Part shown: positions 1 through 64,000 of the stretch, one piece after another
How the letters are laid out: each line of letters starts with the position of its first letter
Position numbering within the stretch: the stretch's first letter is position 1
Source of the DNA: Akkermansia muciniphila
GTDB lineage: Bacteria > Verrucomicrobiota > Verrucomicrobiia > Limisphaerales > BJHT01
Reading direction: 5' to 3'
Length of the DNA stretch: 64,000 nucleotides
NCBI GenBank assembly: GCA_945861535.1
Contig: CAMAUZ010000030.1
Coordinates: 1-64,000 of the forward strand
The notes under the pieces: model-generated
Seen by the model: only the letters and a program-made list of their open reading frames with translations
What the model was told of the DNA's origin: nothing
Database searches by the model: none
Made by a program: the position numbers and the translations under genes

Positions 1-129
1 CTGTCCCAAATGCTACAGATTGTGAGCGTCAACGCGTTTGAGCAAGTGCCTATGGCTGAGCTGTTTGCCAATATCGGCTCTCAAGATGAGGCTACCGCCT
101 CTCGTAACCAGTTGATGCTGTGGGACTAA
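1..129 (+). CDS. IS4 family transposase, C-terminal fragment
   Basis: An open frame from base 1 to the TAA at 127-129 gives 42 residues with the pattern of the end of IS4-type transposases: a hydrophobic helix with VNAFEQVP followed by the terminal NQLMLWD. Family members commonly end in a similar block (ILSLTLFEKTP then NQL.LF). The DDE catalytic residues would lie upstream, outside the window. The gene continues beyond the left edge, so intactness cannot be judged. It sits convergent with, and truncates, the restriction-modification gene on the other strand. Confidence 0.65.
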   Translation: MSQMLQIVSVNAFEQVPMAELFANIGSQDEATASRNQLMLWD

Positions 130-145
130 TATCCGGATGGTTATG
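1..145 (+). mobile_element. Right end of an IS4-type insertion sequence (truncated by window edge)
   Basis: The first 145 bases hold the 3' end of a transposase gene and then a probable terminal inverted repeat, which read outward from the inserted side is CATAACCATCCGGATATTAG (126-145). CAT-starting ends of this kind resemble the IS231/IS4 group. The left end and the matching repeat lie outside the window, so the exact boundary is inferred. It is placed at 145 because coding similarity of the neighbouring restriction-modification gene resumes at about 146-150. Confidence 0.6.
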
Positions 146-1428
146 ATGAGGGAGAGATTGAAGACTTCCGCCTCGCCCATCTGCTGCTGGCCGGCGTGGA
201 GTTCGAGGAGGATTTCCAGTTCGAGGGCGCGCAACTCGCGATAGGTGATAACGAGGAAATTGCCGCAGCCGCACGCGGGGTCGAGGAAGCGCAGGGCGGC
301 GATCTTTTTCTGGAGGGCGCTGAGGCGTTCGCGTTTGCCGATCTTGAGTTTCTTCGCCCGGTCGAACTCGGCGCTGAGATCGTCGAGGAACAGGGAACGG
401 ACGACTTTGAGGATGTTGCGCTCGGCCGTGTAGTGCGCGCCAATCTTCCGGCGTTCCTTGGCATCCATCACCGCCTGAAAGAGCGAGCCGAAGACGGCGG
501 GCGAGATCGAGTCCCATTCAAAAGCGCAACAGGCGAGGAGCTTCGCGCGCATGGCGCTGGTGAACGCGGGCAGCGCGAGACGCTCGGCAAAGAGCAGGCC
601 GTTGATGTAGGGAAACTGGGCGAGGTCGGGCTCGAGATGTTTTTGGCGGCGGTCTTCGGGCGTGTTGAGCACCTCGAACAGTTCGTGGAGCTTGGGGCCG
701 AGGTCGGAGCCGTCGGCGGCGGTGTGATCCTCCAGATAGAATTGAAAGGCCCGCGGGTCGAAGAGGCCATTGTCTTCCGCAAACAGGCAGAAGAGCAGGC
801 GGACGAGGAATTGCTTCAGTTCGTGCCCGGCGCGTCCGGGGACGTCGGTGCCGTAATCGCCCGCTTCCAGTGCGTCGTGCAGGTCGCACATGAGGCGCGT
901 GGCTTCTTCGTTGGCGGGGTCCTCGGGGTTTAGCTTGTGCCGCTTGTAACCCGCCATGAAGAAGAAGTGGCGGATGTGCTTGTGGAAATCAGCGAGCGGA
1001 AACTCAAACGAGGCCGGGAGGCGCTGAAGCTGCGGCGCTTCCGGGTCCGGCTCGGGTTCGAGATCATGGATGGCGATGCGCTGGAAGTCGGAGACGATGA
1101 GATAGCGGGGGACTTCGTTGCCACGGCCGCTGCTTATCAGGCCCTGGATATAGTCCATGCCCTGCCCATGCGCTTTGTCGAGGTCCTCACCCGCGCTCTT
1201 GTGTTCGACCAGCAGGGTGCCGGGCCAGTGAACATCAATGCTGCCCCACTGGCCGGAGAGCATCTTCACCCGGGCCTCGAAGATGGCGAAGTGGCGACGT
1301 TGCAGGCCGAAGACGCCGAAGAAGTCCTCCCAAAACGGCTGGCGCTCGGCGGCTTCGCGGGTCTCGTCCTGCCACTTTTTGGAGAAGGCGATGGCGCGGT
1401 GTTTGATTTCGGTCCACGAGAGTGGCAT
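146..1428 (-). pseudogene. Type IIL (MmeI-like) restriction-modification enzyme, truncated by the IS
   Basis: About 427 residues resemble the N-terminal half of MmeI-type fused endonuclease-methyltransferases. A PD-(D/E)xK-like nuclease core is seen at D65 and E75-H-K77 (IDVHWPG then LLVEHKS). A helical spacer follows, then GAHYT at 330-334, typical of the start of N6-adenine methylases, and SAM-binding motif I FLDPACGCGNF at 381-391. Similarity stops after VFNLSL (about residue 427). The frame then runs into IS sequence and ends in unrelated residues at base 13. The NPPF/NPPY catalytic motif and the target-recognition domain are therefore missing here, so methylation and cutting should be lost unless the remainder lies beyond the IS. 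Start ATG at 1428. Confidence 0.8.
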
Positions 1429-1524
1429 GGGGGAATCGTAGGGATTTTCGGCGGGGGTGCAACTCTGGCGACAATTGCCCGGACGCCCCGAGCAGACCGG
1501 GGCGGCCGATGTGCCAAGCCGCTG

Positions 1525-1603
1525 GGTAGGGCGCGCCTGTCCTCAGCGCGCCGCCGCGGTGTCCGCACGGCCCACGGCGCGCTGGGGACAGACGCGCCCT
1601 ACC
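1525..1603. repeat. 79-bp palindromic dispersed repeat, copy 1
   Basis: Outer arms GGTAGGGCGCGCCTGTCCTC and GGGACAGACGCGCCCTACC pair with each other around a variable centre. An element of the same 79-bp length with nearly the same arms is at 44212-44290. It lies in the 385-bp gap between the restriction-modification fragment and the next gene, where nothing else is seen apart from a short palindromic patch near 1610-1660. Confidence 0.85.
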
Positions 1604-1813
1604 ACAACGGCATTCCTCTCACCCTCAACCTCTCCCGCCAGGGGCGAGGGGACAGTGCACGGCGTCGCCGGAAAATGAGGGACGTCGGGTCGGAGCAGAA
1701 GGCTATCGACCCGGACACCAAGCCCTGAGCGCCCCCCCCGAAAGGATTTCCTTCACCGACCCGGAACGGATAGGAAGGGGGCGAAGATTGCGACCGAACC
1801 ATCCCTATCAGCC

Positions 1814-2551
1814 ATGCTCAAGTTCGAGGGAAAACACTGGCAAGAATCCGGCCCACCCGAAATGCAGGTGGTCCTCTGGCATTCTCCCGTCGCCGCGCCC
1901 CGCATCCGGTGGAGCATCGAGCTGCCGTTCGTCCCCGCCGGGGTGGACCTGGAGAATGACTGCGAGAAGCCGGTCCGCCACTTCACCGTGGATGTCGATG
2001 GCTACCTGCCCGGGCCGACGGACTGGCACGACCTCGAGGGCCGGGTCTTTGCGCCGGTGCCGGAGGATGTTTTCGCCGGCCCCGAGATCCGGGTCTCGTC
2101 GTATGGGCCGGGGGATGTCCTGTGGAGAGGCCCGGACACGACGGCCTGCCTGGTGTGCTTCCGGAAGCGCGACGGCTGGCGGTTCCAGGTCGAGCTGAGC
2201 GCGTGGTTCACCCGCGAGGCCTCCAAGCTCTGGCAGATGCGCCAGATGTGCCAGCAACTGGTCCCCGCCGGCGGCGGCGAGGAAGCGGAGGAGGAACTCC
2301 CCGAGGAGTGGACGCAAAGCCGCGACCTCTACTGGATTGGCGACGTGGTCTTCGCCCAGGTCAACTGCGCCGTTCCCATCAACTCACCGCGGCCACACGA
2401 CGTCGCCCGGCGGATGGTCAAAGCCGCGCTGAACCTCACCGAGTTCCGCAGCGTCCGCATCAACGGCGAGAGGCAGGGCACCCCGCCCCCGCCAGAGCTG
2501 GCGGTCGCCGACTATGGCCGGCTCATGGTCATTACCACGCCGCACTTCTGA
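1814..2551 (+). CDS. Hypothetical protein, 245 aa
   Basis: I do not recognise this family. The protein is soluble, with no signal peptide or membrane segment, rich in Trp and acidic residues. An acidic stretch (GGGEEAEEELPEEW) lies near residues 156-169. Codon use matches the GC-rich background, and the frame is clean from ATG at 1814 to TGA at 2551. After the stop the same frame stays open for about 70 codons and encodes D-x-K-I heptads (see the 21-bp array at 2630), so the protein may once have had a coiled-coil tail. Accessory surroundings suggest a non-core role. No function is proposed. Confidence 0.6.
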   Translation: MLKFEGKHWQESGPPEMQVVLWHSPVAAPRIRWSIELPFVPAGVDLENDCEKPVRHFTVDVDGYLPGPTDWHDLEGRVFAPVPEDVFAGPEIRVSSYGPGDVLWRGPDTTACLVCFRKRDGWRFQVELSAWFTREASKLWQMRQMCQQLVPAGGGEEAEEELPEEWTQSRDLYWIGDVVFAQVNCAVPINSPRPHDVARRMVKAALNLTEFRSVRINGERQGTPPPPELAVADYGRLMVITTPHF

Positions 2552-2629
2552 AACGGACCCGGCCTTGACCACCCAGGGCAGGCCGTTGTCCACGCGCACT
2601 GGCTGCCAGACCGCCAAACCGGGGACGAG

Positions 2630-2871
2630 GACGGTAAAATCAGGGACCCAGACCAGTCGGGAAACGAGCTAGACCATAAAATCAAGGAGCTGGACGGTAA
2701 AATTGGTGAGCTAGACCGATCGGAGCACGACCTCGACGACGTCCAGGTCATCCATTTTATGGTCTAGGTCATTCATTTTATGGTCTAGGTCATTCATTTT
2801 ATGGTCTAGGTCATCCATTTTGTGGTCTAGGGCATTTTGCGACCGGTCTAGGGCAGTTGTTGGGTGGTTTA
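2630..2871. repeat. Convergent array of 21-bp units
   Basis: Five 21-bp units run from 2630 to 2734 (consensus GACCATAAAATCAAGGAGCT). After an 11-base centre, six 21-bp units run from 2746 to 2871 in the opposite sense (consensus GGTCATTCATTTTATGGTCT). The core CTAGACCATAAAAT of the left side is the complement of ATTTTATGGTCTAG on the right. Units are 21 bp, so each half codes for heptads: D-x-K-I-x-E-L on the plus strand and LDHKMND on the minus strand. The units touch one another and lack spacers, so this is not CRISPR. The unusual AT content of the cores makes the array stand out from its surroundings. Confidence 0.85.
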
Positions 2872-3002
2872 GGTCGTGGAACGGGTGGATGGCTTTGGTA
2901 AAAGGCCAGCTCGCCTGCTTGACAGGATGGTCGGAATAGGGAATTCTCCGACCGTTCCCGCATCCGTAACCCATCATGTAAAACTCAACCCCAACATCAT
3001 CA

Positions 3003-3904
3003 TGCCCTCCATCGAAGCCATTATCCTCCGTGCGCAAGCCACCAGTGACACTCAGGCCGCCATTGCCGCCACCTGGGTTTGGGATGAAAAAACTTCGGCC
3101 GAGTGGGTCGCCGACTTGACGGCGATTGATACGAAGAAGATCGTTGTGTCGGATTTGGAGGGGGCGCAACTGCTGGCGCGCGCGGACTTCCAGAACACCA
3201 TCACCACGCTCCATGATCGCACCGTCGAGGGTCTCGGCATGGCGCGCGTGAAATGGCGCAAGGACGCCGCCAAGAAGGCCATTCTCTCCAACCTCAGCGC
3301 CTCGGGCGGCGGGCGCGAGACGGTGGAACGCGAGGCGCAGGCGTGGGAGAGCGTGTGGCAGAGTTTTGATGAGACCTGGCAACCCAGCGCGACCAACAAC
3401 ATCGCCGACTTCCGTATCCTGATCGCGAGCACGACGACGCTGGAAAAAGCCTACGGAAATGCGCACACGGTCTGGCGCAAGGGCGTCGAGGAGCTGCAGG
3501 CGGAAGCGGAGGCGCTCTGGGATGATTGCGTGGCGTGGTATGAGGCGGCCACGACGCTTTTCAAGGAAGGCACGGCCATCGGGGACTTGCTCCGCTCGAC
3601 CATCCCGACCAGCCCGCAGAGTCCGGAGCCGACCGCGCTGGAGATCGCCTCGGCCACGCCCGGCGCGGGCGGGTCCGTCACGGTGGGCTACGTGCCCGGC
3701 GGCGGCGCGCACGCGACCTCGGGGTTCCTGCAATGGCGGATCGTCGGCGTGGACGCGGATTTTGCCCACGACGTGCCGACCATCCCGGCCGGACAGACGG
3801 TCGTGACGGGCGGCACGGCGGGGCAGGTGGTTGAGTTCCGCACGTTCCTCGCCAACAGTGCTGGCACGGTGCTCAGCGCCGTGCAGTCGGCGACCTTGGT
3901 CTAA
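3003..3904 (+). CDS. Hypothetical protein with C-terminal fibronectin-like domain
   Basis: About 300 aa. The start is set at ATG 3003 (MPSIEAII), because upstream codons look non-coding. Residues 1-190 are alpha-helical, with many Trp and Glu residues and no signal peptide. After a Pro-rich linker (TSPQSPEPTA) the last 90 residues are Gly/Thr/Val-rich and alternate like a beta-sandwich of the fibronectin type III kind. A second damaged copy of the C-terminal domain lies 200 bp downstream (4110-4325), so the locus has been duplicated. Resembles uncharacterised proteins of environmental bacteria; function unknown. Confidence 0.7.
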
Positions 3905-3936
3905 GGCGTTTCCATTCGGTTGAAACCGGAATTGAA

Positions 3937-4058
3937 ACCACAGAGACACGATGAACACAGAGAAAAACGACGGCCGGCTTCGGGGAGTTACCAATTAGTG
4001 AACCCTGATTGACCGGGAAATCCTTGGCTTTTCTCTGTGTTCATCGTGTCTCTGTGGT
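3937..4058. repeat. Palindromic element with 30-bp perfect inverted arms
   Basis: ACCACAGAGACACGATGAAC and ten further bases (3937-3966) are exactly complementary to 4029-4058. The 62-bp centre has no open frame of note. The element separates the fibronectin-like gene from its damaged second copy. Confidence 0.85.
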
Positions 4059-4109
4059 GCAAATGAATCAGCCCGACTGACTGGTTACATCTAAGGCGGG
4101 GCATCCCAG

Positions 4110-4325
4110 CATCAGCCCCAGTGCGGCGCGCACTCCAGCACGCCGATGGGGCAATGGCAGATGGCGGGCGTGGCGGGTGATTTTGGCCATGCCATCACGC
4201 TCCATCCCGCCGGGCAGACGATCACGGTCGCCGCCGCCGCCGGTGCCACCGTCGAGCTGCGCGTCCGCACGACCAACCGCTCGGGCACGACGTTCGGGGA
4301 GGTGAAGACGGTGACGTTGATTTGA
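4110..4325 (+). pseudogene. Duplicated C-terminal fragment of the 3003-3904 gene
   Basis: The frame ending at TGA 4323-4325 reads GAHSSTPMGQWQMAGVAGDF, then PAGQTITV and VELRVRTTNRSGTTFGE. This lines up with the end of the preceding protein (GAHATSGFLQWRIVG, PAGQTVVTGG, VEFRTFLANSAGT). Only the last 70 or so residues of the domain remain, and no ribosome-binding site or credible start is visible. It is best read as a remnant of a tandem paralogue. The stretch from 4326 to 4592 holds nothing recognisable. Confidence 0.7.
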
Positions 4326-4592
4326 ACCAACCTCATGCAGTCAGGGGAAACGGAGCGCCGGATTCGCGACCGCGACCACGTCCCTCTGCGGTGGAAGCCC
4401 CAAACCATCCGCCCGCCCGCCAGGCGCATCCATTGGGTGATTCCGAAACGGCCGGCTGGCAAATTGCCGCCCCTTGGCAAGCTGGGTGTTGTTGCGGCTT
4501 CCACGCCCCCGTGGTCCCCCGTGGCTGCCGCCAGCTAAGCTGCCCTCCGGTAAATGCGTAAACCAGGGCCGCAGCCCATTCCGAGTATCGGG

Positions 4593-6818
4593 CTAGAAGC
4601 GGTATTCCATGCCCAGCTTGAGATTCCGGCCCGGTTGGTTGTAGCCGCTGCCGTGCGTCCGGTAGTCCTCGTTGAGCAGATTCTCCAGCGCGGCGGTGAC
4701 GAAGTATTTCCCCTTCCAGTCGTAGCCGGTGCGGAAGTTCAACGTGGCCCAGCCGGGCGTGCCACCGGGCGGGATGCGTTGGGTGTCGCGCTGGTCGTCG
4801 GGTGAGAGGCGGTCCTGCTTCGCGGTCAGCAGGCCGAACACTTCGGCAAAGAACCCGGGGCGGCCGGCCTCCCAGCGCAGTCCGGCCAGACCGGTCAGCG
4901 GATGCATCCGGGTCATGGGTGCTCGCACGCTCGCGGTTGTGGAGGTGGGAAACGCATCGGCCTCGCCTTCCTGCCACGCGCCGCTGCCGAAGAGCGTGAG
5001 GCCGTCGCCGAGCCGGACGCGCGCGGAGAGTTCGACGCCGTGCAGCCAGCCCTGGCTGGCGTTGCGTTTGGTCACTTCCCGCGCGCCGCCGATGATCGCG
5101 CCGGTGGGGGTGCGCACGATGAGGTCGTCGATGAAGGTGTGATAATACGCCGCGCCCGCCTCCCAGTTTTGCTGGACGGTCTGCGCGCCGACCTCGCCCG
5201 TGAGGAATTTTTCCGGCTCGAGGTTGAGGGCGGCGGTTTCCAGTTCGCCGCTGCGGGCGATGTCAAAGCGCGTGAGGTCGCTCAGATTCGGCGCGCGGAA
5301 GCCCTGCGAGACGCCGGTGTACAGGCTCCACCGTTTGGCGGCATCGGGATGCCACAGCAGCCGGCCGCTGCCGACGAGGCTCGACCAGTCCTCCCGGAAC
5401 GAGGTCGCGGCCCCCGTGGCCGGGTCGCGCAGCCGCCCCGCGTCCGCCTGCGCCCAGGTGAAGCGCCCGCCCAGGGTGAAGCTCACCTGTTCCCCGAGCG
5501 GAATCTCATCCTGTGCGTACAGGCCGAACAGATCGTAATTCGCGTTGTCCGCCACCGGACCCTGGGTGGCCTGCGAGGTCTGCACGCCCAGCGCGTTGAA
5601 CTCGCGCTGCGAGGAATCCACGAAGTCGCGATAATGCTCCACGCCGTAAGTCCACCGGCCGAGCGGCGAGGGGCTGACGCCTTGCAGCGAGAGGCCCAGC
5701 GTGTCCACGTCCACGGTGTTGCGCTGCTGGGTGCGGTTGCCGCGCTCGACGAACTGCTGCTCGTCCTGCAGGTGCCATGAGGCGGTGGCCGTGAATTCAT
5801 CGCCGCGCTCCGTTTCGTGGGTTAGGCGCGCATAGGTGAGCTGCCGGGTCTGGTCAAAGAGGTGCTGCCGGTCGGTGCCACGCAGCAGCCCTTCCCAGGT
5901 CAGGCCGTAGCTGGTCCGGTGCGTGCGCTCCACGTCGTCCTGTTCGGTCCGCTGATAGGCGAACGTCAGCTTGGTGCGGGGGTTAAAAAAGTATTCGGCT
6001 TTGAAGTCGGCGTCCCATTGCTCGTAGCCGGTGTGCGGCTGGCGGCCCACGGCGTCGCCACCTTGCACGTCGCCGAAGGTCTTGGCCGTCAGCCCGAGCG
6101 CGAAGCCCCACTGCTCGCGCTCGGAAGCATTGATTTCACCGCGCCCCAAGTGCGCCCGCTCCGCCGAGCCGAACCGGTAGTAGGCCGCCCCGCCCCAGTT
6201 CGCGCCGTCGCTGGCGCGATAGCTGGGCGCCCGCAGCAGCGCGTTGACCGTACCGCCCACGGCGTCGCTGCCATACAGTACGGAGCTGGGGCCTTTGACG
6301 ACTTCGAGCCGGTCCGCCGCCAGTGCGTCCACGGTGCTCCAGTATTGGTTCGGGCCCTCCCGGAAGGTGGAGTTGTTAAGCCGGATGCCGTCCACCAGCG
6401 CCACGGTGCGGAAGCCGGTGAAGCCGCGCAGATACGGCGAACCCTGCCCGCGCGCCGTCTGCTGCACCAGCACGCCGGGCGTTTCCAGCAAGGCTTCCGG
6501 CACGCTCGCCGCCATCTGCTCGCGCCGCAGCGTCGGGCCGGCAATGGGCTTGGTGGCGAAGGGCAGATCAAGCTGCCGCTGCCCCCGCCGCGTGGCGGTG
6601 ACGATGACTTCGTCCAGGCGGGGGATCTCCTTGGTTGCCGCTACGGTCTCGCCGAACGCGTTGGTGAAAATGCTCTGTGCCCGGACGGACAGGGGATCCA
6701 GCGCCAGGCACAGCGTGCAGAAAACCCCCCTGGTGGATCGAGCTTTAGAAATTCGGGGTCGGTTCACGCGCGGAAAATTGCCGCCAGCGAACCCTGATTC
6801 AAGGAAATAGCTTCCCAA
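4593..6818 (-). CDS. TonB-dependent outer-membrane receptor
   Basis: 741 aa. It has a TonB box with following segment (LDEVIVTATRRGQ, residues 68-80), a plug domain (about 80-200) with PYLRGFTGFRTVALVDGIRL and VVKGPSSVLYGSDAVGGTVN, and a beta-barrel ending in the aromatic C-terminus GMEYRF. Family role: energy-dependent import of metal complexes or other scarce ligands across the outer membrane. The plug and barrel resemble haem/siderophore-type receptors, but the ligand cannot be read from the sequence. The N-terminus is odd: the first 28 residues look non-coding and the signal-like segment (29-48) is weak, so the start may be wrong or damaged. It is divergent from the 7117 gene, whose product may belong to the same uptake function. 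Confidence 0.85.
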   Translation of the reverse strand: MGSYFLESGFAGGNFPRVNRPRISKARSTRGVFCTLCLALDPLSVRAQSIFTNAFGETVAATKEIPRLDEVIVTATRRGQRQLDLPFATKPIAGPTLRREQMAASVPEALLETPGVLVQQTARGQGSPYLRGFTGFRTVALVDGIRLNNSTFREGPNQYWSTVDALAADRLEVVKGPSSVLYGSDAVGGTVNALLRAPSYRASDGANWGGAAYYRFGSAERAHLGRGEINASEREQWGFALGLTAKTFGDVQGGDAVGRQPHTGYEQWDADFKAEYFFNPRTKLTFAYQRTEQDDVERTHRTSYGLTWEGLLRGTDRQHLFDQTRQLTYARLTHETERGDEFTATASWHLQDEQQFVERGNRTQQRNTVDVDTLGLSLQGVSPSPLGRWTYGVEHYRDFVDSSQREFNALGVQTSQATQGPVADNANYDLFGLYAQDEIPLGEQVSFTLGGRFTWAQADAGRLRDPATGAATSFREDWSSLVGSGRLLWHPDAAKRWSLYTGVSQGFRAPNLSDLTRFDIARSGELETAALNLEPEKFLTGEVGAQTVQQNWEAGAAYYHTFIDDLIVRTPTGAIIGGAREVTKRNASQGWLHGVELSARVRLGDGLTLFGSGAWQEGEADAFPTSTTASVRAPMTRMHPLTGLAGLRWEAGRPGFFAEVFGLLTAKQDRLSPDDQRDTQRIPPGGTPGWATLNFRTGYDWKGKYFVTAALENLLNEDYRTHGSGYNQPGRNLKLGMEYRF

Positions 6819-7116
6819 ATCCCTGCTACCAGCCGGACCATCTCGGATGGGTACAGATCAACTCGCACGAGACCGGGAATTGGTCCGGCCGCAGTATCTT
6901 CCGCGCGCGCCACCCGGCGGCGAGACCCGCACCGTTTCCGGACGTTCCCTTCCCGTGTCCATCCGTGGTTTAACTTCGGCGGTCGGGTTCATGGCAACGC
7001 CCAGATGATCCGGGGAGCCCGGAGTTCCACCGACCCAATGCGGCGAGGTTGGTCCAGTTTTACCTTGAATACCCGGGTAGCATGCCGCTATCCAACGCGC
7101 GCTCGTAAACGCTTTC

Positions 7117-7506
7117 GTGAAATTCATCGGCAACATCTTGCTCACCCTCGCCATCCTCGGCGCGACCAACGGCCACTGGGCCGTGTTGCAGACCGTGGCG
7201 TGGACGCGGATGCTGGCCGAATTCTCCCAGACCGCCTCGATCGAGACCGCCATCGCCAAGACCTTCAACGGCCAGCATCCCTGCGAAATGTGCGTGCAGA
7301 TCAAGCAGGGCAAGGACGCTGAAACCGCGGATGCCAAGGATCTGCCGCTGAAATTGGTGTCGCTCAAGATCGACTTTTTCCTCGCGCCCGCGGAACTCCT
7401 CCTCGCCGCGCTGGTGCTGCCGCCGCCGGGCCAGCCGGCGGACACGGCCGCGCCCAGCCGGACCTCGGTGCCCTCCGTTCCCCCTCCCCGCAGCCTCGTT
7501 GGTTAG
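7117..7506 (+). CDS. Small secreted/membrane protein with HPCxxC motif
   Basis: 129 aa from a GTG start at 7117. An N-terminal hydrophobic segment (MKFIGNILLTLAILGA) serves as signal or anchor. It is followed by GHWAVLQTVAWTRML and a conserved-looking NGQHPCEMCVQI (about 51-62). A Pro-rich C-terminus closes the protein. I recall similar short proteins with W-AVLQ...HPC-x-x-C next to TonB-dependent receptors in Verrucomicrobia and Bacteroidetes. The His-Cys-x-x-Cys cluster would suit a metal or redox role. It lies between two TonB receptor genes, so an accessory role in metal uptake is an inference. Confidence 0.65.
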   Translation: MKFIGNILLTLAILGATNGHWAVLQTVAWTRMLAEFSQTASIETAIAKTFNGQHPCEMCVQIKQGKDAETADAKDLPLKLVSLKIDFFLAPAELLLAALVLPPPGQPADTAAPSRTSVPSVPPPRSLVG

Positions 7507-7750
7507 TCATCCGAGTGCGGTCGTGCCTTGACGGGCATGGACCGCGTTCCCCTCCCCATCGGAAGAGTGTCGTAGTCAGACTGTATCTGGCCGCGACCGA
7601 GACCAACGAAGTCCTGCAGTGATTCCTTTAAGTTCGTGTTCGATCTATTGCGGTGTGCCCGCCAAGCGCGCCGCCCGAAAAGCTATTCCTACCCATGGTC
7701 CGTGGACCGCTGGGGAACTGGCACGGTCGTTACTCGCCATCGGCCGGCGT

Positions 7751-7889
7751 GCGGGCGTCCCGCCCGCTCACCGCGAAGAAATGGGTCGTGCGCGTGGGCC
7801 TGACAGTACGGCAGGTGATGACCTTGGTTCGCGCCCGACCCAGCGTACCGCGACGTTGTGCGGACGGGGTGAGCGGGCGGGACGCCCGC
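7751..7889. repeat. Palindromic element with 22-bp perfect arms
   Basis: GCGGGCGTCCCGCCCGCTCA plus CC (7751-7772) is exactly complementary to 7868-7889. The element fills part of the 488-bp gap upstream of the second TonB receptor. I looked there for a cobalamin-type riboswitch box and found none. Confidence 0.8.
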
Positions 7890-7994
7890 GTGCCACCGGC
7901 TTTGTTTCACGTCGCCCGGCAGCGCGGTCAGTCGGGACATTTATCCGCCCGCGCCTTCCAATTGTTTTCATTCCATTGCCAACCAACCAAATCC

Positions 7995-10160
7995 ATGAAG
8001 AGAGCTAAGCAACACAACTACCCACAGCCCGTCCGCATCGCCTGTCTCGGACTCCTCGGCCTGAGTTCTGTCTCCGCCGACGCGCAAACGACAACCCCGC
8101 CACCGATCGTCAACCTGCCGGAGGTGGTCGTGGCCGGGAACAACGCGCCCGCTCCCGCCGCCGAGAAGTCACTGACCGTTCCGTCCGTCGCCGCCGCCCA
8201 GGAACGCATCAGCCAGATCCCTGGCGGTGCCACCGTCATCGCCGCCGAGGAATTCAAGACTGGCCGTGCCTCCACCCTGAAGGACGTGCTCGACTACGCC
8301 CCCGGCGTCTTCACTCAGTCGCGCTTTGGTTCCGATGAGGCCCGCATCTCCATCCGCGGCTCCGGACTTCAGCGGACCTTCCACGGCCGCGGCCTGAAAC
8401 TGTTGCAGGACGGCGTGCCTTTGAATCTGGCCGACGGCAGCTTCGACATGCAGGCCATCGAACCCCTCTCCGCCCAGCACGTCGAGGTCGTCCGCGGCGG
8501 CAACGCCCTCCAATACGGCTCCACCACCCTCGGCGGCGCCGTCAACTTCGTCACCCCCACCGGTCACACCGCTGACAAGGCGCAGGCCCGCGCCGAATAC
8601 GGCAGCTACAATTATTTGCGCGGCCAGATCAGCACGGGCATGACACTCGGGCCGGTGGATTACTACGCCACGGCCACGCACTACTCGACGGATGGTTTTC
8701 GCCGCCATGCCGAGCAAAGCAACCAGCGCGTCTTCGCCAACGTTGGCTACCGACTCAGTGACAATGCCGAGACCCGGATGTATTTCACCTATGTCCAGAC
8801 TTACTCGGAATTGCCGGGCAGTCTTACCAAGGCCCAGATGGAAACCAACCCGCGCCAGGCCAACGGGGGCAACGTCGCGCTGAACCAGAAGCGCAACTTC
8901 GAACTCATCCGCCTTGCCAACAAGACCACCTGGAGCCAGGGCAACCACACTGTCGAACTCGGCACCTTCTGGTCCCACAAAGATCTCGACCATCCCATCT
9001 TCCAGGTCATCGACCAGAACTCCAACGACCTCGGCCTCGAAGCCCGCTACCGCAACGATGCCGACCTCTTCGGCCACCGCAACCGCTTCCTCCTTGGCTT
9101 CAATCCCACCTACGGTTGGGCCGAAGACAAGCGATTCCTTAATGTCGGCGGCAACCGCGGCGCCCGCGCCGGCGAATCCACGCAAACCTCCTACAACCTC
9201 GATCTCTACGCCGAGAACTCCCATCACCTCGCCGACCGTCTCGCCCTCATCCTCGGCGTTCAGGTCAGCTACGCCAACCGCGACTTCCAAGACCGCTTTC
9301 TCACCGATGGCAACCAGACCGCCAATCCCGACTACTGGGGCTACAATCCCAAACTCGGCCTGCGCTACGACTTCGACGACAAGAACCAGGTCTTCGCCAA
9401 TATCAGCCGCAGTTTCGAACCGCCGTCCTTCGGCGAACTCAGCCGTCCTCCCGGCGCGGCCGGAGTCGTGGTCAACGGCCTCCTGCCGCTGAAGGCCCAA
9501 ACCGGCACCACCATTGAATTCGGCACCCGCGGCTCCCACGGGCGCGTCGGTTGGGAAGCCGTCTATTACCATGCCTGGCTTCAGGATGAACTGCTCCAGA
9601 TGAACTTCCCCGTCGCCGGCGCGCCTCCCGGCGTCTTCGCCCCGACCACCGTCAACGCCAACCGCACCACTCACTCCGGCGTCGAACTCGGCTGGAACGT
9701 CCGCCTCCTCGAAGACCTCACCACTCCCGGCAACGCCGAGCGCGACGGCGACCGCGTCGTCTTCCGCAATGCCTATCAGTGGAATCGTTTCCGCTTCGAT
9801 GGCGACAACACCTTCCGCGACAACCAACTCCCCGGCATGCCCGCGCACTACTTCCGTGCCGAACTCGCCTACGAGCATCCCTGCGGCTTCTACGCCGGTC
9901 CCAATGTTGAATGGTCCATCCAGAAATCTCCCGTGGACATGGCCAACACGCTGTTCGCCGACCCCTACGCGATCCTCGGCCTCAAAGTCGGCTATCGCAC
10001 CAAGAAAGGCGTCTCCGGCTACGTCGAGGTCCGCAACGTCACCGACGAACGCTACGCCGCCACCACCGGCGTCATCACCCGCGCCAACGCCGGCAACAGC
10101 GCCCAGTTCAACCCCGGCGATGGCCGCACGGTCTATGTCGGTCTCGAATACAAATGGTAA
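7995..10160 (+). CDS. TonB-dependent outer-membrane receptor
   Basis: 721 aa from ATG 7995, chosen because a signal peptide (residues 1-30, ending SADAQ) follows directly and upstream codons lie in repeat DNA. TonB box LPEVVVAG (41-48). The plug carries GVFTQSRFGSDEARISIRGSG and VEVVRGGNALQYGSTTLGGAVNF, and the barrel ends in VYVGLEYKW. It resembles the FecA/ferric-citrate-type or general TonB receptor class; the ligand is unknown. It heads a same-strand series with the His-rich lipoprotein and exbB-exbD-tonB, so receptor and energising complex are probably expressed for the same uptake function. The large antisense frame over this gene is a shadow. Confidence 0.9.
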   Translation: MKRAKQHNYPQPVRIACLGLLGLSSVSADAQTTTPPPIVNLPEVVVAGNNAPAPAAEKSLTVPSVAAAQERISQIPGGATVIAAEEFKTGRASTLKDVLDYAPGVFTQSRFGSDEARISIRGSGLQRTFHGRGLKLLQDGVPLNLADGSFDMQAIEPLSAQHVEVVRGGNALQYGSTTLGGAVNFVTPTGHTADKAQARAEYGSYNYLRGQISTGMTLGPVDYYATATHYSTDGFRRHAEQSNQRVFANVGYRLSDNAETRMYFTYVQTYSELPGSLTKAQMETNPRQANGGNVALNQKRNFELIRLANKTTWSQGNHTVELGTFWSHKDLDHPIFQVIDQNSNDLGLEARYRNDADLFGHRNRFLLGFNPTYGWAEDKRFLNVGGNRGARAGESTQTSYNLDLYAENSHHLADRLALILGVQVSYANRDFQDRFLTDGNQTANPDYWGYNPKLGLRYDFDDKNQVFANISRSFEPPSFGELSRPPGAAGVVVNGLLPLKAQTGTTIEFGTRGSHGRVGWEAVYYHAWLQDELLQMNFPVAGAPPGVFAPTTVNANRTTHSGVELGWNVRLLEDLTTPGNAERDGDRVVFRNAYQWNRFRFDGDNTFRDNQLPGMPAHYFRAELAYEHPCGFYAGPNVEWSIQKSPVDMANTLFADPYAILGLKVGYRTKKGVSGYVEVRNVTDERYAATTGVITRANAGNSAQFNPGDGRTVYVGLEYKW

Positions 10161-10283
10161 TCACTTCCCCCCGGCCGAGTCGCGGCGGGGGAACCGCTTG
10201 AACATCGTTCCCCCTCGTCTCGCCCGGCGCGGGGGAACACCTCTGCTCCCAACCCAACCCACTTTGTCGCCCTGCTTCCACCC

Positions 10284-11630
10284 ATGAAACCCCAAGCCTC
10301 CCCGCCCTCGTACCGAATGCTCGCGCTGCTTTCCGCCGCCACTCTCCTCGCGTGGACCGCGTGCGACAAACCCGCCCCCACCGACCATCACGCCACTCAC
10401 CAACACTCGGAACACAAACACTCCGACCATTCCACCGCTGCCAAAACCACTCCCGCCACCAACGCCTCCGCCCACGGTTCCCATGCCAGCCATGCCCCGG
10501 CCAAAAAGCCCGGCATGGGGGAAACCGTCCGCTGGGGCGTTGAGAGCCTCGACGTCTATCGCGACGGCACGAACCAGCACCTTCTCCTCGCCGACTACGC
10601 CACCAATTCCAAAATCCCCGCCCTCGTTCACCTCCGCTCCACCGACGACGGCGCCACCTGGTCCGTTCCCGTCCGCGTGGATGCCAACGCCACTCCCGCC
10701 CGCTCGCCCCACCGCGGCATGGACGCCCAGATCGTGGCCCGCGGCGAACGCCTCCTCGCCCTCTGGGGCACCGCCGGCACCGGCCTCTTCGGCAGCGGTC
10801 CCATGGCCACCGCCCTCTCTGCCGACGGCGGCAAAACCTGGCAAGCCGGCCCCAACCCCGCCGACGACAACCTCACCACCGGCCATGGCTTCGCCGACCT
10901 CGCCACCGACCTCGCGGGCAACTTCCACCTCCTCTGGCTCGACAGCCGCGACGGCAAACAAGGCCTCCGCGCCGCCACCTCCACCGACGCCGGCAAAACC
11001 TGGTCACGCAACGTCACCGTCAAACCCGAAACCTGCGAATGTTGCTGGAACGCCCTCGCCATCGGACCCAACGGCACCCTTCACGCCCTCTTTCGCGACA
11101 AGACTCCCCGCGACATGGCCCTCGCCACCTCTCCCGACCGTGGCCTCACCTGGTCGCCCCCCGTCAAAGTCGGCCGGTTCGACTGGGAATTCCAAGGCTG
11201 TCCCCACGTCGGCGGCAGCCTCGCCCTGCGCCCCACATCCGGCGACGCCTATTCCCTCCACGCCCTCGTCTGGACCGGTGTCACCGGCAAAAGCGGGGCC
11301 TATCATCTTGCCTCCGGCGACCTCGGCAAAACCTGGTCCGAGCCGCAACGCATCGGCGACTCCGATGCGCGCCGCGGCGACCTCGCCTCGCGCACCGCGA
11401 CCAGCCTCGCCGCCGTCTGGGACCGCGTCGCCGACGGTGAAAGCGTCATCATGGCCGCTCTGTCCAATGATGCCGGCAAAACCTGGTCGCCCCCGCGCCG
11501 GCTCTCCGAAGGCACCGCCAACGCCGCCTATCCGCGCCTCGTCGCCACCGCCACCGGCTACCGCGTCTTCTGGACCGAGTCCGCCAAAGACCGCCCCGGC
11601 ACCTGGAAAACCAGCCTCCTCGCCGACTGA
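10284..11630 (+). CDS. His-rich Asp-box (sialidase-like beta-propeller) lipoprotein
   Basis: 448 aa. Lipoprotein signal with lipobox LLAWTAC (Cys about residue 27). Then comes a His-rich segment (HHATHQHSEHKHSDHS) and further HGSHASH, a typical metal-sequestering stretch. The rest is a beta-propeller with six Asp boxes: STDDGATW, SADGGKTW, STDAGKTW, SPDRGLTW, SGDLGKTW, SNDAGKTW. A CECCW motif sits in the middle. Asp boxes are structural and do not prove glycosidase activity, and the sialidase arginine triad and Tyr/Glu pair are not evident. Its place between a TonB receptor and exbBD-tonB, together with the His and Cys clusters, suggests a surface or periplasmic metal-binding partner of the receptor. 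This is inference. Confidence 0.75.
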   Translation: MKPQASPPSYRMLALLSAATLLAWTACDKPAPTDHHATHQHSEHKHSDHSTAAKTTPATNASAHGSHASHAPAKKPGMGETVRWGVESLDVYRDGTNQHLLLADYATNSKIPALVHLRSTDDGATWSVPVRVDANATPARSPHRGMDAQIVARGERLLALWGTAGTGLFGSGPMATALSADGGKTWQAGPNPADDNLTTGHGFADLATDLAGNFHLLWLDSRDGKQGLRAATSTDAGKTWSRNVTVKPETCECCWNALAIGPNGTLHALFRDKTPRDMALATSPDRGLTWSPPVKVGRFDWEFQGCPHVGGSLALRPTSGDAYSLHALVWTGVTGKSGAYHLASGDLGKTWSEPQRIGDSDARRGDLASRTATSLAAVWDRVADGESVIMAALSNDAGKTWSPPRRLSEGTANAAYPRLVATATGYRVFWTESAKDRPGTWKTSLLAD

Positions 11631-11738
11631 CTCTGCCCACTCGAATCATTTGCCATTGGCATTCCCCACCATGACTGCCCCCCTCCAACCGCCACCGCCC
11701 AGCCATTCTCAATCGCTCACCGCTAACGAACCACCTGC

Positions 11739-11884
11739 AAAACCCCTGCTTGTTTATTTTTTACCCACCATCTTTTACCACTTGTATCCCGTCCACTCGT
11801 CCAAGGCCCAAGCATCTGGTAAAAGATGAGGGGTAAAAGATGGAAAGCCGGAACTGTGAAACTGAATTTTTGCAAGCGCCTCCA
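11739..11884 (+). repeat. 146-bp dispersed repeat (family C), copy 1
   Basis: A 146-bp block from AAAACCCCTGCTTG to CGCCTCCA. It contains the inner hairpin CATCTTTTACC / GGTAAAAGATG and recurs in opposite orientation, with the same length, at 55205-55350. It occupies about half of the 290-bp gap between the lipoprotein gene and exbB; no promoter is obvious in the rest. Confidence 0.85.
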
Positions 11885-11921
11885 ATTGCTAATCACTCAT
11901 TGCTGATCACTCCCCTCCCTC

Positions 11922-12566
11922 ATGTGGCAACTATTCAAACAAGGCGGCCCGATCATGTGGCCGCTGCTCGTCACCTCGATCATCGCCCTCACCGTCGTCC
12001 TCGAACGCCTCTGCTTCATCTGGCGCGAACGCCGACGCCGTGCCCCCGAGGTCGTTGAACGCATCCTCACGCTCGTCGAACAAAGCCGGGCCGATGACGC
12101 CGCCAAGGCCGGTGCCGGCAGCGAAGACTTCGTCGCCCGCACGCTCACCTACGCCCTCACCCATCGCCACAAATCCCTCTCCAACGCCCTGCTGCGGCAG
12201 TCCAACCTGGAACTTCAGCGCTTCAACCGTGGCCTCTCGATGCTCGACACCGCGATCACCCTCGCGCCGCTCCTCGGGCTTCTGGGCACTGTCACCGGCA
12301 TGATCCGCACCTTCGGATTGCTCGGCGGGACCGAACTCGGCGCGCCCGCCGCCGTCACCGGCGGCATCGCCGAAGCCCTCATCGCCACCGCCTTCGGCCT
12401 CGGCGTCGCCATTGTCGCGCTGCTGCCCTTCAATTATCTCAACTCGCGGCTCGAAGAAGCCCGCCACGAAATCGAGGACGCCGCTTCCCATCTCGAACTG
12501 CTCCTGGTCGGCCCACCTCCCGCCACCCCACCCAACCCGGCCGCCCCGCGGTCAGCCACCGCATGA
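11922..12566 (+). CDS. exbB: ExbB/TolQ-type proton channel subunit
   Basis: 214 aa. Inner-membrane MotA/TolQ/ExbB proton channel. The N-terminal membrane helix (about 9-30, IMWPLLVTSIIALTVVLERL) is followed by a cytoplasmic helical region. Two further helices carry the family block: LDTAITLAPLLGLLGTVTGMI (about 107-127) and GGIAEALIATAFGLGVAIVALL (about 147-168). With ExbD it converts proton motive force into motion of TonB to drive outer-membrane receptors. Its stop overlaps the exbD start by 4 bp (ATGA), so translation is probably coupled. Confidence 0.95.
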   Translation: MWQLFKQGGPIMWPLLVTSIIALTVVLERLCFIWRERRRRAPEVVERILTLVEQSRADDAAKAGAGSEDFVARTLTYALTHRHKSLSNALLRQSNLELQRFNRGLSMLDTAITLAPLLGLLGTVTGMIRTFGLLGGTELGAPAAVTGGIAEALIATAFGLGVAIVALLPFNYLNSRLEEARHEIEDAASHLELLLVGPPPATPPNPAAPRSATA

Positions 12567-12976
12567 AAATCCCCTCGCCCCGTCCCAACCGTCGCGCGCG
12601 GATCGAGATCATCCCGCTCATCGACATCATCTTTTTCCTGCTCGCCACCTTCGTCATGGTGTCGCTCTCGATGGTCAAGAACCAGGGCATCCAGCTCAAC
12701 CTCCCGCAGGCCGTCACCGGGGGACCGCAGGAAAAAACTGACCAGGAAATTGTGTCCGTGGACTCCGAAGGCCGCCTCTTTCTAAAAAAAGAACCCGTCC
12801 AGATTGACGACCTGCGCCGCCGCTTCCAGCAACTCAAGACCACCGCACCCGACACCCGCATCCATTTGCAAGGCGACGACAAAGCCTACTTTGGCCGGGT
12901 GCTGGCCGTGCTCGATCTGGCGCGCGAGATCGGCCTGACCAAGATCATCATTCAAACCCGCAGCCCACAGAAATGA
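12563..12976 (+). CDS. exbD: ExbD/TolR-type biopolymer transport protein
   Basis: 137 aa, usual length for the family. Short cytoplasmic N-terminus (PRPNRRARIEIIPLIDIIFF), one membrane helix with the conserved proton-path Asp in PLIDIIFFLLATFVM, and a periplasmic domain with VSVDSEGRLFL and RIHLQGDDKAYFGRV. Partner of ExbB. It overlaps both neighbours by 4 bp (ATGA at each junction), a tight three-gene operon dedicated to TonB energisation. Confidence 0.95.
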   Translation: MKIPSPRPNRRARIEIIPLIDIIFFLLATFVMVSLSMVKNQGIQLNLPQAVTGGPQEKTDQEIVSVDSEGRLFLKKEPVQIDDLRRRFQQLKTTAPDTRIHLQGDDKAYFGRVLAVLDLAREIGLTKIIIQTRSPQK

Positions 12977-13875
12977 ACCTCCGCCCTCGCCTCCTCTGGT
13001 TCGCCGCCGTCGCCGTGGCCACCCACGTCGTCACCCTGTTCGCCCTCGAACACTTCTGGCTGCGCGCCGCCAATGCCCGTCCCAAAGTCGTCTGTGAATG
13101 CCCGGTGGAACTCGTCGCCGCCCTTCCCGACCCGCCCGCGCCCGCGGCCGCACCACCGGCGATAACTCCCCCCGTTCCGCTCCCCGCCGCGCCCACCCCG
13201 CCGCCCGTACCGCAACCCAAAATCGAACCCCCGCCAAAGCCCGAACCGCCACCGCCGCCGAAGCCGGAACCCAAGCCGGAGCCGGAGCCTGTCGTCAAAC
13301 CCGAGCCAAAACCGGAGCCGAAGCCCGAACCCAAACCGCCCACCCCGCCCGCGCCCGCGCCCGTCCCGCCCCCGGTTCCCAAAGCCGAATTCCCTGTGCC
13401 CGCGCCCGCGTCCAGGCCCGTGCCGACGCCCGTCATCGCCGCCACGCCGCCCGCTCCCGCCCGACCGGCTCCATCGTCGCCCGCACCGCCGTCACCGCCC
13501 ACCCCGCCGCCGGCCACCACCGCCGCCGTCGCCAATCCCGGCCCGGCCTCGCCAGCGTCCACCGCTGCCATCGCGCCGTCGGGCAACGCCACCGAACCCG
13601 TCCTCGCGCGCCCCGCCTATCGCACCAACCCCTCGCCCAGTTACCCCTCCGCCGCGCGCCGCCAAAAACAACAGGGCGTCGTCTGGCTGCGCGTGGAGGT
13701 CAGCGCCGCCGGCCACGCCCTCGCCGTCGTGCTCGATCAGACCTCCGGCTTCCGCCTTCTCGATGACTCCGCCCTCGAGGCCGTCCGCCGCTGGAAGTTT
13801 GAACCCGCCCGCCGCGGCGACCTCGCCATCGACTGCACCGTCCGCATTCCGATCCGTTTCCAACTTGGCAACTGA
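12973..13875 (+). CDS. tonB: TonB energy transducer
   Basis: 300 aa. N-terminal membrane anchor (about 7-28), then a very long Pro/Glu/Lys/Ala-rich periplasmic linker (about 50-190, with Lys-Pro-Glu-Pro repeats), then the TonB C-terminal domain: NPSPSYPSAARRQKQQGVVW, VRVEVSAAG-like strand and ALEAVRRWKFEPARRGD. The Pro-rich linker spans the periplasm so that the C-terminal domain can pull the TonB box of the receptors. Third gene of the exbB-exbD-tonB operon. The strongly biased codons of the linker give misleading long frames in other phases. Confidence 0.95.
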   Translation: MNLRPRLLWFAAVAVATHVVTLFALEHFWLRAANARPKVVCECPVELVAALPDPPAPAAAPPAITPPVPLPAAPTPPPVPQPKIEPPPKPEPPPPPKPEPKPEPEPVVKPEPKPEPKPEPKPPTPPAPAPVPPPVPKAEFPVPAPASRPVPTPVIAATPPAPARPAPSSPAPPSPPTPPPATTAAVANPGPASPASTAAIAPSGNATEPVLARPAYRTNPSPSYPSAARRQKQQGVVWLRVEVSAAGHALAVVLDQTSGFRLLDDSALEAVRRWKFEPARRGDLAIDCTVRIPIRFQLGN

Positions 13876-14033
13876 CCCGCCCCTTCCCTTGCCACGCCCT
13901 CCGCGTCCTCCGTGGCTCCAACCGCGCGCTCGAAATTCCAGGCTGCTTTCCCGTCTTCAAAGTCCTCATTCGACCGCGAGCAACGCTGCGCGGCAGACAC
14001 CGGATGATTGCAAGACACCGTGACCTTGCGCCA

Positions 14034-14055
14034 GAAGTGGAAGCCTCTACACTTC
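14034..14055. promoter_or_regulatory. Inverted repeat before toxin-antitoxin operon (possible operator)
   Basis: GAAGTG (14034-14039) and CACTTC (14050-14055) form a small inverted repeat 8 bp before the antitoxin ATG. Antitoxins of the RelB/DinJ class usually repress their own promoter at such sites. No binding data; assigned by position only. Confidence 0.35.
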
Positions 14056-14062
14056 CGCACTT

Positions 14063-14365
14063 ATGAGCACGACCACCCTGATGGAAATTCCAGTTGAATC
14101 CGGCCTGAAGAAAAAGGCCGATAAAGTGCTCCGCGGACTGGGCCTGGACATGAACTCCGCCGTGCGGGTGTTTTTGACCAAGGTGGTGTCCACGCAGTCC
14201 ATCCCCTTTGCGCTGGCGGACGAGCCGCCGCTGTATCGCTTCACGTCGGAGGAGGAAAATGAAATCCTGGCAGCCGCCAAAGAAGCGCGTGATCCCAAGA
14301 AGGTTAGCGGCCCCTTTCCCACAGCGGATGCGCTGATCAGCCACCTGCGCAAAGCCAAGGCATGA
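14063..14365 (+). CDS. RelB/DinJ family antitoxin
   Basis: 100 aa. The ribbon-helix-helix start is typical of RelB/DinJ: MSTTTLMEIPVESGLKKKAD, then VLRGLGLDMNSAVRVFLTKVV (about 27-47). The C-terminal tail (EEENEILAAAKEARD and on) would wrap the toxin. It neutralises the downstream ribonuclease and represses the operon as a dimer. The gene overlaps the toxin by 4 bp (ATGA), which supports the pairing. Confidence 0.85.
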   Translation: MSTTTLMEIPVESGLKKKADKVLRGLGLDMNSAVRVFLTKVVSTQSIPFALADEPPLYRFTSEEENEILAAAKEARDPKKVSGPFPTADALISHLRKAKA

Positions 14366-14625
14366 CCCTGCGCACAACCCGCCGCTTCGACAAAGCCTTT
14401 GCCCGGCTGGCAGACCGCGATCAGCGGCGCGTGGAGTCTGCGCTCCGGCTTTTCGTGGATCAGCCCTTTCATCCGAAGCTGCGCAACCACGCTCTGGAGC
14501 GAAAGCTGCGCGGGCTGCGCGCCATCACCGCAGGCCACGACTTACGCATCGTCTATGAAGCCGAGGAAGGCGGGCTTGTGCGTGTGCTGCTGCTCAATGT
14601 CGGAACGCACGCGGAGGTGTATTGA
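14362..14625 (+). CDS. YafQ-type (RelE superfamily) mRNA interferase toxin
   Basis: 87 aa, the usual length. The RelE/YafQ fold is recognised from RRFDKAFARLADRD at the N-terminus, the basic DQPFHPKLRNHALERKLRG (about 33-51), DLRIVYEAEE (60-69) and the terminal VLLLNVGTHAEVY. His83 in GTHAEVY occupies the place of the YafQ catalytic His near the C-terminus. Expected to cleave mRNA at the ribosome when free of antitoxin. Start codon overlaps the antitoxin stop. Confidence 0.85.
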   Translation: MTLRTTRRFDKAFARLADRDQRRVESALRLFVDQPFHPKLRNHALERKLRGLRAITAGHDLRIVYEAEEGGLVRVLLLNVGTHAEVY

Positions 14626-14713
14626 AATATTCACTGCCTGGCCATTCGCAGGCCGCGAACCCGAACTCCGACTTGGAAAATCACGCCGGCTCTGCGACGG
14701 CCCGGCGACCATT

Positions 14714-15694
14714 TCACCTAGCCAAGGGGCAATTGATCACGCCGAAGCCGATTTCACGTCGCGCCAATTCCTCCACGGAAAGCTTGGCCTCCGCCTCGCG
14801 CCATTTGGTGGCCTGGGCGGGAGTCTTGAAACCGAGTTCCGCATCGGACAGCGCGAGCATCTCCTTCCCGCGGCGCTGGCGGGCTTCGGCGTAGGCGCGC
14901 TGGCCGGGGCCGCGGTCGTGGCATTGCGCGGCCGAGAGCAGGCGCAGCGCGCTGACGTTGGCACCTGCCGCCGGGTCGGGAACGACGAAGAAATTGCTCG
15001 TGTCGGCGAGCGCCCAGCGACCATCGGCAAAGAACTCGGCAACGGTGTGGTTCTGTCCGAAGAGATGCACCATTCGCGCCGGAATGCCGCTGACCTGACA
15101 CAGGCGGATGAAGACGCGCGCTTGCTCGTTGCACCAGCCGCTGCCGCTCGCCAGCAACGGTTCGTCCTCCAGATTGCGATCCGGGCGGGCGGGCGCGCCC
15201 AGCGGCGGCATGCCCGGATGCCGGAAAAATTTCGGCATCGCCAGCAACAGCGCGACCGCTTTGGCCGTGTCGCTTCTCAAACCTGCCGTGTACTGCGCCG
15301 CGAGCTTCTCGTAACTCGGGAGCGTCCCGGTTTGGTACTTCACCGTCAGCGGCGTGTAGTCCCGGTCGAGAAAGGCCGCCGTCTCGGCGCGAAAATAAAC
15401 GAACTGATTGGCCTGGTAGCGATCAATCCCGCGCACGCTTGAGCCGAGCATGTTCCGCGGCCGCCACTGGGCTGGCAGACCGTTCTTGCCGACATACGGC
15501 GCGAGCCAGCCCGGCAGCGTCTCCTTCGCCCAGGCCGGGCAGTCGGGCGGGTTGAACTCGGAGCCGGTGAGGTCGAACGGGGGCGCTGGTGAGTTGGTTG
15601 ACAACGCGGCGGGCGCGGCGCGAAGGGGTCCGCACAGCCCGCACGCCAACGTGATTCCAATCAATAACCATCGGATTGTTGTCATAAAATACAC
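14714..15694 (-). CDS. Secreted transglutaminase-like protein
   Basis: 326 aa (MTTIRWL at residue 4 is an alternative start). A signal peptide runs to about residue 27 (CGPLRAAPA). The transglutaminase/protease-like core is at 180-235 and shows the Cys-His-Asp triad: C188 in GSGWCNEQARVF, H216 in GQNHTVAEFF and D231 in RWALADTS. The segment between Cys and His (RLCQVSGIPARMVHLF) matches the family pattern. Likely periplasmic; substrate unknown, possibly a peptide or peptidoglycan. Same strand as two downstream-facing peptidase genes, but with a 40-bp gap and no proof of an operon. Confidence 0.8.
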   Translation of the reverse strand: MYFMTTIRWLLIGITLACGLCGPLRAAPAALSTNSPAPPFDLTGSEFNPPDCPAWAKETLPGWLAPYVGKNGLPAQWRPRNMLGSSVRGIDRYQANQFVYFRAETAAFLDRDYTPLTVKYQTGTLPSYEKLAAQYTAGLRSDTAKAVALLLAMPKFFRHPGMPPLGAPARPDRNLEDEPLLASGSGWCNEQARVFIRLCQVSGIPARMVHLFGQNHTVAEFFADGRWALADTSNFFVVPDPAAGANVSALRLLSAAQCHDRGPGQRAYAEARQRRGKEMLALSDAELGFKTPAQATKWREAEAKLSVEELARREIGFGVINCPLAR

Positions 15695-15734
15695 TGGCCG
15701 ATTACGGCCTTGAGTTATACCGCCCGCCGCACCA

Positions 15735-17752
15735 TCACCGCCCCGCCTTCATCCGCCCGAGCCACTCGCGCACGTTTTGTTCGAGTACCTCGAGCGGCAC
15801 CGCGCCGGATTTCAGCAGGAGATCGTGGAAGTCGCGGAGGTCAAACTTCGCCCCCAGTTCCTTCGTCGCCGCCGCGCGCAGTTCCTTGATTTTCAGTTCG
15901 CCGATTTTGTAGGCGAGCGCCTGCCCGGGCCAGGAAATGTAGCGATCCACTTCGTTGGTGACGTCCAGTTCGCTCTTCGCCGCGTTGGCCAGGAAGTAGT
16001 CGATCGCCCGTTGCCGCTCCCATTTGAACGCGTGCATCCCCGTGTCCACGACGAGCCGGACTGCGCGCCACATCTCGTAGGTGAGCTGGCCGAACTTGGC
16101 ATACGGATCGTCGTAGAGGCCCATCTCGTCGCCGAGCGATTCGGCGTAGAGCGCCCAGCCCTCGATGTACGCCGTGTACGCGCCCTCGCCGCCGTAGCAC
16201 CGGAACTTCGGCAGCTCGCCCTGCTCGAACGCCAGCGCGAATTGCAGATGATGCCCCGGCACCGCCTCGTGCAGCGTCAGCGCCATCATCTCGTAGCGCG
16301 GCCGCATCTCGGGTTTGTAGAGGTTCACGAAGTAGGTGCCGGCGCGCGAGCCGTCGGCGGCGAGCACGCGATAGTAGGCCGCCGTCGTGTCCGGCGCGAT
16401 TTTGTCCGGGATCGGCTCGACGCCGTAGGGCACGCGCGGGAGCGCCTTGAAAAAGCGCACCAACTGCGGATCCACGCGCTTGGCCGTGGCGCGGTACTCG
16501 GTGAGCAGTTCGGCCGGCGTGCGGCAGTAGAACTTCGGATCACTGCGCAGGTGGTGGAAAAACTCCTGCCGCGTGCCCTTGAATCCGACCTGCGCCATCA
16601 CGCGCTGCATCTCGTCGCCGATACGTTTTACCTCGCGCAGGCCGAGGTCGTGAATCTCCTGCGGCGTGAGTTTCGTGGTCGTGAACTTGCGCGCGAGAAA
16701 CGCGTAGGTGTTCGTGCCGTCGGGCCATTGCCACGCCCCCACGCCGTCGAAGCACGCGGGGAAATACTCGTCGTCGAAAAACCGCTGCAACCGCCGATAC
16801 GCCGGGATCACCGAGTCGCTCACGGCGCGACGCGCGGCGGCGGCCAGGCGCTCGCGATCGGCGGACGCGACGGCTGCAGGAAACGTCGCGAACGGTTTGT
16901 AGAACGGGCTGTCCTCGGGCTTGCCCACGATCTGTTTGGCGATCTGCGCGGGCACGCGTTTCATCGTGATCTTCGTCTGCACGCGCCGCTCGCGAACGCC
17001 CTGCCGCAGCAGCGCAATGGTCTGGTCCATGAGCACGGGGAAGCGTCCGAGCCGGCCCAGCCAATCCTCGTAATCCTTCACGCTCTCGAAGCGCAGCGAG
17101 TCGGCGAGTTCGTCCGCTGTCTGGATGCCGCCGCGCTGCGAGATTGCGAGGAGGAAGGTGCGCTGGCGGTATTCCTCCAGCCCGAGTTTGGTCTGAAATT
17201 TGAACAGGGCGAAGTTCAGCCGGTCGCCTTCGGAAAGCTGCGCGCGGGGAATCGAGAGCAGGTGCTGAAGCGTCGCCTGCGTGCGCTGGTGCTCGCGCTC
17301 GGCGGTGGCGAGGCTCAAGTCGTCCCAGCGGTCGTTCCAGCGCCGGTCGCCGAGTTCCGAAGCCCACGTCGGGCTGCGCTCCATCGTGTGCTCCCAGTCC
17401 TCGGCGAAGAGGGCGTGGAGCTGTTGTGACGCGGCATTTGTCTCGGCGGCGGGCGCCCAAGCAGGCACGAGCATGGAAGTGATGGCGATGAACAAGGCGA
17501 ACGTGGAACGAAGAGCATTTGTTCCGAGGAAGGCCGGTGTGCGCCGCTGATGTGGGTCAGGCTTCCAGCCTGACGGTTCGGGCGGCATCCCTGCCGCCCG
17601 TTCCTTGCGGCGGCGTGGCGGATCGGCGGGACCGACAACACGGGGCAGGGATGCCCCGCGAACCGGCAGGCAAGGATGCCTGCCCCACATCAACGGCGCT
17701 TCTAAATCGAGACGGTAGCCTGTGCTACCCCTTTGCGTTTCGGCGTTCGTTT

Positions 17753-17756
<4 letters not shown>
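15735..17756 (-). CDS. DUF885 family protein (metalloprotease-like), uncertain start
   Basis: 673 aa in the longest frame. The DUF885 family is recognised from its helical body and the zinc-peptidase-like HEAVPGHHLQ motif, followed by GEGAYTAYIEGWALYAESLGDEMG. A probable signal peptide, LRSTFALFIAITSML, begins only about 85 residues in. The preceding codons translate a palindromic repeat (17549-17692), so the annotated ATG at 17756 is doubtful and the true start may be a non-ATG codon near 17505. The frame overlaps the upstream S9 peptidase by 4 bp. Likely a periplasmic peptidase; activity not shown for most family members. Confidence 0.75.
17549..17692. repeat. Palindromic repeat inside the 5' end of the DUF885 gene
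   Basis: GATGTGGGTCAGGC at one end pairs imperfectly with GCCTGCCCCACATC at the other. Inner sub-palindromes (CAGGCTTCCAGCCTG, GGCAGGCAAGGATGCCTGCC) give the same layered look as the other repeats in this window. The frame of the DUF885 gene runs through it, giving residues that look non-native. Confidence 0.7.
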
Positions 17757-20287
<2,531 letters not shown>

Positions 20288-20331
20288 GGGATGGCGGTGG
20301 CGAGCGAGCGCGTGTCGGAGGCACGCAAGAT

Positions 20332-20548
20332 ATTAGCCGGTGGTGAAGCGTAGCGGAACCACCGGAACAACCGCCCCACCAACCGCTGCGCCCCGGCGGG
20401 GCGCGAGAGCGGTGAGGCTTTTCCCACCCGATTCGTAAGCCGAGACTCGCCCTCTGCCCCGCCTCTCGCGCCCCGCCGGGGCGCAGGGCTTTGTGGTGTG
20501 GCTGAACCGGTGGTTCCAGTCGCTCCGCTCCTTGCACCACCGGCTAAT
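20332..20548. repeat. Palindromic element with 14-bp perfect terminal inverted repeats
   Basis: ATTAGCCGGTGGTG (20332-20345) is exactly complementary to CACCACCGGCTAAT (20535-20548). An inner pair, GCGCCCCG-type arms around 20390 and 20480, gives a second layer. Fills most of the 328-bp gap between the S9 peptidase and the D-amino-acid dehydrogenase genes. Has the look of a MITE-like or REP-like unit; no ORF inside. Confidence 0.8.
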
Positions 20549-20615
20549 TTCTTGGATGCCTCCGGCATCTGGCGTCGGGCCGAACCTAATCGCATCGGTT
20601 CTGCAAGCTCCGCTT

Positions 20616-21869
20616 TCATGCGTAGCGATCCGGATTCAGCAGGTCGATCGGCAGCGATGGCGCCTCGCCGGACACGATCTCGGCGACGAGGCGGCCGGTG
20701 ATCGGGCCGAGGCTCAGGCCCATCATCGCGTGGCCGGTGGCGAGGGTGAGGTTGGAAAATTTGGCGGTGCGCCCGACGTAGGGCAGGCCGTCGGGGGAAC
20801 ACGGCCGCAGCCCGCGCCACGGTTGGATGCCCGCGAAATCCTCCGCGCTGAATTCGGGGAAATAATCCGGCACCGCCTTGATGATGCCGCGCACCCGGAC
20901 GGGATTGATCTCTTCATTCAGCCCCGCGATTTCCATCGTGCCGCCGATGCGGAGGGCCGTGCCCATCGGCGTCACGGCGAGCCGCGCTTCGGTGAAAATC
21001 GAGCAGAGGCGGGGCAGGCGCGGCGGGTGCGGCAGCGTGAGGCTGTAACCTTTGCCGGCCTGCAGCGGAATTTTCAGGCCGAGGTCGCGCACGAGCAGCG
21101 GCGACCACGAACCGCCGCACAGCACGTATTCGTCGGCGCTGAAATCCCCCTGCGTGGTCTGCACCGCGGCGAGGCGCGGGCCGTTTTGCCGCCAGCCGGT
21201 GACCTCCGTGTTCCACTGCAACCGCACGCCCGCCGCGGTGAGGAGCTGTTCGAGGCTGGCGAGAAAACGGGCGGGCGTGAGGTGGCAGTCCTTCGGAAAA
21301 TAAACCGCGCCGGCGACGCTCATCTTCACGCCCGGATCGTGTGCGGCGGTTTGTTTCGCATCGAGCACTTCGGCGGGCACGCCGAGCGCGTTCGCCTGCG
21401 CGGCGAACTTCGCTTCGTCGTCGAGGCCGTGCTGGGTGCGGCAGAGCATCAGGAGGCCGCGGGTGACGAGGCCGAAGTCGATGCCCGGCAGCGCGGCGAG
21501 TTCCTCGAAGCAGGCGCGGCTGGCGAAGTTCAGATCGCGCAGCACGGGCGCGCTGCGGGCGACATGCGCGGGCGTGGCGGCGCGCCAGAATTTGAACGCC
21601 CAGTTCCACAGATCCCAGTCCAGGCGCGGCTGGATGTAAAACGGCGACTCGGGATTCCACATCCATTTCAAGCCGAGCGCGACCATGCCGGGCGCGGCCA
21701 GCGGCACGAAGTGGCTGGGGACGATCATGCCCGCATTGCCGAACGAGCAGCCGTCGCGCGCCTGCGGACTGCGGTCGAGCACGGTGACCGCGTGGCCCTT
21801 GCGCGCGGCGTAATAGGCGGCGCACAGCCCGATCACGCCGCCGCCGAGGATGAGGATTTTCTTTGGCAT
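20616..21869 (-). CDS. D-amino-acid dehydrogenase-like FAD oxidoreductase (DadA type)
   Basis: 417 aa from the ATG at 21869, directly before the dinucleotide-binding motif KKILILGGGVIGLCAAYYAARKG; the longer frame upstream runs into repeat DNA. The family pattern of DadA/ThiO-like flavoenzymes is clear: VLDRSPQARDGCSFGNAGMI (near 30-50), GLVTRGLLML, and the C-terminal PWRGLRPCSPDGLPYVGR with NLTLATGHAMMGLSLGP, which bind FAD. Expected reaction: oxidative deamination of D-amino acids, or of related imino acids, at the inner membrane with transfer to quinones. Substrate not certain; glycine oxidase or proline-type relatives are possible. Confidence 0.85.
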   Translation of the reverse strand: MPKKILILGGGVIGLCAAYYAARKGHAVTVLDRSPQARDGCSFGNAGMIVPSHFVPLAAPGMVALGLKWMWNPESPFYIQPRLDWDLWNWAFKFWRAATPAHVARSAPVLRDLNFASRACFEELAALPGIDFGLVTRGLLMLCRTQHGLDDEAKFAAQANALGVPAEVLDAKQTAAHDPGVKMSVAGAVYFPKDCHLTPARFLASLEQLLTAAGVRLQWNTEVTGWRQNGPRLAAVQTTQGDFSADEYVLCGGSWSPLLVRDLGLKIPLQAGKGYSLTLPHPPRLPRLCSIFTEARLAVTPMGTALRIGGTMEIAGLNEEINPVRVRGIIKAVPDYFPEFSAEDFAGIQPWRGLRPCSPDGLPYVGRTAKFSNLTLATGHAMMGLSLGPITGRLVAEIVSGEAPSLPIDLLNPDRYA

Positions 21870-21936
21870 GGGAGGAGTTTCAGGAGGCGCGGAGGCGATG
21901 CGCGGCCGGCCGGACGCACTCCGGTTGTCGGCGTTT

Positions 21937-22327
21937 GTAGGAGACGACGTGAGGAAAACCCGAGCGCCAAAACGGCGCAGCATGGGGCCATCGTACCGGA
22001 GAATGGAGTGAGGGACGTTGGCAGGCGCCGCCCGCCGCTGACCCGGCGGATTCCTCCCGCAGATTCAGGGAGGCCAACAGATGGGGGACTTTTATCTGTG
22101 GGCCTCCCTGAATCTGCGGGAGACCTTTTGAACATGGATGGAAACGCATCGCCGACGGTACCCGTTGGAGCCGGCGTGAGGAGAACCCGAGCGCCTTAAT
22201 CGGGTGCAGCATGGGTCCATCGTAACCGAAAATGGAGGGAGGTACGTTGGCAGGCTCTGACCTTTTCTCCGGGAGGGGCGTACTCGCGCGGAAGAAGGTT
22301 AGAGTCTCCTTACGTCGTCTTCTACAA
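21937..22327. repeat. Family D composite palindrome, copy 1
   Basis: Bounded by GTAGGAGACGACGTGAGG and, in reverse, CCTTACGTCGTCTTCTAC (two mismatches). Inside is a long hairpin, CCGCAGATTCAGGGAGGCC / GGCCTCCCTGAATCTGCGG. Related copies lie at 24890-25114 (opposite orientation) and 56072-56195 (short). It accounts for most of the 516 bp between the dehydrogenase gene and hisH. Confidence 0.75.
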
Positions 22328-22385
22328 GGAGTGGTTGCGGCGCGCTGCCGCGCGGGCCATGCCAACTCGCTCACGGCGTCCGCTC

Positions 22386-23003
22386 TCATTTCACCAGTTC
22401 CACGAAGTTCCGCAGCAGGCGCAGGCCGACCTGCTGGCTTTTTTCCGGATGAAACTGGGTGGCGAAGACGTTGTCGCGCCAGACGGAGGAGGCGAAGGTT
22501 TCGCCATAATTGGTGCGGGTGGCGACGATGGTGTCGTCCGTCGGCTGCGGGTAGTAGCTGTGGACAAAATAGACGTAACTGCCGCTGGCGATGCCGCGGT
22601 AGAGCGGGCAGTCGGGCCGCACGATCTCGAGCTGGTTCCAGCCGATCTGCGGAATTTTCACACCGCCCTGCCCCGAGAAGCGCACGACCTTGCCGGGGAA
22701 AATCCCCAGCCCCGGCGCGCAGGAATTGAACTCCTCGCTTTTCTCAAACAGCGCCTGATACCCGACGCAGATGCCGAGAAACGGCCGTCCGGTGCCGATG
22801 AAATCGCGCACGCCCGCGAGCAGTTCCTGGCGCTGGAGCGCGAGCAGGCAGTCGTCGAACGCGCCGACGCCGGGGAGCACCACGGCCCGCGCGGCCGCCA
22901 GTTCGCGCGGATGCTCGACGATACGGACATCGCCACCCACGTTCACAAGGGCCTTCCACACGCTGCGCAAATTGCCGGAACCGTAATCAAGGAGAGCGAT
23001 CAT
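22386..23003 (-). CDS. hisH: Imidazole glycerol phosphate synthase, glutaminase subunit HisH
   Basis: 205 aa, standard length. Class I glutamine amidotransferase with Cys79 in GICVGYQALFE and His185/Glu187 in FHPEKSQ; the N-terminus IALLDYGSGNLRSV is diagnostic of HisH. Releases ammonia from glutamine for HisF, which makes imidazole glycerol phosphate and AICAR in histidine biosynthesis. No other his genes are near, so the pathway is dispersed in this genome. Flanked on both sides by long palindromic repeats. Confidence 0.95.
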   Translation of the reverse strand: MIALLDYGSGNLRSVWKALVNVGGDVRIVEHPRELAAARAVVLPGVGAFDDCLLALQRQELLAGVRDFIGTGRPFLGICVGYQALFEKSEEFNSCAPGLGIFPGKVVRFSGQGGVKIPQIGWNQLEIVRPDCPLYRGIASGSYVYFVHSYYPQPTDDTIVATRTNYGETFASSVWRDNVFATQFHPEKSQQVGLRLLRNFVELVK

Positions 23004-23038
23004 CGCGGGCGGACTCTAGCCACGGAGGGGAGGGGGAG

Positions 23039-23447
23039 AAGCTCAAATGGCCAAGCTCAAAGCTCAAGGGAAAGGGGCAAACTCAAATGACCAAGCTCAA
23101 AGCTCAAGGGAATGGACCAAGCACAAAGGTCCAAGGAACCGGCGGCCCAGTTTGGTTGGCGCGGATCTTTCAGGGTTTCATCGCAACTGCGGGCCGCGCG
23201 CTCTTGTAGCGCAGGTTTCCAAACCTGCTGTGTCGCCGACTTCCAAGTCGGCACGGTGTCGGTCTCGCCGGACGCGTTGCGGGTTTAGAAACCCGCGATA
23301 CAGCAGGCTTGGAAGCCTGCGCTACAAGCTGGGTGTGAAACATCCGGGTTGGCGCATTCCCATCGAGGCCGCCGTTTGGTCGCCGGCGGATTGGTGCTTG
23401 GGCCTTGGTCCTTCCCTTGAGCTTTGAGCTTTATCCTTGGAACTTCT
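23039..23447. repeat. Family B composite palindrome, copy 1, with nested family A element
   Basis: Left arm: CCAAGCTCAAAGCTCAAGGG-type units, present twice. Right arm: CCCTTGAGCTTTGAGCTT. The pair enclose a family A element (23206-23325). Other family B pairs are at 49382-49682 and 57571-57795. Fills nearly all of the 573 bp between hisH and the MFS gene. Confidence 0.85.
23206..23325. repeat. Family A layered palindrome, copy 1
   Basis: Starts GTAGCGCAGGTTTCCAAACC and ends GGCTTGGAAGCCTGCGCTAC. It consists of small perfect palindromes (GGTTTCCAAACC, CCGACTTCCAAGTCGG, GGGTTTAGAAACCC, AGGCTTGGAAGCCT) and is self-complementary as a whole. Copies at 49478-49609 and 63631-63786 share the ends but differ in the centre. 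Confidence 0.9.
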
Positions 23448-23576
23448 TTCCGTCTGCCCGCTCGCACTCAGATTCCGAACCATCTCGGTTTGCTCTCGAC
23501 CGTTTTGCGCCGCACCCCAAGCATCCGCGCGCTTTGCACAACCTTTTGCTCATCCATTTTCACAACGCGGCGTCAC

Positions 23577-24862
23577 ATGGTCGCCGTGGTGAAAACATCC
23601 CGCGCTGACCCGATGCCGCCCGCCGCTCCCGCCGCCAGTCCCTCCCGCCAGGCCGCCGCGCTGCTGCTGCGCGGACCCTTCGCGCGGTACATGCTGGGCG
23701 AGGGAATTTCGATGACGGGGACGTGGATGCAGTTGATGGCGCAGAGCTGGGTGATGACCACGCTCACCAACAGTGCGATGATGCTCGGCATGGTGAATTT
23801 CGCCGCGGGGATTCCCATGATCGCCCTGTCCATGCTGGGCGGTTCCGCGGCGGACCGGGGCGATAAACGGACCATCCTGCTGGTGACGCAGGTGATTCAG
23901 ATCGCGTTCGCGCTGCTGGTCGGGCGGTTGGTGGCGACGGGGCAGATTCAAATCTGGCACCTGCTCATGGTCGCGTTTCTGCTCGGGATTTCCAACGCCT
24001 TCGAGATGCCGGCGGCGTCCGCGCTGGTGCCGGAACTGGTCGGCAAAGAGCAGGTCGCCACGGCCATCGCGGTGGATCGCGCGGTGTTTCACGGGACGCG
24101 GCTGATCGGTCCGGCGCTGGCGGGATTCGTGATCGGCCGGTGGAGCGAGGCGGCGGCGTTTTATTTGAACGCGCTGTCCTATGTGGCGCTGATCATCGCG
24201 TTGCTGACGTTGCATCCGCGCGCGCGGGGGACCGAGGCGGAGGAATCGCAGCGGCGCAGCGGGTTCAAGGAAGGCCTGGCCTACGTGCGCGCGGACGCTC
24301 CGACGCTCGCGATGATCGCGCTCTTGGCCTTCACCACGGTGTTCGTGTTTCCGGTGCTGGTGGTGATGATGCCGCTCTACGCGAAGAACATTTTGCAACT
24401 CGGCCCGGACAAGATGGGGCTGCTGATGAGCATCACGGGCGTCGGCTCGTTCACCGGCTCGGTGGGGCTGCTCGCGGTGCGGCGGCACACGCGGCGGCCG
24501 TTGATGATCGCGGCGGTGTTCGGGGTCTGCGCGGGGCTGACCGGAATGAGTGTGGCGCGGCAGTTCGCCTTCGCGGCGCCGTGTCTGATCCTGCTGTCGT
24601 TGTGCGCCTCGACGATCATCGGGCTGGCGAACACGGTCGTGCAGGAACGCGCGCCGGGGCCGTTGCGCGGGCGCGTGTCGGCGATCGCGGGATTGAGTTT
24701 CGTGGGGCTGTTGCCGTTCGCCGGGCGGGGATCACGTCCGTCGCTGATTGGCTGGGATTGCGGACGGCGCTGGTGATTTCGGCGGGGGCTTTTTTTGTCG
24801 GGGCGCTGTTTGTCCTGCGTCGGGCGGGTGCGGCGGTGGGGGAGGAGCCGCCGGCGGGATGA
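23577..24862 (+). pseudogene. MFS transporter (EntS/DHA3-like exporter), frameshifted near the 3' end
   Basis: A continuous frame from ATG 23577 encodes about eleven membrane helices of an MFS_3/EntS-like exporter: GEGISMTGTWMQLMAQSWVM, GGSAADRGDKRTILL (the conserved loop), NAFEMPAASALVPELVGKEQ and VQERAPGPLRGRVSA. After LSFVGLLPFAG (about 24727) the frame yields a non-native tail and stops at 24776. The +2 frame continues with GITSVADWLGLRTALVISAG, VGALFVLRRAG and a stop at 24862, exactly as a last helix should. One missing base in the G-run CGGGGATC near 24728-24733 explains it. It could be real decay or a sequencing error; the last helix would be lost. Confidence 0.8.
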
Positions 24863-24889
24863 ATGGCGGGCGGGACGCGGTGCGGGAGC

Positions 24890-25114
24890 GCCGGAGATGC
24901 GTTTCCATCCATCCACGTTTAGAAGGCCTCCAGCAGATTCAGGGAGGCCAACAGATTAAGGTCCCCCATCTGTGGGCGTCCCTGAATCTGCGGGAGGAAT
25001 CCGCAGGGTCAGCGGCGGGAGGCGCCTGCCAACGTCCCCAGCGTCCATTTTCCGGTGCGATGGCTCCATGCTGCGCCGTTTCGGCGATCGGGGTCTCCGC
25101 ACGTCGTCGGCTAC
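24890..25114. repeat. Family D composite palindrome, copy 2 (inverted relative to copy 1)
   Basis: Carries the same blocks as 21937-22160 in reverse order: GTTTCCATCCATCCA, the hairpin CAGATTCAGGGAGGCC / GCGTCCCTGAATCTGCGGG, GGCGCCTGCCAACGTCCC, and the terminal CACGTCGTCGGCTAC. Its last bases (CTA at 25111) provide the stop codon of the MarR gene, so the element has become the 3' end of that gene. Confidence 0.75.
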
Positions 25115-25626
25115 GGTTCAGGGGCGGCCTTTTTGGGCGGGGTGTCGGCGGCGGCGCGGCAGGCGTCGGCGACGTGGGCGAGGGTTTCGAGGAAAGCGTC
25201 GCGGCGGGCTTCGGGGACGCTGGCAAGGACGGTGGTTTGGAGTTCGTGGGCGAGGTCGCGGAGTTCGGCGAACTTGGCTTTGCCGGCGGCCTTGAGGCGG
25301 ATGCGGTAGGCGCGGCGGTCGCGCTCGTGGGTTTTGCGGGCGATCCAACCGGCGGTTTCCATGCGTTCGAGGAGGGCGGCGATGGTGTTGGGATCGCTGC
25401 TCATGAGGTGGGTGAGTTCACGCTGGGTGAGGCCCTTGGGATTGCTCTCGGACAGGGTGCGCAGGACGGTGAACTGGTCGGGGGTGGCGCCGGTCACAGC
25501 AATGCGGCGGCGGAAGGCCTGGTTGAGTCCGTACCACGCGCGGCGCAGGAGGACGGGGAGGCGGCGGGGTTCGGGCGGGGCAGGGGGGCCGCTGGCCGGG
25601 GATCGGGAGGTGGATTTTTTCAACAT
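25111..25626 (-). CDS. MarR family transcriptional regulator
   Basis: About 171 aa from ATG 25626; an ATG at 25647 is an alternative. The winged helix-turn-helix runs over about residues 40-110: ATPDQFTVLRTL, GLTQRELTHLMSSDPNTIAA, LLERMETAGWIARKTHERDR (wing, with D-x-R) and AYRIRLKAAGKA. MarR dimers bind short inverted repeats and are usually released by small phenolic or oxidant ligands. The first 20 residues are Ser/Pro-rich and disordered. It is divergent from the beta-propeller gene at 25788; whether it controls that gene or the MFS exporter is unknown. The stop codon lies in a family D repeat. Confidence 0.85.
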   Translation of the reverse strand: MLKKSTSRSPASGPPAPPEPRRLPVLLRRAWYGLNQAFRRRIAVTGATPDQFTVLRTLSESNPKGLTQRELTHLMSSDPNTIAALLERMETAGWIARKTHERDRRAYRIRLKAAGKAKFAELRDLAHELQTTVLASVPEARRDAFLETLAHVADACRAAADTPPKKAAPEP

Positions 25627-25649
25627 GGTGCGCCGGAGCGGGGGCATAT

Positions 25650-25667
25650 TGATACGTGTAGGTATTA
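25650..25667. promoter_or_regulatory. Inverted repeat upstream of marR-type gene (possible autoregulatory site)
   Basis: TGATAC (25650-25655) and GTATTA (25662-25667) form an imperfect dyad in an AT-rich pocket within otherwise GC-rich DNA. On the minus strand a TTGAAA-like box and a TATCAAT-like box straddle the dyad, which fits a promoter covered by a MarR dimer. Assigned by pattern and position only. Confidence 0.35.
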
Positions 25668-25787
25668 TTTCAATTGCAAAGGCGGGGGCCGTGGAGAATT
25701 CTCGGCCGCACTGAAAATTTGTTTTGGGTTTCGGATTCCAGTTGTTAAAAGTCCTCCGCATTGGCCACGACGAACAGCACACCAGAC

Positions 25788-28124
25788 ATGAAAGCTTCTT
25801 CCTCAAAACTCTCGCTTCCGGCCGCCCTCTTGCTCGCGGTGGGCGCCGCTTTGGATCTTTCGGCGGCCGCGACGGGCTGGCTGAGCTGGCGCGGGCCGGC
25901 GCAGAACGGCACGTCGAAGGAGACGGGGCTGCCGGACAAGGTGGTGGCGAAGGAGGCGTTGTGGACGGCGGATTTTCCGGGGCAGTCCACGCCGGTGATT
26001 GCGAACGGGAAGTTGTACATCATGGGGTATCTCGGCGATGGGCCGGATTTGCAGGAGGGCGTGACGTGCTTTGATGCGGAGACGGGGGCGAAACTGTGGG
26101 AGCAGCGGTACAGCGATTTTCTCAGTGACACGATTTACCTGCGCTATGCGACGTCGAGTCCGGCGATCGATCCGGAGACGGGCAACGTGTACATGCAGGG
26201 CACGCAGGGGATTCTGGCGGCGTTCACGGCGGACGGGAAGCGGCTGTGGTCGCACTCGATGATGGAGAAGTTCGGGCGGCTGACGTTTCCCAACAGCCGG
26301 ACGGCGTCGCCGGTGATTGACGGGGATTATGTCATCGCGCGCGGCATCACGGCGAACTGGGGCGCGCAGGGGCCGGCGGGGGATCGCTTCTATGCGTTCG
26401 ACAAGAAGACGGGCGAGCTGGTGTGGGCGTCGAGTCCGGGGGACCGGCCGCGGGACAATTCGTTTTCGCATCCGTATCTGACGTGGTTCAAGGGGCTGCG
26501 GGTGTTCATTGCCGCCACCGGCGACGGCAGCGTGGTGTGCGTGAACGCGCGGACGGGCGAGGCGCTGTGGCGGATTCCGATTTTTAAGGCGGGCATCAAC
26601 GCGACGGTGAATGTCCACAATGGCGACAAGGTGGTGGTGATTTACGGGACGCCGTATGAGCCGGGGCAGATGGTGTGCTTGAAGATTCCCGATGTGCTGC
26701 CGACGGCGGGCACGCCGGGGCCGGTGGCGGTCGAGCGACCGACGGTGGAGATTTGGTCCACGCCGGAGATTTCAACTTCGACCAGTTCGCCAATTCTGGT
26801 GGGCGACCGCATCTACGTGGTGGCGGAGAAGGGCGATCTTTGCTGCGTGGATGTGACCACGGGCAAGACGCTATGGCGCTTGAAGCTGGGCATCGAGCAG
26901 CGGAATGCGTGTCCGTTTTTTGCCGATGGCAAGCTCTACATTCCAATGCTGGACGACCCGGCGTCGAAGGCGTCGGGCGAGGGCGAGGCGGGCGCGACGG
27001 GGGCTTTTTACATTATCAAGCCGTCGGATCAGAAAGGCGAAATCTTGAGCCACATCGCGCTGGAAGGCCGGTGCTTCGGGACGCCGGTGGCTTACAACGG
27101 GAAGCTGTACGTGCAGACCACGCGGAAGGTTTATTGCTTTGGGAAGAAGGGCGCGAATGCCGGTCTGCCTGCGGCCCCCGAGCCGGAAAAGTGGCCCGCA
27201 CCGGGACCGGCGGCGCAGTTGCAGGTGATCCCGTCGGAGGTGTTGTTGCGGCCCGGTGACAGCGCCGCGTTCCGGATTCGGAAGCTGGACGCGAAGGGGT
27301 TCGTCGTGGAGGACGTGAAGGATGTGGCAGCGGTGAAGTGGACGAACTTCATCCCGGCGACGGCGAAGGTGCGGGCGCTGATGAAGGGGGCTTTCAATGC
27401 CGAGGGCAAGCTGGTGGCGGCGGCGGATCCCCAGGCATCGGCGGGCGCGTATGAGGGGACGCTGGGGGATTTGAAGGGCTACATCCGCGGGCGGGTGCTG
27501 TCGGGGCTGCCGATCAAACAGGATTTCGAGGGGTTTGCGATCACGGAGAAACACGAGACGGAGGAGAACACGATGTTTGCCTATCCGCCGTTATCGTGGA
27601 TCGGGGCGCGTTTCAAATTCGAGGTGCGGGAGAAGGACGGCACCAAGGCGCTGACCAAGACGATCGACAACAAATTCTTCCAACGCGGCACGGTGTTCTT
27701 CGGCGATGCGGAGATGAAGAACTATACGATTCAGGCGGATGTTTTCAGCGATGGCAACAAGCGCAAAATGTCGGAGGTCGGGCTGATCTGTCAGCACTAT
27801 CTGATCGTGCTCAAGGGCAATGACCAAAAGCTGGAGGTCAACTCGAATCTCGAACGGCTGCGCGTGCCGGCGGTGGATGCGCCGTCGAATTTCAAGTGGT
27901 CGGCGAATGCTTGGTATCGCCTCAAAGCCCGGGTGGATGTGGCGGCGGATGGCACGGGTGTGGTGCGCGCCAAGGCGTGGAAACGCGATGAGGCCGAGCC
28001 GGCCGCGTGGACGATTGAGGTGCCGCACAAGCACGCGCACACGAGCGGGTCGCCGGGGCTTTACGGCTTCGCACCGCAGGAGATGCGGGTGTACATCGAC
28101 AATGTGCTGGTGACCCCGAACTGA
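25788..28124 (+). CDS. Secreted PQQ-type beta-propeller protein
   Basis: 778 aa from ATG 25788, where a signal peptide (1-27, ending LSAAATG) follows. Residues about 28-460 form a PQQ/YVTN-like propeller, with blades such as VTCFDAETGAKLWEQ, FYAFDKKTGELVWAS, VVCVNARTGEALWRI and LCCVDVTTGKTLWRL. The C-terminal 300 residues are different: a Gly/Lys-rich region, then a beta-sandwich-like domain with VFSDGNKRKMSEVGLICQHY and the final MRVYIDNVLVTPN, reminiscent of laminin-G/3-keto-disaccharide hydrolase (DUF1080) domains. The residues needed for PQQ binding are not evident, so a scaffold or polysaccharide-related role is more likely than a dehydrogenase. Paired with the next gene. Confidence 0.8.
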   Translation: MKASSSKLSLPAALLLAVGAALDLSAAATGWLSWRGPAQNGTSKETGLPDKVVAKEALWTADFPGQSTPVIANGKLYIMGYLGDGPDLQEGVTCFDAETGAKLWEQRYSDFLSDTIYLRYATSSPAIDPETGNVYMQGTQGILAAFTADGKRLWSHSMMEKFGRLTFPNSRTASPVIDGDYVIARGITANWGAQGPAGDRFYAFDKKTGELVWASSPGDRPRDNSFSHPYLTWFKGLRVFIAATGDGSVVCVNARTGEALWRIPIFKAGINATVNVHNGDKVVVIYGTPYEPGQMVCLKIPDVLPTAGTPGPVAVERPTVEIWSTPEISTSTSSPILVGDRIYVVAEKGDLCCVDVTTGKTLWRLKLGIEQRNACPFFADGKLYIPMLDDPASKASGEGEAGATGAFYIIKPSDQKGEILSHIALEGRCFGTPVAYNGKLYVQTTRKVYCFGKKGANAGLPAAPEPEKWPAPGPAAQLQVIPSEVLLRPGDSAAFRIRKLDAKGFVVEDVKDVAAVKWTNFIPATAKVRALMKGAFNAEGKLVAAADPQASAGAYEGTLGDLKGYIRGRVLSGLPIKQDFEGFAITEKHETEENTMFAYPPLSWIGARFKFEVREKDGTKALTKTIDNKFFQRGTVFFGDAEMKNYTIQADVFSDGNKRKMSEVGLICQHYLIVLKGNDQKLEVNSNLERLRVPAVDAPSNFKWSANAWYRLKARVDVAADGTGVVRAKAWKRDEAEPAAWTIEVPHKHAHTSGSPGLYGFAPQEMRVYIDNVLVTPN

Positions 28125-28210
28125 TCGGTTTTTCAAAAACAGGTCCGGCGCTGGCGGCCGGAGAATTTAGCGCAGAAGATTTCGCAGCTTTTAGAACCAA
28201 CAAACTCTCG

Positions 28211-29995
28211 ATGAAAACATTGCCCCTTGTCACTGCGGCGCTGGCCGTTTGCGGACTTATCACTTGGACGGGTTGTCAGCCGGATGCCCCGGCTCCCAAG
28301 CCAGCACCGGCCGACGCGCCCAAAAAAGAGACGAAGGCTGCGCCGGCGGCGGCGCCCGCTAAGCCAGCGGCCCCGGCCGCGGCGGTGCCCGTGCCCGCAG
28401 CACCAGCGGCTCTCGCTGCCGAAGCGACGAAAGTCGTGGCGGCTCCGGTCGCCGTGACCACGGGCGTCGCGTCGGTGGCGCAGAACGGCGGCGGAGACTG
28501 GCCGCAGTGGGGAGGCAACGATCCGGGCCGCAACATGTTTTCTCCGGCGAAAGGTTTGCCGGACCGCTTCGAGCCGGGCAAGCGCAAGGCGGGCACAGAC
28601 GATTTTGACATCGCGACCGCCAAGAACGTGAAGTGGGCGGCGAAGCTCGGATCGCAAAGCTACGGCAACGCGACCATCGCGGGTGGACGGGTTTTTGTCG
28701 GGACGAACAACGATTCGCCGCGCGATCCGCAACATCAGGGCGACCGCAGCGTGTTGATGTGTTTCGACGAGAAGACGGGCGATTTTCTCTGGCAACTGGT
28801 GGTTCCCAAGTTGGCCTCGGGCAAGGTCAACGATTGGGAGGGCCTCGGCTTGCTGGCCGCCCCGACAGTCGAGGGCGACCGCGTCTATGTGGTGACGAGC
28901 CGCTGCGAAGTGCTGTGCCTGACGGTGAACGGGCTGGCGAAGGAGAACGTGGGGACGTTCACCGACGAGGCCGGTTACGTCGCGGGTCCGGGCAAGCCCA
29001 AGGCCAAGGTCGGCCCGAAGGACGCGGACATCGTGTGGCGTTACGACATGATGGATGAACTCGGCGTCTTCCCGCACAACGCCTCGAACTGCTCGGTGCT
29101 GATCGTGGGTGGCACGCTGTATGTCTGTACCTCCAACGGGCAGGACTGGACACACTCGAACATTCCCTCGCCGCTCTCGCCCAGTCTCGTCGCGCTCGAC
29201 AAAAAGACCGGCGCGCTGGTGGGCGAAGACGATGCCAAGATCGGCCCGCGCATTTTCCACGGGCAGTGGAGTTCGCCCTCGACCGGCAAGGTCAACGGCA
29301 AGGACCTCGTGTTCTTCGGCGGGGGCGACGGCCTTTGCTACGCGTTCGATTCCACACCGGTGAAGGAAGGGGACAGCAGCTTTCTCAAGAAGACTTGGTG
29401 GTTCGACTGCAATCCGCCCGAGTACAAGTTGAAGGACGGCAAGCCGATCAAATACCCGGCCGCCGATGGCCCCAGCGAAATCAACTCGACGCCGGTGTTT
29501 TACAAGAACCGCGTTTATGTCGCCACGGGTCAGGACCCGGAGCACGGCGAAGGCATCGGGATGCTGGTCTGCATTGATGCGACCAAGACGGGCGACATCA
29601 CCAAGACCGGCGCGCTCTGGAAGTACGACAAGATTCACCGCAGCATCTCGACGGTGTCGATTGATCCCGAGTCGGGGTTGCTGTTTATCGGCGACTTCTC
29701 CGGGTTCGTGCATTGCCTGGATGCGGAGACGGGCAAGGTCTATTGGGTTCACGACATGAAGGCGCACATGTGGGGCAGCACACTGGTCGCGGACGGCAAG
29801 GTGTACGTCGGCGATGAGGACGGCGACGTTGTGGTGCTGGCAGTCTCGAAGGAGAAGAAAATCCTGAGCGAGGTCAATCTCGGCGCGCCGGTGTACTCGA
29901 CGCCGGTGGTGGCGAATGGCGTGATCTACATCGCGAGCAATCATCACTTGTTTGCGTTCCACGACTCGGCGAAGGCAAAGGCCGTTAAGCCCTAG
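28211..29995 (+). CDS. PQQ-type beta-propeller lipoprotein
   Basis: 594 aa. Lipoprotein signal with lipobox ITWTGC (Cys about 22), an Ala/Pro/Lys-rich linker to about residue 95, then a propeller beginning DWPQWGGNDPGRNM, a typical opening of outer-membrane-type PQQ propellers. Blades: LMCFDEKTGDFLWQL, DADIV-type strand, LVALDKKTGALVGE, MLVCIDATKTGD, FVHCLDAETGKVYWVHD and VVVLAVSKEKKIL. Follows the preceding propeller gene by 86 bp on the same strand, and the pair probably works together in the envelope. Exact role unknown. Confidence 0.8.
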   Translation: MKTLPLVTAALAVCGLITWTGCQPDAPAPKPAPADAPKKETKAAPAAAPAKPAAPAAAVPVPAAPAALAAEATKVVAAPVAVTTGVASVAQNGGGDWPQWGGNDPGRNMFSPAKGLPDRFEPGKRKAGTDDFDIATAKNVKWAAKLGSQSYGNATIAGGRVFVGTNNDSPRDPQHQGDRSVLMCFDEKTGDFLWQLVVPKLASGKVNDWEGLGLLAAPTVEGDRVYVVTSRCEVLCLTVNGLAKENVGTFTDEAGYVAGPGKPKAKVGPKDADIVWRYDMMDELGVFPHNASNCSVLIVGGTLYVCTSNGQDWTHSNIPSPLSPSLVALDKKTGALVGEDDAKIGPRIFHGQWSSPSTGKVNGKDLVFFGGGDGLCYAFDSTPVKEGDSSFLKKTWWFDCNPPEYKLKDGKPIKYPAADGPSEINSTPVFYKNRVYVATGQDPEHGEGIGMLVCIDATKTGDITKTGALWKYDKIHRSISTVSIDPESGLLFIGDFSGFVHCLDAETGKVYWVHDMKAHMWGSTLVADGKVYVGDEDGDVVVLAVSKEKKILSEVNLGAPVYSTPVVANGVIYIASNHHLFAFHDSAKAKAVKP

Positions 29996-30025
29996 GCGAA
30001 ACGACCGGCGACTCCTGTTCATCCC

Positions 30026-30397
30026 GTGCCCGCAGCCCGCAAGCTTCCCCAGCTCTGGCATCCCGACGTGCCCGGTCCCTTGTGGAACGGCACCCGGCGG
30101 GTGGCGCGACGGCAGATCGAGGCGTACTGCCGGGTGGTCGCGCGGGAGTTCAAACCGGAGAAGATCATCCTGTTTGGGTCGTATGCGGACGGGCGGGCGA
30201 CGAAGGATTCCGACGTGGACTTGGTCGTGGTCATGCCGCATCGGGGCCGGGATATCGAGCAGATGTGCGAAATCCGTAAGCGCGTTCGCACTCCGTTCCC
30301 GATGGACATGCTGGTCTGGACGCCGAAGCGTGCTCAGCGGACCGACTTTTTCACCCGCGACGTACTTACCCAAGGCGAGGTCATGTATGAATGCTAA
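30026..30397 (+). CDS. MNT-type nucleotidyltransferase (antitoxin of an MNT/HEPN pair)
   Basis: 123 aa. Minimal nucleotidyltransferase fold: KIILFGSYADGRATKDSDVD shows the GS-x(10)-D-x-D motif, with a third acidic residue likely at MDMLVW (about 92-97). In MNT/HEPN systems this enzyme can AMPylate the HEPN partner on a Tyr near its active site and so disarm it. Residues 15-40 form an N-terminal helical extension. The end of the gene overlaps the HEPN start by 11 bp. Confidence 0.85.
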   Translation: MPAARKLPQLWHPDVPGPLWNGTRRVARRQIEAYCRVVAREFKPEKIILFGSYADGRATKDSDVDLVVVMPHRGRDIEQMCEIRKRVRTPFPMDMLVWTPKRAQRTDFFTRDVLTQGEVMYEC

Positions 30398-30779
30398 CTC
30401 GCTGAAATGGGTGCAGTCCGCCGAAGAGGAATACCAAGCCGCCGTATTTCTAATGAAGCAGCGCGGGCGTACAGCCCCCTTGAACTCCATTTGCTTCCAT
30501 AGCCGGCAGTGCTTGGAGTGGTATCTGAAAGGTCGGTTGGAGGATGCCGGTCTCCCGGTCCCCAAGACTGACAATCTGGTCGTGCTGCTCAACCGGGTGC
30601 TTTCTTTGGAACCGCTGTGGGCTTCCTTTCAGTCCTCCGTGGCCACCGTGAAAGATTACACTGTGGAGTTCCTTTATCCCGGACACCTAGCGACTCGGAA
30701 GCAGGCGGACGAGGCGCTGAAGATCTGCAATTCCATGCGCAAAGAAATCCGCCTCGCGCTCGGTCTGTCCGCAAAATAA
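30387..30779 (+). CDS. HEPN domain protein (toxin of an MNT/HEPN pair)
   Basis: 130 aa from ATG 30387. The helical HEPN fold is recognised from LKWVQSAEEEYQAAVFLMKQ, the central HSRQCLEWYLKGRLEDAG (about 30-47) and YPGHLATRKQADEALKICNS near the end. The usual R-x(4-6)-H ribonuclease motif is not clear: H-S-R precedes the helix, but no His follows the Arg at the expected spacing. It may instead belong to the HEPN class that lacks RNase activity. It overlaps the nucleotidyltransferase, so the two are co-translated. Confidence 0.8.
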   Translation: MNANSLKWVQSAEEEYQAAVFLMKQRGRTAPLNSICFHSRQCLEWYLKGRLEDAGLPVPKTDNLVVLLNRVLSLEPLWASFQSSVATVKDYTVEFLYPGHLATRKQADEALKICNSMRKEIRLALGLSAK

Positions 30780-30812
30780 TTTTCCACCAATTCAACCCAG
30801 CCAACTCAACCT

Positions 30813-31895
30813 ATGCCCATCCCCACTGTCTCCCCTGAACTCGTCGCCAAGGCCAAGGCCGAACTCGACGCCCACCTGCGCGAAATCATCCAGTGGCACT
30901 TCAGCCCCGAGACCGGCTGCGCTTACTGGCTGGCTTGGGCGGCGAAAAATTTCGATCCGCGCAAGGAGATTACGAAGATCGAGGACATGCTGAAGTTCCC
31001 GCACTTCGCCGACGAATCCCTGCGCGACGAGCAGCCGGACGTGTGGGTGCCCGCGCAGTTCAAGGGCAAGCCCTACAATATTTTCGAGACCGGCGGCACC
31101 ACAGGTATGCCCAAGCAGCGCATCGGCTGGAACGACTACAAGGTCGATTACTCCGAGTTCAGCGAGAAAATCTCCGACGCACATTTTCCGCGTGGCGGCG
31201 CGTGGCTGATGATGGGACCGACCGGCCCGCGCCGGCTGCGGCTCGCCATCGAGCACCTCGCCAATGTGCGCGGCAGCTCGTGCTACTTCATCGACCTTGA
31301 CCCGCGCTTCGTGAAGAAGCTGCTGTCGAACAAGCAGTTTGAAGTGGCCAAGCAATACATGGCGCACGTCGTGGATCAGGCCACGCTCATCCTCAAGCAT
31401 CGCAAGGTCAGCGGCCTCTTCACCACGCCCAAGCTGCTCGAAGCCATCGCCGAAAAAGTGAACCTCTGGGACGCCGGCATCCGCGGCGTGTTCTGCGGCG
31501 GCACCTCGATGAAGCCGCAGGAAGTGCGCTTCATCGTCGAGGAACTGTTGGAAAATCGCATCGGCTTCTATCCCACCTACGGCAACACGCTCATGGGCCT
31601 GGCCGCCAGCGTGCCGCTCCAGCCCGAGGACAACTTCAGCGTGACTTACTACGCGCCCCAGCCGCGCGCCGTGCTCCGCGTCGTGAACCCGAACAAGACC
31701 GACGAGACCGTGGCCTACGACACTTGGGGCCGCGTCGAGCTGACCACGCTCACGAAGGAATTTTTCTGCCCCCGGTTCCTTGAGCGCGACGAAGTAATCC
31801 GCCGCGCCCCGCGCCCGCCGTATGCGTGGGACGGCGTCGGCGACGTGCGGCCGTTTGGGGCGATGGAGAAGAATATTGTCGAGGGCGTGTATTGA
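30813..31895 (+). CDS. PaaK-like adenylate-forming enzyme
   Basis: 360 aa, shorter than phenylacetate-CoA ligase (about 430). The phosphate-binding motif FETGGTTGMPKQ lies at about 90-101, then GFYPTYGNTLMGLA (the A5-like motif) and YAWDGVGDVRPFG near the C-terminus (the A7-like motif). The mobile C-terminal domain looks reduced. Such proteins activate a carboxylate as acyl-AMP, and some (LuxE type) pass the acyl group to a reductase. Genes for an aldehyde dehydrogenase and an Fe-type alcohol dehydrogenase follow on the same strand, suggesting acid-to-aldehyde-to-alcohol or the reverse. Substrate unknown. Confidence 0.8.
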   Translation: MPIPTVSPELVAKAKAELDAHLREIIQWHFSPETGCAYWLAWAAKNFDPRKEITKIEDMLKFPHFADESLRDEQPDVWVPAQFKGKPYNIFETGGTTGMPKQRIGWNDYKVDYSEFSEKISDAHFPRGGAWLMMGPTGPRRLRLAIEHLANVRGSSCYFIDLDPRFVKKLLSNKQFEVAKQYMAHVVDQATLILKHRKVSGLFTTPKLLEAIAEKVNLWDAGIRGVFCGGTSMKPQEVRFIVEELLENRIGFYPTYGNTLMGLAASVPLQPEDNFSVTYYAPQPRAVLRVVNPNKTDETVAYDTWGRVELTTLTKEFFCPRFLERDEVIRRAPRPPYAWDGVGDVRPFGAMEKNIVEGVY

Positions 31896-31963
31896 AATAC
31901 TGCGGATGAGCCGGTGGGAAATTCCCACTTGCCCACTATTTTGAACGTGCATACTTTCCTGGC

Positions 31964-32263
31964 ATGATTACCGGAGTCATCAAGAACCAGCAGTTTGAAA
32001 TTGTGGCGCAAGGGCTGGCGCCGGACAGCAAGAAACGCCTCTCGCTCTCCAAGGCGCTCGCGAAAGCTGGCGTCACTTTCAACATCTACGTCAACAAGCT
32101 CGGCCAGATTGTGCTCGATCCGCAGAAGAACGTCCCGGCGCACGAGGCGTGGGTCTTTGAGGACAAGCAGGCGCTCGCCTCGGTCAAGCGCGGACTCAAG
32201 CAGGCCGCCGGTGCCAAGAGCGCGTATCTCGGTTCGTTCGCCAAGCACGCCGCCGATGAGTGA
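31964..32263 (+). CDS. AbrB-like antitoxin candidate
   Basis: 99 aa. The N-terminal half (MITGVIKNQQFEIV, KKRLSLSKAL, VTFNIYVNKLGQIVLDPQ) has the alternating strands and LGQIVLDP turn of swapped-hairpin AbrB-type proteins. The C-terminal half (EAWVFEDKQALASVKRGLKQ) is helical and basic, suited to wrap a toxin. It overlaps the downstream toxin-like gene by one base (TGATG). The pair was inserted between the PaaK-like and aldehyde dehydrogenase genes. Identification as an antitoxin rests mostly on context. Confidence 0.65.
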   Translation: MITGVIKNQQFEIVAQGLAPDSKKRLSLSKALAKAGVTFNIYVNKLGQIVLDPQKNVPAHEAWVFEDKQALASVKRGLKQAAGAKSAYLGSFAKHAADE

Positions 32264-32580
32264 TGAACCGGAAGCTGCTGTTCACGCCCGAGGCCCGCGC
32301 CACGATCGAGCGTCTGCGGGCGAATCCCGCCAAGGCCGGTTTGGCCCGGCAGCTTTTGAAAACGCTGGGGCTGCTGGAAACCAATCTCCGCCATCCCTCG
32401 CTCCACACGCACCCCTACGACAGCATCAGCGGGCCGGATGGCGAAAAAGTTTTCGAGGCGTACGCGCAAAACAATACTCCCGGTGCCTACCGAGTTTTCT
32501 TTTTTTACGGTCCCGACGAGGTCGAGAAGGGCAATCGGGTTCCGGTGCTGACTGTCTTCGCCATTGTGCCGCATCCTTAA
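32263..32580 (+). CDS. RelE/ParE-like toxin candidate
   Basis: 105 aa from ATG 32263 (a GTG one codon upstream is possible). The pattern fits RelE/ParE superfamily proteins: LLFTPEARATIERLRANPAK at the start, LKTLGLLETNLRHPSLHTHP in the centre, and the strands VFEAYAQNN, YRVFFFYGPD and VLTVFAIVPHP. The His near the C-terminus (IVPHP) is where such toxins often keep a catalytic residue. It would inhibit translation or gyrase when unpaired. Translationally coupled to the upstream gene. Confidence 0.7.
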   Translation: MNRKLLFTPEARATIERLRANPAKAGLARQLLKTLGLLETNLRHPSLHTHPYDSISGPDGEKVFEAYAQNNTPGAYRVFFFYGPDEVEKGNRVPVLTVFAIVPHP

Positions 32581-32589
32581 CCAGCGATT

Positions 32590-32835
32590 ATGAACGAAGA
32601 AACCGCTGCGCGAATAGTTCAATTGCTGGAGGGCACAGATCCAAAGTTTGACCGCCTCGATGAAAACGAGGGGCTGCTGCAAGCAATTAAGATGGATGTC
32701 AGCGGCTTTGAACACGAAGGAAAGCAATATCCCGGCTCAGGTGGAGAAATTATTAGTGCTACCAAATCAATGAAGTCGGAGTTGGTATCCATTGAGATGA
32801 CTTTGAACTCTATTGAAACAAATACTTCGAGTTAA
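32590..32835 (+). CDS. Hypothetical protein, 81 aa
   Basis: A small acidic protein (MNEETAARIVQLLEGTDPKF then NEGLLQAIKMDV) with visibly lower GC than its neighbours. No motif recognised. It follows the toxin candidate by 9 bp and precedes the aldehyde dehydrogenase gene by 9 bp, so it probably arrived with the toxin-antitoxin pair. The lower GC supports recent acquisition. Confidence 0.5.
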   Translation: MNEETAARIVQLLEGTDPKFDRLDENEGLLQAIKMDVSGFEHEGKQYPGSGGEIISATKSMKSELVSIEMTLNSIETNTSS

Positions 32836-32844
32836 CTAGATTAC

Positions 32845-34281
32845 ATGACCACCATCCCCCATCTCCCCGCCCTCCGCCTTGGCCGCAACTATGAGTCGCT
32901 CGACAAGGTCGAGGTGAAAGACCACCGCACCGGCGAGGTCAAGGCGCTCGTGTCGCAGGTCAATGGCGGCATCGTGAAACGCGACATGGCCAAGCTCGGC
33001 CAGGCGCGGGCGGCGTTGAAGAAATTCACCGTGAACCAGTTGATCGACCTGAGCGCGAAGGCGGGCGACTTGTTTCTCAACGGCACGCTGCCCTTCGGCG
33101 ACCAGGGCCACACGCAGTCCACGCAGCAGTACATCGAGACGCTCAGCGGCACCTCGGGCCTGCCGCACATCATGGTGAAGCGCAACATGGCGAAGATTCA
33201 CTACGCGCTCACGCATTTGTCCGAGGTGCTGAACGGCCTGTCGCGCGGGCTGGACATGGGGATCATCGACCGCGGGTTCGGCGAGCAGTTCGGGACGAAG
33301 CTGAGCTTCTTCCCGACGTGCCAGGCGCTCGGCTTGGTGATGCCGAGCAATTCGCCGGCGGTGAATTCGCTGTGGCTCCCAGCCATCGCGCTCAAGACGC
33401 CGGTGGTCATCAAGCCCGGCAAAGAGGAGCCGTGGACGCCGTATCGGCTGATCCAGGCCTTCATCGCGGCGGGCGTGCCGGCGGAGGCCTTCGGGTTTTA
33501 TCCGACCGATCACGACGGCGCGGCGACGATCCTCAATTCCTGCGGGCGCGCGCTGATCTTCGGCGACAAGAACACGATGGCGCAGTACGCGAACAACCCG
33601 GCCATCCAGCTTCATGGCCCCGGCTGGAGCAAGTTCGTCATCGGCGACGATTGCATTGAGAACTGGCGCGACTACCTCGACGTCATCGCCGGCGCGATCA
33701 GCGACAATGGCGGGCGCTCGTGCATCAACGCCTCGGCGGTCGTGGTGCCGAAGTATGCGGCGGAAATCGCCGACGCGCTGGCGCAGAAACTCGGGCCGGT
33801 CGCGCCGACGCGGCCGGACGACGAGAACGCCCGGCTCTCCGGCTTCGCGAATGTGAAGATGGCGGACTTCATCGACGCGCAAATCGAGGAAGGGCTGAAA
33901 ACGCCGGGCGCGACGGACGCGACGGCCAAGTATCGCAACGGCCCGCGCAAGGTGGTGTTCGAGGGTGGCACCTACATGCGGCCGACCATCGTGCTGTGCG
34001 ACAGCTTCGCGCATCCGCTGGCGAACAAGGAGTTCCTCTGTCCCTACGCCAGCGTGGTGACGTGTCCGCAGAATGAGATGCTGCAAAAGATCGGCTACAC
34101 GCTGGCGTGCTCGGCGATCACCAAGGCCCCAGCGTTCATCGAGCAACTCGAGGCGTTCCCGGAAATCGACCGGCTGAACATCGGCCCGGTGTCCACGATG
34201 AAGATTTCGTGGGACCAGCCGCACGAAGGCAACATGTTCGAGTTCCTCTGGAAGCGCCGCAGCATCGAGCGCGCGTGGTAA
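32845..34281 (+). CDS. Aldehyde dehydrogenase family protein
   Basis: 478 aa. Rossmann region LGLVMPSNSPAVNSLWLPAI and VVIKPGKEEPWTPYRL (about 161-202). The catalytic Cys293 is in NGGRSCINASAVVVP. C-terminal motifs include ALANKEFLCPYASVV-like sequence and IGPVSTMKISWDQPHEGNMFEFLW. The usual general-base Glu (E-L-G-G) is not obvious near residues 255-262 (LHGPGWSK), as in acylating (CoA- or acyl-accepting) aldehyde dehydrogenases. That fits a role next to the PaaK-like acyl-activating gene and the Fe-alcohol dehydrogenase, interconverting acyl donor and aldehyde. Direction and substrate are inference. Confidence 0.85.
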   Translation: MTTIPHLPALRLGRNYESLDKVEVKDHRTGEVKALVSQVNGGIVKRDMAKLGQARAALKKFTVNQLIDLSAKAGDLFLNGTLPFGDQGHTQSTQQYIETLSGTSGLPHIMVKRNMAKIHYALTHLSEVLNGLSRGLDMGIIDRGFGEQFGTKLSFFPTCQALGLVMPSNSPAVNSLWLPAIALKTPVVIKPGKEEPWTPYRLIQAFIAAGVPAEAFGFYPTDHDGAATILNSCGRALIFGDKNTMAQYANNPAIQLHGPGWSKFVIGDDCIENWRDYLDVIAGAISDNGGRSCINASAVVVPKYAAEIADALAQKLGPVAPTRPDDENARLSGFANVKMADFIDAQIEEGLKTPGATDATAKYRNGPRKVVFEGGTYMRPTIVLCDSFAHPLANKEFLCPYASVVTCPQNEMLQKIGYTLACSAITKAPAFIEQLEAFPEIDRLNIGPVSTMKISWDQPHEGNMFEFLWKRRSIERAW

Positions 34282-34331
34282 ACCTCTGAAGTTCCTGAAC
34301 CGCTTCGGCATTAACTCCGTCCATACGCGCC

Positions 34332-35555
34332 ATGTCCGACGCCCCCGTTCATTACGAAAAGCTGCCGCTGGTGGCTTTCGACAGCCAGACGCGCACCCGC
34401 CTCGTGTTTGGCAATAACACCGTCGAGCGCGTGGGCGCGCTGGCGCGGGAGCTGGGCGGCACGCGCGTGCTGGTGGTGACGGACAAGGGGATCGCGCTGG
34501 CGGGGCACGCCGGGCGCGTCGAGCATTCGCTGCAAAAGGCCGGCCTGGGCGTGGTCCTGTTCGACGCGGTGCGGGAGAATCCGACGACGCTGGATGTGGA
34601 CCGCTGCCTTGCAGTCGCGCGCGAGGCGGGCGCGGATTTGATCGTGGGCGTCGGCGGCGGCAGCTCGATGGACACGGCCAAGGGCGCAAATTTTCTCCTG
34701 ACCAATGGCGGCCGGATGCAGGACTACTGGGGCGTCGGCAAGGCGACGAAGCCGATGCTGCCGTTGATCGCCATCCCGACCACGACGGGCACGGGCAGCG
34801 AGTGCCAGTCGTTCGCGCTGATCGCGGATGAAAAGACGCATCAGAAGATGGCGTGCGGCGATCCCAAGGCGGCGGCGCGCGTGGCGATTCTGGACCCGAC
34901 GCTCACGGTCTCGCAGCCGCCGCGCGTGACGGCCTGCACGGGCATCGACGCCATCACGCACGCGGTCGAGACGACGGTGACGCGGAAACGGAACGCGATT
35001 TCGGTGATGTATTCGCACGAGGCCTTCAAGCTGCTGGTGCCCGCGCTGCCGCTGGCCTTGCGCGAGCCGCTGGACCTCGATGCCCGCGGGCGGATGCTGC
35101 TGGGCGCGGCGCTGGCGGGCATGGCGATTGAGAACTCGATGCTCGGCGCGGCGCACTCGGCGGCCAATCCGCTGACGGCGCACTGCGGCATCGTGCATGG
35201 GCAGGCGGTCGGGATCATGCTGCCGGCGGTGGTGCGGTTCAACGCGCGGGACGGCTTCGCGCGACGGGCCTACGCGGAGCTGGCGTCGGCGGGCGAGCTG
35301 GCGCATGTGCGCGACGGTTTGGACGAGGCGGTGGGGGCGCTGCTGGCGCGGTTGGAATCGCTTCTGAACGTGGCGCAAATGCCGCGCTCGCTGGCGGACT
35401 GCGGCGTGAAGCCGGCCTTGGTGGAGACCCTCGCGACGGAAGCGGCGAAACAGTGGACCGCGACGTTCAATCCGCGCGCGGTGGCGGTGGAGGATTTTGT
35501 GAATCTTTACCAGCAGGCTTTCGAGCGGCGGGGTGATGGGGATGGTGAGACCTGA
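34332..35555 (+). CDS. Iron-containing alcohol dehydrogenase
   Basis: 407 aa. Family III dehydrogenase: VGVGGGSSMDTAKGANFLL (NAD(P)-binding), PLIAIPTTTGTGSECQSFA, and the metal-ligand region GIDAITHAVETTV with NSMLGAAHSAANPLTAHCGI and VHGQAVGIML, which supplies the Asp and three His ligands. Reduces aldehydes to alcohols or the reverse with NAD(P)H. Lies 50 bp after the aldehyde dehydrogenase gene and is likely co-transcribed. A GTTAGGC box 8 bp after its stop marks the left edge of the cassette-like region described at 35854. Confidence 0.9.
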   Translation: MSDAPVHYEKLPLVAFDSQTRTRLVFGNNTVERVGALARELGGTRVLVVTDKGIALAGHAGRVEHSLQKAGLGVVLFDAVRENPTTLDVDRCLAVAREAGADLIVGVGGGSSMDTAKGANFLLTNGGRMQDYWGVGKATKPMLPLIAIPTTTGTGSECQSFALIADEKTHQKMACGDPKAAARVAILDPTLTVSQPPRVTACTGIDAITHAVETTVTRKRNAISVMYSHEAFKLLVPALPLALREPLDLDARGRMLLGAALAGMAIENSMLGAAHSAANPLTAHCGIVHGQAVGIMLPAVVRFNARDGFARRAYAELASAGELAHVRDGLDEAVGALLARLESLLNVAQMPRSLADCGVKPALVETLATEAAKQWTATFNPRAVAVEDFVNLYQQAFERRGDGDGET

Positions 35556-35580
35556 GTGGGATGTTAGGCGTCTTACGCGT

Positions 35581-35859
35581 ATGGGTTCATGGATACCATG
35601 TCTTTGCGGCAGCCTCGTTCACGCCAACCTTTATTGTGGCGCTGGCGTGTTTCGCCTCATTCGTGACGACGAGTGGGACGCCGTTGCCAACACGGATGCG
35701 ACACCCGAGCGTGAGGATTACTCCAGATTATTTCGCGATAGTCGGGAGGTGTTCCGCTGTTCCAATTGTTCCCGACTCATCGTTTATTGGGATCGCCAAG
35801 GAGGACTACCGACATATTATCGAGTGGAGACACCACCAAATGAAAAGCCAGACGCCTAA
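35581..35859 (+). CDS. Cys-rich small protein in a cassette-like unit
   Basis: 92 aa from ATG 35581 (MGSWIPCLCGSLVHANLYCG). Two CxC/CxxC pairs (PCLCG and RCSNCSRLIVYWD) suggest a small zinc ribbon. Similar short proteins occur as orphan genes in many soil bacteria; function unknown. The stop TAA (35857-35859) lies inside the GCCTAAC box of an attC-like site, as is usual for integron cassette genes. The segment is lower in GC than the neighbouring dehydrogenase. Confidence 0.65.
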   Translation: MGSWIPCLCGSLVHANLYCGAGVFRLIRDDEWDAVANTDATPEREDYSRLFRDSREVFRCSNCSRLIVYWDRQGGLPTYYRVETPPNEKPDA

Positions 35860-35943
35860 CCATGCACTCCTAACCCGGCGGGAGCGTCGAGGTTGCAATC
35901 GTGGCGTCCCGTGCGCCGGGTCGCTGAGCTTGGGTCGTTAGGT
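35854..35943 (+). other. attC-like recombination site 1 (integron cassette)
   Basis: Begins with GCCTAAC (fits RYYYAAC), ends with GTTAGGT (fits GTTRRRY), 90 bp in all. The inner arms ACCCGGCG (35873-35880) and CGCCGGGT (35914-35921) are exactly complementary, so the bottom strand can fold into the hairpin that IntI-type integrases use. The outer boxes also pair. The spacing of the inner arms from the ends (12 and 15 bases) is longer than in classical sites, so the match is good but not perfect. Confidence 0.65.
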
Positions 35944-35958
35944 GACTCGCGCCACACT

Positions 35959-36585
35959 ATGCGACTGATTCTCGTAAATAGAGGAAGGGAGTTCAGCGAT
36001 GTCCTTCGCTGGCAGTTCCGCTCGCATCCAGAGGTTCAGGTTGTCTGTGGCCGATTCGAGGATTTGCCATCGTTTGATTGTGTCGTCACCGCAGGCAATT
36101 CATTCGGGTTGATGGATGCAGGCATGGACTTGGCGGTCGTTCGTTTCTTCGGACTTCATGTCATGGAGCGCGTCCAAGGACAAATTCTCGAGGATCATTT
36201 GGGAGAGCAACCGGTCGGCACGTGCATCATTGTTCCAACCGGCCACGCCGCGCATCCGTTCGTCGCACACGCGCCTACGATGCGTGTTCCCATGAACATC
36301 CAAGGCACAGACCACGTATATCTCGCCATGTGGGCTTCCCTTACTGCCGTCCATCGTCACAACCGTTCCGCATCACGAAAGATAGATTCTTTGGCTTGTC
36401 CGGGGCTCGGCACTGGCACAGGCGGCATGGATTTTCTTGAGGCAGCTCTCCAGTTGTGTGTGGCTTACGAGCACTATCAGCGACCACCGCAATTCATCAA
36501 TCCTTCGGTCGCACAGCAACGTCATGACAGAGTATATTACGGCGGCCGTTGGGGTTTTACGCACCCACGAACACCCGTCATCTAA
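35959..36585 (+). CDS. Macro-domain protein in a cassette-like unit
   Basis: 208 aa from ATG 35959, 15 bp after the preceding attC-like site. ADP-ribose-binding macro fold: FDCVVTAGNSFGLMDAGMDL (the usual N-A-A-N / G-G-G-V region, with A-G-N-S kept), CIIVPTGHA and LACPGLGTGTGGMDF (the G-I/L-G-T-G loop). Could remove or read ADP-ribose marks, or bind NAD-derived signals. No ART or DarT partner is adjacent. Stop TAA (36583-36585) lies inside the ATCTAAC box of the second attC-like site. Base composition is lower in GC than the core genes. Confidence 0.75.
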   Translation: MRLILVNRGREFSDVLRWQFRSHPEVQVVCGRFEDLPSFDCVVTAGNSFGLMDAGMDLAVVRFFGLHVMERVQGQILEDHLGEQPVGTCIIVPTGHAAHPFVAHAPTMRVPMNIQGTDHVYLAMWASLTAVHRHNRSASRKIDSLACPGLGTGTGGMDFLEAALQLCVAYEHYQRPPQFINPSVAQQRHDRVYYGGRWGFTHPRTPVI

Positions 36586-36637
36586 CAACCAAGATTTGCG
36601 TTACAAGTCGGCGCTTGTTCAGCGCTCTGCGTTAGCC
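36580..36637 (+). other. attC-like recombination site 2
   Basis: ATCTAAC (fits RYYYAAC) to GTTAGCC (one mismatch to GTTRRRY), 58 bp. CTAAC and GTTAG pair as outer boxes, and GCGCTTGTTCAGCGC gives an inner hairpin. The mismatch in the last box would be expected if the bases after the G are host sequence at a secondary insertion site. No integrase gene is in the window. Confidence 0.55.
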
Positions 36638-36703
36638 GCCGGTTCTGGACCGCACGATGGAACAGTCGTTGGCATAGCGGGCAGTGCGGTCGTCAGATGT
36701 TTT

Positions 36704-37753
36704 ATGAAAACAATATTGGCTCAGTTCAGCACTTGGAGCGTGATGCTCGTGGGTGTCTTACCTTCGTGCCTAAGTTGGGACTACGAAGGCCATCGGCTGG
36801 TGAATCAGGCGGCGGTGAGTCTGTTGCCGACTAACTTCCCCGGCTTTGTGCAGAGCGCGGAGGCGCGGGAGCGCATCGCGTTTCTCGCTGGCGAACCGGA
36901 TCGCTGGCGGAACACGCCGGACCTGCCGCTGCGCCATTGCAACGGGCCGGACCATTACTTCGATGTCGATGATCTGGTGCTCTACAAGTTGGAGCCGACG
37001 GCGCTAAGTCACTTCCGGTATGAGTTCGCCGGACAGCTCGCGGTGGCGCGGGCGACCAAGCCCGAGCAGTTTCCGACGATTGATCCGACCCAGGACCGGG
37101 ACCGCACGAAGACCCAGATAGGTTTCCTGCCGTGGGCGATCACGGAACACTACTCGAAGCTAAAGTCAGGCTTTTCCTATCTGAAAGCCTACGAACAGGC
37201 CGGCACGCCGGAAGAGATCGCCAATGCCCGGCAGAACATTCTCTATGTCATGGGCGTGATGGGTCATTACGTGGGCGACCTAACCCAACCCTTGCACACG
37301 ACCAAGAACTACAACGGCTGGGTGGGTGAGAACCCCGCCGGCTACACGACGAGCAAAGGGTTTCACGCCTGGATCGACGGTGGCTTCCTCCAAAAATCCG
37401 GCATGGTGACACTGCCCGAGCTACGCCCGAAGCTACGCCCGGCGCGGAGTCTCTGGCATGGTCAACCAGTGGAGAAACGACCGGATGTCTTCCCGGAAGT
37501 GATGACGATGCTGCTGCAGCAGTTCAAGCTGGTGGAGCCACTCTACCTGATGGACAAGGAAGGCAAGCTGTCAGCCAAGGATGAAACGGGACGGGTGGGT
37601 AGAGAATTCCTGACCGGACAACTAGCGGCCGCCGCGCAGATGTTGAGCGATCTGTGGTTCACCGCGTGGGACCAGTCATTGCCCGACACCTATCTCCTAG
37701 GCCATCTGGCGAAGCGAAAACTGGCGACCCCGGTAGCGCCGAAGCAGCCGTGA
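36704..37753 (+). CDS. S1/P1-type nuclease / zinc phospholipase C family protein
   Basis: 349 aa from ATG 36704. A signal peptide ends near SCLS, leaving Trp25 of SWDYEGHRLVNQAA as the mature N-terminus; this is characteristic of the family, since that Trp supplies zinc ligands. Further ligands: His in LPLRHCNGPDHYFDVDD and GHYVGDLTQPLHTTKNYNGW. Three zinc ions would hydrolyse phosphodiester bonds in single-stranded nucleic acid or phospholipid. Secreted or periplasmic. It follows the cassette array directly, with no attC after it. Confidence 0.85.
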   Translation: MKTILAQFSTWSVMLVGVLPSCLSWDYEGHRLVNQAAVSLLPTNFPGFVQSAEARERIAFLAGEPDRWRNTPDLPLRHCNGPDHYFDVDDLVLYKLEPTALSHFRYEFAGQLAVARATKPEQFPTIDPTQDRDRTKTQIGFLPWAITEHYSKLKSGFSYLKAYEQAGTPEEIANARQNILYVMGVMGHYVGDLTQPLHTTKNYNGWVGENPAGYTTSKGFHAWIDGGFLQKSGMVTLPELRPKLRPARSLWHGQPVEKRPDVFPEVMTMLLQQFKLVEPLYLMDKEGKLSAKDETGRVGREFLTGQLAAAAQMLSDLWFTAWDQSLPDTYLLGHLAKRKLATPVAPKQP

Positions 37754-37830
37754 GGAACTGGACAGGCGGCAGGAGAGAGGCCAGATGGGGGTGGTTGTGC
37801 CGCCGCGGATGTTTCCGTTTCCGTGTTCCT

Positions 37831-37982
37831 CTCTCATTAGCACCCGGCTTCAGCCGGGTGTTTCCGGGACGATGTCCCGTAAACCGTTTTAACGGTTTTT
37901 CCGCTGCGTGCGGCAAACCGCTGAAGCGGTTGTAGCCCCGCTTCCTCGCCAATACCCGGCTGGACCCGGGTGCTAATGAGAG
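37831..37982. repeat. 152-bp palindromic element with 17-bp perfect terminal inverted repeats
   Basis: CTCTCATTAGCACCCGG (37831-37847) is exactly complementary to CCGGGTGCTAATGAGAG (37966-37982). Sub-hairpins inside include AAACCGTTTTAACGGTTT and AACCGCTGAAGCGGTT. MITE-like in form, with no ORF of its own. Occupies most of the 357-bp gap between the nuclease and O-antigen ligase genes. Confidence 0.85.
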
Positions 37983-38110
37983 GGGATGGCCGCGGATTCT
38001 CGGTGCCAGCGTTGTTTCCCGGGTATGGGAACAAAGCAGAATATTCTTCGGACTTGCCGTTGGGGTGGCGGCCCTCTTTGATGCCGCAGGCTGCGCGGCG
38101 CGCGGCTGAC

Positions 38111-39613
38111 ATGGAAACACCTTTTTATTACCGGATATGTGATCGCCTGACGGAGGCCGTGATTTACTTCATGGTCATCTTCAGTCCGTGGGCGTTTGGC
38201 TCGACCCAGCCGTGGGCCGTGGCGGTGATGAATTGCGCCGGTGGGGTGCTGGGTTTGTTGTTGGTGGGGAAGTGGGTCATCCGCTGGCGGTCCGGGTATC
38301 GGCCGGCGCGGTGGTGGGACAGCGCGGTGGTGGATGACTCGGGTAGGAAGCGCCGACGGAGCGGGACACGGGCGGCGGGAATTATCACAGTTGGGATGGC
38401 GGTGATGACGGTATTGATCGTTGGATACTGCCTGGCGAGCGCGTTGAATTCTGCGGCGACTTACGATGAGGAGACTCAGTTGTTTTCCCACCGCAAGGCG
38501 ATTCGCTGGCTGCCGCACAGTTTCAGCCGTGGGGATTCGTGGGTGAGTTTCTGGGGGGCGCTGGGGTTGGCGTGCATGTTTTGGGCGGTGCGGGACTGGC
38601 TGTTGGCCAAGTCGGCGCGCGAGTTGGAGGAGGAGTTGGATGACTCGGGCCGTTTTGTGAAGCGACGTGGTGGTGAGGTGCCGGAGCGGTTGCGGCATCT
38701 TTTGTGGGTGCTTTCCATCAACGGCGTGTTACTCGGCGTGGAGGCAATAGCTCAGCGAATGGATGGGGGGGGGAAGCTATTGTGGCTGCGGGAGCCGGCG
38801 ATCAACAAGACGGCGGAGGCGCAGTTTGGTCCCTACGCGTATCGCTCGAACGCCGCGCAATATTTCAACCTGCTCTGGCCGGTGTGTCTGGGGTTCTGGC
38901 TGACGTTGCAGCGCACCGGACAGTATCTGACCCGCCGCCCCGGGCATCTGGGAGTCGGAGCGCATCATCTCTTGCTGTTCGCCGCCGGGGTGATGGCCAT
39001 CTGCCCGCTGGTCGCGCTCTCGCGGGCGTGTGCCGTGGTGTCGGCGGGGATGATGGCGCTGTGTCTGCTTGTGATTTTGGTGCTTGAGTGGCGCAGCGGA
39101 TGGGGGGTCAAGGTGGCGGTAAGCTTGGCATTTTTGGGTGTGCTTTATGTCGGGCTGGATATTGGCATTTTCGATCTGCAAAAGCGGCTTGGGAATCTCA
39201 ATGTGGACTATCGGGTGCGCGAGGAGATATGCCAGAAGTCATGGCCGATCGCCCACGAGCATCCGTGGTTTGGCACCGGCCCGGGAACCTTCGCGACGAT
39301 CTACCAGCTCTATCTGACTTCCAGCACGGACATCTGGTTTGCGCAGGTCCACAATGACTGGCTGGAGACGTTGGTGACCTTCGGCCGGGTGGGCAGCGGG
39401 ATTTTGGCAGTGGGACTTCTGCTGGTACTTATCCGGGGTCTGTTCCAGCGAGGGATCCGCTTGGGGGTGGGATTCCACCTGTTCTACTGGATCGCGTTCC
39501 TGGGTCTGGCAGTGGAGGCGCGGTTTGATTTTCCGCTGCAGGTTTACTCCATTCTCTTCTTATTTGTCTTGCTCGGCTCGGTACTGACTTGTGTCACGCG
39601 GCGGTCATCCTAG
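38111..39613 (+). CDS. O-antigen ligase-like (Wzy_C) membrane protein
   Basis: 500 aa from ATG 38111 (METPFYYRICD); upstream codons run into the repeat. About ten to twelve membrane helices. The Wzy_C domain is recognised from the periplasmic loop and following motif IAHEHPWFGTGPGTFATIYQ and WFAQVHNDWLETLVTFGRVG (about 385-430). A cytoplasmic, charged region (ELEEELDDSGRFVKRRG) lies near 175-192. Ligates polysaccharide to an acceptor, or polymerises it, in the outer-leaflet or exopolysaccharide pathway. A NusG paralogue, often a regulator of such gene sets, lies 216 bp away on the other strand. No glycosyltransferases are near. Confidence 0.8.
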   Translation: METPFYYRICDRLTEAVIYFMVIFSPWAFGSTQPWAVAVMNCAGGVLGLLLVGKWVIRWRSGYRPARWWDSAVVDDSGRKRRRSGTRAAGIITVGMAVMTVLIVGYCLASALNSAATYDEETQLFSHRKAIRWLPHSFSRGDSWVSFWGALGLACMFWAVRDWLLAKSARELEEELDDSGRFVKRRGGEVPERLRHLLWVLSINGVLLGVEAIAQRMDGGGKLLWLREPAINKTAEAQFGPYAYRSNAAQYFNLLWPVCLGFWLTLQRTGQYLTRRPGHLGVGAHHLLLFAAGVMAICPLVALSRACAVVSAGMMALCLLVILVLEWRSGWGVKVAVSLAFLGVLYVGLDIGIFDLQKRLGNLNVDYRVREEICQKSWPIAHEHPWFGTGPGTFATIYQLYLTSSTDIWFAQVHNDWLETLVTFGRVGSGILAVGLLLVLIRGLFQRGIRLGVGFHLFYWIAFLGLAVEARFDFPLQVYSILFLFVLLGSVLTCVTRRSS

Positions 39614-39738
39614 GAACGGCAGTCCGACCACGGATGGACACGGGTTAACACGGATAGGAACGGGGATTGCGAATGTCCTGGGTTCGTCCGGCGAGTAAGG
39701 CGAGTAAGGCGGAGAACACCGGTTTCATCGGCGCTAGC

Positions 39739-39808
39739 TTTGGAGTTCCGCGCTTACGCGGCCCGCTGGTTGCAGACCGCATGAACCGCGTAAACGCGGA
39801 ACTCCAAA
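39739..39808. repeat. 70-bp palindrome with 23-bp arms
   Basis: TTTGGAGTTCCGCGCTTACG plus CGG (39739-39761) pairs with CCGCGTAAACGCGGAACTCCAAA (39786-39808) with a single mismatch. Located between two convergent genes, where it could also act as a two-way terminator. Confidence 0.8.
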
Positions 39809-39829
39809 CCGGGGTTTTCAAACACGCTC

Positions 39830-40348
39830 TCAGACCGGCTCAAGCTGGGACGCGTCGATCTTGACGGCGGCGGCCTGGCCGATGAAGTCGAGGCGCAGGA
39901 GCACGACGGAGGGGCCGGAGCGGTTTTCGACCCAGCCTTCCATGCCGCGGAGGGGGCCGGACTTGATGAGCACCTTGGTGCCGGGACCGATGGTCGGGGC
40001 GAGGCGGACTTCCACGTCCAGTTCGAGCGACCGGAGGATGTCTTCCAACTGTTGGGCGAACTCCTTCTGGTCGGGGACATCCAGGAGATTGGCGACGTAG
40101 TCACTCTGATAGACTTTCTGCCGCTGGGGGATCTGGAGTTGGAGAAAGAGGTAGCCCGGAAAGAGGGGCTTGTGAAAGGTGACCACCTTGCCGCGGTATT
40201 TCTTAACACTCTTGTAGAGTGGCAGGGTCATGGCATACCCCTCGCGCTTACAGAAGTCGGCGAGTTTCTTTTCACAGCGAGGGCGCGTGTGCGCGACATA
40301 CCACAAAGTTTCTTCCATCGGTTCTACGATGTGGCAGGTGGAGTTCAT
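39830..40348 (-). CDS. NusG-like transcription antitermination factor (RfaH/UpxY type)
   Basis: 172 aa. The NGN domain (about 12-100) starts with ETLWYVAHTRPRCEKKLADF and includes the family block FHKPLFPGYLFLQLQI. A KOW domain follows (IGPGTKVLIKSGPLRGMEGW, 120-139). The sequence is distant from house-keeping NusG and close to the paralogues that act on polysaccharide operons. It would bind RNA polymerase and suppress termination of selected transcripts. Nearest candidate target is the O-antigen ligase-like gene, but that is on the opposite strand. Confidence 0.85.
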   Translation of the reverse strand: MNSTCHIVEPMEETLWYVAHTRPRCEKKLADFCKREGYAMTLPLYKSVKKYRGKVVTFHKPLFPGYLFLQLQIPQRQKVYQSDYVANLLDVPDQKEFAQQLEDILRSLELDVEVRLAPTIGPGTKVLIKSGPLRGMEGWVENRSGPSVVLLRLDFIGQAAAVKIDASQLEPV

Positions 40349-40502
40349 GAATCAACCTGAAATCCCCAAGTCAACCCCCTCCGTTTCTGAGTCCGAGACC
40401 TCAAAGTGAGTTTCCATTACGTCACCGGGCCGCGGGGCAGATCCCGGCGAAGGGATCCCGTAGGGCGACCGGAGCCGGGACCTGCCCCCGTCCCCCCGAG
40501 TT

Positions 40503-41945
40503 TCAAGGCGTCGTGAGGAGCAGGCACTTCCCATCCACTTTGGGCACGCGCAGGGTTGTGCCGTTGGCGAGTTTCAGTTCAAAGAAGGCGGGCGCGGGGC
40601 CGAAGTCGGTGCGGCGGATAAGGAGCTTTTTGCCAAGCTGGAGGGCGGACACGACGAAGCCGGGTTGCTTTGGCACGTCGAAGAGCACGGGCTGGCCGTG
40701 GTCGAGGAATTCTTTGTATTCGAGCGCGGCGGCATAGACGCGATGGACGGGGCGGACTTCCTGCGCCAGCTCGGGGGCGGGACACCACATGGCAAACGTG
40801 TCGTGGCCGCGCAGCAGCAGGTGCCAGAGGAGTTCCTCGTAGCTCGTCTCGGTGAGCGCCTCGAAATCCTTGGGCAGTTCCTTCGGCGGATTGGTGGTGG
40901 TCCAGTGGACGAACGTCACACGCGGGACGGCGGGCGTGGTGTGGCGGCCGGTCGAGGAGGCTTCGAGCAGCAGGTTGTAAAACCAGCGATACTGGTGGTT
41001 CGCGAACGGGTATTCGCCGTGGAGATTGAACCAGGTGTAGATGACCGGCATGGCCACCGTGTAGCCACAGTCCTCGAACTCGCGCGCCCATGGACGGTAG
41101 AGCGCGCCGTGCTCGGCCTTCGCGGGCAGGCCGTCGGTGCGCTTTTCGAAGAAGTCCCACCAGTAGCGGCGGCCGTCGTGCGGGTTCATCGCGTAGTTGC
41201 CGATGCGGGCGTTGGGGAAGCGGCGCTGGATGGGCTTCACGAAAACCTCGCGCTGCATCTCGGCGCGCACTTTGCGGACGGCGGTTTGGAACGCGGCGAA
41301 GTCGGTGTCGAGATTGGGAATCTGCGCGCGGCAGGTGACGCATTGGCGGGCGGACGCCCAGCCGCTGTTCCATTCGTTCGGGCCGTCGAATTCCCAGTCG
41401 GCCGCCCAGAAATCGAGGCGCAGTTGCTCGTCTTGGTATTTCTCCAACCATGGCTCCAATCGCGCCCGCATGGCGTCGTAGCGCGGCTGCACGGCGAAGG
41501 GGCAGCCGGGCGACCAGAAGAACGACTTGTCGAAAAACCGTTTGCCGTCCTTGTCCACATGGCCGGTGGCGGGGGTGCCGTTGTAGAAGCCGTGCGCGAG
41601 GCCGGTGGCGTCCACGCTGGTTTCAAGGCCGAGTTTTTTCTGAAGGCGCGCGACACGCAGTGGGAACGCGCTGGCTTTCGCAAAGTCGTTGCCGCCCCAG
41701 CGTGCGAAAAGCGCGATGCCGCGGGCCTCGAGGGCCTTCAGGACGCGTTCGAGTTCGGCGTCGTCGGCGGTGGGGAAGTTGGGAGTCCAGAGATAGAGCG
41801 GGAGACGCGAGCCGCGGGGGAAGGTGAGCGGCTGGGTTTCGCGCAGGACGATCTCCACGTCGGGCACGGGCGGCGGGGTCGCGGTGGCGGCGCGGATTGT
41901 GGTGGAAAGGCAAACGAGCAGCGTGGCGATGAGGAGGTGGTTCAT
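40503..41945 (-). CDS. Secreted hypothetical protein, glycosidase-like
   Basis: 480 aa from ATG 41945; the frame extends upstream only through a TTG. A signal peptide (MNHLLIATLLVCLSTTIRA) starts the protein. The body reads like a (beta/alpha)8 barrel: RLPLYLWTPNFPTADDAEL and LEARGIALFARWGGNDFAKA near the N-terminus, LRLDFWAADWEFDGPNEWNS (acidic strand end) and YTVAMPVIYTWFN. The C-terminal 80 residues form a small beta-domain. The Asp/Glu cluster in DFWAADWEFDGPNEW may be catalytic, but no known glycoside hydrolase family is certain. Same strand as the next gene and possibly co-transcribed. Confidence 0.65.
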   Translation of the reverse strand: MNHLLIATLLVCLSTTIRAATATPPPVPDVEIVLRETQPLTFPRGSRLPLYLWTPNFPTADDAELERVLKALEARGIALFARWGGNDFAKASAFPLRVARLQKKLGLETSVDATGLAHGFYNGTPATGHVDKDGKRFFDKSFFWSPGCPFAVQPRYDAMRARLEPWLEKYQDEQLRLDFWAADWEFDGPNEWNSGWASARQCVTCRAQIPNLDTDFAAFQTAVRKVRAEMQREVFVKPIQRRFPNARIGNYAMNPHDGRRYWWDFFEKRTDGLPAKAEHGALYRPWAREFEDCGYTVAMPVIYTWFNLHGEYPFANHQYRWFYNLLLEASSTGRHTTPAVPRVTFVHWTTTNPPKELPKDFEALTETSYEELLWHLLLRGHDTFAMWCPAPELAQEVRPVHRVYAAALEYKEFLDHGQPVLFDVPKQPGFVVSALQLGKKLLIRRTDFGPAPAFFELKLANGTTLRVPKVDGKCLLLTTP

Positions 41946-41981
41946 GATGACGAGCAATTTCAACCAAAGGCGAAAGACAAC

Positions 41982-42800
41982 TCACGGCCCGCCCACCGCG
42001 ATGACGCGGGCATTGTCCAGCCGAAAGAGGCTCAGGCCGAGCCCGCCGAGCACGCGCGGCTCCAGCTTGAACGTGCCTTCCACGGTGACGCCGATCAGCA
42101 CATGGCGGTCGAGGGTGATGGGGCTTTCCAGTTTCACTTCGACGGCCTGGCAGGGGTTGGGCGGCGGGCCGAGGCAGCAGGCATCGAGCGCTGACCAAGT
42201 GAGGAGCAGGTGATCGCTCTTGGTGGCGCGGGTCGGGCTGGTGAGGAAGCCTTTGATCTGAAGTTGTTTTCCGTCGAGCCAGCGCAGGCGTTTTGGCAAT
42301 TCCCAACTGCCGGCGGACGGCGCGTAGGTTTCCGCGGCTGAGAGGAGCAGATCCCAGGTGACGAGGTAAGGCTCGTTCGTCGTGCCCTGACCACGCACGA
42401 CATACAACTGGTCCACGAGCGACGCGCCGTCGGCGGTGCGGGTGAGTTGCATTTCGGTGGCGGGACTGGCGGTCGGCGAAAACGGGCGCGGCGCGCTGGC
42501 GTTGGTGAGTGTGGCAGCGGCAAGCGCGGCGTTGGCCTCGCGGGCCTTGGTGATGAAACCGGTGACGATGGGGGAGGGCGCGGGAGGGTTGGTTGGCGGC
42601 GGGGTGAGCGGTGGGTTTGGTGAGACGGATGCGACTGGGGTGACGGTGGCGGCGTTGGTTAGGGGAGCGAGAGCGCGCGATCGTTCCGCACCCGATGTGG
42701 GAGCTGGTTTGCGCCAGACGATCACGCCGACGGCCGCCGCGACAACTGTCGCAGCCACGAGAGCCATCAAGCGGGGGCGCATGAATCCACGCTGCGTCAT
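41982..42800 (-). CDS. Membrane-anchored hypothetical protein
   Basis: 272 aa from ATG 42800; the longer frame upstream translates a repeat. One N-terminal membrane helix (LMALVAATVVAAAVGVIVW, about 11-29), a Pro/Thr/Ala-rich linker to about 100, then a globular periplasmic domain: DGKQLQIKGFLTSPTR, HLLLTWSALDACCLGPPPN and ITLDRHVLIGVTVEGTFKLE. That domain recalls the DUF3299-type fold (a Cys-containing loop after a beta-strand, and GTF-type strand). Function unknown. It precedes the glycosidase-like gene by 36 bp. Confidence 0.6.
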   Translation of the reverse strand: MTQRGFMRPRLMALVAATVVAAAVGVIVWRKPAPTSGAERSRALAPLTNAATVTPVASVSPNPPLTPPPTNPPAPSPIVTGFITKAREANAALAAATLTNASAPRPFSPTASPATEMQLTRTADGASLVDQLYVVRGQGTTNEPYLVTWDLLLSAAETYAPSAGSWELPKRLRWLDGKQLQIKGFLTSPTRATKSDHLLLTWSALDACCLGPPPNPCQAVEVKLESPITLDRHVLIGVTVEGTFKLEPRVLGGLGLSLFRLDNARVIAVGGP

Positions 42801-42901
42801 GGTTTGCGCCAAATCAATGGCCAACGCGGTCAGGGGCGCGGAGCACCTATCTTTCGTGGCTTCTGACACGCGGCGGCGGAGGGTCCACGCCCCGGGAGTG
42901 G

Positions 42902-42928
42902 GTTCGGGCGGCGTGACGCCGCCCGAAC
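42902..42928. repeat. 27-bp perfect palindrome
   Basis: GTTCGGGCGGCG-TGA-CGCCGCCCGAAC, arms of 12 bp. Lies in the 256-bp gap between two divergent genes, and explains the falsely extended frame of the 41982-42800 gene. Confidence 0.8.
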
Positions 42929-43056
42929 TCGCAGGCGGGGACGCCTGCGGTACGAAGGGGCTGGGTGCGGAAGTGCTCGCGCCGGTTGGCGGATCGCACC
43001 GCGTATTGGTGATTGCCAGGGCTTGCTCCTTCCGCGAATAAAGCCCGCCAAACCTT

Positions 43057-44112
43057 ATGCGCATGACACCCGTCCTCCTCCTCGTCCTCGCCCACACGGT
43101 TGCCGTCGCCGCGGACTCGCCCGGCGTCGCGATCGATCAAACACGGCTCGCCCGCCTCAAAGCGGCGACGATGCCGAAGTTTGACCGGCCGTTGCAGTTC
43201 GACACCCCCGAGGCGGACGCGGTCCTCGCGGCGCTGGAAGTTTTTCCGCCGGACAATCCGTGGAACATCCCCGTGGATGCGTGGCCGGTGGCGCCGAACT
43301 CGAAGGCGATGATCGCCTTGATCGGTGGCGCCAAGCCGCTGCGGTACAATCCGGACATGGGTTTTGTGCTGGTGCCGCCGGATCAGAAGAGGATCGACGT
43401 GCGGATAAATGCCTACGCGGGCGAGTCCGACAAGGGGCCGTATCCGGTGCCGGACAGCGCGGTGATCGAGGGCTGGCCCGCGTGTTTCAAACGCGATCCG
43501 GCCACGCGGGCGCTCACGTTCGAGGATGTGCAGCGCGGCAAGCCGACGCTCGATGCGGACCGCCACGGGATCGTCGTGGATCCGGTGAACCGGATGCTTT
43601 ACGAGTTTTATCGCCTCACGAAAACGGACCAGGGCTGGGTCGCCGAGCAGGCCTCGATTTTCAATCTTGCCTCGAATCAGCAGCGGCCGGACGGCTGGAC
43701 GAGTTCGGACGCGGCGGGGCTGCCGATCTTTCCCTCGGTGGTGCGCTACGACGAACTCAAGCGCGGCAAGATCGAGCACGCGCTGCGGGCGACGTTCAAG
43801 AACACGCGCCGCGCCTATGTTTATCCGGCGACGCATTACGCGAGCCGCAAGACGGATCCGAATCTGCCGCGCATGGGCGAGCGGTTCCGGCTGCGCAAGG
43901 ATTTCGACACTTCGAAGTTTTCGCCCGAAGTGAAGACCATCCTCGAAGCGTTGAAGCGCTACGGCATGATGAACGCGGACAACGGGATTGATTGGGCCGT
44001 GTCGGTGGTGCCGGACGAACGCATCCCGGTGCTGCACGACGAGTTGCGGAAGGTGAAAGGAGCGGACTTTGAAGTGGTGATCGCGCCGCCGGGTTACAAG
44101 CAGCCGAAGTGA
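43057..44112 (+). CDS. Secreted hypothetical protein, 351 aa
   Basis: A signal peptide (1-19, ending AVAADS) is followed by a domain of a widespread uncharacterised secreted family. Marks are FPPDNPWNIPVDAWPV (about 63-78), QGWVAEQASIFNL, the conserved-looking WTSSDAAGLPIFPSVVRYDE, HALRATFKNTRRAYVYPATH and ADNGIDWAVSVVPDERI near the end. No catalytic signature known to me, but the many conserved Asp, His and Trp residues suggest a carbohydrate- or metal-binding fold. Alone on its strand between two palindromic repeats. Confidence 0.7.
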   Translation: MRMTPVLLLVLAHTVAVAADSPGVAIDQTRLARLKAATMPKFDRPLQFDTPEADAVLAALEVFPPDNPWNIPVDAWPVAPNSKAMIALIGGAKPLRYNPDMGFVLVPPDQKRIDVRINAYAGESDKGPYPVPDSAVIEGWPACFKRDPATRALTFEDVQRGKPTLDADRHGIVVDPVNRMLYEFYRLTKTDQGWVAEQASIFNLASNQQRPDGWTSSDAAGLPIFPSVVRYDELKRGKIEHALRATFKNTRRAYVYPATHYASRKTDPNLPRMGERFRLRKDFDTSKFSPEVKTILEALKRYGMMNADNGIDWAVSVVPDERIPVLHDELRKVKGADFEVVIAPPGYKQPK

Positions 44113-44211
44113 AGCGGCTTGTTGGCACAAAGTTTGGGGGGCGAAAAAATGGCGAGGGTTGGCTGGGAACAGCGGTCTGCGGGGAGAACACCGTGAACCG
44201 GCTGCGGTCGA

Positions 44212-44290
44212 GGTAGGGCGCGTCTGTCCTCAGCGCGCCGGTTGCGCACTCACACGTCCGACGGCGCGCTGAGGACAGACGCGCCCTACC
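44212..44290. repeat. 79-bp palindromic dispersed repeat, copy 2
   Basis: GGTAGGGCGCGTCTGTCCTC to GAGGACAGACGCGCCCTACC, the same length and arms as 1525-1603. The variable centre differs (GGTTGCGCACTCACACGTCC). Confidence 0.9.
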
Positions 44291-44341
44291 AGCAACGACT
44301 GAGGCGCATGATCTCCAGTCCGTGCGCTGGCGAGGGAAAAC

Positions 44342-44371
44342 AAAAAAGGGCACGGGAAAATTCCCGTGCCC
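44342..44371 (-). terminator. Rho-independent terminator of the sugar isomerase-like gene
   Basis: GGGCACGGG-AAAAT-TCCCGTGCCC hairpin at 44348-44371; read on the minus strand it is followed by six T (44347-44342) and more T-rich sequence. It lies 25 bp after the stop of the minus-strand gene. The strongest terminator in the window. Confidence 0.85.
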
Positions 44372-44395
44372 GTGCGAGAGTTTCTGGTGTCGCGC

Positions 44396-45430
44396 CTAGC
44401 TGCCCATGCCGTCCTCGAAGGAGCCGGCGGCGACGGGGAAGCAAAGGTTGTTTTTCACGTATCGCACGCCGTCGGCGCTGCAGTAGTCGAGTTCCTTGTG
44501 GGCGCTCTCGGCTTCGACGATGAGGGGCGCGGTCTTGGTGCCGTTAAGCTGGCAGTAGCGCTGGGCGTAGCCGACGTGGAGAAGGAGTTCGGCGTAGCGC
44601 TGCATGTTCAGGTCGCCGCTGCCGAGGTCGGTGAACTGCATGGCGCGCTGGGGCCAGTTGCCGTTCATCATGCGCACCGGGATGTTCGGGCGGACGACGA
44701 AATTTTTCACATGGCAGGCGTAGATGTAAGGGCCGACCTTGAGGAAACGGGTTTCCCATGATTCGCCTTCCCAGCAGTGCGAGGGGTCGGCGTTGACGGC
44801 GAGGGATTTGTCGCCGTCGCAGATTTTCACGAGCATCAGGAAATCATCGGCGCACATGGCGGCGGTGCCGGGATGGATTTCGTGACAGAGCTTGATGCCG
44901 AGTTTGTTGGCGTGGGCGCGCAGTTTGGCGGTCTTTTTCACGAAGCGCTCCTGGCCTTCCTTCACGAGGTCGAAGCCGCCGCCGCTCCAGAAACCCCACG
45001 GATAGCCGGTGGCCAGTTCCCAACCGAAGGCGACGCCCCAGAACATGGGCATGGACTTGACCTTCAGCTCGGCGGCGAAGTCCATGAGGTTCAGCAAATA
45101 TTTCTCGTGCCAGGCCTCGATCTTCTCGGGCGAGAGCTTGGCGACTTCGGGGGCGATGAAGGGGTTGCCGGACTTGGTGCCGGTCCACGCGCTGGTGTGA
45201 ACCCAGAACGGGCAGTGCGCGCTGATGCCGTCAAGGCTCAGGCCGCGGTCGCCGAAGAGGGCCTGGATTTCCGAGGCTTTGCGGAAACCGCCCTTGCCGT
45301 TGCCGAGCATGTAGTTGCTCGGCTGCACGCCGGCGGCACCGGCGGCTTTGGCGTAGTCGAGGAATTGTTCGAGGCTTTTGGCACCATGTTGGGCGCCTTC
45401 GATGCTGGCATGAAACAGAGGTTGGGACAT
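44396..45430 (-). CDS. Sugar phosphate isomerase/epimerase-like TIM-barrel protein
   Basis: 344 aa. Xylose isomerase-like TIM barrel (AP endonuclease 2 family). Metal-binding and catalytic positions look intact: E in GIKLCHEIHPGTAAM, D and H in VNADPSHCWEGE, H in YACHVKNFV and E in APLIVEAESAHKE. Such enzymes interconvert sugars, inositol derivatives or hydroxy-acids. The substrate cannot be told, and its length with the central GFWSGGGFDLVKEGQ is typical of environmental paralogues. It stands alone with its own terminator. Confidence 0.85.
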   Translation of the reverse strand: MSQPLFHASIEGAQHGAKSLEQFLDYAKAAGAAGVQPSNYMLGNGKGGFRKASEIQALFGDRGLSLDGISAHCPFWVHTSAWTGTKSGNPFIAPEVAKLSPEKIEAWHEKYLLNLMDFAAELKVKSMPMFWGVAFGWELATGYPWGFWSGGGFDLVKEGQERFVKKTAKLRAHANKLGIKLCHEIHPGTAAMCADDFLMLVKICDGDKSLAVNADPSHCWEGESWETRFLKVGPYIYACHVKNFVVRPNIPVRMMNGNWPQRAMQFTDLGSGDLNMQRYAELLLHVGYAQRYCQLNGTKTAPLIVEAESAHKELDYCSADGVRYVKNNLCFPVAAGSFEDGMGS

Positions 45431-45595
45431 AGATCACTCGGTAAATAACTCAGTTTTTGGGATGCGGACGGCGAGATGGTTAGCGACCGGCGGCGTGATT
45501 GGCAACGGCGAAAGCTTGCCATTTCGCGATTGTCGGAGCGCACGCCGGGCCGTATCACAGCCGCGCGATTGGCGGCTTTCGTGAATCGCGCCACG

Positions 45596-46411
45596 ATGAC
45601 ACCCGTTTTTTTCGACACCCACGCCCACCTCGACGATCCCGTTTTTGCCCCCGACCTGCCGCAGGTGATCGGGCGGGCCGGCGCGGCGGGCATCACGCGG
45701 ATCATTTCCATCGGCACGGATTGGGAGAGCAGCGCCAGCGCGGTCGCGCTGACGGAAAAATATCCCGGCGTGTTTGCCGCCGTGGGCTGGCATCCGGAGC
45801 AGGCCATGGCCGCGCCGGAGGATGTGCGCGACGCGCTGCGCGCGCTGGCGCGGGGGCCGAAGGTGGTGGCGATCGGCGAGACCGGCTTGGATTATTACCG
45901 GCTGCCCACGGCGGAGGTGGCGAAGCCGGGCGAGGTGGAAGGGATTAAACGCAAGCAGGCGGCGCTCTTTCGCCAACAACTCGACGTCGCGGCGGAGCTG
46001 GGGCTGAACTGCGTGATTCACGAGCGGGCCGCATTCGAGGACACGGTGGCGATCATGCAGGAATATGTGGGGCGGGTGCGCGGGGTGTTCCATTGCTTCG
46101 TCGGCGATCCGGCCGCGATGCGGCGCGTGCTGGCGCTGGGGTCGCTGGTGAGCTTTACAGGTATTGCTACCTTCAAGAACGCGCCGACGGTGCGCGAGAC
46201 TTTGGCGGCGGTGCCCGCGGGACGGTTCATGCTGGAGACGGACTGCCCGTATCTCGCACCGGTGCCGTATCGGGGGAAGCGGTGCGAGCCGGCGCACGTC
46301 GTGGACATCGCCGCGGCGGCGGCGCAGGTGCGCGGCTGTGCGGTGGCGGACTTGAGCGCGGAGACGTGTGCGACGGCCGAGGCGTTTTTCCCGAAGCTGA
46401 CGGGATCGTGA
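45596..46411 (+). CDS. TatD family metal-dependent hydrolase
   Basis: 271 aa from ATG 45596, chosen because the metal motif FFDTHAHLDD follows at once. Further motifs: GWHPEQA, AIGETGLDYYR (Glu metal ligand), NCVIHERAA, GVFHCFVGD and the final MLETDCPYLAPVPYRGKRCEP. Amidohydrolase fold with two metals; DNase/exonuclease activity is reported for relatives. A core gene, divergent from the isomerase-like gene. Confidence 0.95.
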   Translation: MTPVFFDTHAHLDDPVFAPDLPQVIGRAGAAGITRIISIGTDWESSASAVALTEKYPGVFAAVGWHPEQAMAAPEDVRDALRALARGPKVVAIGETGLDYYRLPTAEVAKPGEVEGIKRKQAALFRQQLDVAAELGLNCVIHERAAFEDTVAIMQEYVGRVRGVFHCFVGDPAAMRRVLALGSLVSFTGIATFKNAPTVRETLAAVPAGRFMLETDCPYLAPVPYRGKRCEPAHVVDIAAAAAQVRGCAVADLSAETCATAEAFFPKLTGS

Positions 46412-46481
46412 ATTGAGAAATGGAACTGGCGGCTGATGCGCCGCGCGCCGCAGGCGGGGGCGGCGTGTCCAGCGTTACGAC

Positions 46482-47972
46482 TCACGCCAACGCCTGCTTG
46501 ACCTTGGAAAGCAGGTCGTGGCTGGTGAAGGGCTTTTGCAGGTAGGCATCTTCCTCTTCCTCGTTGGCATTGGCGCGCACGTAGCCGCTGGAACAGATGG
46601 TGCGCATCTCGGGCGCCACCTGCCGAATCTGCTCGATCAACTCGCGGCCGCTCATGTTCGGCATGACGAGGTCGGTGATGACCAGATCGATCTTGTTGGC
46701 GTTGTCGGCCAGGATTTCGAGCGCTTTTCGGCCGTTGTTGGCGGTCAGCACCCGGTAGTCGTAGGCGGAGAGAATCATCTGCCCCATCGTGAGCAACAGG
46801 TCTTCGTCATCGACCATCAGGATCGTCTGCGTGCCGCGCAGTTCGTTTTCCTGGAGCAGCACCTCCGTGATGATCTTGGCCTGGGCCGGCAGATAAACGA
46901 CGACCGAGGTTCCCTTCCCCAGCTCGCTGGTGACGCCCAGATGTCCGCCGTGGTTGGAGATGATCCCGTACGCCCACGCGAGACCGAGGCCGCGGTGACC
47001 ATGTTTGGTGGTGAAAAACGGCTCGATGATGCGGGGGAGAATCTCCGCGGGAATGCCGCAGCCATTGTCCCAGATCTCGACCGTTACGTAGCTGCCGGGG
47101 GGCAGGTTTACGCTGCCGATCTGGGTCGGCTCGGTGACATCCTTGTTGCTGGTGAGCACCATGATGTGGCCGTCCTTGGCCACGGCTTGCGAGGCGTTTT
47201 CGAGAATCTTGACGAACGCCTGCTGCAGCTTGGCCTCGTCGAATTTCGCGGTGTAGAGGCGGCTGTCGAGCCGCAGTTTCCACCCCATTTGCGACAGCGC
47301 CGGGGTTTTGAACAGCTCCACGGAACGCCGGAGCAACTGGTTGAGATTGCCCGCCTGCTGGGTGCGTTGATCCTTCTCCTGGCGGCTGAAGACGGCGAGA
47401 TCGTGGGCGATCTCCGCGGCTTTCTCCGCCGATTTCTCGATCTCCAGCAACGAGCCGCGCCAGGCATTGCCGGCAGGCACCTGGCTCAAGAGCAGCGACG
47501 TGTGGCCAAGGATGCTGGTGAGCGCGTTGTTGAAATCCAGCGCCACGTTGCGCGTGAGCTGGAGCGCGCAGTCGAGCTTCTGTTTTTGCGCCGCGCTTTG
47601 TTCTGCCGTGTCGCTGCGCGGGGGCGGGGCGGCCGGGCGTTCCGGTTCGGGAAACAACTGCAATAGCCGCAGGTGTATCCCGTTCTCCTCGCCTGCAAGG
47701 CCGGTCACCGTGAACGTCCGCACTTCCGCACCGCAGTGGAAACGCAACGAGGCGGTGTGCGAACCGCCGCCGCACAGTTCCACGAGAAAAGCCAAGCCGT
47801 CATCCGTGCCGTCGGCCGACCACAACCGTTCGAGCGTCGCGCGCCCGGCGGCGAGGCGGTCGCCAAACGCCGTACACGCCGCGCCGTTGGCCGCGCGTAT
47901 GACTCCGTCGCCATCCGCCAACACCACCGGCCACACGGCATTCTCAAATGCTGCAAAAGTTTTGGAAATCAT
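46482..47972 (-). CDS. Hybrid histidine kinase/receiver protein without its phospho-acceptor His
   Basis: 496 aa from ATG 47972. An N-terminal PAS-like sensor (1-110: FENAVWPVVLADGDGVIRAA). DHp helix: RNVALDFNNALTSILGH (141-157), where the expected pattern is AHDFNN; the His is Leu145. The ATPase domain is complete: ILENASQAV (N), DNGCGIP (G1), EPFFTTKHGHRGLGLAWAYG (F/G2). The C-terminal receiver has the acidic pair VDDED, the phospho-acceptor Asp in VITDLVMPNMSG, and Lys in YLQKPF. Autophosphorylation on the canonical His should be impossible, so the protein may act as a regulator, partner or ATP sensor, or the receiver may be loaded by another kinase. No membrane segment. Confidence 0.85.
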   Translation of the reverse strand: MISKTFAAFENAVWPVVLADGDGVIRAANGAACTAFGDRLAAGRATLERLWSADGTDDGLAFLVELCGGGSHTASLRFHCGAEVRTFTVTGLAGEENGIHLRLLQLFPEPERPAAPPPRSDTAEQSAAQKQKLDCALQLTRNVALDFNNALTSILGHTSLLLSQVPAGNAWRGSLLEIEKSAEKAAEIAHDLAVFSRQEKDQRTQQAGNLNQLLRRSVELFKTPALSQMGWKLRLDSRLYTAKFDEAKLQQAFVKILENASQAVAKDGHIMVLTSNKDVTEPTQIGSVNLPPGSYVTVEIWDNGCGIPAEILPRIIEPFFTTKHGHRGLGLAWAYGIISNHGGHLGVTSELGKGTSVVVYLPAQAKIITEVLLQENELRGTQTILMVDDEDLLLTMGQMILSAYDYRVLTANNGRKALEILADNANKIDLVITDLVMPNMSGRELIEQIRQVAPEMRTICSSGYVRANANEEEEDAYLQKPFTSHDLLSKVKQALA

Positions 47973-48115
47973 CTCGCGTTTACCTCTCCTCCTTGTCGGC
48001 GCAAACAAGGGGGGACTGAAGGGAAGGGAACGTGATCCGTGTTCCGTGTTCCGACCGTTTGTCTCCTGCCCCCTGTCCCTTCTCGCCTCTCGCCTCTCGC
48101 CTCGTCCCGCTGTCG

Positions 48116-48526
48116 TCACCTGCGCCCGGGCACTGACAAAAACGCCGCGGGCAGCAACTCCGCCATCGTGAACTGCCGGATGCGCGCGGGCTGGGCGCTG
48201 TCCACGACGAGGATGGTGGCTTGGGGCGCGTATTCGGAGAGCAGTTGGCGGCAGGCGCCGCACGGCGTGGCACCGCCGTCGCGTCGGGCTGCGACGGCGA
48301 CGGCCACGAAATCGCGGTGGCCCTCGGTCAGCGCCTTGAAAAGGGCGATGCGTTCGGCGCAGCAGGTCAGGCCGTAGCTGGCGCTCTCGACGTTGGCGCC
48401 CGTGATGATTTCGCCGCCGCGCGTCCGCAGCGCCGCGCCGACATGGAAGTTGGAATACGGCGCGACGGCCCGCGCACAGGCGCCCACGGCGGCCGTCACC
48501 AATATTTGTTTTTCAGCCTTGGTCAT
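48116..48526 (-). CDS. cdd: Cytidine deaminase
   Basis: 136 aa, the standard homotetrameric class. Zinc site: GANVESASYGLTCCAERIAL (Cys56, Glu58) and TPCGACRQLL (Cys89, Cys92). N-terminal APYSNFHVGAAL binds the nucleoside. Converts cytidine/deoxycytidine to uridine/deoxyuridine in pyrimidine salvage. Its start overlaps the end of the purine nucleoside phosphorylase gene by 14 bp, so the two form a nucleoside-salvage operon. Confidence 0.95.
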   Translation of the reverse strand: MTKAEKQILVTAAVGACARAVAPYSNFHVGAALRTRGGEIITGANVESASYGLTCCAERIALFKALTEGHRDFVAVAVAARRDGGATPCGACRQLLSEYAPQATILVVDSAQPARIRQFTMAELLPAAFLSVPGRR

Positions 48527-49331
48527 AAAGTTCCACGAAGCGCGTGAGCAACCGCCCGGCGCGTTGTCCCGCTTCGGCGGACACCGCGAGAACCTCGTCG
48601 TGCGACAGCGGCGTGGCGCTGCGGCCGGCGGCGAGATTCGTGATGCACGACAGGCCCACCACGGCCAGCCCGCATTGCCGCGCGACGATGGCCTCGGGCA
48701 CGGTGCTCATGCCCACGGCGTCCGCGCCCCAGCGCGCGAAGGCCCGGATTTCCGCGGGCGTTTCGTAACTCGGACCGGACACGGCGAGATAAACCCCCGT
48801 GCGCAACGGTATGCGCACGCTGCGGGCCGCCTGCTGCAACAGCTTTCCCAATCGCACATCGTAGGTGTGGGTGAGATCGACAAAGCGCGTCAGGCCGTCG
48901 GGCACCGGACCACGCAGCGGATTTGCGCCCATGAAATTGAGATGATCGGTGAGGCGCATGAAATCGCCGGGGCGAAAGCGGCGGTTGATCCCGCCCGCCG
49001 CGTTGGTGAGCACCAAGTCGCGGAGGCCGAACGCCGCGAGCACCCGCACCGCGAACGTCACCGCATCCAGCGAATGTCCCTCGTAGTAATGCGCCCGCCC
49101 GCAGAGCAGCAGCACCGGCCGTCCCGCCAGTTTCCCGGCGACGAGCTTCCCGCCGTGGCCCGCGACGGTCGGTTGCGGAAAGCCCGGCAGCCGCGCGTAA
49201 GGGATTTCGTCCACAACTTCGACCGCATCGAGCACGCCCTGAAAGCCGCTGCCGAGCACCAGCGCCAGGCGCGGGCGCAGGGCGGTGAGTTTCGCGAGGC
49301 GGGCGGCGGTGGTTGCGGGGGTGGCGTTCAT
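48513..49331 (-). CDS. Purine nucleoside phosphorylase (trimeric class)
   Basis: 272 aa. LALVLGSGFQGVLDA, the phosphate-binding GHGGKLVAGKLAG and LLCGRAHYYEGH, LTNAAGGINRRFRPGD, and the nucleoside-binding YLAVSGPSYETPAEIRAF with GADAVGMSTVPEAIVARQCG identify the class. Phosphorolyses purine (deoxy)nucleosides, or methylthio-relatives, to base and sugar 1-phosphate. First gene of the operon with cytidine deaminase. Confidence 0.95.
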   Translation of the reverse strand: MNATPATTAARLAKLTALRPRLALVLGSGFQGVLDAVEVVDEIPYARLPGFPQPTVAGHGGKLVAGKLAGRPVLLLCGRAHYYEGHSLDAVTFAVRVLAAFGLRDLVLTNAAGGINRRFRPGDFMRLTDHLNFMGANPLRGPVPDGLTRFVDLTHTYDVRLGKLLQQAARSVRIPLRTGVYLAVSGPSYETPAEIRAFARWGADAVGMSTVPEAIVARQCGLAVVGLSCITNLAAGRSATPLSHDEVLAVSAEAGQRAGRLLTRFVELYDQG

Positions 49332-49381
49332 GCGGTTTCAGGTCGGACGCGATTTGCGAGCAGCGGAGGAGCGGCCGGAGG

Positions 49382-49682
49382 AAAAGCTCAAAGTATAAAG
49401 CTCAAAGCTCAAGGGAAGGGCCAAGGAACAAGGGGATGCCAAGCCGGGCTTTGGGGGCGGTCGCGTGGAGTGTCGTTGTAGCGCAGGTTTCCAAACCCGC
49501 TGATCGTCCGGCCGCCGGCAGTGCTGCGGAATAGTCCGAGCGTCCCGAACCACTCCACGCCCGCCGATTTGGAAATCGGCGACACAGCAGGTTTGGAAAC
49601 CTGCGCTACAGGGGCGGTGTGCGAATGCGCCCTTTGGCCCTTGGAACTTGGCCCTTCCCTTGAGCTTTGAGCTTTGAGCTTT
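49382..49682. repeat. Family B composite palindrome, copy 2, with nested family A element
   Basis: Left arm AAAGCTCAAAGCTCAAGGGA, right arm CCCTTGAGCTTTGAGCTTTG. Encloses the family A element at 49478-49609. Same architecture as 23039-23447, which suggests that a composite unit spread as a whole. Fills most of the 485 bp between the phosphorylase gene and moeB. Confidence 0.85.
49478..49609. repeat. Family A layered palindrome, copy 2
   Basis: GTAGCGCAGGTTTCCAAACC start and GGTTTGGAAACCTGCGCTAC end, with CCGATTTGGAAATCGG inside. Same ends as 23206-23325, different centre. Confidence 0.9.
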
Positions 49683-49816
49683 CGCCGCCCCGCATTGAGT
49701 TCCATCGACATCTTTCGTGCTGCCGCCGCATTGAAAAGCACCGGCGTTCATCGGCTCCGGCGTGCCCGCTTGATTTATCACGCGCCCCCACTAACCTGCG
49801 ACCTCATTTTTTTATT

Positions 49817-50965
49817 ATGCAATTGAACAACGACGAAATCCGCCGCTACTCGCGCCACCTCATCCTCCCGGAGGTCGGGATGGCCGGGCAAAAGAAAATC
49901 TGCGCGACCAGCGTGTTGTGTATCGGCGCCGGCGGCCTCGGGTCGCCCATCGCGATGTATCTGGCCGCGGCGGGCGTGGGCAAGATCGGCCTCGTGGATT
50001 TCGACACGGTCGATTTTTCCAACCTCCAGCGGCAGATCATTCACGGCACCAGCGACGTCGGTCGGCCGAAATCGGAGTCGGCCAAGGAGACGATCAACGA
50101 GATCAATCCCGGCGTGGAAGTGGTGCGCCACAACGTCCGCCTCAGCAGCGAGAACGCCCTCGAGATCATCCGCCAATACGACATCGTCGTGGACGGCACG
50201 GACAATTTCCCGACGCGCTATCTCACCAACGACGCGTGCGTGCTGCTCAAGAAGGCCAATGTTTACGGGTCGATCTTCCGCTTTGACGGCCAGGCCAGCG
50301 TGTTTGCGCCGCACCTCGGCGGGCCGTGCTATCGGTGTCTTTATCCCGAACCGCCGCCGCCCGGCATGGTGCCGAGCTGCGCCGAGGGCGGCGTCCTCGG
50401 CGTACTCCCGGGCATCGTCGGGTGCATCCAGGCGACCGAGATTCTCAAGCTCGCGCTCGGCAAGGGCACGTCGCTGGTCGGGCGGCTCCTGCTCTTCAAC
50501 GCGCTGGACATGAAGTTCCGCGAACTGAAATTGCGGCGGGACCCCAAGTGCCCGATCTGCGGCGATCAGCCGACCATCAAGGAGCTGATTGATTACGAGC
50601 AGTTTTGCGGCATCTCCGCCGAACCCGCCACGCCGACTTCCAATCCCGACGAAGTCACCGTGCAGGACATGAAGCTGGCCCTCGACCAACCCCAGCGCCA
50701 CATCAAGGTCATCGACGTGCGCGAACCCGACGAACACCAGATCGCCCACATCGACGGCGTGCCGCTCGTGCCGTTGAGCACTCTGCCGCAGACCTTCACC
50801 GACCTTGATCCGAATCAGCAGTACTACATCCACTGCAAGAGCGGCGTGCGCTCGCTCAAGGCGCTGAACTTTCTGCGCGAGCAGGGCTTCAAGTACGTGA
50901 AGAGCGTCAAGGGCGGCATCGGTGCTTGGGCCGAGGAGATCGATCCGCGCGTGCCGCGCTACTGA
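49817..50965 (+). CDS. moeB: MoeB/ThiF-type adenylyltransferase with C-terminal rhodanese domain
   Basis: 382 aa from ATG 49817 (MQLNNDEIRRYSRHLIL). E1-like adenylation domain: GAGGLGSPIAMYLAAAGV (ATP site), DFDTVDFSNLQRQIIH, and the zinc Cys pairs CYRCLYPEPP and CPICGD. PSCAEGGVLGVLPGIVG carries a conserved Cys. C-terminal rhodanese (about 285-380): VIDVREPDEHQIAHIDG and the active Cys in YIHCKSGVRSLK. Adenylates the C-terminus of small sulfur carriers (MoaD/ThiS type) and passes sulfur for molybdopterin, thiamine or cysteine formation. The fused rhodanese is common; the sulfur-carrier partner is not in the window. Confidence 0.9.
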   Translation: MQLNNDEIRRYSRHLILPEVGMAGQKKICATSVLCIGAGGLGSPIAMYLAAAGVGKIGLVDFDTVDFSNLQRQIIHGTSDVGRPKSESAKETINEINPGVEVVRHNVRLSSENALEIIRQYDIVVDGTDNFPTRYLTNDACVLLKKANVYGSIFRFDGQASVFAPHLGGPCYRCLYPEPPPPGMVPSCAEGGVLGVLPGIVGCIQATEILKLALGKGTSLVGRLLLFNALDMKFRELKLRRDPKCPICGDQPTIKELIDYEQFCGISAEPATPTSNPDEVTVQDMKLALDQPQRHIKVIDVREPDEHQIAHIDGVPLVPLSTLPQTFTDLDPNQQYYIHCKSGVRSLKALNFLREQGFKYVKSVKGGIGAWAEEIDPRVPRY

Positions 50966-51260
50966 CCCACCGCTTTGGGTGGCGGCGACTTGTCACCGTC
51001 AGACTGCGAGAGCCGTGCGCTGCCCCGAGGCATTCACGGCTCGCGCCGGCGCCGGCACGCACGCTTGGCCGGACCCTTTCGGATGTCCGACGGCGACAAG
51101 TCGTCTGTGCAAAAGCGGTGACAAGTCACCTCACGCCAAACTGCGGCGACGAAGAAATTGGGGGCAACCCGGACAGGTTTTTGCACCGGTTTCTTTACGA
51201 AACCACAAACAAAAGGGGATTTTGCTTCCGCCCTCCGCGGTTCTAATTCATTTTCAATTT
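50966..51260. other. Intergenic stretch with CGACTTGTC/GACAAGTCG repeats
   Basis: GGCGACTTGTCACCG near 50983, CGACAAGTCG near 51094 and GTGACAAGTCACC near 51119 form a loose inverted set that looks like another palindromic repeat. No ORF is convincing. The nusB promoter presumably lies in the last 60 bp. Confidence 0.5.
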
Positions 51261-51764
51261 ATGGGAAAACGACGGGATGCGCGGGAACGCGCGGTCCAAT
51301 TTTTATTTCAGCACGATCTGAATCCGCCAGAAAACCTGGCGGACGCGTTGGAGTCGTTCTGGGGATCGCAGCGGGCGGAGGCCATCGCCGAGGAGAAAGC
51401 CCCCGCGCGCTGGAACGAACCGATCGCCGAGCCGCCGCCGCTGACCACTGCGGAAGCCGCGACGCGCCTGTTCGCCGATCCGCTCATCCGCGGCACGCTG
51501 GAGCACCGCGACGCCATCGACGCCTACATCATCACTCACGCCAAGAACTGGGACCTCCGCCGCATGGCCGTCGTCGATCGGAACATCATCCGCCTAGCCG
51601 TGTACGAGATGCTCCATCGCGATGACATTCCGCCCGTGGTGAGCATCAATGAGGCCGTGGACATTGCGAAAAAATTCTCCACCGAGGACAGCGGCAAGTT
51701 CGTCAACGGCATCTTGGACAAGATCAAGGGCCAGTTGCTGCGGCCGGCGCGCATTGTGAAATAG
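51261..51764 (+). CDS. nusB: Transcription antitermination factor NusB
   Basis: 167 aa from ATG 51261 (MGKRRDARERAVQFLFQHDL, the typical arginine-rich start). It carries the family signature in WDLRRMAVVDRNIIRLAVYE (about 99-118) and PPVVSINEAVDIAKKFSTED with FVNGILDKI. Binds boxA RNA with NusE and promotes rRNA antitermination. A Pro/Glu-rich insertion (about 45-70) makes it slightly longer than average. Followed by a PHP gene 21 bp later and then ftsY, a probable operon. Confidence 0.95.
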   Translation: MGKRRDARERAVQFLFQHDLNPPENLADALESFWGSQRAEAIAEEKAPARWNEPIAEPPPLTTAEAATRLFADPLIRGTLEHRDAIDAYIITHAKNWDLRRMAVVDRNIIRLAVYEMLHRDDIPPVVSINEAVDIAKKFSTEDSGKFVNGILDKIKGQLLRPARIVK

Positions 51765-51785
51765 CCCCGCAAACGAGCCGCCATC

Positions 51786-52637
51786 ATGTTCGCCGACCTC
51801 CATCTGCACACCTACTTCTCCGACGGCACCTACACGCCCGAGGAACTGGTCGGCCACGGCGTCCGCCACAATCTCAAGGGCATGGCGCTCACCGACCACG
51901 ACACCGTCGAGGGTTGCGCGCGCATGGCCGTCGCGTGCGCGGCGGCGGGCATCGAGTTCGTTCCCGCCAGCGAACTAACCGCCGAGATTCACGACACCGA
52001 ACTCCACATCCTCGGCTATTTCCTCGACACCGCGCACCCGCGTCTGCTGAGCGAACTCGCCAAGTTCCAGCTCGTCCGTCAGAACCGCATCCGCGAAATG
52101 GTCGCGCGCCTCAACAAGCTGAACATCCCCCTGCGCGCCGAGACCGTCTTTGCCATCGCCAACTGCCAGGCCCCCGGCCGTCCGCACGTCGGCCGCGCCC
52201 TCGTGCAGGAGGGCTTCTGCGCCACGCTCGACGAAGCCTTCGACCGCTTCCTCAAACGCAACCGCCCGGCCTGGGTACCGAAGGAAAAAATCTCCGCCCG
52301 CGACGCCATCACGCTCATCCACGAAGCCGGCGGCCTCGCCGTCATGGCCCACCCCGGACTCAACCGCAACGATCACATCATCCCCGAGCTGGTCGCGTTC
52401 GGCATGGACGGCATCGAGTGCTTCCACACCAAGCATTCCACCTCGATGTCCGAGCATTATCTGATGATCGCCGACCAGCATCATCTCCTCATCACCGGCG
52501 GCTCCGACTGTCACGGCATGAACAAGGGCAAGCCCTTGATCGGCGGCGTGCGCATTCCGTTCGCCTACTTGGAACGCCTCAAAGCCCGCGCGCTCGAACG
52601 CCGCGCCAAAAATCAAATCCGCACCACCGCCGCCTGA
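51786..52637 (+). CDS. PHP domain phosphoesterase (YciV/TrpH-like)
   Basis: 283 aa. Polymerase-and-histidinol-phosphatase fold: MFADLHLHTYFSDGTYTPEE (metal H-x-H), LTDHDTVEG, AVMAHPGLN and GSDCHGMNKG. Characterised relatives are RNase AM/5'-3' exonuclease or 3',5'-nucleotide bisphosphate phosphatases. The central helical insert (about 80-180) is the usual cap of this subfamily. Located between nusB and ftsY on the same strand with 21- and 24-bp gaps. Confidence 0.9.
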   Translation: MFADLHLHTYFSDGTYTPEELVGHGVRHNLKGMALTDHDTVEGCARMAVACAAAGIEFVPASELTAEIHDTELHILGYFLDTAHPRLLSELAKFQLVRQNRIREMVARLNKLNIPLRAETVFAIANCQAPGRPHVGRALVQEGFCATLDEAFDRFLKRNRPAWVPKEKISARDAITLIHEAGGLAVMAHPGLNRNDHIIPELVAFGMDGIECFHTKHSTSMSEHYLMIADQHHLLITGGSDCHGMNKGKPLIGGVRIPFAYLERLKARALERRAKNQIRTTAA

Positions 52638-52661
52638 CCGCGCGCTGGCATTCATTTCCGC

Positions 52662-53579
52662 ATGGGACTGTTCGACAAATTCAAGGCCGGCCTGCAAAAA
52701 ACCCAGGCCAAGCTCGTCCACGAAATCAAGCGCATCTTCACCGGCTCGCCCAAGCTGGATGCCGCCTCCCTCGAAGCCCTCGAACACGCCCTGCTCGCCG
52801 CCGACCTCGGCCTCGCGATGACCCACCAGATCATCGCCGCCGTGCGCCTCGCCTACGAAACCCAGGGCAGCGCCAAGCTCGACGTCTTCGGCATCGCCCG
52901 CGCCGAGATCGAGCGCAGCCTCCCCGAAAACACCACCGGCCTCCGCCGCCAGCCCGCGGGTCTCACCGTCATCTCCGTCGTTGGCGTCAACGGCACCGGG
53001 AAAACCACCACCTGCGCCAAGCTCGCGCATCTGCTGAAACTCCGCGGCGACACCGTCATCGTCGCCGCGTGCGACACCTTCCGCGCCGCCGCCGTCGAGC
53101 AGATCAAGCTCTGGGGCCAGCGGCTTCAGTTCGAGGTCATCGCGGGCGCGTATCACGCCGACCCCGCCGCCGTCGCGCACGATGCCGTCACCGCCGCGAC
53201 CGCCCGCGGTTCCGCCTACCTTCTGCTCGACACCGCCGGTCGCCTCCACACCAAGCACAACCTGATGACCGAGCTGCAGAAGATTCACCGCGTCATCGGC
53301 AAGCAGTGCCCCGGCGCGCCGCACGAAGTCCTGCTCGTCCTCGACGGCAGCACCGGCATGAACGCGATGAACCAAGCCCGCGAATTTCACAAGGCCGCCC
53401 CGCTCACCGGCCTCATCGTCACCAAGCTCGACGGCACCAGCAAAGGCGGCATGGTCGTCGCGATTCAGAAAGAACTCGGGCTGCCCGTGAAATTCATCGG
53501 TCTTGGCGAACAACCCGACGATCTCCAGCCGTTTAACTCGCGCCAGTTTGCCGCGGCGCTTTTTGCCGATAAGGAATAG
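52662..53579 (+). CDS. ftsY: Signal recognition particle receptor FtsY
   Basis: 305 aa, the short form without the acidic A domain. N domain 1-90; G domain: GVNGTGKTTTCAKLAHLL (G1), DTFRAAAVEQIKLW, LDTAGRLHTKHNLMTEL (G3), VTKLDGTSKGGMVVAIQ (G4) and LGEQPDDLQPF at the end. GTPase that docks SRP-ribosome complexes at the inner membrane. The gene is followed after 2 bp by a small lipoprotein. Confidence 0.95.
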   Translation: MGLFDKFKAGLQKTQAKLVHEIKRIFTGSPKLDAASLEALEHALLAADLGLAMTHQIIAAVRLAYETQGSAKLDVFGIARAEIERSLPENTTGLRRQPAGLTVISVVGVNGTGKTTTCAKLAHLLKLRGDTVIVAACDTFRAAAVEQIKLWGQRLQFEVIAGAYHADPAAVAHDAVTAATARGSAYLLLDTAGRLHTKHNLMTELQKIHRVIGKQCPGAPHEVLLVLDGSTGMNAMNQAREFHKAAPLTGLIVTKLDGTSKGGMVVAIQKELGLPVKFIGLGEQPDDLQPFNSRQFAAALFADKE

Positions 53580-53581
53580 CC

Positions 53582-53788
53582 ATGAAGAATCGCACCGTGA
53601 ACAAAACCGCCCTCCTGACCCTCACCCTCACCCTCGCGCTCGCCGTCGTCGCGACCGGCTGCTCCAGCCCGCGCGCCAGCAGTTACACCAAGTCCCGCAG
53701 CGGGTGCTACAGCAGCTCCGGCAAGTCGTGCAGTTCGTCCTCCGCGAAGAGCAACTGCGGCGGCTACACCCGCGTCACCAGCCGCTGA
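53582..53788 (+). CDS. Small Cys/Ser-rich lipoprotein
   Basis: 68 aa. Lipoprotein signal with lipobox AVVATGC (Cys about 27), then a Ser/Tyr/Cys/Lys-rich tail of 41 residues with three or more Cys (SGCYSSSGKSCSSS). Follows ftsY by 2 bp, so it is likely translated from the same mRNA. No family recognised. The cysteines suggest a metal-binding or cross-linked envelope peptide. Confidence 0.7.
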   Translation: MKNRTVNKTALLTLTLTLALAVVATGCSSPRASSYTKSRSGCYSSSGKSCSSSSAKSNCGGYTRVTSR

Positions 53789-53934
53789 ACCGCGCCCGGC
53801 CGGACCGGCGCGTCGCGTGTGCGCCGCTTCAGCGTGCGAGGGGAACCGGGCGTGCGCTCCCGCCGTTGCTGTCGTTCCGCGATTCCCATCCGTGCCCATC
53901 TGTGTCCGGCCGCGGTTAATACTTCGCTCTTAGG

Positions 53935-55098
53935 ATGCCCCCCACCCTCGTCGCCGACCCCGCGATGATGCGGCGCGCACTGCGTCTCGCGTGCCGTGGC
54001 TTCGGTCGCACGTCCCCCAATCCCCAAGTCGGTGCCGTCCTCGTCCGACACGGCCAGGTCATCGGCTCCGGCTGGCACCACGGCGCTGGTCTCCCGCACG
54101 CCGAGATCGAAGCCCTGCGCGACGCCGCCCGCCGTGATCACTCACCGCGCGGCGCCACGCTCTACGTCACCCTCGAACCCTGCTGCACCCACGGCCGCAC
54201 GCCGCCCTGCACCGACGCGATCATTGCCGCTGGCATCCGGCGCGTGGTTGTGGGCGCGACCGATCCCAATCCCGCCCACGCCGGACGCGGCTTCGACCTC
54301 CTGCGCGCGGCCGGAATTGCTGTCACCCACGGCGTGCTCGCCACCGAATGCGAACAGCTTAACGAAGCCTTCAACCACTGGATTGTTCGCCGCACGCCGC
54401 TCGTCACCGTCAAGGCTGCGATGACGCTCGATGGCAAAATCGCCACGGCCAGCGGTGATTCCCAGTGGATCACCAGCGAACCCGCCCGCGCCGTCGGCAT
54501 GAAACTGCGCGAGGCCGCCGACGCCATTCTCGTCGGCATCAACACCGTCCTCGCCGACGATCCCAGCCTCACTTTTCGCCCCGCCATCACGGCGCGAAAA
54601 GCCGCCGCCACCCCAGCCAAACGCCTCCGCCGAATCATCCTCGACGCCCGCGCCCGCACGCCGCTCGACGCGCGCGTGGTCACGGACACCGCCGCCGATC
54701 TCACCACCATCGTCCTCAGCGCCGCGGCACCCAAGCGCCGTGCCGCCGCCCTCGCGCAACACGTCCGCACGCTCGTCGCACCCGTCACGCCCGACGGCCG
54801 CATCGACCTTCGCTGGCTCCTCGCCGAACTCGGCCGCGAGCAGGTCACGTCGCTTCTTGTCGAGGGCGGCGGCGAGGTGAACGCCTCGTTTCTGCTCGGC
54901 GGATTCGCCCAGCGCATTGCCTTTTTCTACGCACCAAAAATCCTCGGCGGCCGCACCGCCCGCAAAGCCGTCGCCGGCGACGGCGCGCGGGACCTCGATG
55001 AAGTACTCAACCTCACCGACCTTCACTGGCGGCAGCTTGGCCCGGATTTGCTGTTGACCGCCCGCGTCTCGCCGCCATCGTCCGCCGCCAGCCGTTGA
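53935..55098 (+). CDS. ribD: Bifunctional riboflavin deaminase/reductase RibD
   Basis: 387 aa. The N-terminal deaminase (zinc) has the H-A-E in LPHAEIEALRDA and VTLEPCCTHGRTPPCTDAI. The C-terminal reductase has VTVKAAMTLDGKIATASGDS, WITSEPARAVGMKLRE, ADAILVGINTVLADDPSLT and LLVEGGGEVNASFL. Carries out the second and third steps of riboflavin synthesis. It is followed by ribE after a 341-bp gap filled with repeats, so co-transcription may be disturbed. No FMN riboswitch seen. Confidence 0.95.
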   Translation: MPPTLVADPAMMRRALRLACRGFGRTSPNPQVGAVLVRHGQVIGSGWHHGAGLPHAEIEALRDAARRDHSPRGATLYVTLEPCCTHGRTPPCTDAIIAAGIRRVVVGATDPNPAHAGRGFDLLRAAGIAVTHGVLATECEQLNEAFNHWIVRRTPLVTVKAAMTLDGKIATASGDSQWITSEPARAVGMKLREAADAILVGINTVLADDPSLTFRPAITARKAAATPAKRLRRIILDARARTPLDARVVTDTAADLTTIVLSAAAPKRRAAALAQHVRTLVAPVTPDGRIDLRWLLAELGREQVTSLLVEGGGEVNASFLLGGFAQRIAFFYAPKILGGRTARKAVAGDGARDLDEVLNLTDLHWRQLGPDLLLTARVSPPSSAASR

Positions 55099-55119
55099 GC
55101 CGAACACCGAAATGGAATT

Positions 55120-55402
55120 GCCGCAAAAAGCGCAAAGAGACGCAAAAAGGGAACCGGCAGACGCCGCACGAAGAAACAAAATGGCTCCGAATAAACTCAC
55201 AATCTGGAGGCACTTGCAAAACCTCGGGTTCATAGTTCCCGCTTTCCATCTTTTACCCCTCATCTTTTACCAGATGCCTGGGCCTCGGACGAGGGGACGG
55301 GATACAGATGGTAAAAGATGGTGGGTAAAAGATAAGCAAGCAGGGGTTTTGGAAGTGGCTCTTTGGTCTCCCCTTTTTGCGTCTCTTTGCGTTTTTTGCG
55401 GC
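55120..55402. repeat. Long inverted repeat enclosing a family C element, between ribD and ribE
   Basis: GCCGCAAAAAGCGCAAAGAG and onward (55120-55151) pair with the complementary 55371-55402 (nearly perfect over 32 bp). In between lies the whole 146-bp family C copy. The order is arm, C element, arm, so one repeat has transposed into or evolved within another. Confidence 0.8.
55205..55350 (-). repeat. 146-bp dispersed repeat (family C), copy 2
   Basis: Reverse complement of 11739-11884, same length. The hairpin CATCTTTTACC / GGTAAAAGATG is kept and the rest has scattered substitutions. Confidence 0.85.
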
Positions 55403-55439
55403 TAATCCCGTCCCCCGAACCGCCACCCGCCATCACCCC

Positions 55440-56075
55440 ATGTTCACCGGCATTGTCGAAGAAACCGGCACCGTCCACGCCATCCGCGAATCCGCCTCAG
55501 GCATCGAACTGGAGGTCCTCGCTTCCACCGTCGGACGCGGCACCCGCCTCGGCGACAGCATTGCGGTCAACGGCTGCTGCCTCACCGTCGTGAAAATCAC
55601 CGCGCGCGGCGCACGGAAAATCCTTCGCTTCGATCTCCTGCGCGAAACGTGGACCCGCACCAACCTCCAGTTCGCCCGCGCCGGTTCCCTCGTGAATCTC
55701 GAACGCTCCCTCCGCGCCGACGCCCGTCTCGGCGGACATTTCGTCAGCGGCCATGTCGATGCCCTTGGCAAGATCATCCGCTGGGAACGCTCCGGTGCCG
55801 ATCACGTCCTGGACATCGCGTCACCGCCGGAAATCCTGCGCTACCTCGTCTTCAAAGGCTCCGTCGCCGTCGATGGCATCAGCCTCACCGTGGCCGAAGT
55901 CTTCGCGAAAAGTTTTCGCCTCTGGATCATCCCGCACACCTTCGCCGTCACCGCCTTGCAGCAGCGCCAGGTCGGCGACGCCGTCAACCTCGAGGCCGAT
56001 CTCCTCGCCAAATACGTCGAACGCCTGCTCCCCCGCCGCGCCGCGCGAACGCCCCGCCCGCGAGTCTCATTGTAG
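55440..56075 (+). CDS. ribE: Riboflavin synthase, alpha subunit
   Basis: 211 aa from ATG 55440 (MFTGIVEETGTVHAI, the diagnostic N-terminus). Two tandem lumazine-binding barrels: about 1-95 with VNGCCLTVV and 97-190 with GGHFVSGHVDALG, then KGSVAVDGISLTVAEV. Dismutates dimethyl-ribityl-lumazine to riboflavin. The gene's last bases run into a family D-type repeat. ribD precedes it. Confidence 0.95.
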   Translation: MFTGIVEETGTVHAIRESASGIELEVLASTVGRGTRLGDSIAVNGCCLTVVKITARGARKILRFDLLRETWTRTNLQFARAGSLVNLERSLRADARLGGHFVSGHVDALGKIIRWERSGADHVLDIASPPEILRYLVFKGSVAVDGISLTVAEVFAKSFRLWIIPHTFAVTALQQRQVGDAVNLEADLLAKYVERLLPRRAARTPRPRVSL

Positions 56076-56195
56076 GAGACGACGTGAGGAGGCTCTAACC
56101 TCCTTTTTCCCGACCACGCCGCTCGCGCAGAAAAGGTCAGTGCCCCTGCCGCCCCTTTTTTGAGGGGCTTGGAATCTCCGCATGTTGTCTCCAGC
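56072..56195. repeat. Family D composite palindrome, short copy 3
   Basis: Starts GTAGGAGACGACGTGAGG and ends CCGCATGTTGTCTCCAGC (imperfect complement). Inside is the AAAAGGTCAGTGCCCCTG block also related to 22255-22280. It begins within the ribE stop codon. Confidence 0.65.
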
Positions 56196-56230
56196 AAAGG
56201 GATGACGAACAATTCGTGCCGGTCGGCGAC

Positions 56231-57460
56231 TTACGCCGGCCGCCGGATTAACCGCGCGGCATAGAAGCCATCAAAGCCTTCCCGGTCGGGCCGCCAGTGA
56301 CGCTCTTCGGCGAGCGCCCAGGAGCCGTTGTGGCGCGCGATGAAGGCGTGAACCTGTCGTTGGTTTTCCGAGGGCAGCACGCTGCACGTCGCATAGACCA
56401 GCGTGCCGCCGGGTTTGGTCATGAGGCTGTAGTCGTCGAGAATCTGGTGTTGCAGCGCGAGGAGCCGGTCCAGTTCGTCATGGGTGAGCCGCCACTTGGT
56501 CTCGGGTTTGCGCCGCAGCGTGCCGAGGCCGGAACACGGGACATCCAGCAGCACGCCGTCCGCCACGCGCGCGAGCTGCGCGATGACGTCCGGGTTCATG
56601 ATCGGCTGCGCTTCCACGATGGTCACGCCGTTGCGCAGGGCGCGCGATTTCAGTTCCTCCAACCGCGACCGGTGCAAATCCAAGGCAATGATGCGTCCCC
56701 GGTTCTGCATCAGCGCCGCCAGATGCAGCGTCTTGCCGCCCGCACCCGCGCAGGCGTCGATCACCACCTGTCCGGGCTGGGCCTGCAACAGCGGCGCGAT
56801 CTGTTGCGAGGCGGCATCCTGGATTTCAAAGCGCCCCTGCCGATAGGCCGGACTGGTGGCGAGATTGCGCCGATGGGGCAGGCGCAAGGCATCGGGGACG
56901 CCGGGCACTTCCTCCGTCGCGATGTCTTCGGCGGCCAGTATCTCGTGCAGTTGTGCGCGGGAATTGCGGAGCGTGTTGGCGCGCAGAAAAACCGCCGCCG
57001 GTTTGTTCAGCGCCGCGAGCAGCGGACGCCACTCGCGGGAGAGTTCCCCTTCGCCGCGATAATCCAGCCAATCCGGAATCGACGCGCCGACGGCCGCCGA
57101 GGGAATCGTCGCGCGCCGCTCAGTCAGGCCGGCCAAGGTCACGCCGCCGAGTTCCTCGAAAGGCGGCAGTTCGTGTCCATGATCCAGCCAGTAAACGCCC
57201 CAGACGCGCCACACGCGCTCGGCGGTGATCGTTTCGGGCAGGAAAAACTCGGCCGCAGGCAGGTCCGCCAGATGCCAGTAGAGCCGCCACCAGCGCACCA
57301 GATCATAGACGCTTTCGGCGAACATCCGGCGATCGCGCGAACCCCATTTGCCCTGCGATTTCAGGCACCCATCCACCGCGCGCTCGGCCGGCACACCTCC
57401 GGCGAAGACGTCCTGCAACACGCCCACCACCTGCTCGACCAAATTTCTGTGAACTTTCAT
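56231..57460 (-). CDS. 16S rRNA m5C967 methyltransferase-like protein (RsmB/NOP2/Sun family)
   Basis: 409 aa from ATG 57460 (MKVHRNLVEQVVGVL); the frame continues upstream only through repeat DNA. N-terminal NusB-like helical domain (1-160). SAM site: VIDACAGAGGKTLHLAALM, IALDLHRSRL. Catalytic Cys pair in DVPCSGLGTLRRKPETKWR and VYATCSVLPSEN. Methylates C5 of cytosine in RNA, most likely rRNA; which site is inferred. Confidence 0.9.
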   Translation of the reverse strand: MKVHRNLVEQVVGVLQDVFAGGVPAERAVDGCLKSQGKWGSRDRRMFAESVYDLVRWWRLYWHLADLPAAEFFLPETITAERVWRVWGVYWLDHGHELPPFEELGGVTLAGLTERRATIPSAAVGASIPDWLDYRGEGELSREWRPLLAALNKPAAVFLRANTLRNSRAQLHEILAAEDIATEEVPGVPDALRLPHRRNLATSPAYRQGRFEIQDAASQQIAPLLQAQPGQVVIDACAGAGGKTLHLAALMQNRGRIIALDLHRSRLEELKSRALRNGVTIVEAQPIMNPDVIAQLARVADGVLLDVPCSGLGTLRRKPETKWRLTHDELDRLLALQHQILDDYSLMTKPGGTLVYATCSVLPSENQRQVHAFIARHNGSWALAEERHWRPDREGFDGFYAARLIRRPA

Positions 57461-57570
57461 CGTTGTCTGCCACCCGGACGGACCACCCTGCCCGATGCCA
57501 TCCGCATGACCAGTTTCATTTCCGCACGGACGCGATTCGCAGGGAGGATCGAGCACGGCGGAGCGGGGGG

Positions 57571-57795
57571 CAAAGCTCAAAGGATGAAGCTCAAAGCGTA
57601 AGGGAAGGAGCAACAACCAAGCTCCAACCACCGCGCGCCGGGCGATTGGCGTGGCGGGATACCAGCCAGCCGGAGGGAGTGTTTCGTGCCCTTGTTGCCC
57701 GGCCCGGTGTAATTCAATCCACGGCCCGATTGGGCTTTGGAAACGCTTGGACAGTGGTCCTTCCCTTGAACTTTGAGCTTTACCCCTTGAGCTTC
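57571..57795. repeat. Family B composite palindrome, copy 3
   Basis: CAAAGCTCAAAGGATGAAGC with TCAAAGCGTAAGGGAAGG at the left, and CCTTCCCTTGAACTTTGAGC with CCCCTTGAGCTTC at the right. The centre is unrelated to family A. The remaining bases up to 58154 hold only a weak 79-codon frame (57882-58121) and no clear feature. Confidence 0.75.
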
Positions 57796-58154
57796 TGCGG
57801 ATTCTCCCCCGAGCGTTCCTTGACAGCCAACTTCCCGCCCAACAGGGTCTGCCGTGGGCCACTTATGCGCAGGATTACCTTATGAACACACGCCTCTGTC
57901 GTTCGCATGGGAAGCTCGCAATCACCCTCATCGAATGGCCGAGCGTTCGCTTCATAATCGGGATTCCCGCCGGGAGGTTGTTGCCAGCCTCGGTCAGGGC
58001 CACCAGGCGCAAGCGGGTGTTCGCCACCAAGATGCACGAAGGGGAATGGAAGGACTGTCTGCCACGGTTCGGGAATTATTCCGACGACTGCACGAAGCCG
58101 CGCCGGAACATGCCCGGCTGACTCCTGGCCTTACCCGGGCATTTCATCCTTCAA

Positions 58155-58937
58155 TTGCTGGCGGGAATCGGCGCGTTCGTGCGCGGGCAATGGATGGATC
58201 TGCGTTATTTTCTGGCCGTGCTCTTCATGAGCGCGTTTGCGGGCGTGCAGCCGCGACATTGGCCGCGGACGGTGCGGGCGGTGTTCGTGCGGCAGCTCTA
58301 TCGCAGCGGGTTGGACTCGCTCTGGTTCGTTGGCGTGCTGGCGGCGTTGGTGGGTATCTCGGTGGTGGTGCAGGCGCATCTGTGGCTCGGGAAGGTGGGC
58401 TTGTCGCAAAAGATCGGGCCGCTGTTGGTGTTGATCGTGGCGCGCGAACTGGGACCGCTGTTCACCAACTTTGTAATCATTGTCAAAAGCGGCAGCGCGA
58501 TCGCCACGGAACTGGGCTACCTGAAGGTCTCGGGACAAGTCCGGGTGCTGGAGGCGCAGGGGGTGGATCCGTTTTTTTATTTGGTGATGCCACGGGTGCT
58601 CGCCACGACGGTGGCGGCTTTTTGCCTGAATGTGTTTTTCACCACGGGGGCATTTGTGAGCGGATATGGGTTTGCGGAGATGCTGGGTCAGATTCACGTC
58701 GATCCCTTGTCCTTCCTGAACAGCGTGCTGGGCGCGGTGCGGCCGGCGGATGTCATCAATGTGCTGGTGAAGAGCTGCGTGCCGGCGGCGTTGACCGCGA
58801 CGATCTGTGCGACGGGGGGACTGAGCGCTAGCGCTTCCGTCGCCGCGATTCCGGGGGCGACGAAGGATGCGCTGGGGCGGTCGCTGGCGGGAATGTTTAT
58901 TGTCCAAGCCTTGGTGTCAGTGCTGACCTATTGGTAA
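58155..58937 (+). CDS. MlaE-type ABC permease
   Basis: 260 aa from TTG 58155 (ATG 58194 is possible). MlaE/YrbE fold with about five helices: SLWFVGVLAALVGISVVVQA, KIGPLLVLIVARELGPLFTN (the conserved R-E-L-G-P-L block), VIIVKSGSAIATELGYLKVS and VLATTVAAFCLNVFFTTGA. Works with an ATPase and an MCE substrate-binding protein to move phospholipids between the inner and outer membranes. First of a run of genes (permease, ATPase-like, MCE, TPR lipoprotein) separated by 3-7 bp or overlapping. Confidence 0.9.
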   Translation: MLAGIGAFVRGQWMDLRYFLAVLFMSAFAGVQPRHWPRTVRAVFVRQLYRSGLDSLWFVGVLAALVGISVVVQAHLWLGKVGLSQKIGPLLVLIVARELGPLFTNFVIIVKSGSAIATELGYLKVSGQVRVLEAQGVDPFFYLVMPRVLATTVAAFCLNVFFTTGAFVSGYGFAEMLGQIHVDPLSFLNSVLGAVRPADVINVLVKSCVPAALTATICATGGLSASASVAAIPGATKDALGRSLAGMFIVQALVSVLTYW

Positions 58938-58944
58938 AACGACG

Positions 58945-59640
58945 ATGAGTTCAGCCCACCCAATTCTCCAGTTTCAGGATGTCACGATCGCCTCGCAGCC
59001 CCCGTACGAATCGGCGATCTGGAAAGTCAGTTTTACGCTGGGCGCGGGGGATTTGCTGCTGTTGCGGCTGGAGGAAGAATTCAAGGAGTTACCGCTGGCT
59101 GACGCCGCCGAAGGCTTGGTGGATTTGGCGGCGGGCGTGGTGCGGTTTTTGGAGCGGGATTGGACGGGGCTGTCCGCGCGCGACGCGGCTGCGGCACGGG
59201 GGCGGATCGGCCGGGTGTTTTTGACGGAGGGCTGGCTGGATGATCAGGGCGTGGACGAAAACATCGTGCTGGCGCAGCGCCACCACACCGTGCGGTCCGA
59301 GGCGGACATCCGGCAGGAAGCGGCAAATCTGGCGCGGATGTTCCGGCTGCCGGGATTGCCACTCTGGCCGCCGCACCGGGTGCGGAGACAAGATTTGCGG
59401 AAAGCCGCGTGCATCCGGGCGCTGCTGGGGCGACCGCAACTGATCCTGTTGGAAAACCCGACGCTGGGGGTTTACGCCGACCTGATCGCCCCGCTGGTCA
59501 ATGCCGTGAATGCGGCGCGGCGCGGCGGCGCGGCCGTGCTGTGGGCGACGACCGAGACCCGGGTGTGGGACGATGCCGGCTTGCGCCCGACGAGCCGCTG
59601 CAAGATGTTCGGCTCGCAAATGCACCTGCTGACCCGCTGA
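58945..59640 (+). CDS. Degenerate MlaF-like ABC ATPase (pseudo-ATPase)
   Basis: 231 aa, recognised as an ABC ATPase by position and pattern. Walker A is gone: GDLLLLRLEEEFKELP (36-50) stands where GDL..GPSGSGKST would be. The signature is VRRQDLRKAACIRALLGRPQ (146-165) instead of LSGGQ-type. Walker B reads LILLENPT (E170, N171), so the catalytic Glu is Asn. The H-loop region is WATTETR instead of a His. The fold seems kept and the reading frame is clean. Either another ATPase drives the permease, for example the intact one at 62735, or the system is non-catalytic. Four bases separate it from the MCE gene. Confidence 0.75.
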   Translation: MSSAHPILQFQDVTIASQPPYESAIWKVSFTLGAGDLLLLRLEEEFKELPLADAAEGLVDLAAGVVRFLERDWTGLSARDAAAARGRIGRVFLTEGWLDDQGVDENIVLAQRHHTVRSEADIRQEAANLARMFRLPGLPLWPPHRVRRQDLRKAACIRALLGRPQLILLENPTLGVYADLIAPLVNAVNAARRGGAAVLWATTETRVWDDAGLRPTSRCKMFGSQMHLLTR

Positions 59641-59643
59641 ACG

Positions 59644-60582
59644 ATGCAACAGCGATTTCACTTTCGTTACGTCAACGAACTGGTCGGCGCGTTTGTCCTC
59701 CTGGCCCTGTTGCTCTTGGTGGCGGGGATCTTCTTTACGGCCCGGTCGCAAGGTTGGTTTACGCCACGCTATCGGTTTGAAGTGCTGTTGCCCGAAAAGG
59801 GGACCGCGGGATTGAGTGTTGGGAACGAGGTTTTCATCCTGGGTCAATCGGTGGGCAATGTCGAAGACCTCCGGGTCGCGACGGATGGCCGCATGCGGGC
59901 GCGCCTGCGGATCAAGGGCGATTTCCAGCGGTTCGTGCGGGCGGACTCGGTGGCGACCATCAAGAAAACTTTCGGGGTCGCGGGCGATTCGTTTGTGGAG
60001 ATTTCCCGGGGCGCCGGCGAAGGGCTGCCGGTGCGCGACCCGATGATCGCGGCGGTGTCGTCCGATGAGCTGCCAAACCTGATGGAAAAGGTGCTGGAGG
60101 AATTGCGGCGTGAAGTGGTGCCCGTGCTCAAGAAACTCGGCGACGGCTTCGACGAGTGGACGAAGGTGGGGCAGGACCTGCGCGGCGTGTCGGTGAGCTG
60201 GCGCCAGTTTGGAGAGCGGCTGGACCGGCTGGCGGCGGGGCTGGAGCAGGGCAAAGGAACGGCGGGTGCGCTGTTATCGAACACGGTGCTGCTGGACGAA
60301 ACCCGCCACGTGATGGTCCGGGCGAACAAGTCGATCGACGAGTTGAATGTCATCTTGAAACATCTGGAAAAAGGAGCGGTGCGCGTCCCGGGAATCGCCA
60401 GCAAGCTGGACGGCGAGGCGCGCGATCTCCCGGGCACGGTGTTGCAGGCGCAAAAGTCGCTGCACGAGATGGAGCGGCTGGTCGAGGCCCTGCAACGGCA
60501 CTGGTTGGTGCGGAGATACGTCGAGCCGCCGGCCACGTCGCCCCGGATTGCACCGGGGCGGTTGGAAGGGGGCAGACCCTGA
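59644..60582 (+). CDS. MCE (MlaD-like) lipid-transport protein
   Basis: 312 aa. An N-terminal membrane helix (about 10-35, NELVGAFVLLALLLLVAGIF), then the MCE domain (about 40-120): RYRFEVLLPEKGTAGLSVGN, VFILGQSVGNVEDL, VATIKKTFGVAGDSFVEI. Then a long helical region (150-290) with LEQGKGTAGALLSNTVLLDE, as in MlaD/PqiB-type tunnels. Binds phospholipids in the periplasm next to the permease. Stop TGA overlaps the CTG start of the next gene. Confidence 0.9.
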   Translation: MQQRFHFRYVNELVGAFVLLALLLLVAGIFFTARSQGWFTPRYRFEVLLPEKGTAGLSVGNEVFILGQSVGNVEDLRVATDGRMRARLRIKGDFQRFVRADSVATIKKTFGVAGDSFVEISRGAGEGLPVRDPMIAAVSSDELPNLMEKVLEELRREVVPVLKKLGDGFDEWTKVGQDLRGVSVSWRQFGERLDRLAAGLEQGKGTAGALLSNTVLLDETRHVMVRANKSIDELNVILKHLEKGAVRVPGIASKLDGEARDLPGTVLQAQKSLHEMERLVEALQRHWLVRRYVEPPATSPRIAPGRLEGGRP

Positions 60583-61526
60583 ACCCATGGCTGGTCGCCG
60601 TTCTGTGCGGATGCTTTTTGGCCGGCTGTGCGTCGGTCCCGAAGCCGCCGCCGACCGCGCGAACCCGGGATGCCGAACTGGCGCGGCTGGATGCGGGGGC
60701 ACGGCACGCGTTCGAGCAGGAATCCACGGCGCAGGCGGTGAACTTGTATCAGCAGGCCCTGCGGCGGGCGCGGGCTTTGGATGACGCGGAGGAGATTGGC
60801 AATGCGGCCTACAACCTGGCGGTCTGTCTCACGGCCATGGGGCGTTATGATGTGGCGGCCGATTTTCTGCGGGAATCAGTGGCGGAACTGGCGCGGGCGC
60901 GGGTGAACCTGGCGGACGTGCTGCTGATCCAGGCCCGCGTGGCTTACCTTCAGGAGAAGCCGGAAGCGACGCTGCGATACGCCGCCGAGGTGTTTGCCAA
61001 CCCGCTGTCCAAGCCAGGCCCTGGACATCGGACGGAGGTCGCGTTGCTGCGCGGTGATATAGCCTGCGACCGGCAGCGCTCCGATCTGGCGCGGGTGCTG
61101 TGGAACGAAGCCCGGGTGCTGTTGCCCACCGCTCCCGACCCGGCATTGCGGGCGGGTGTCGAGCGTTTGAGCGGGCGCATCCAGATGAGCGAGAGGCGGT
61201 ATGAAATGGCGGCCCTGGCGTTTGACCGCGAGGCGGACGCGCGCCGGGACGCGCGGCAGTGGCGCGAACTGGCACGCGCCTTGGGACGCGCCGGTGAAGC
61301 TTGGAGCCTGGCAGGCCGGGGAAAACTGGCCGCCGACCGCTATTTCCGCGCGGCCCGCAGCGGTCTGGCGCAGGGTGGACGGGACGCCGCCCGCCACTGG
61401 CAGAAGCTGGCTGCGGAAATGGCGGAGCGCGCGGGTGACGCCGCTCTGGCTCGCGAGGCCCGGGCCTTGGGGACGGAAATTCTGCAACCCGAACCCGCCG
61501 CCGGGCCGGAGCGGCAAGGCCGGTGA
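60579..61526 (+). CDS. TPR-like lipoprotein of the Mla-type operon
   Basis: 315 aa if the CTG at 60579 is the start; it overlaps the MCE stop (CTGA). No ATG lies between the MCE gene and the signal sequence. Signal and lipobox LVAVLCGCFLAGC (Cys about 16), a disordered Pro-rich piece, then helical repeats of TPR type: AFEQESTAQAVNLYQQALRR, EEIGNAAYNLAVCLTAMGRY, RYEMAALAFDREADARRDAR. Likely outer-membrane partner of the lipid transporter, by place in the operon. The rare start codon is an inference. Confidence 0.7.
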   Translation: MNPWLVAVLCGCFLAGCASVPKPPPTARTRDAELARLDAGARHAFEQESTAQAVNLYQQALRRARALDDAEEIGNAAYNLAVCLTAMGRYDVAADFLRESVAELARARVNLADVLLIQARVAYLQEKPEATLRYAAEVFANPLSKPGPGHRTEVALLRGDIACDRQRSDLARVLWNEARVLLPTAPDPALRAGVERLSGRIQMSERRYEMAALAFDREADARRDARQWRELARALGRAGEAWSLAGRGKLAADRYFRAARSGLAQGGRDAARHWQKLAAEMAERAGDAALAREARALGTEILQPEPAAGPERQGR

Positions 61527-61536
61527 GATTTTCGCC

Positions 61537-62709
61537 ATGAGCAATTCCCCGACTCCCACCTCCCCGATTCCCAGTCCGCCTTGGGTCGTTTTGCTGGTGG
61601 ACGACCAGCAGATGGTGGCGGAACGGATCACGTTCATGCTGTCGCGACAGCCCGAGTTGAGGATCGTATATTGCAGCGACGGAAAGGCGGCGCTGGCGAT
61701 GGCACGGACGAGCGAACCTTCGGTGATTCTGCAGGACCTGGTGATGCCGGAGGTGGACGGCCTGGCGGTCGTGCGGGAACTGCGCGCGGACGCGGCGACG
61801 CGCAACATTCCGATCATCGTGTTGTCGGGCAAGGATGACGCCCAGACGAAGTGTGATTCGTTCGCCGCGGGTGCGAACGACTACGTGGTCAAGCTCCCGG
61901 ACAAACTCGAACTGGCGGCGCGGGTGCTCTATCACGCGCGGGCTTATCAGAACCAATTGCAGCGCGATGACGCGTTCCGGCAACTGGAGCAGGCGCGCGA
62001 GGCCGCGGACCGGCTGTTGTTGAACATCCTGCCGGCACCCATCGCCGAGCGCTTGAAACGGGGCGAGACCAACATCGCGGACACCTTTCCGGAGGCGACG
62101 ATTCTGTTCGCGGAACTCCACGACTTCAGCCGGCTGACGGCAGGGATGCAGCCGACCGAGGTGGTGGCGTTGCTGAACCAGTTTTATTCGCGCTTCGATC
62201 AACTGATCCAGCGGCGGGGACTGGCGAAGATCAAGACCGTGGGCAATGCCTACATGGTGGCGTCGGGTCTGCCCGAAGCGCGGGCGGATCACGCGCAAGC
62301 GGCGGCCGAAGTCGCGCTGGAAATGCAGCGGGAAATCGCCGAATGCGAAGGCCGGTCGGGCGAAGCGTTCACGCTGCGGATTGGATTTCACAGCGGACCG
62401 GTGGTGGCCGGCGTGATCGGGACGACGAAGTTCAGCTATGACCTGTGGGGTGACACGGTCGAGTTGGCGTGGGAATTGACGACCGTTGGCGCACCCGGCT
62501 CGATCCAGGTGGACGAGACGACTTACGAACGGTTGCGGACGACGCATTTGTTCGAGGATCGCGGCGAGTTTTATGTCCACGGGAAAGGAGCCGTGCGCAC
62601 CTTTTTCTTGAAAGGCCGCCCCGTGCCCGAGGAAGCGCCCGTTGGAAAAGCAGCCGCGCCGTGGACGGGGCGCTCGCGCCGCGCGCCACGTTTGCCCGCG
62701 GGGGTGTGA
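61537..62709 (+). CDS. Response regulator fused to a degenerate adenylate/guanylate cyclase domain
   Basis: 390 aa. Receiver 14-130: LLVDDQQMVAERI, phospho-acceptor Asp67 in ILQDLVMPEVDG, Lys in YVVKLPDK. A coiled linker (135-180) follows, then a class III cyclase domain (184-365): ATILFAELHDFSRLTAG, IKTVGNAYMVASGLP, GVIGTTKFSYDLWGDTVELA. Both metal Asp are changed (FADI to FAEL at Glu193; GDAY to GNAY at Asn237), and the Asn and Arg of V-N-L-A-x-R are Glu309 and Glu313. Substrate-binding Lys in KIK and Asp302 remain. Cyclase activity is therefore unlikely; nucleotide or protein binding is possible. Follows the lipoprotein gene by 10 bp. Confidence 0.85.
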   Translation: MSNSPTPTSPIPSPPWVVLLVDDQQMVAERITFMLSRQPELRIVYCSDGKAALAMARTSEPSVILQDLVMPEVDGLAVVRELRADAATRNIPIIVLSGKDDAQTKCDSFAAGANDYVVKLPDKLELAARVLYHARAYQNQLQRDDAFRQLEQAREAADRLLLNILPAPIAERLKRGETNIADTFPEATILFAELHDFSRLTAGMQPTEVVALLNQFYSRFDQLIQRRGLAKIKTVGNAYMVASGLPEARADHAQAAAEVALEMQREIAECEGRSGEAFTLRIGFHSGPVVAGVIGTTKFSYDLWGDTVELAWELTTVGAPGSIQVDETTYERLRTTHLFEDRGEFYVHGKGAVRTFFLKGRPVPEEAPVGKAAAPWTGRSRRAPRLPAGV

Positions 62710-62734
62710 ACTGTCCTCCGAGTTTTTCTTGCCT

Positions 62735-63616
62735 ATGAGTCAGCAACGCCAAATGCGAAACCAGAGTGGAATGAACGAGTCGGAGCCGAGCCGGACGTCC
62801 GCTACCGAGCCGATCGCCCCGCCCGTGCTCGCCGTCTCCGGCCTCTCCATCCGCCGCGATGGGACGATGATTTTGCGCGACATCAACTGGCGGATCGCAC
62901 CGGGCGAACACTGGGTGATCCTCGGCGGGAACGGGTCGGGGAAGACGTCGTTGCTGGCCGCATTGACGGGTTACCTGATGCCCACGACGGGCGCGGTGGG
63001 CGTGTTTGGAAAGCGCTACGGGGAGTCGGACTGGCGCGAGTTGCGCAAGCGCATTGGCGTGGTCAGTTCGAGCCTGCGGCAGATGATGGCGGAGTCGGAG
63101 CCGGCGCTCGAGAGCGTGGCGAGCGGGAAGTTCGCGATGATCGATTACTGGGGAAAAGTCGGGCGCGCGGACCGGCGACGGGCGCTGGAGATTTTGCGGC
63201 AGATCGAGTGCGAATATCTGGCCGAGCGGCCGTGGGCGTATTTGTCGCAGGGCGAACGGCAGCGCATCCTGATCGGCCGCGCGCTGATGGCCGATCCGAA
63301 GCTGTTGATCTTGGACGAACCCTGCGCGGGCCTGGACCCGGTGGCGCGCGAGTTATTCCTGCATTTTGTCGAGCGTCTCGGCCGCCAGGCCAACGCGCCG
63401 ACGCTCGTGCTGGTGACGCATCACGTCGAGGAGATCACTCCGGTGTTCACGCACGCGCTGCTGCTGCGCGAGGGCCGGTTGCTCGCGGCGGGAGCGAAGG
63501 CGGCAGTGCTGACGGGCAAGGAATTGTCGCGGACCTTCGGAGCCGAAGTGCGGATTCGGCGCTCGGTAGGGCGCTACAGTTTGCAGGTGAAAACCGAGCG
63601 GCGAGCGATTCTGTGA
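62735..63616 (+). CDS. ABC transporter ATP-binding protein (intact)
   Basis: 293 aa from ATG 62735 (ATG 62771 possible). Complete ABC motifs: Walker A GGNGSGKTSLLAAL, signature YLSQGERQRILIGRAL, Walker B LLILDEPCAGLD and His in LVTHHVEE. The signature and C-terminus resemble ModF/YlmA-type single ATPases rather than MlaF. It follows a degenerate ATPase gene set by one gene and is in the same direction. Its permease partner is not clear; driving the nearby MlaE permease is speculative. The gene is followed by a family A repeat. Confidence 0.9.
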   Translation: MSQQRQMRNQSGMNESEPSRTSATEPIAPPVLAVSGLSIRRDGTMILRDINWRIAPGEHWVILGGNGSGKTSLLAALTGYLMPTTGAVGVFGKRYGESDWRELRKRIGVVSSSLRQMMAESEPALESVASGKFAMIDYWGKVGRADRRRALEILRQIECEYLAERPWAYLSQGERQRILIGRALMADPKLLILDEPCAGLDPVARELFLHFVERLGRQANAPTLVLVTHHVEEITPVFTHALLLREGRLLAAGAKAAVLTGKELSRTFGAEVRIRRSVGRYSLQVKTERRAIL

Positions 63617-63630
63617 GCCGGACATTCCCT

Positions 63631-63786
63631 GTAGCGCAGGTTTCCAAACCTGCTGTATCGCCGATTTCCAAATCGGCAGACGCCACGCGGTTTTGAGCGC
63701 GTGCGGCTAGCCTAGGCGTCGCAGGTGACCGGGCCGACAGCGGGTTTGGAAACCCGCGATACAGCAGACTTGGAAGTCTGCGGTAC
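63631..63786. repeat. Family A layered palindrome, copy 3
   Basis: Starts GTAGCGCAGGTTTCCAAACC and ends CAGACTTGGAAGTCTGCGGT plus AC. Here it stands alone, without flanking family B arms. Contains CCGATTTCCAAATCGG and GGGTTTGGAAACCC. Confidence 0.9.
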
Positions 63787-63814
63787 GCAACGGCAGCGCG
63801 CGAATTCGCCCGTT

Positions 63815-64000
63815 TCACGGCGATTCAGAAATTCGCTTCCGGCCATACCAGAGCAGCGCGATCGAGACGATTTGCAGAATGACACTCGCGACCGTGGCGG
63901 CGATCAGTCCGGGCAGATGAAAAGCCGTGGCGAGTTGTTCCAGCACACCTGGCTCCAAGATGCGCCCGTCGCTGGCCACGCGGAAATAGAGGCTGACCCC
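63815..64000 (-). CDS. C-terminal end of a membrane protein (gene continues beyond the window)
   Basis: An open frame on the minus strand from the right edge to TGA at 63815-63817, 61 residues. A hydrophobic segment (LIAATVASVILQIVSIALLW) near the end is a membrane helix, followed by a short basic tail (YGRKRISESP). The rest of the gene is outside the window, so no family can be named. It ends 29 bp before the family A repeat. Confidence 0.6.
   Translation of the reverse strand, partial: GVSLYFRVASDGRILEPGVLEQLATAFHLPGLIAATVASVILQIVSIALLWYGRKRISESP

Follow-up and report, generated by a model that had tools for sequence, protein, structure and literature searches.

A probable two-cassette attC array without an adjacent integrase behind an alcohol dehydrogenase gene, with different content at the same site in a sister species

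Integrons have already been recorded from Verrucomicrobiota, and one proposed origin of CALIN, arrays of attC-ended cassettes with no adjacent integrase, is off-target insertion by IntI elsewhere (PMC8618304); for such arrays IntegronFinder 2 requires at least two attC sites (PMC9024848). Insertion at genomic attG sites is attributed to Loot et al. 2024 in two papers (PMC12901181, PMC11641012), and the occurrence of aadB at a secondary site of RSF1010 is cited in a third (PMC10127599). Laboratory experiments have demonstrated off-target insertion, and stray attC sites have been read as traces of it. The type of event that we describe here is already known, and the more interesting point is a possible repeated use of the same dispersed sites. 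A genus in which one species has an intact integron and the other integrase fragments, and in which at least two loci hold different cargo at the same site, allows one to ask whether cassettes that have strayed can still be exchanged or have reached a dead end; in the present case, a macro-domain gene of phage type has been brought in behind a host operon by a cassette.

The locus lies in a window of 64 kb, the whole stretch of DNA analysed, at the start of contig CAMAUZ010000030.1 of the genome under study (G000), and was compared with a congener (G001), the sole sister species in the comparison; the assemblies of both are fragmented. A left core box, GTTAGGC, stands 7 bases past the stop codon of the Fe-dependent alcohol dehydrogenase (Fe-ADH) gene, and the rest of the 64 kb contains one further GTTAGGC/GCCTAAC, at 5821. 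Two ORFs follow, each with its TAA stop codon within an RYYYAAC box (GCCTAAC for ORF1, ATCTAAC for ORF2); in the sequence, both stops and all five boxes are where the initial annotation had placed them (Table 1). A stop codon within such a box was found in 5 of the 150 long ORFs of the loci checked, three of these five being cassette ORFs, and with cassette ORFs set aside the background is 2 in 147 (~1.4%). The G+C fraction of the cassettes is 0.55-0.57, against 0.69 for the Fe-ADH gene. As the cassettes are co-directional with the operon, begin 7 bp past its last stop codon and have no terminator-like site that we could find in 34200-36800, they would probably be read through from the operon promoter.

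Table 1 Coordinates of the features at the window locus (contig CAMAUZ010000030.1) and of the second repeated hairpin elsewhere.
Feature	Position	Strand	Basis
Fe-dependent alcohol dehydrogenase gene, last host-operon gene upstream of the insertion	34332..35555	+	PF00465 6.9e-52; 95% identical DNA in G001:C410
Left core box GTTAGGC	35563..35569	+	Sequence; congener homology ends 7 bp after box
Cassette 1, 374 bp	35564..35937	+	Box to box; missing from congener locus and genome
Cassette 1 ORF (ORF1), 92 aa, Cys-rich (CLCG...CSNC), zinc-ribbon-like	35581..35859	+	Zn_ribbon_9 0.0058, below cut-off
attC1	35854..35943	+	R'' GCCTAAC 35854-35860; inner arms 35873-35880, 35914-35921; R' GTTAGGT 35937-35943
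Cassette 2, 694 bp	35938..36631	+	Box to box; missing from congener
Cassette 2 ORF (ORF2), 208 aa, macro-domain protein	35959..36585	+	PF01661 5.7e-11; phrog_2613 6.3e-59
attC2, weak	36580..36637	+	R'' ATCTAAC 36580-36586; R' GTTAGCC 36631-36637
Host gene downstream of the insertion, weakly S1/P1-nuclease-like	36704..37753	+	PF02265 below cut-off; protein 94% identical in congener
Hairpin GCCTAACAACAAAAGTTAGCATCGGGCGCAGCCCCGATGCTAAC..., this genome	G000:C17:101063-101141, C33:19190, C129:1631-1707
Hairpin GCCTAACAACAAAAGTTAGCATCGGGCGCAGCCCCGATGCTAAC..., congener	G001:C543:3011-3090 (L136), C118 (L138), C97:7429-7506 (L137)

The first unit is firmly supported as a cassette. It shows the arrangement R''(RYYYAAC)...R'(GTTRRRY) with the stop codon at R'' and complementary arms, and the inner arms of attC1 are, as had been claimed, exactly complementary (ACCCGGCG and CGCCGGGT). 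A BLAST search of the region against its own genome returned 13 further places, 71-92% identical, all of which matched at attC1. We built a covariance model from 11 attC1-type sites, the window's site included; with this model, of which it is itself a member, attC1 scored 84 bits, and 22 copies of the family were detected in this genome and 17 in the congener. A leave-one-out profile recovered attC1 at E = 3.8e-17, as the sole significant match in 64 kb. In other genera of the order, sites of the same family (R1) lie directly beside full-length integron integrases (G077, with covariance-model scores of 108 and 106 bits; G018, with 97 bits; and G128, with about 12 sites), and such sites also accompany the integrase of the congener; the repeat family is therefore attC and not another repeat. 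In the alignment, attC1 is without the outer L'' arm that its relatives have; attC1 and attC2, each taken alone, folded no better than shuffles, and an Rfam scan found nothing. A hand-made test of class 1 attC geometry recognised known plasmid attCs and failed on both attC1 and attC2, and thus cannot decide for this clade.

The second attC site proposed by the initial annotation is plausible: its boxes, the stop codon within R'' and the boundary speak for it, and its want of family relatives and its L-box geometry (p = 0.19 against shuffles, in a test tuned to class 1 attCs) speak against it. Of the features listed for cassette 1, cassette 2 has the boxes, with one mismatch in R' GTTAGCC, a box that is probably mostly host sequence. 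No relatives of attC2 were found by profile in the loci compared or by distant BLAST in plasmids, and the site would probably not pass a strict attC model. We also considered as its kin a second hairpin family described below, whose first 19 bases look related, but not significantly. The best support for attC2 is comparative, in that homology with the congener resumes 8 bp beyond GTTAGCC. One might instead take only the first unit for a cassette, with the macro-domain gene regarded as a plain accessory gene and attC2 as a chance match. Such a reading would suit the lack of attC2 relatives and the weak geometry, and also the macro homologues elsewhere, most of which lie outside cassettes with no R1 attC nearby. 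We nevertheless consider it unlikely: an R'' box would fall over the ORF2 stop codon by chance at the background rate given above, the macro gene is missing from the congener, whose homology returns just past the box, and at another locus (L088) a GTTAGGC stands about 20 bp ahead of a macro gene.

For the cassette 1 protein, 146 genomes of the order yielded two remote homologues. The cassette 2 protein matches PF01661 at 42.8 bits, against a cut-off of 22, and its predicted structure (pLDDT 81) has its best PDB match in 1njr, the yeast ADP-ribose-1''-monophosphatase, with DarG macrodomains matching more weakly. Conservation extends to G46-N47-S48 and to the G151-G156 glycine loop, with the exception of one residue. 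Judging from this model, the protein probably binds or removes ADP-ribose, and it may be an ADP-ribosyl hydrolase. Homologues occur in 18 other genomes, mostly of Verrucomicrobiota, and the phage relatives include Gifsy-1 and SEN4/SEN5. A literature search found no paper that pairs 'integron cassette' with 'macro domain'.

Comparison with the congener places the array between host genes that the two species have in common. At G001:C410 the flanks are 95% identical in DNA on the Fe-ADH side and 93% on the S1/P1-nuclease-like side, and about 0.5 kb of unrelated sequence is inserted between them, containing a single ORF (143 aa) of no assigned function. Searches of the congener found neither of the two cargo genes. 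The homology with the congener includes the left box, which reads GTTAGGC in this genome and GGTAGGC in the other, and ends at 35576, 7 bp beyond the box; it resumes at 36645, 8 bp after the right box. Both cassette ends are thereby placed, and a GTTRRRY would fall within 13 bp of a homology break by chance with a probability of 0.006. With flanks 93-95% identical and homology breaks at the boxes, the view that this is an insertion outside the main integron, immediately behind the Fe-ADH gene, is supported. The clean empty site that had been expected in relatives was found in no genome examined: the sole other member of the genus has another insert at the same place, although the insert boundaries fit a cassette array. 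That congener insert is a probable cassette; its left box is decayed, about 60 bp separate its last GTTAGGC from the common flank, and no R1 attC was found in it. More distant genomes of the order were considered as empty-site controls, but the genes after Fe-ADH differ in the two checked, which makes them unusable.

No match to TIGR02249 or PF00589 was found on the window's contig, and the Fe-ADH gene ends 7 bp before the first box, so that the locus itself has no integrase, as originally described. The term 'integrase-less' holds for the local array and not for the genome, which contains integron-integrase remnants, or for the congener, which has an intact gene. The suggested genome-wide search for attC and intI yielded the 22 attCs above and intI as fragments only; no intact integron integrase was found in this assembly (96.6% complete, 169 contigs), a lack that can be an assembly gap. 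On contig C121, N- and C-terminal integrase pieces lie beside an attC array, split by repeat-like sequence, and further integrase pieces occur on C24 and C144. In detail, some 250 bp of repeat-like, G+C-rich sequence stand in place of the middle of the C121 integrase (L019, 18242-18977), whose N-terminal and C-terminal pieces are 30% and 72% identical, respectively, to the congener IntI. The congener integrase is an intact 321-aa protein on G001:C327 (TIGR02249 273.6 bits, over the cut-off), with two R1 attCs on the same contig. The remnants on C121, C24 and C144 indicate that decay does happen, and the array could accordingly be what is left of a complete integron after deletion of its integrase and attI, a CALIN by integrase loss that involved no off-target insertion; the inserts at the same position in both species would fit such a history too. 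We regard it as quite improbable, given that no intI remnant lies beside the array, that in both species 7 bp separate the end of the Fe-ADH gene from the left box, and that at least 10 other dispersed attC loci would each need the same history.

Each species has about 20 attCs spread over many contigs, and in this genome they occur on at least 10 contigs, where one or two cassettes often follow a host gene (C85, C33, C17 and C4). Their cargo includes DUF4240 and, weakly, SMI1/KNR4-like proteins, and the right-hand R' is often degenerate (GTTCGCC, GTCGGGC, GCTCGCC), as expected if it is host DNA. At C33, the host DNA is 95% identical to G001:C263 up to a GTTAGGC present in both species, after which the cassettes differ, and a related 39-bp hairpin is kept near the right end in both. 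C33 and the window locus together suggest that these are old landing sites and that their content has turned over. When the flanks of nine congener sites were searched in this genome, the matches were mostly dispersed repeats. It is conceivable that no integrase movement takes place now and that the two species differ by differential loss from a longer ancestral array, through deletion or homologous recombination. The left box and the C33 hairpin common to both species are compatible with this, and homologous attCs could recombine by RecA. At both loci, however, homology breaks right after the core box, as integrase crossovers give, and the congener integrase is intact; we find differential loss rather unlikely, and the agent of cassette turnover may have been an integrase or deletion with homologous recombination.

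Several further observations concern attC sites of the genus. C4 was considered as an empty site and set aside: the congener is without the cassette but has another insert nearby. There, an unrelated insert in L189 (G001:C481) replaces the cassette of L026 (G000:C4, left box L026:7978), with different boundaries, and by reading it resembles a PIN/VapC-type gene pair. An orthologous decayed attC is present in both species (L146, G000:C111:710-801; L139, G001:C283:8484-8572), with a downstream flank 95% identical; judged by its sequence, it is an older insertion that would predate the split of the two. The second repeated hairpin (GCCTAACAACAAAAGTTAGCATCGGGCGCAGCCCCGATGCTAAC...) was matched 7 times in this genome and 6 times in the congener, in most cases immediately behind a cassette ORF, and in G001:C97 it sits within an attC, with R'' on its left and the native right half of the attC on its right. 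The hairpin may represent another type of attC or a small element that targets attC sites. Finally, IS110-family elements (PF02371) interrupt attCs in L019 (G000:C121, about 15860-17700) and L134 (G001:C327, about 1630-3590); those of the two species are 91% identical, and the element is an attC-targeting IS in this genus.

For the window locus, the explanation that we hold to be probable is a two-cassette CALIN that arose from off-target (attG-type) insertion, followed by cassette exchange. In trans, IntI would have joined the folded single strand of an attC to a genomic site that contains GTT and lies between the genes for Fe-ADH and the S1/P1-nuclease-like protein, with recombination expected between G35563 and T35564. 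Insertion would leave the left end marked by GTTAGGC and the right end by a GTTAGCC that derives in part from the host, and the predicted joined empty site would read GTGGGATG followed, across the junction, by TTAGCC. The cassettes probably came from the chromosomal integron of the genus itself, which is intact in the congener and represented here by integrase fragments, and later gain, loss or exchange through attC recombination would have led to the different cargo in the two sister species. A broader picture, in which the integrase re-uses many satellite docking sites in trans and the whole genome serves as a cassette platform, with cassettes under host operon promoters, is a possible but doubtful extension.

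Set against known systems, the locus agrees with CALIN in the missing adjacent integrase and resembles it in its cassettes, of which the first ends in a firm attC and the second in a plausible one, given by its boxes and boundary; here, the sister-species comparison adds base-level boundaries and different content at one site. The sedentary chromosomal integron on G001:C327 has the same attC family and the same GTTAGGC cassette starts, but it also has intI, from which its cassettes run away, whereas beside the array at the window locus there is no intI and no recognisable attI. Phage macro-domain proteins (PHROG 2613), found near tail fibre genes in Gifsy-1 and in the Salmonella phages SEN4 and SEN5, are kin of the cassette 2 protein (41% identity over 93% of its length), but the window's gene is carried as an integron cassette and no phage genes were seen around it. 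With insertion at attG and other secondary sites, the locus has in common a GTT site other than attI that holds a single cassette or a short array, and a right R' that is probably mostly host sequence; its boundaries coincide with boxes, and the congener site is filled by another insert. What differs here is that at least 10 such loci occur in one genome, two of them common to sister species with different cassettes.
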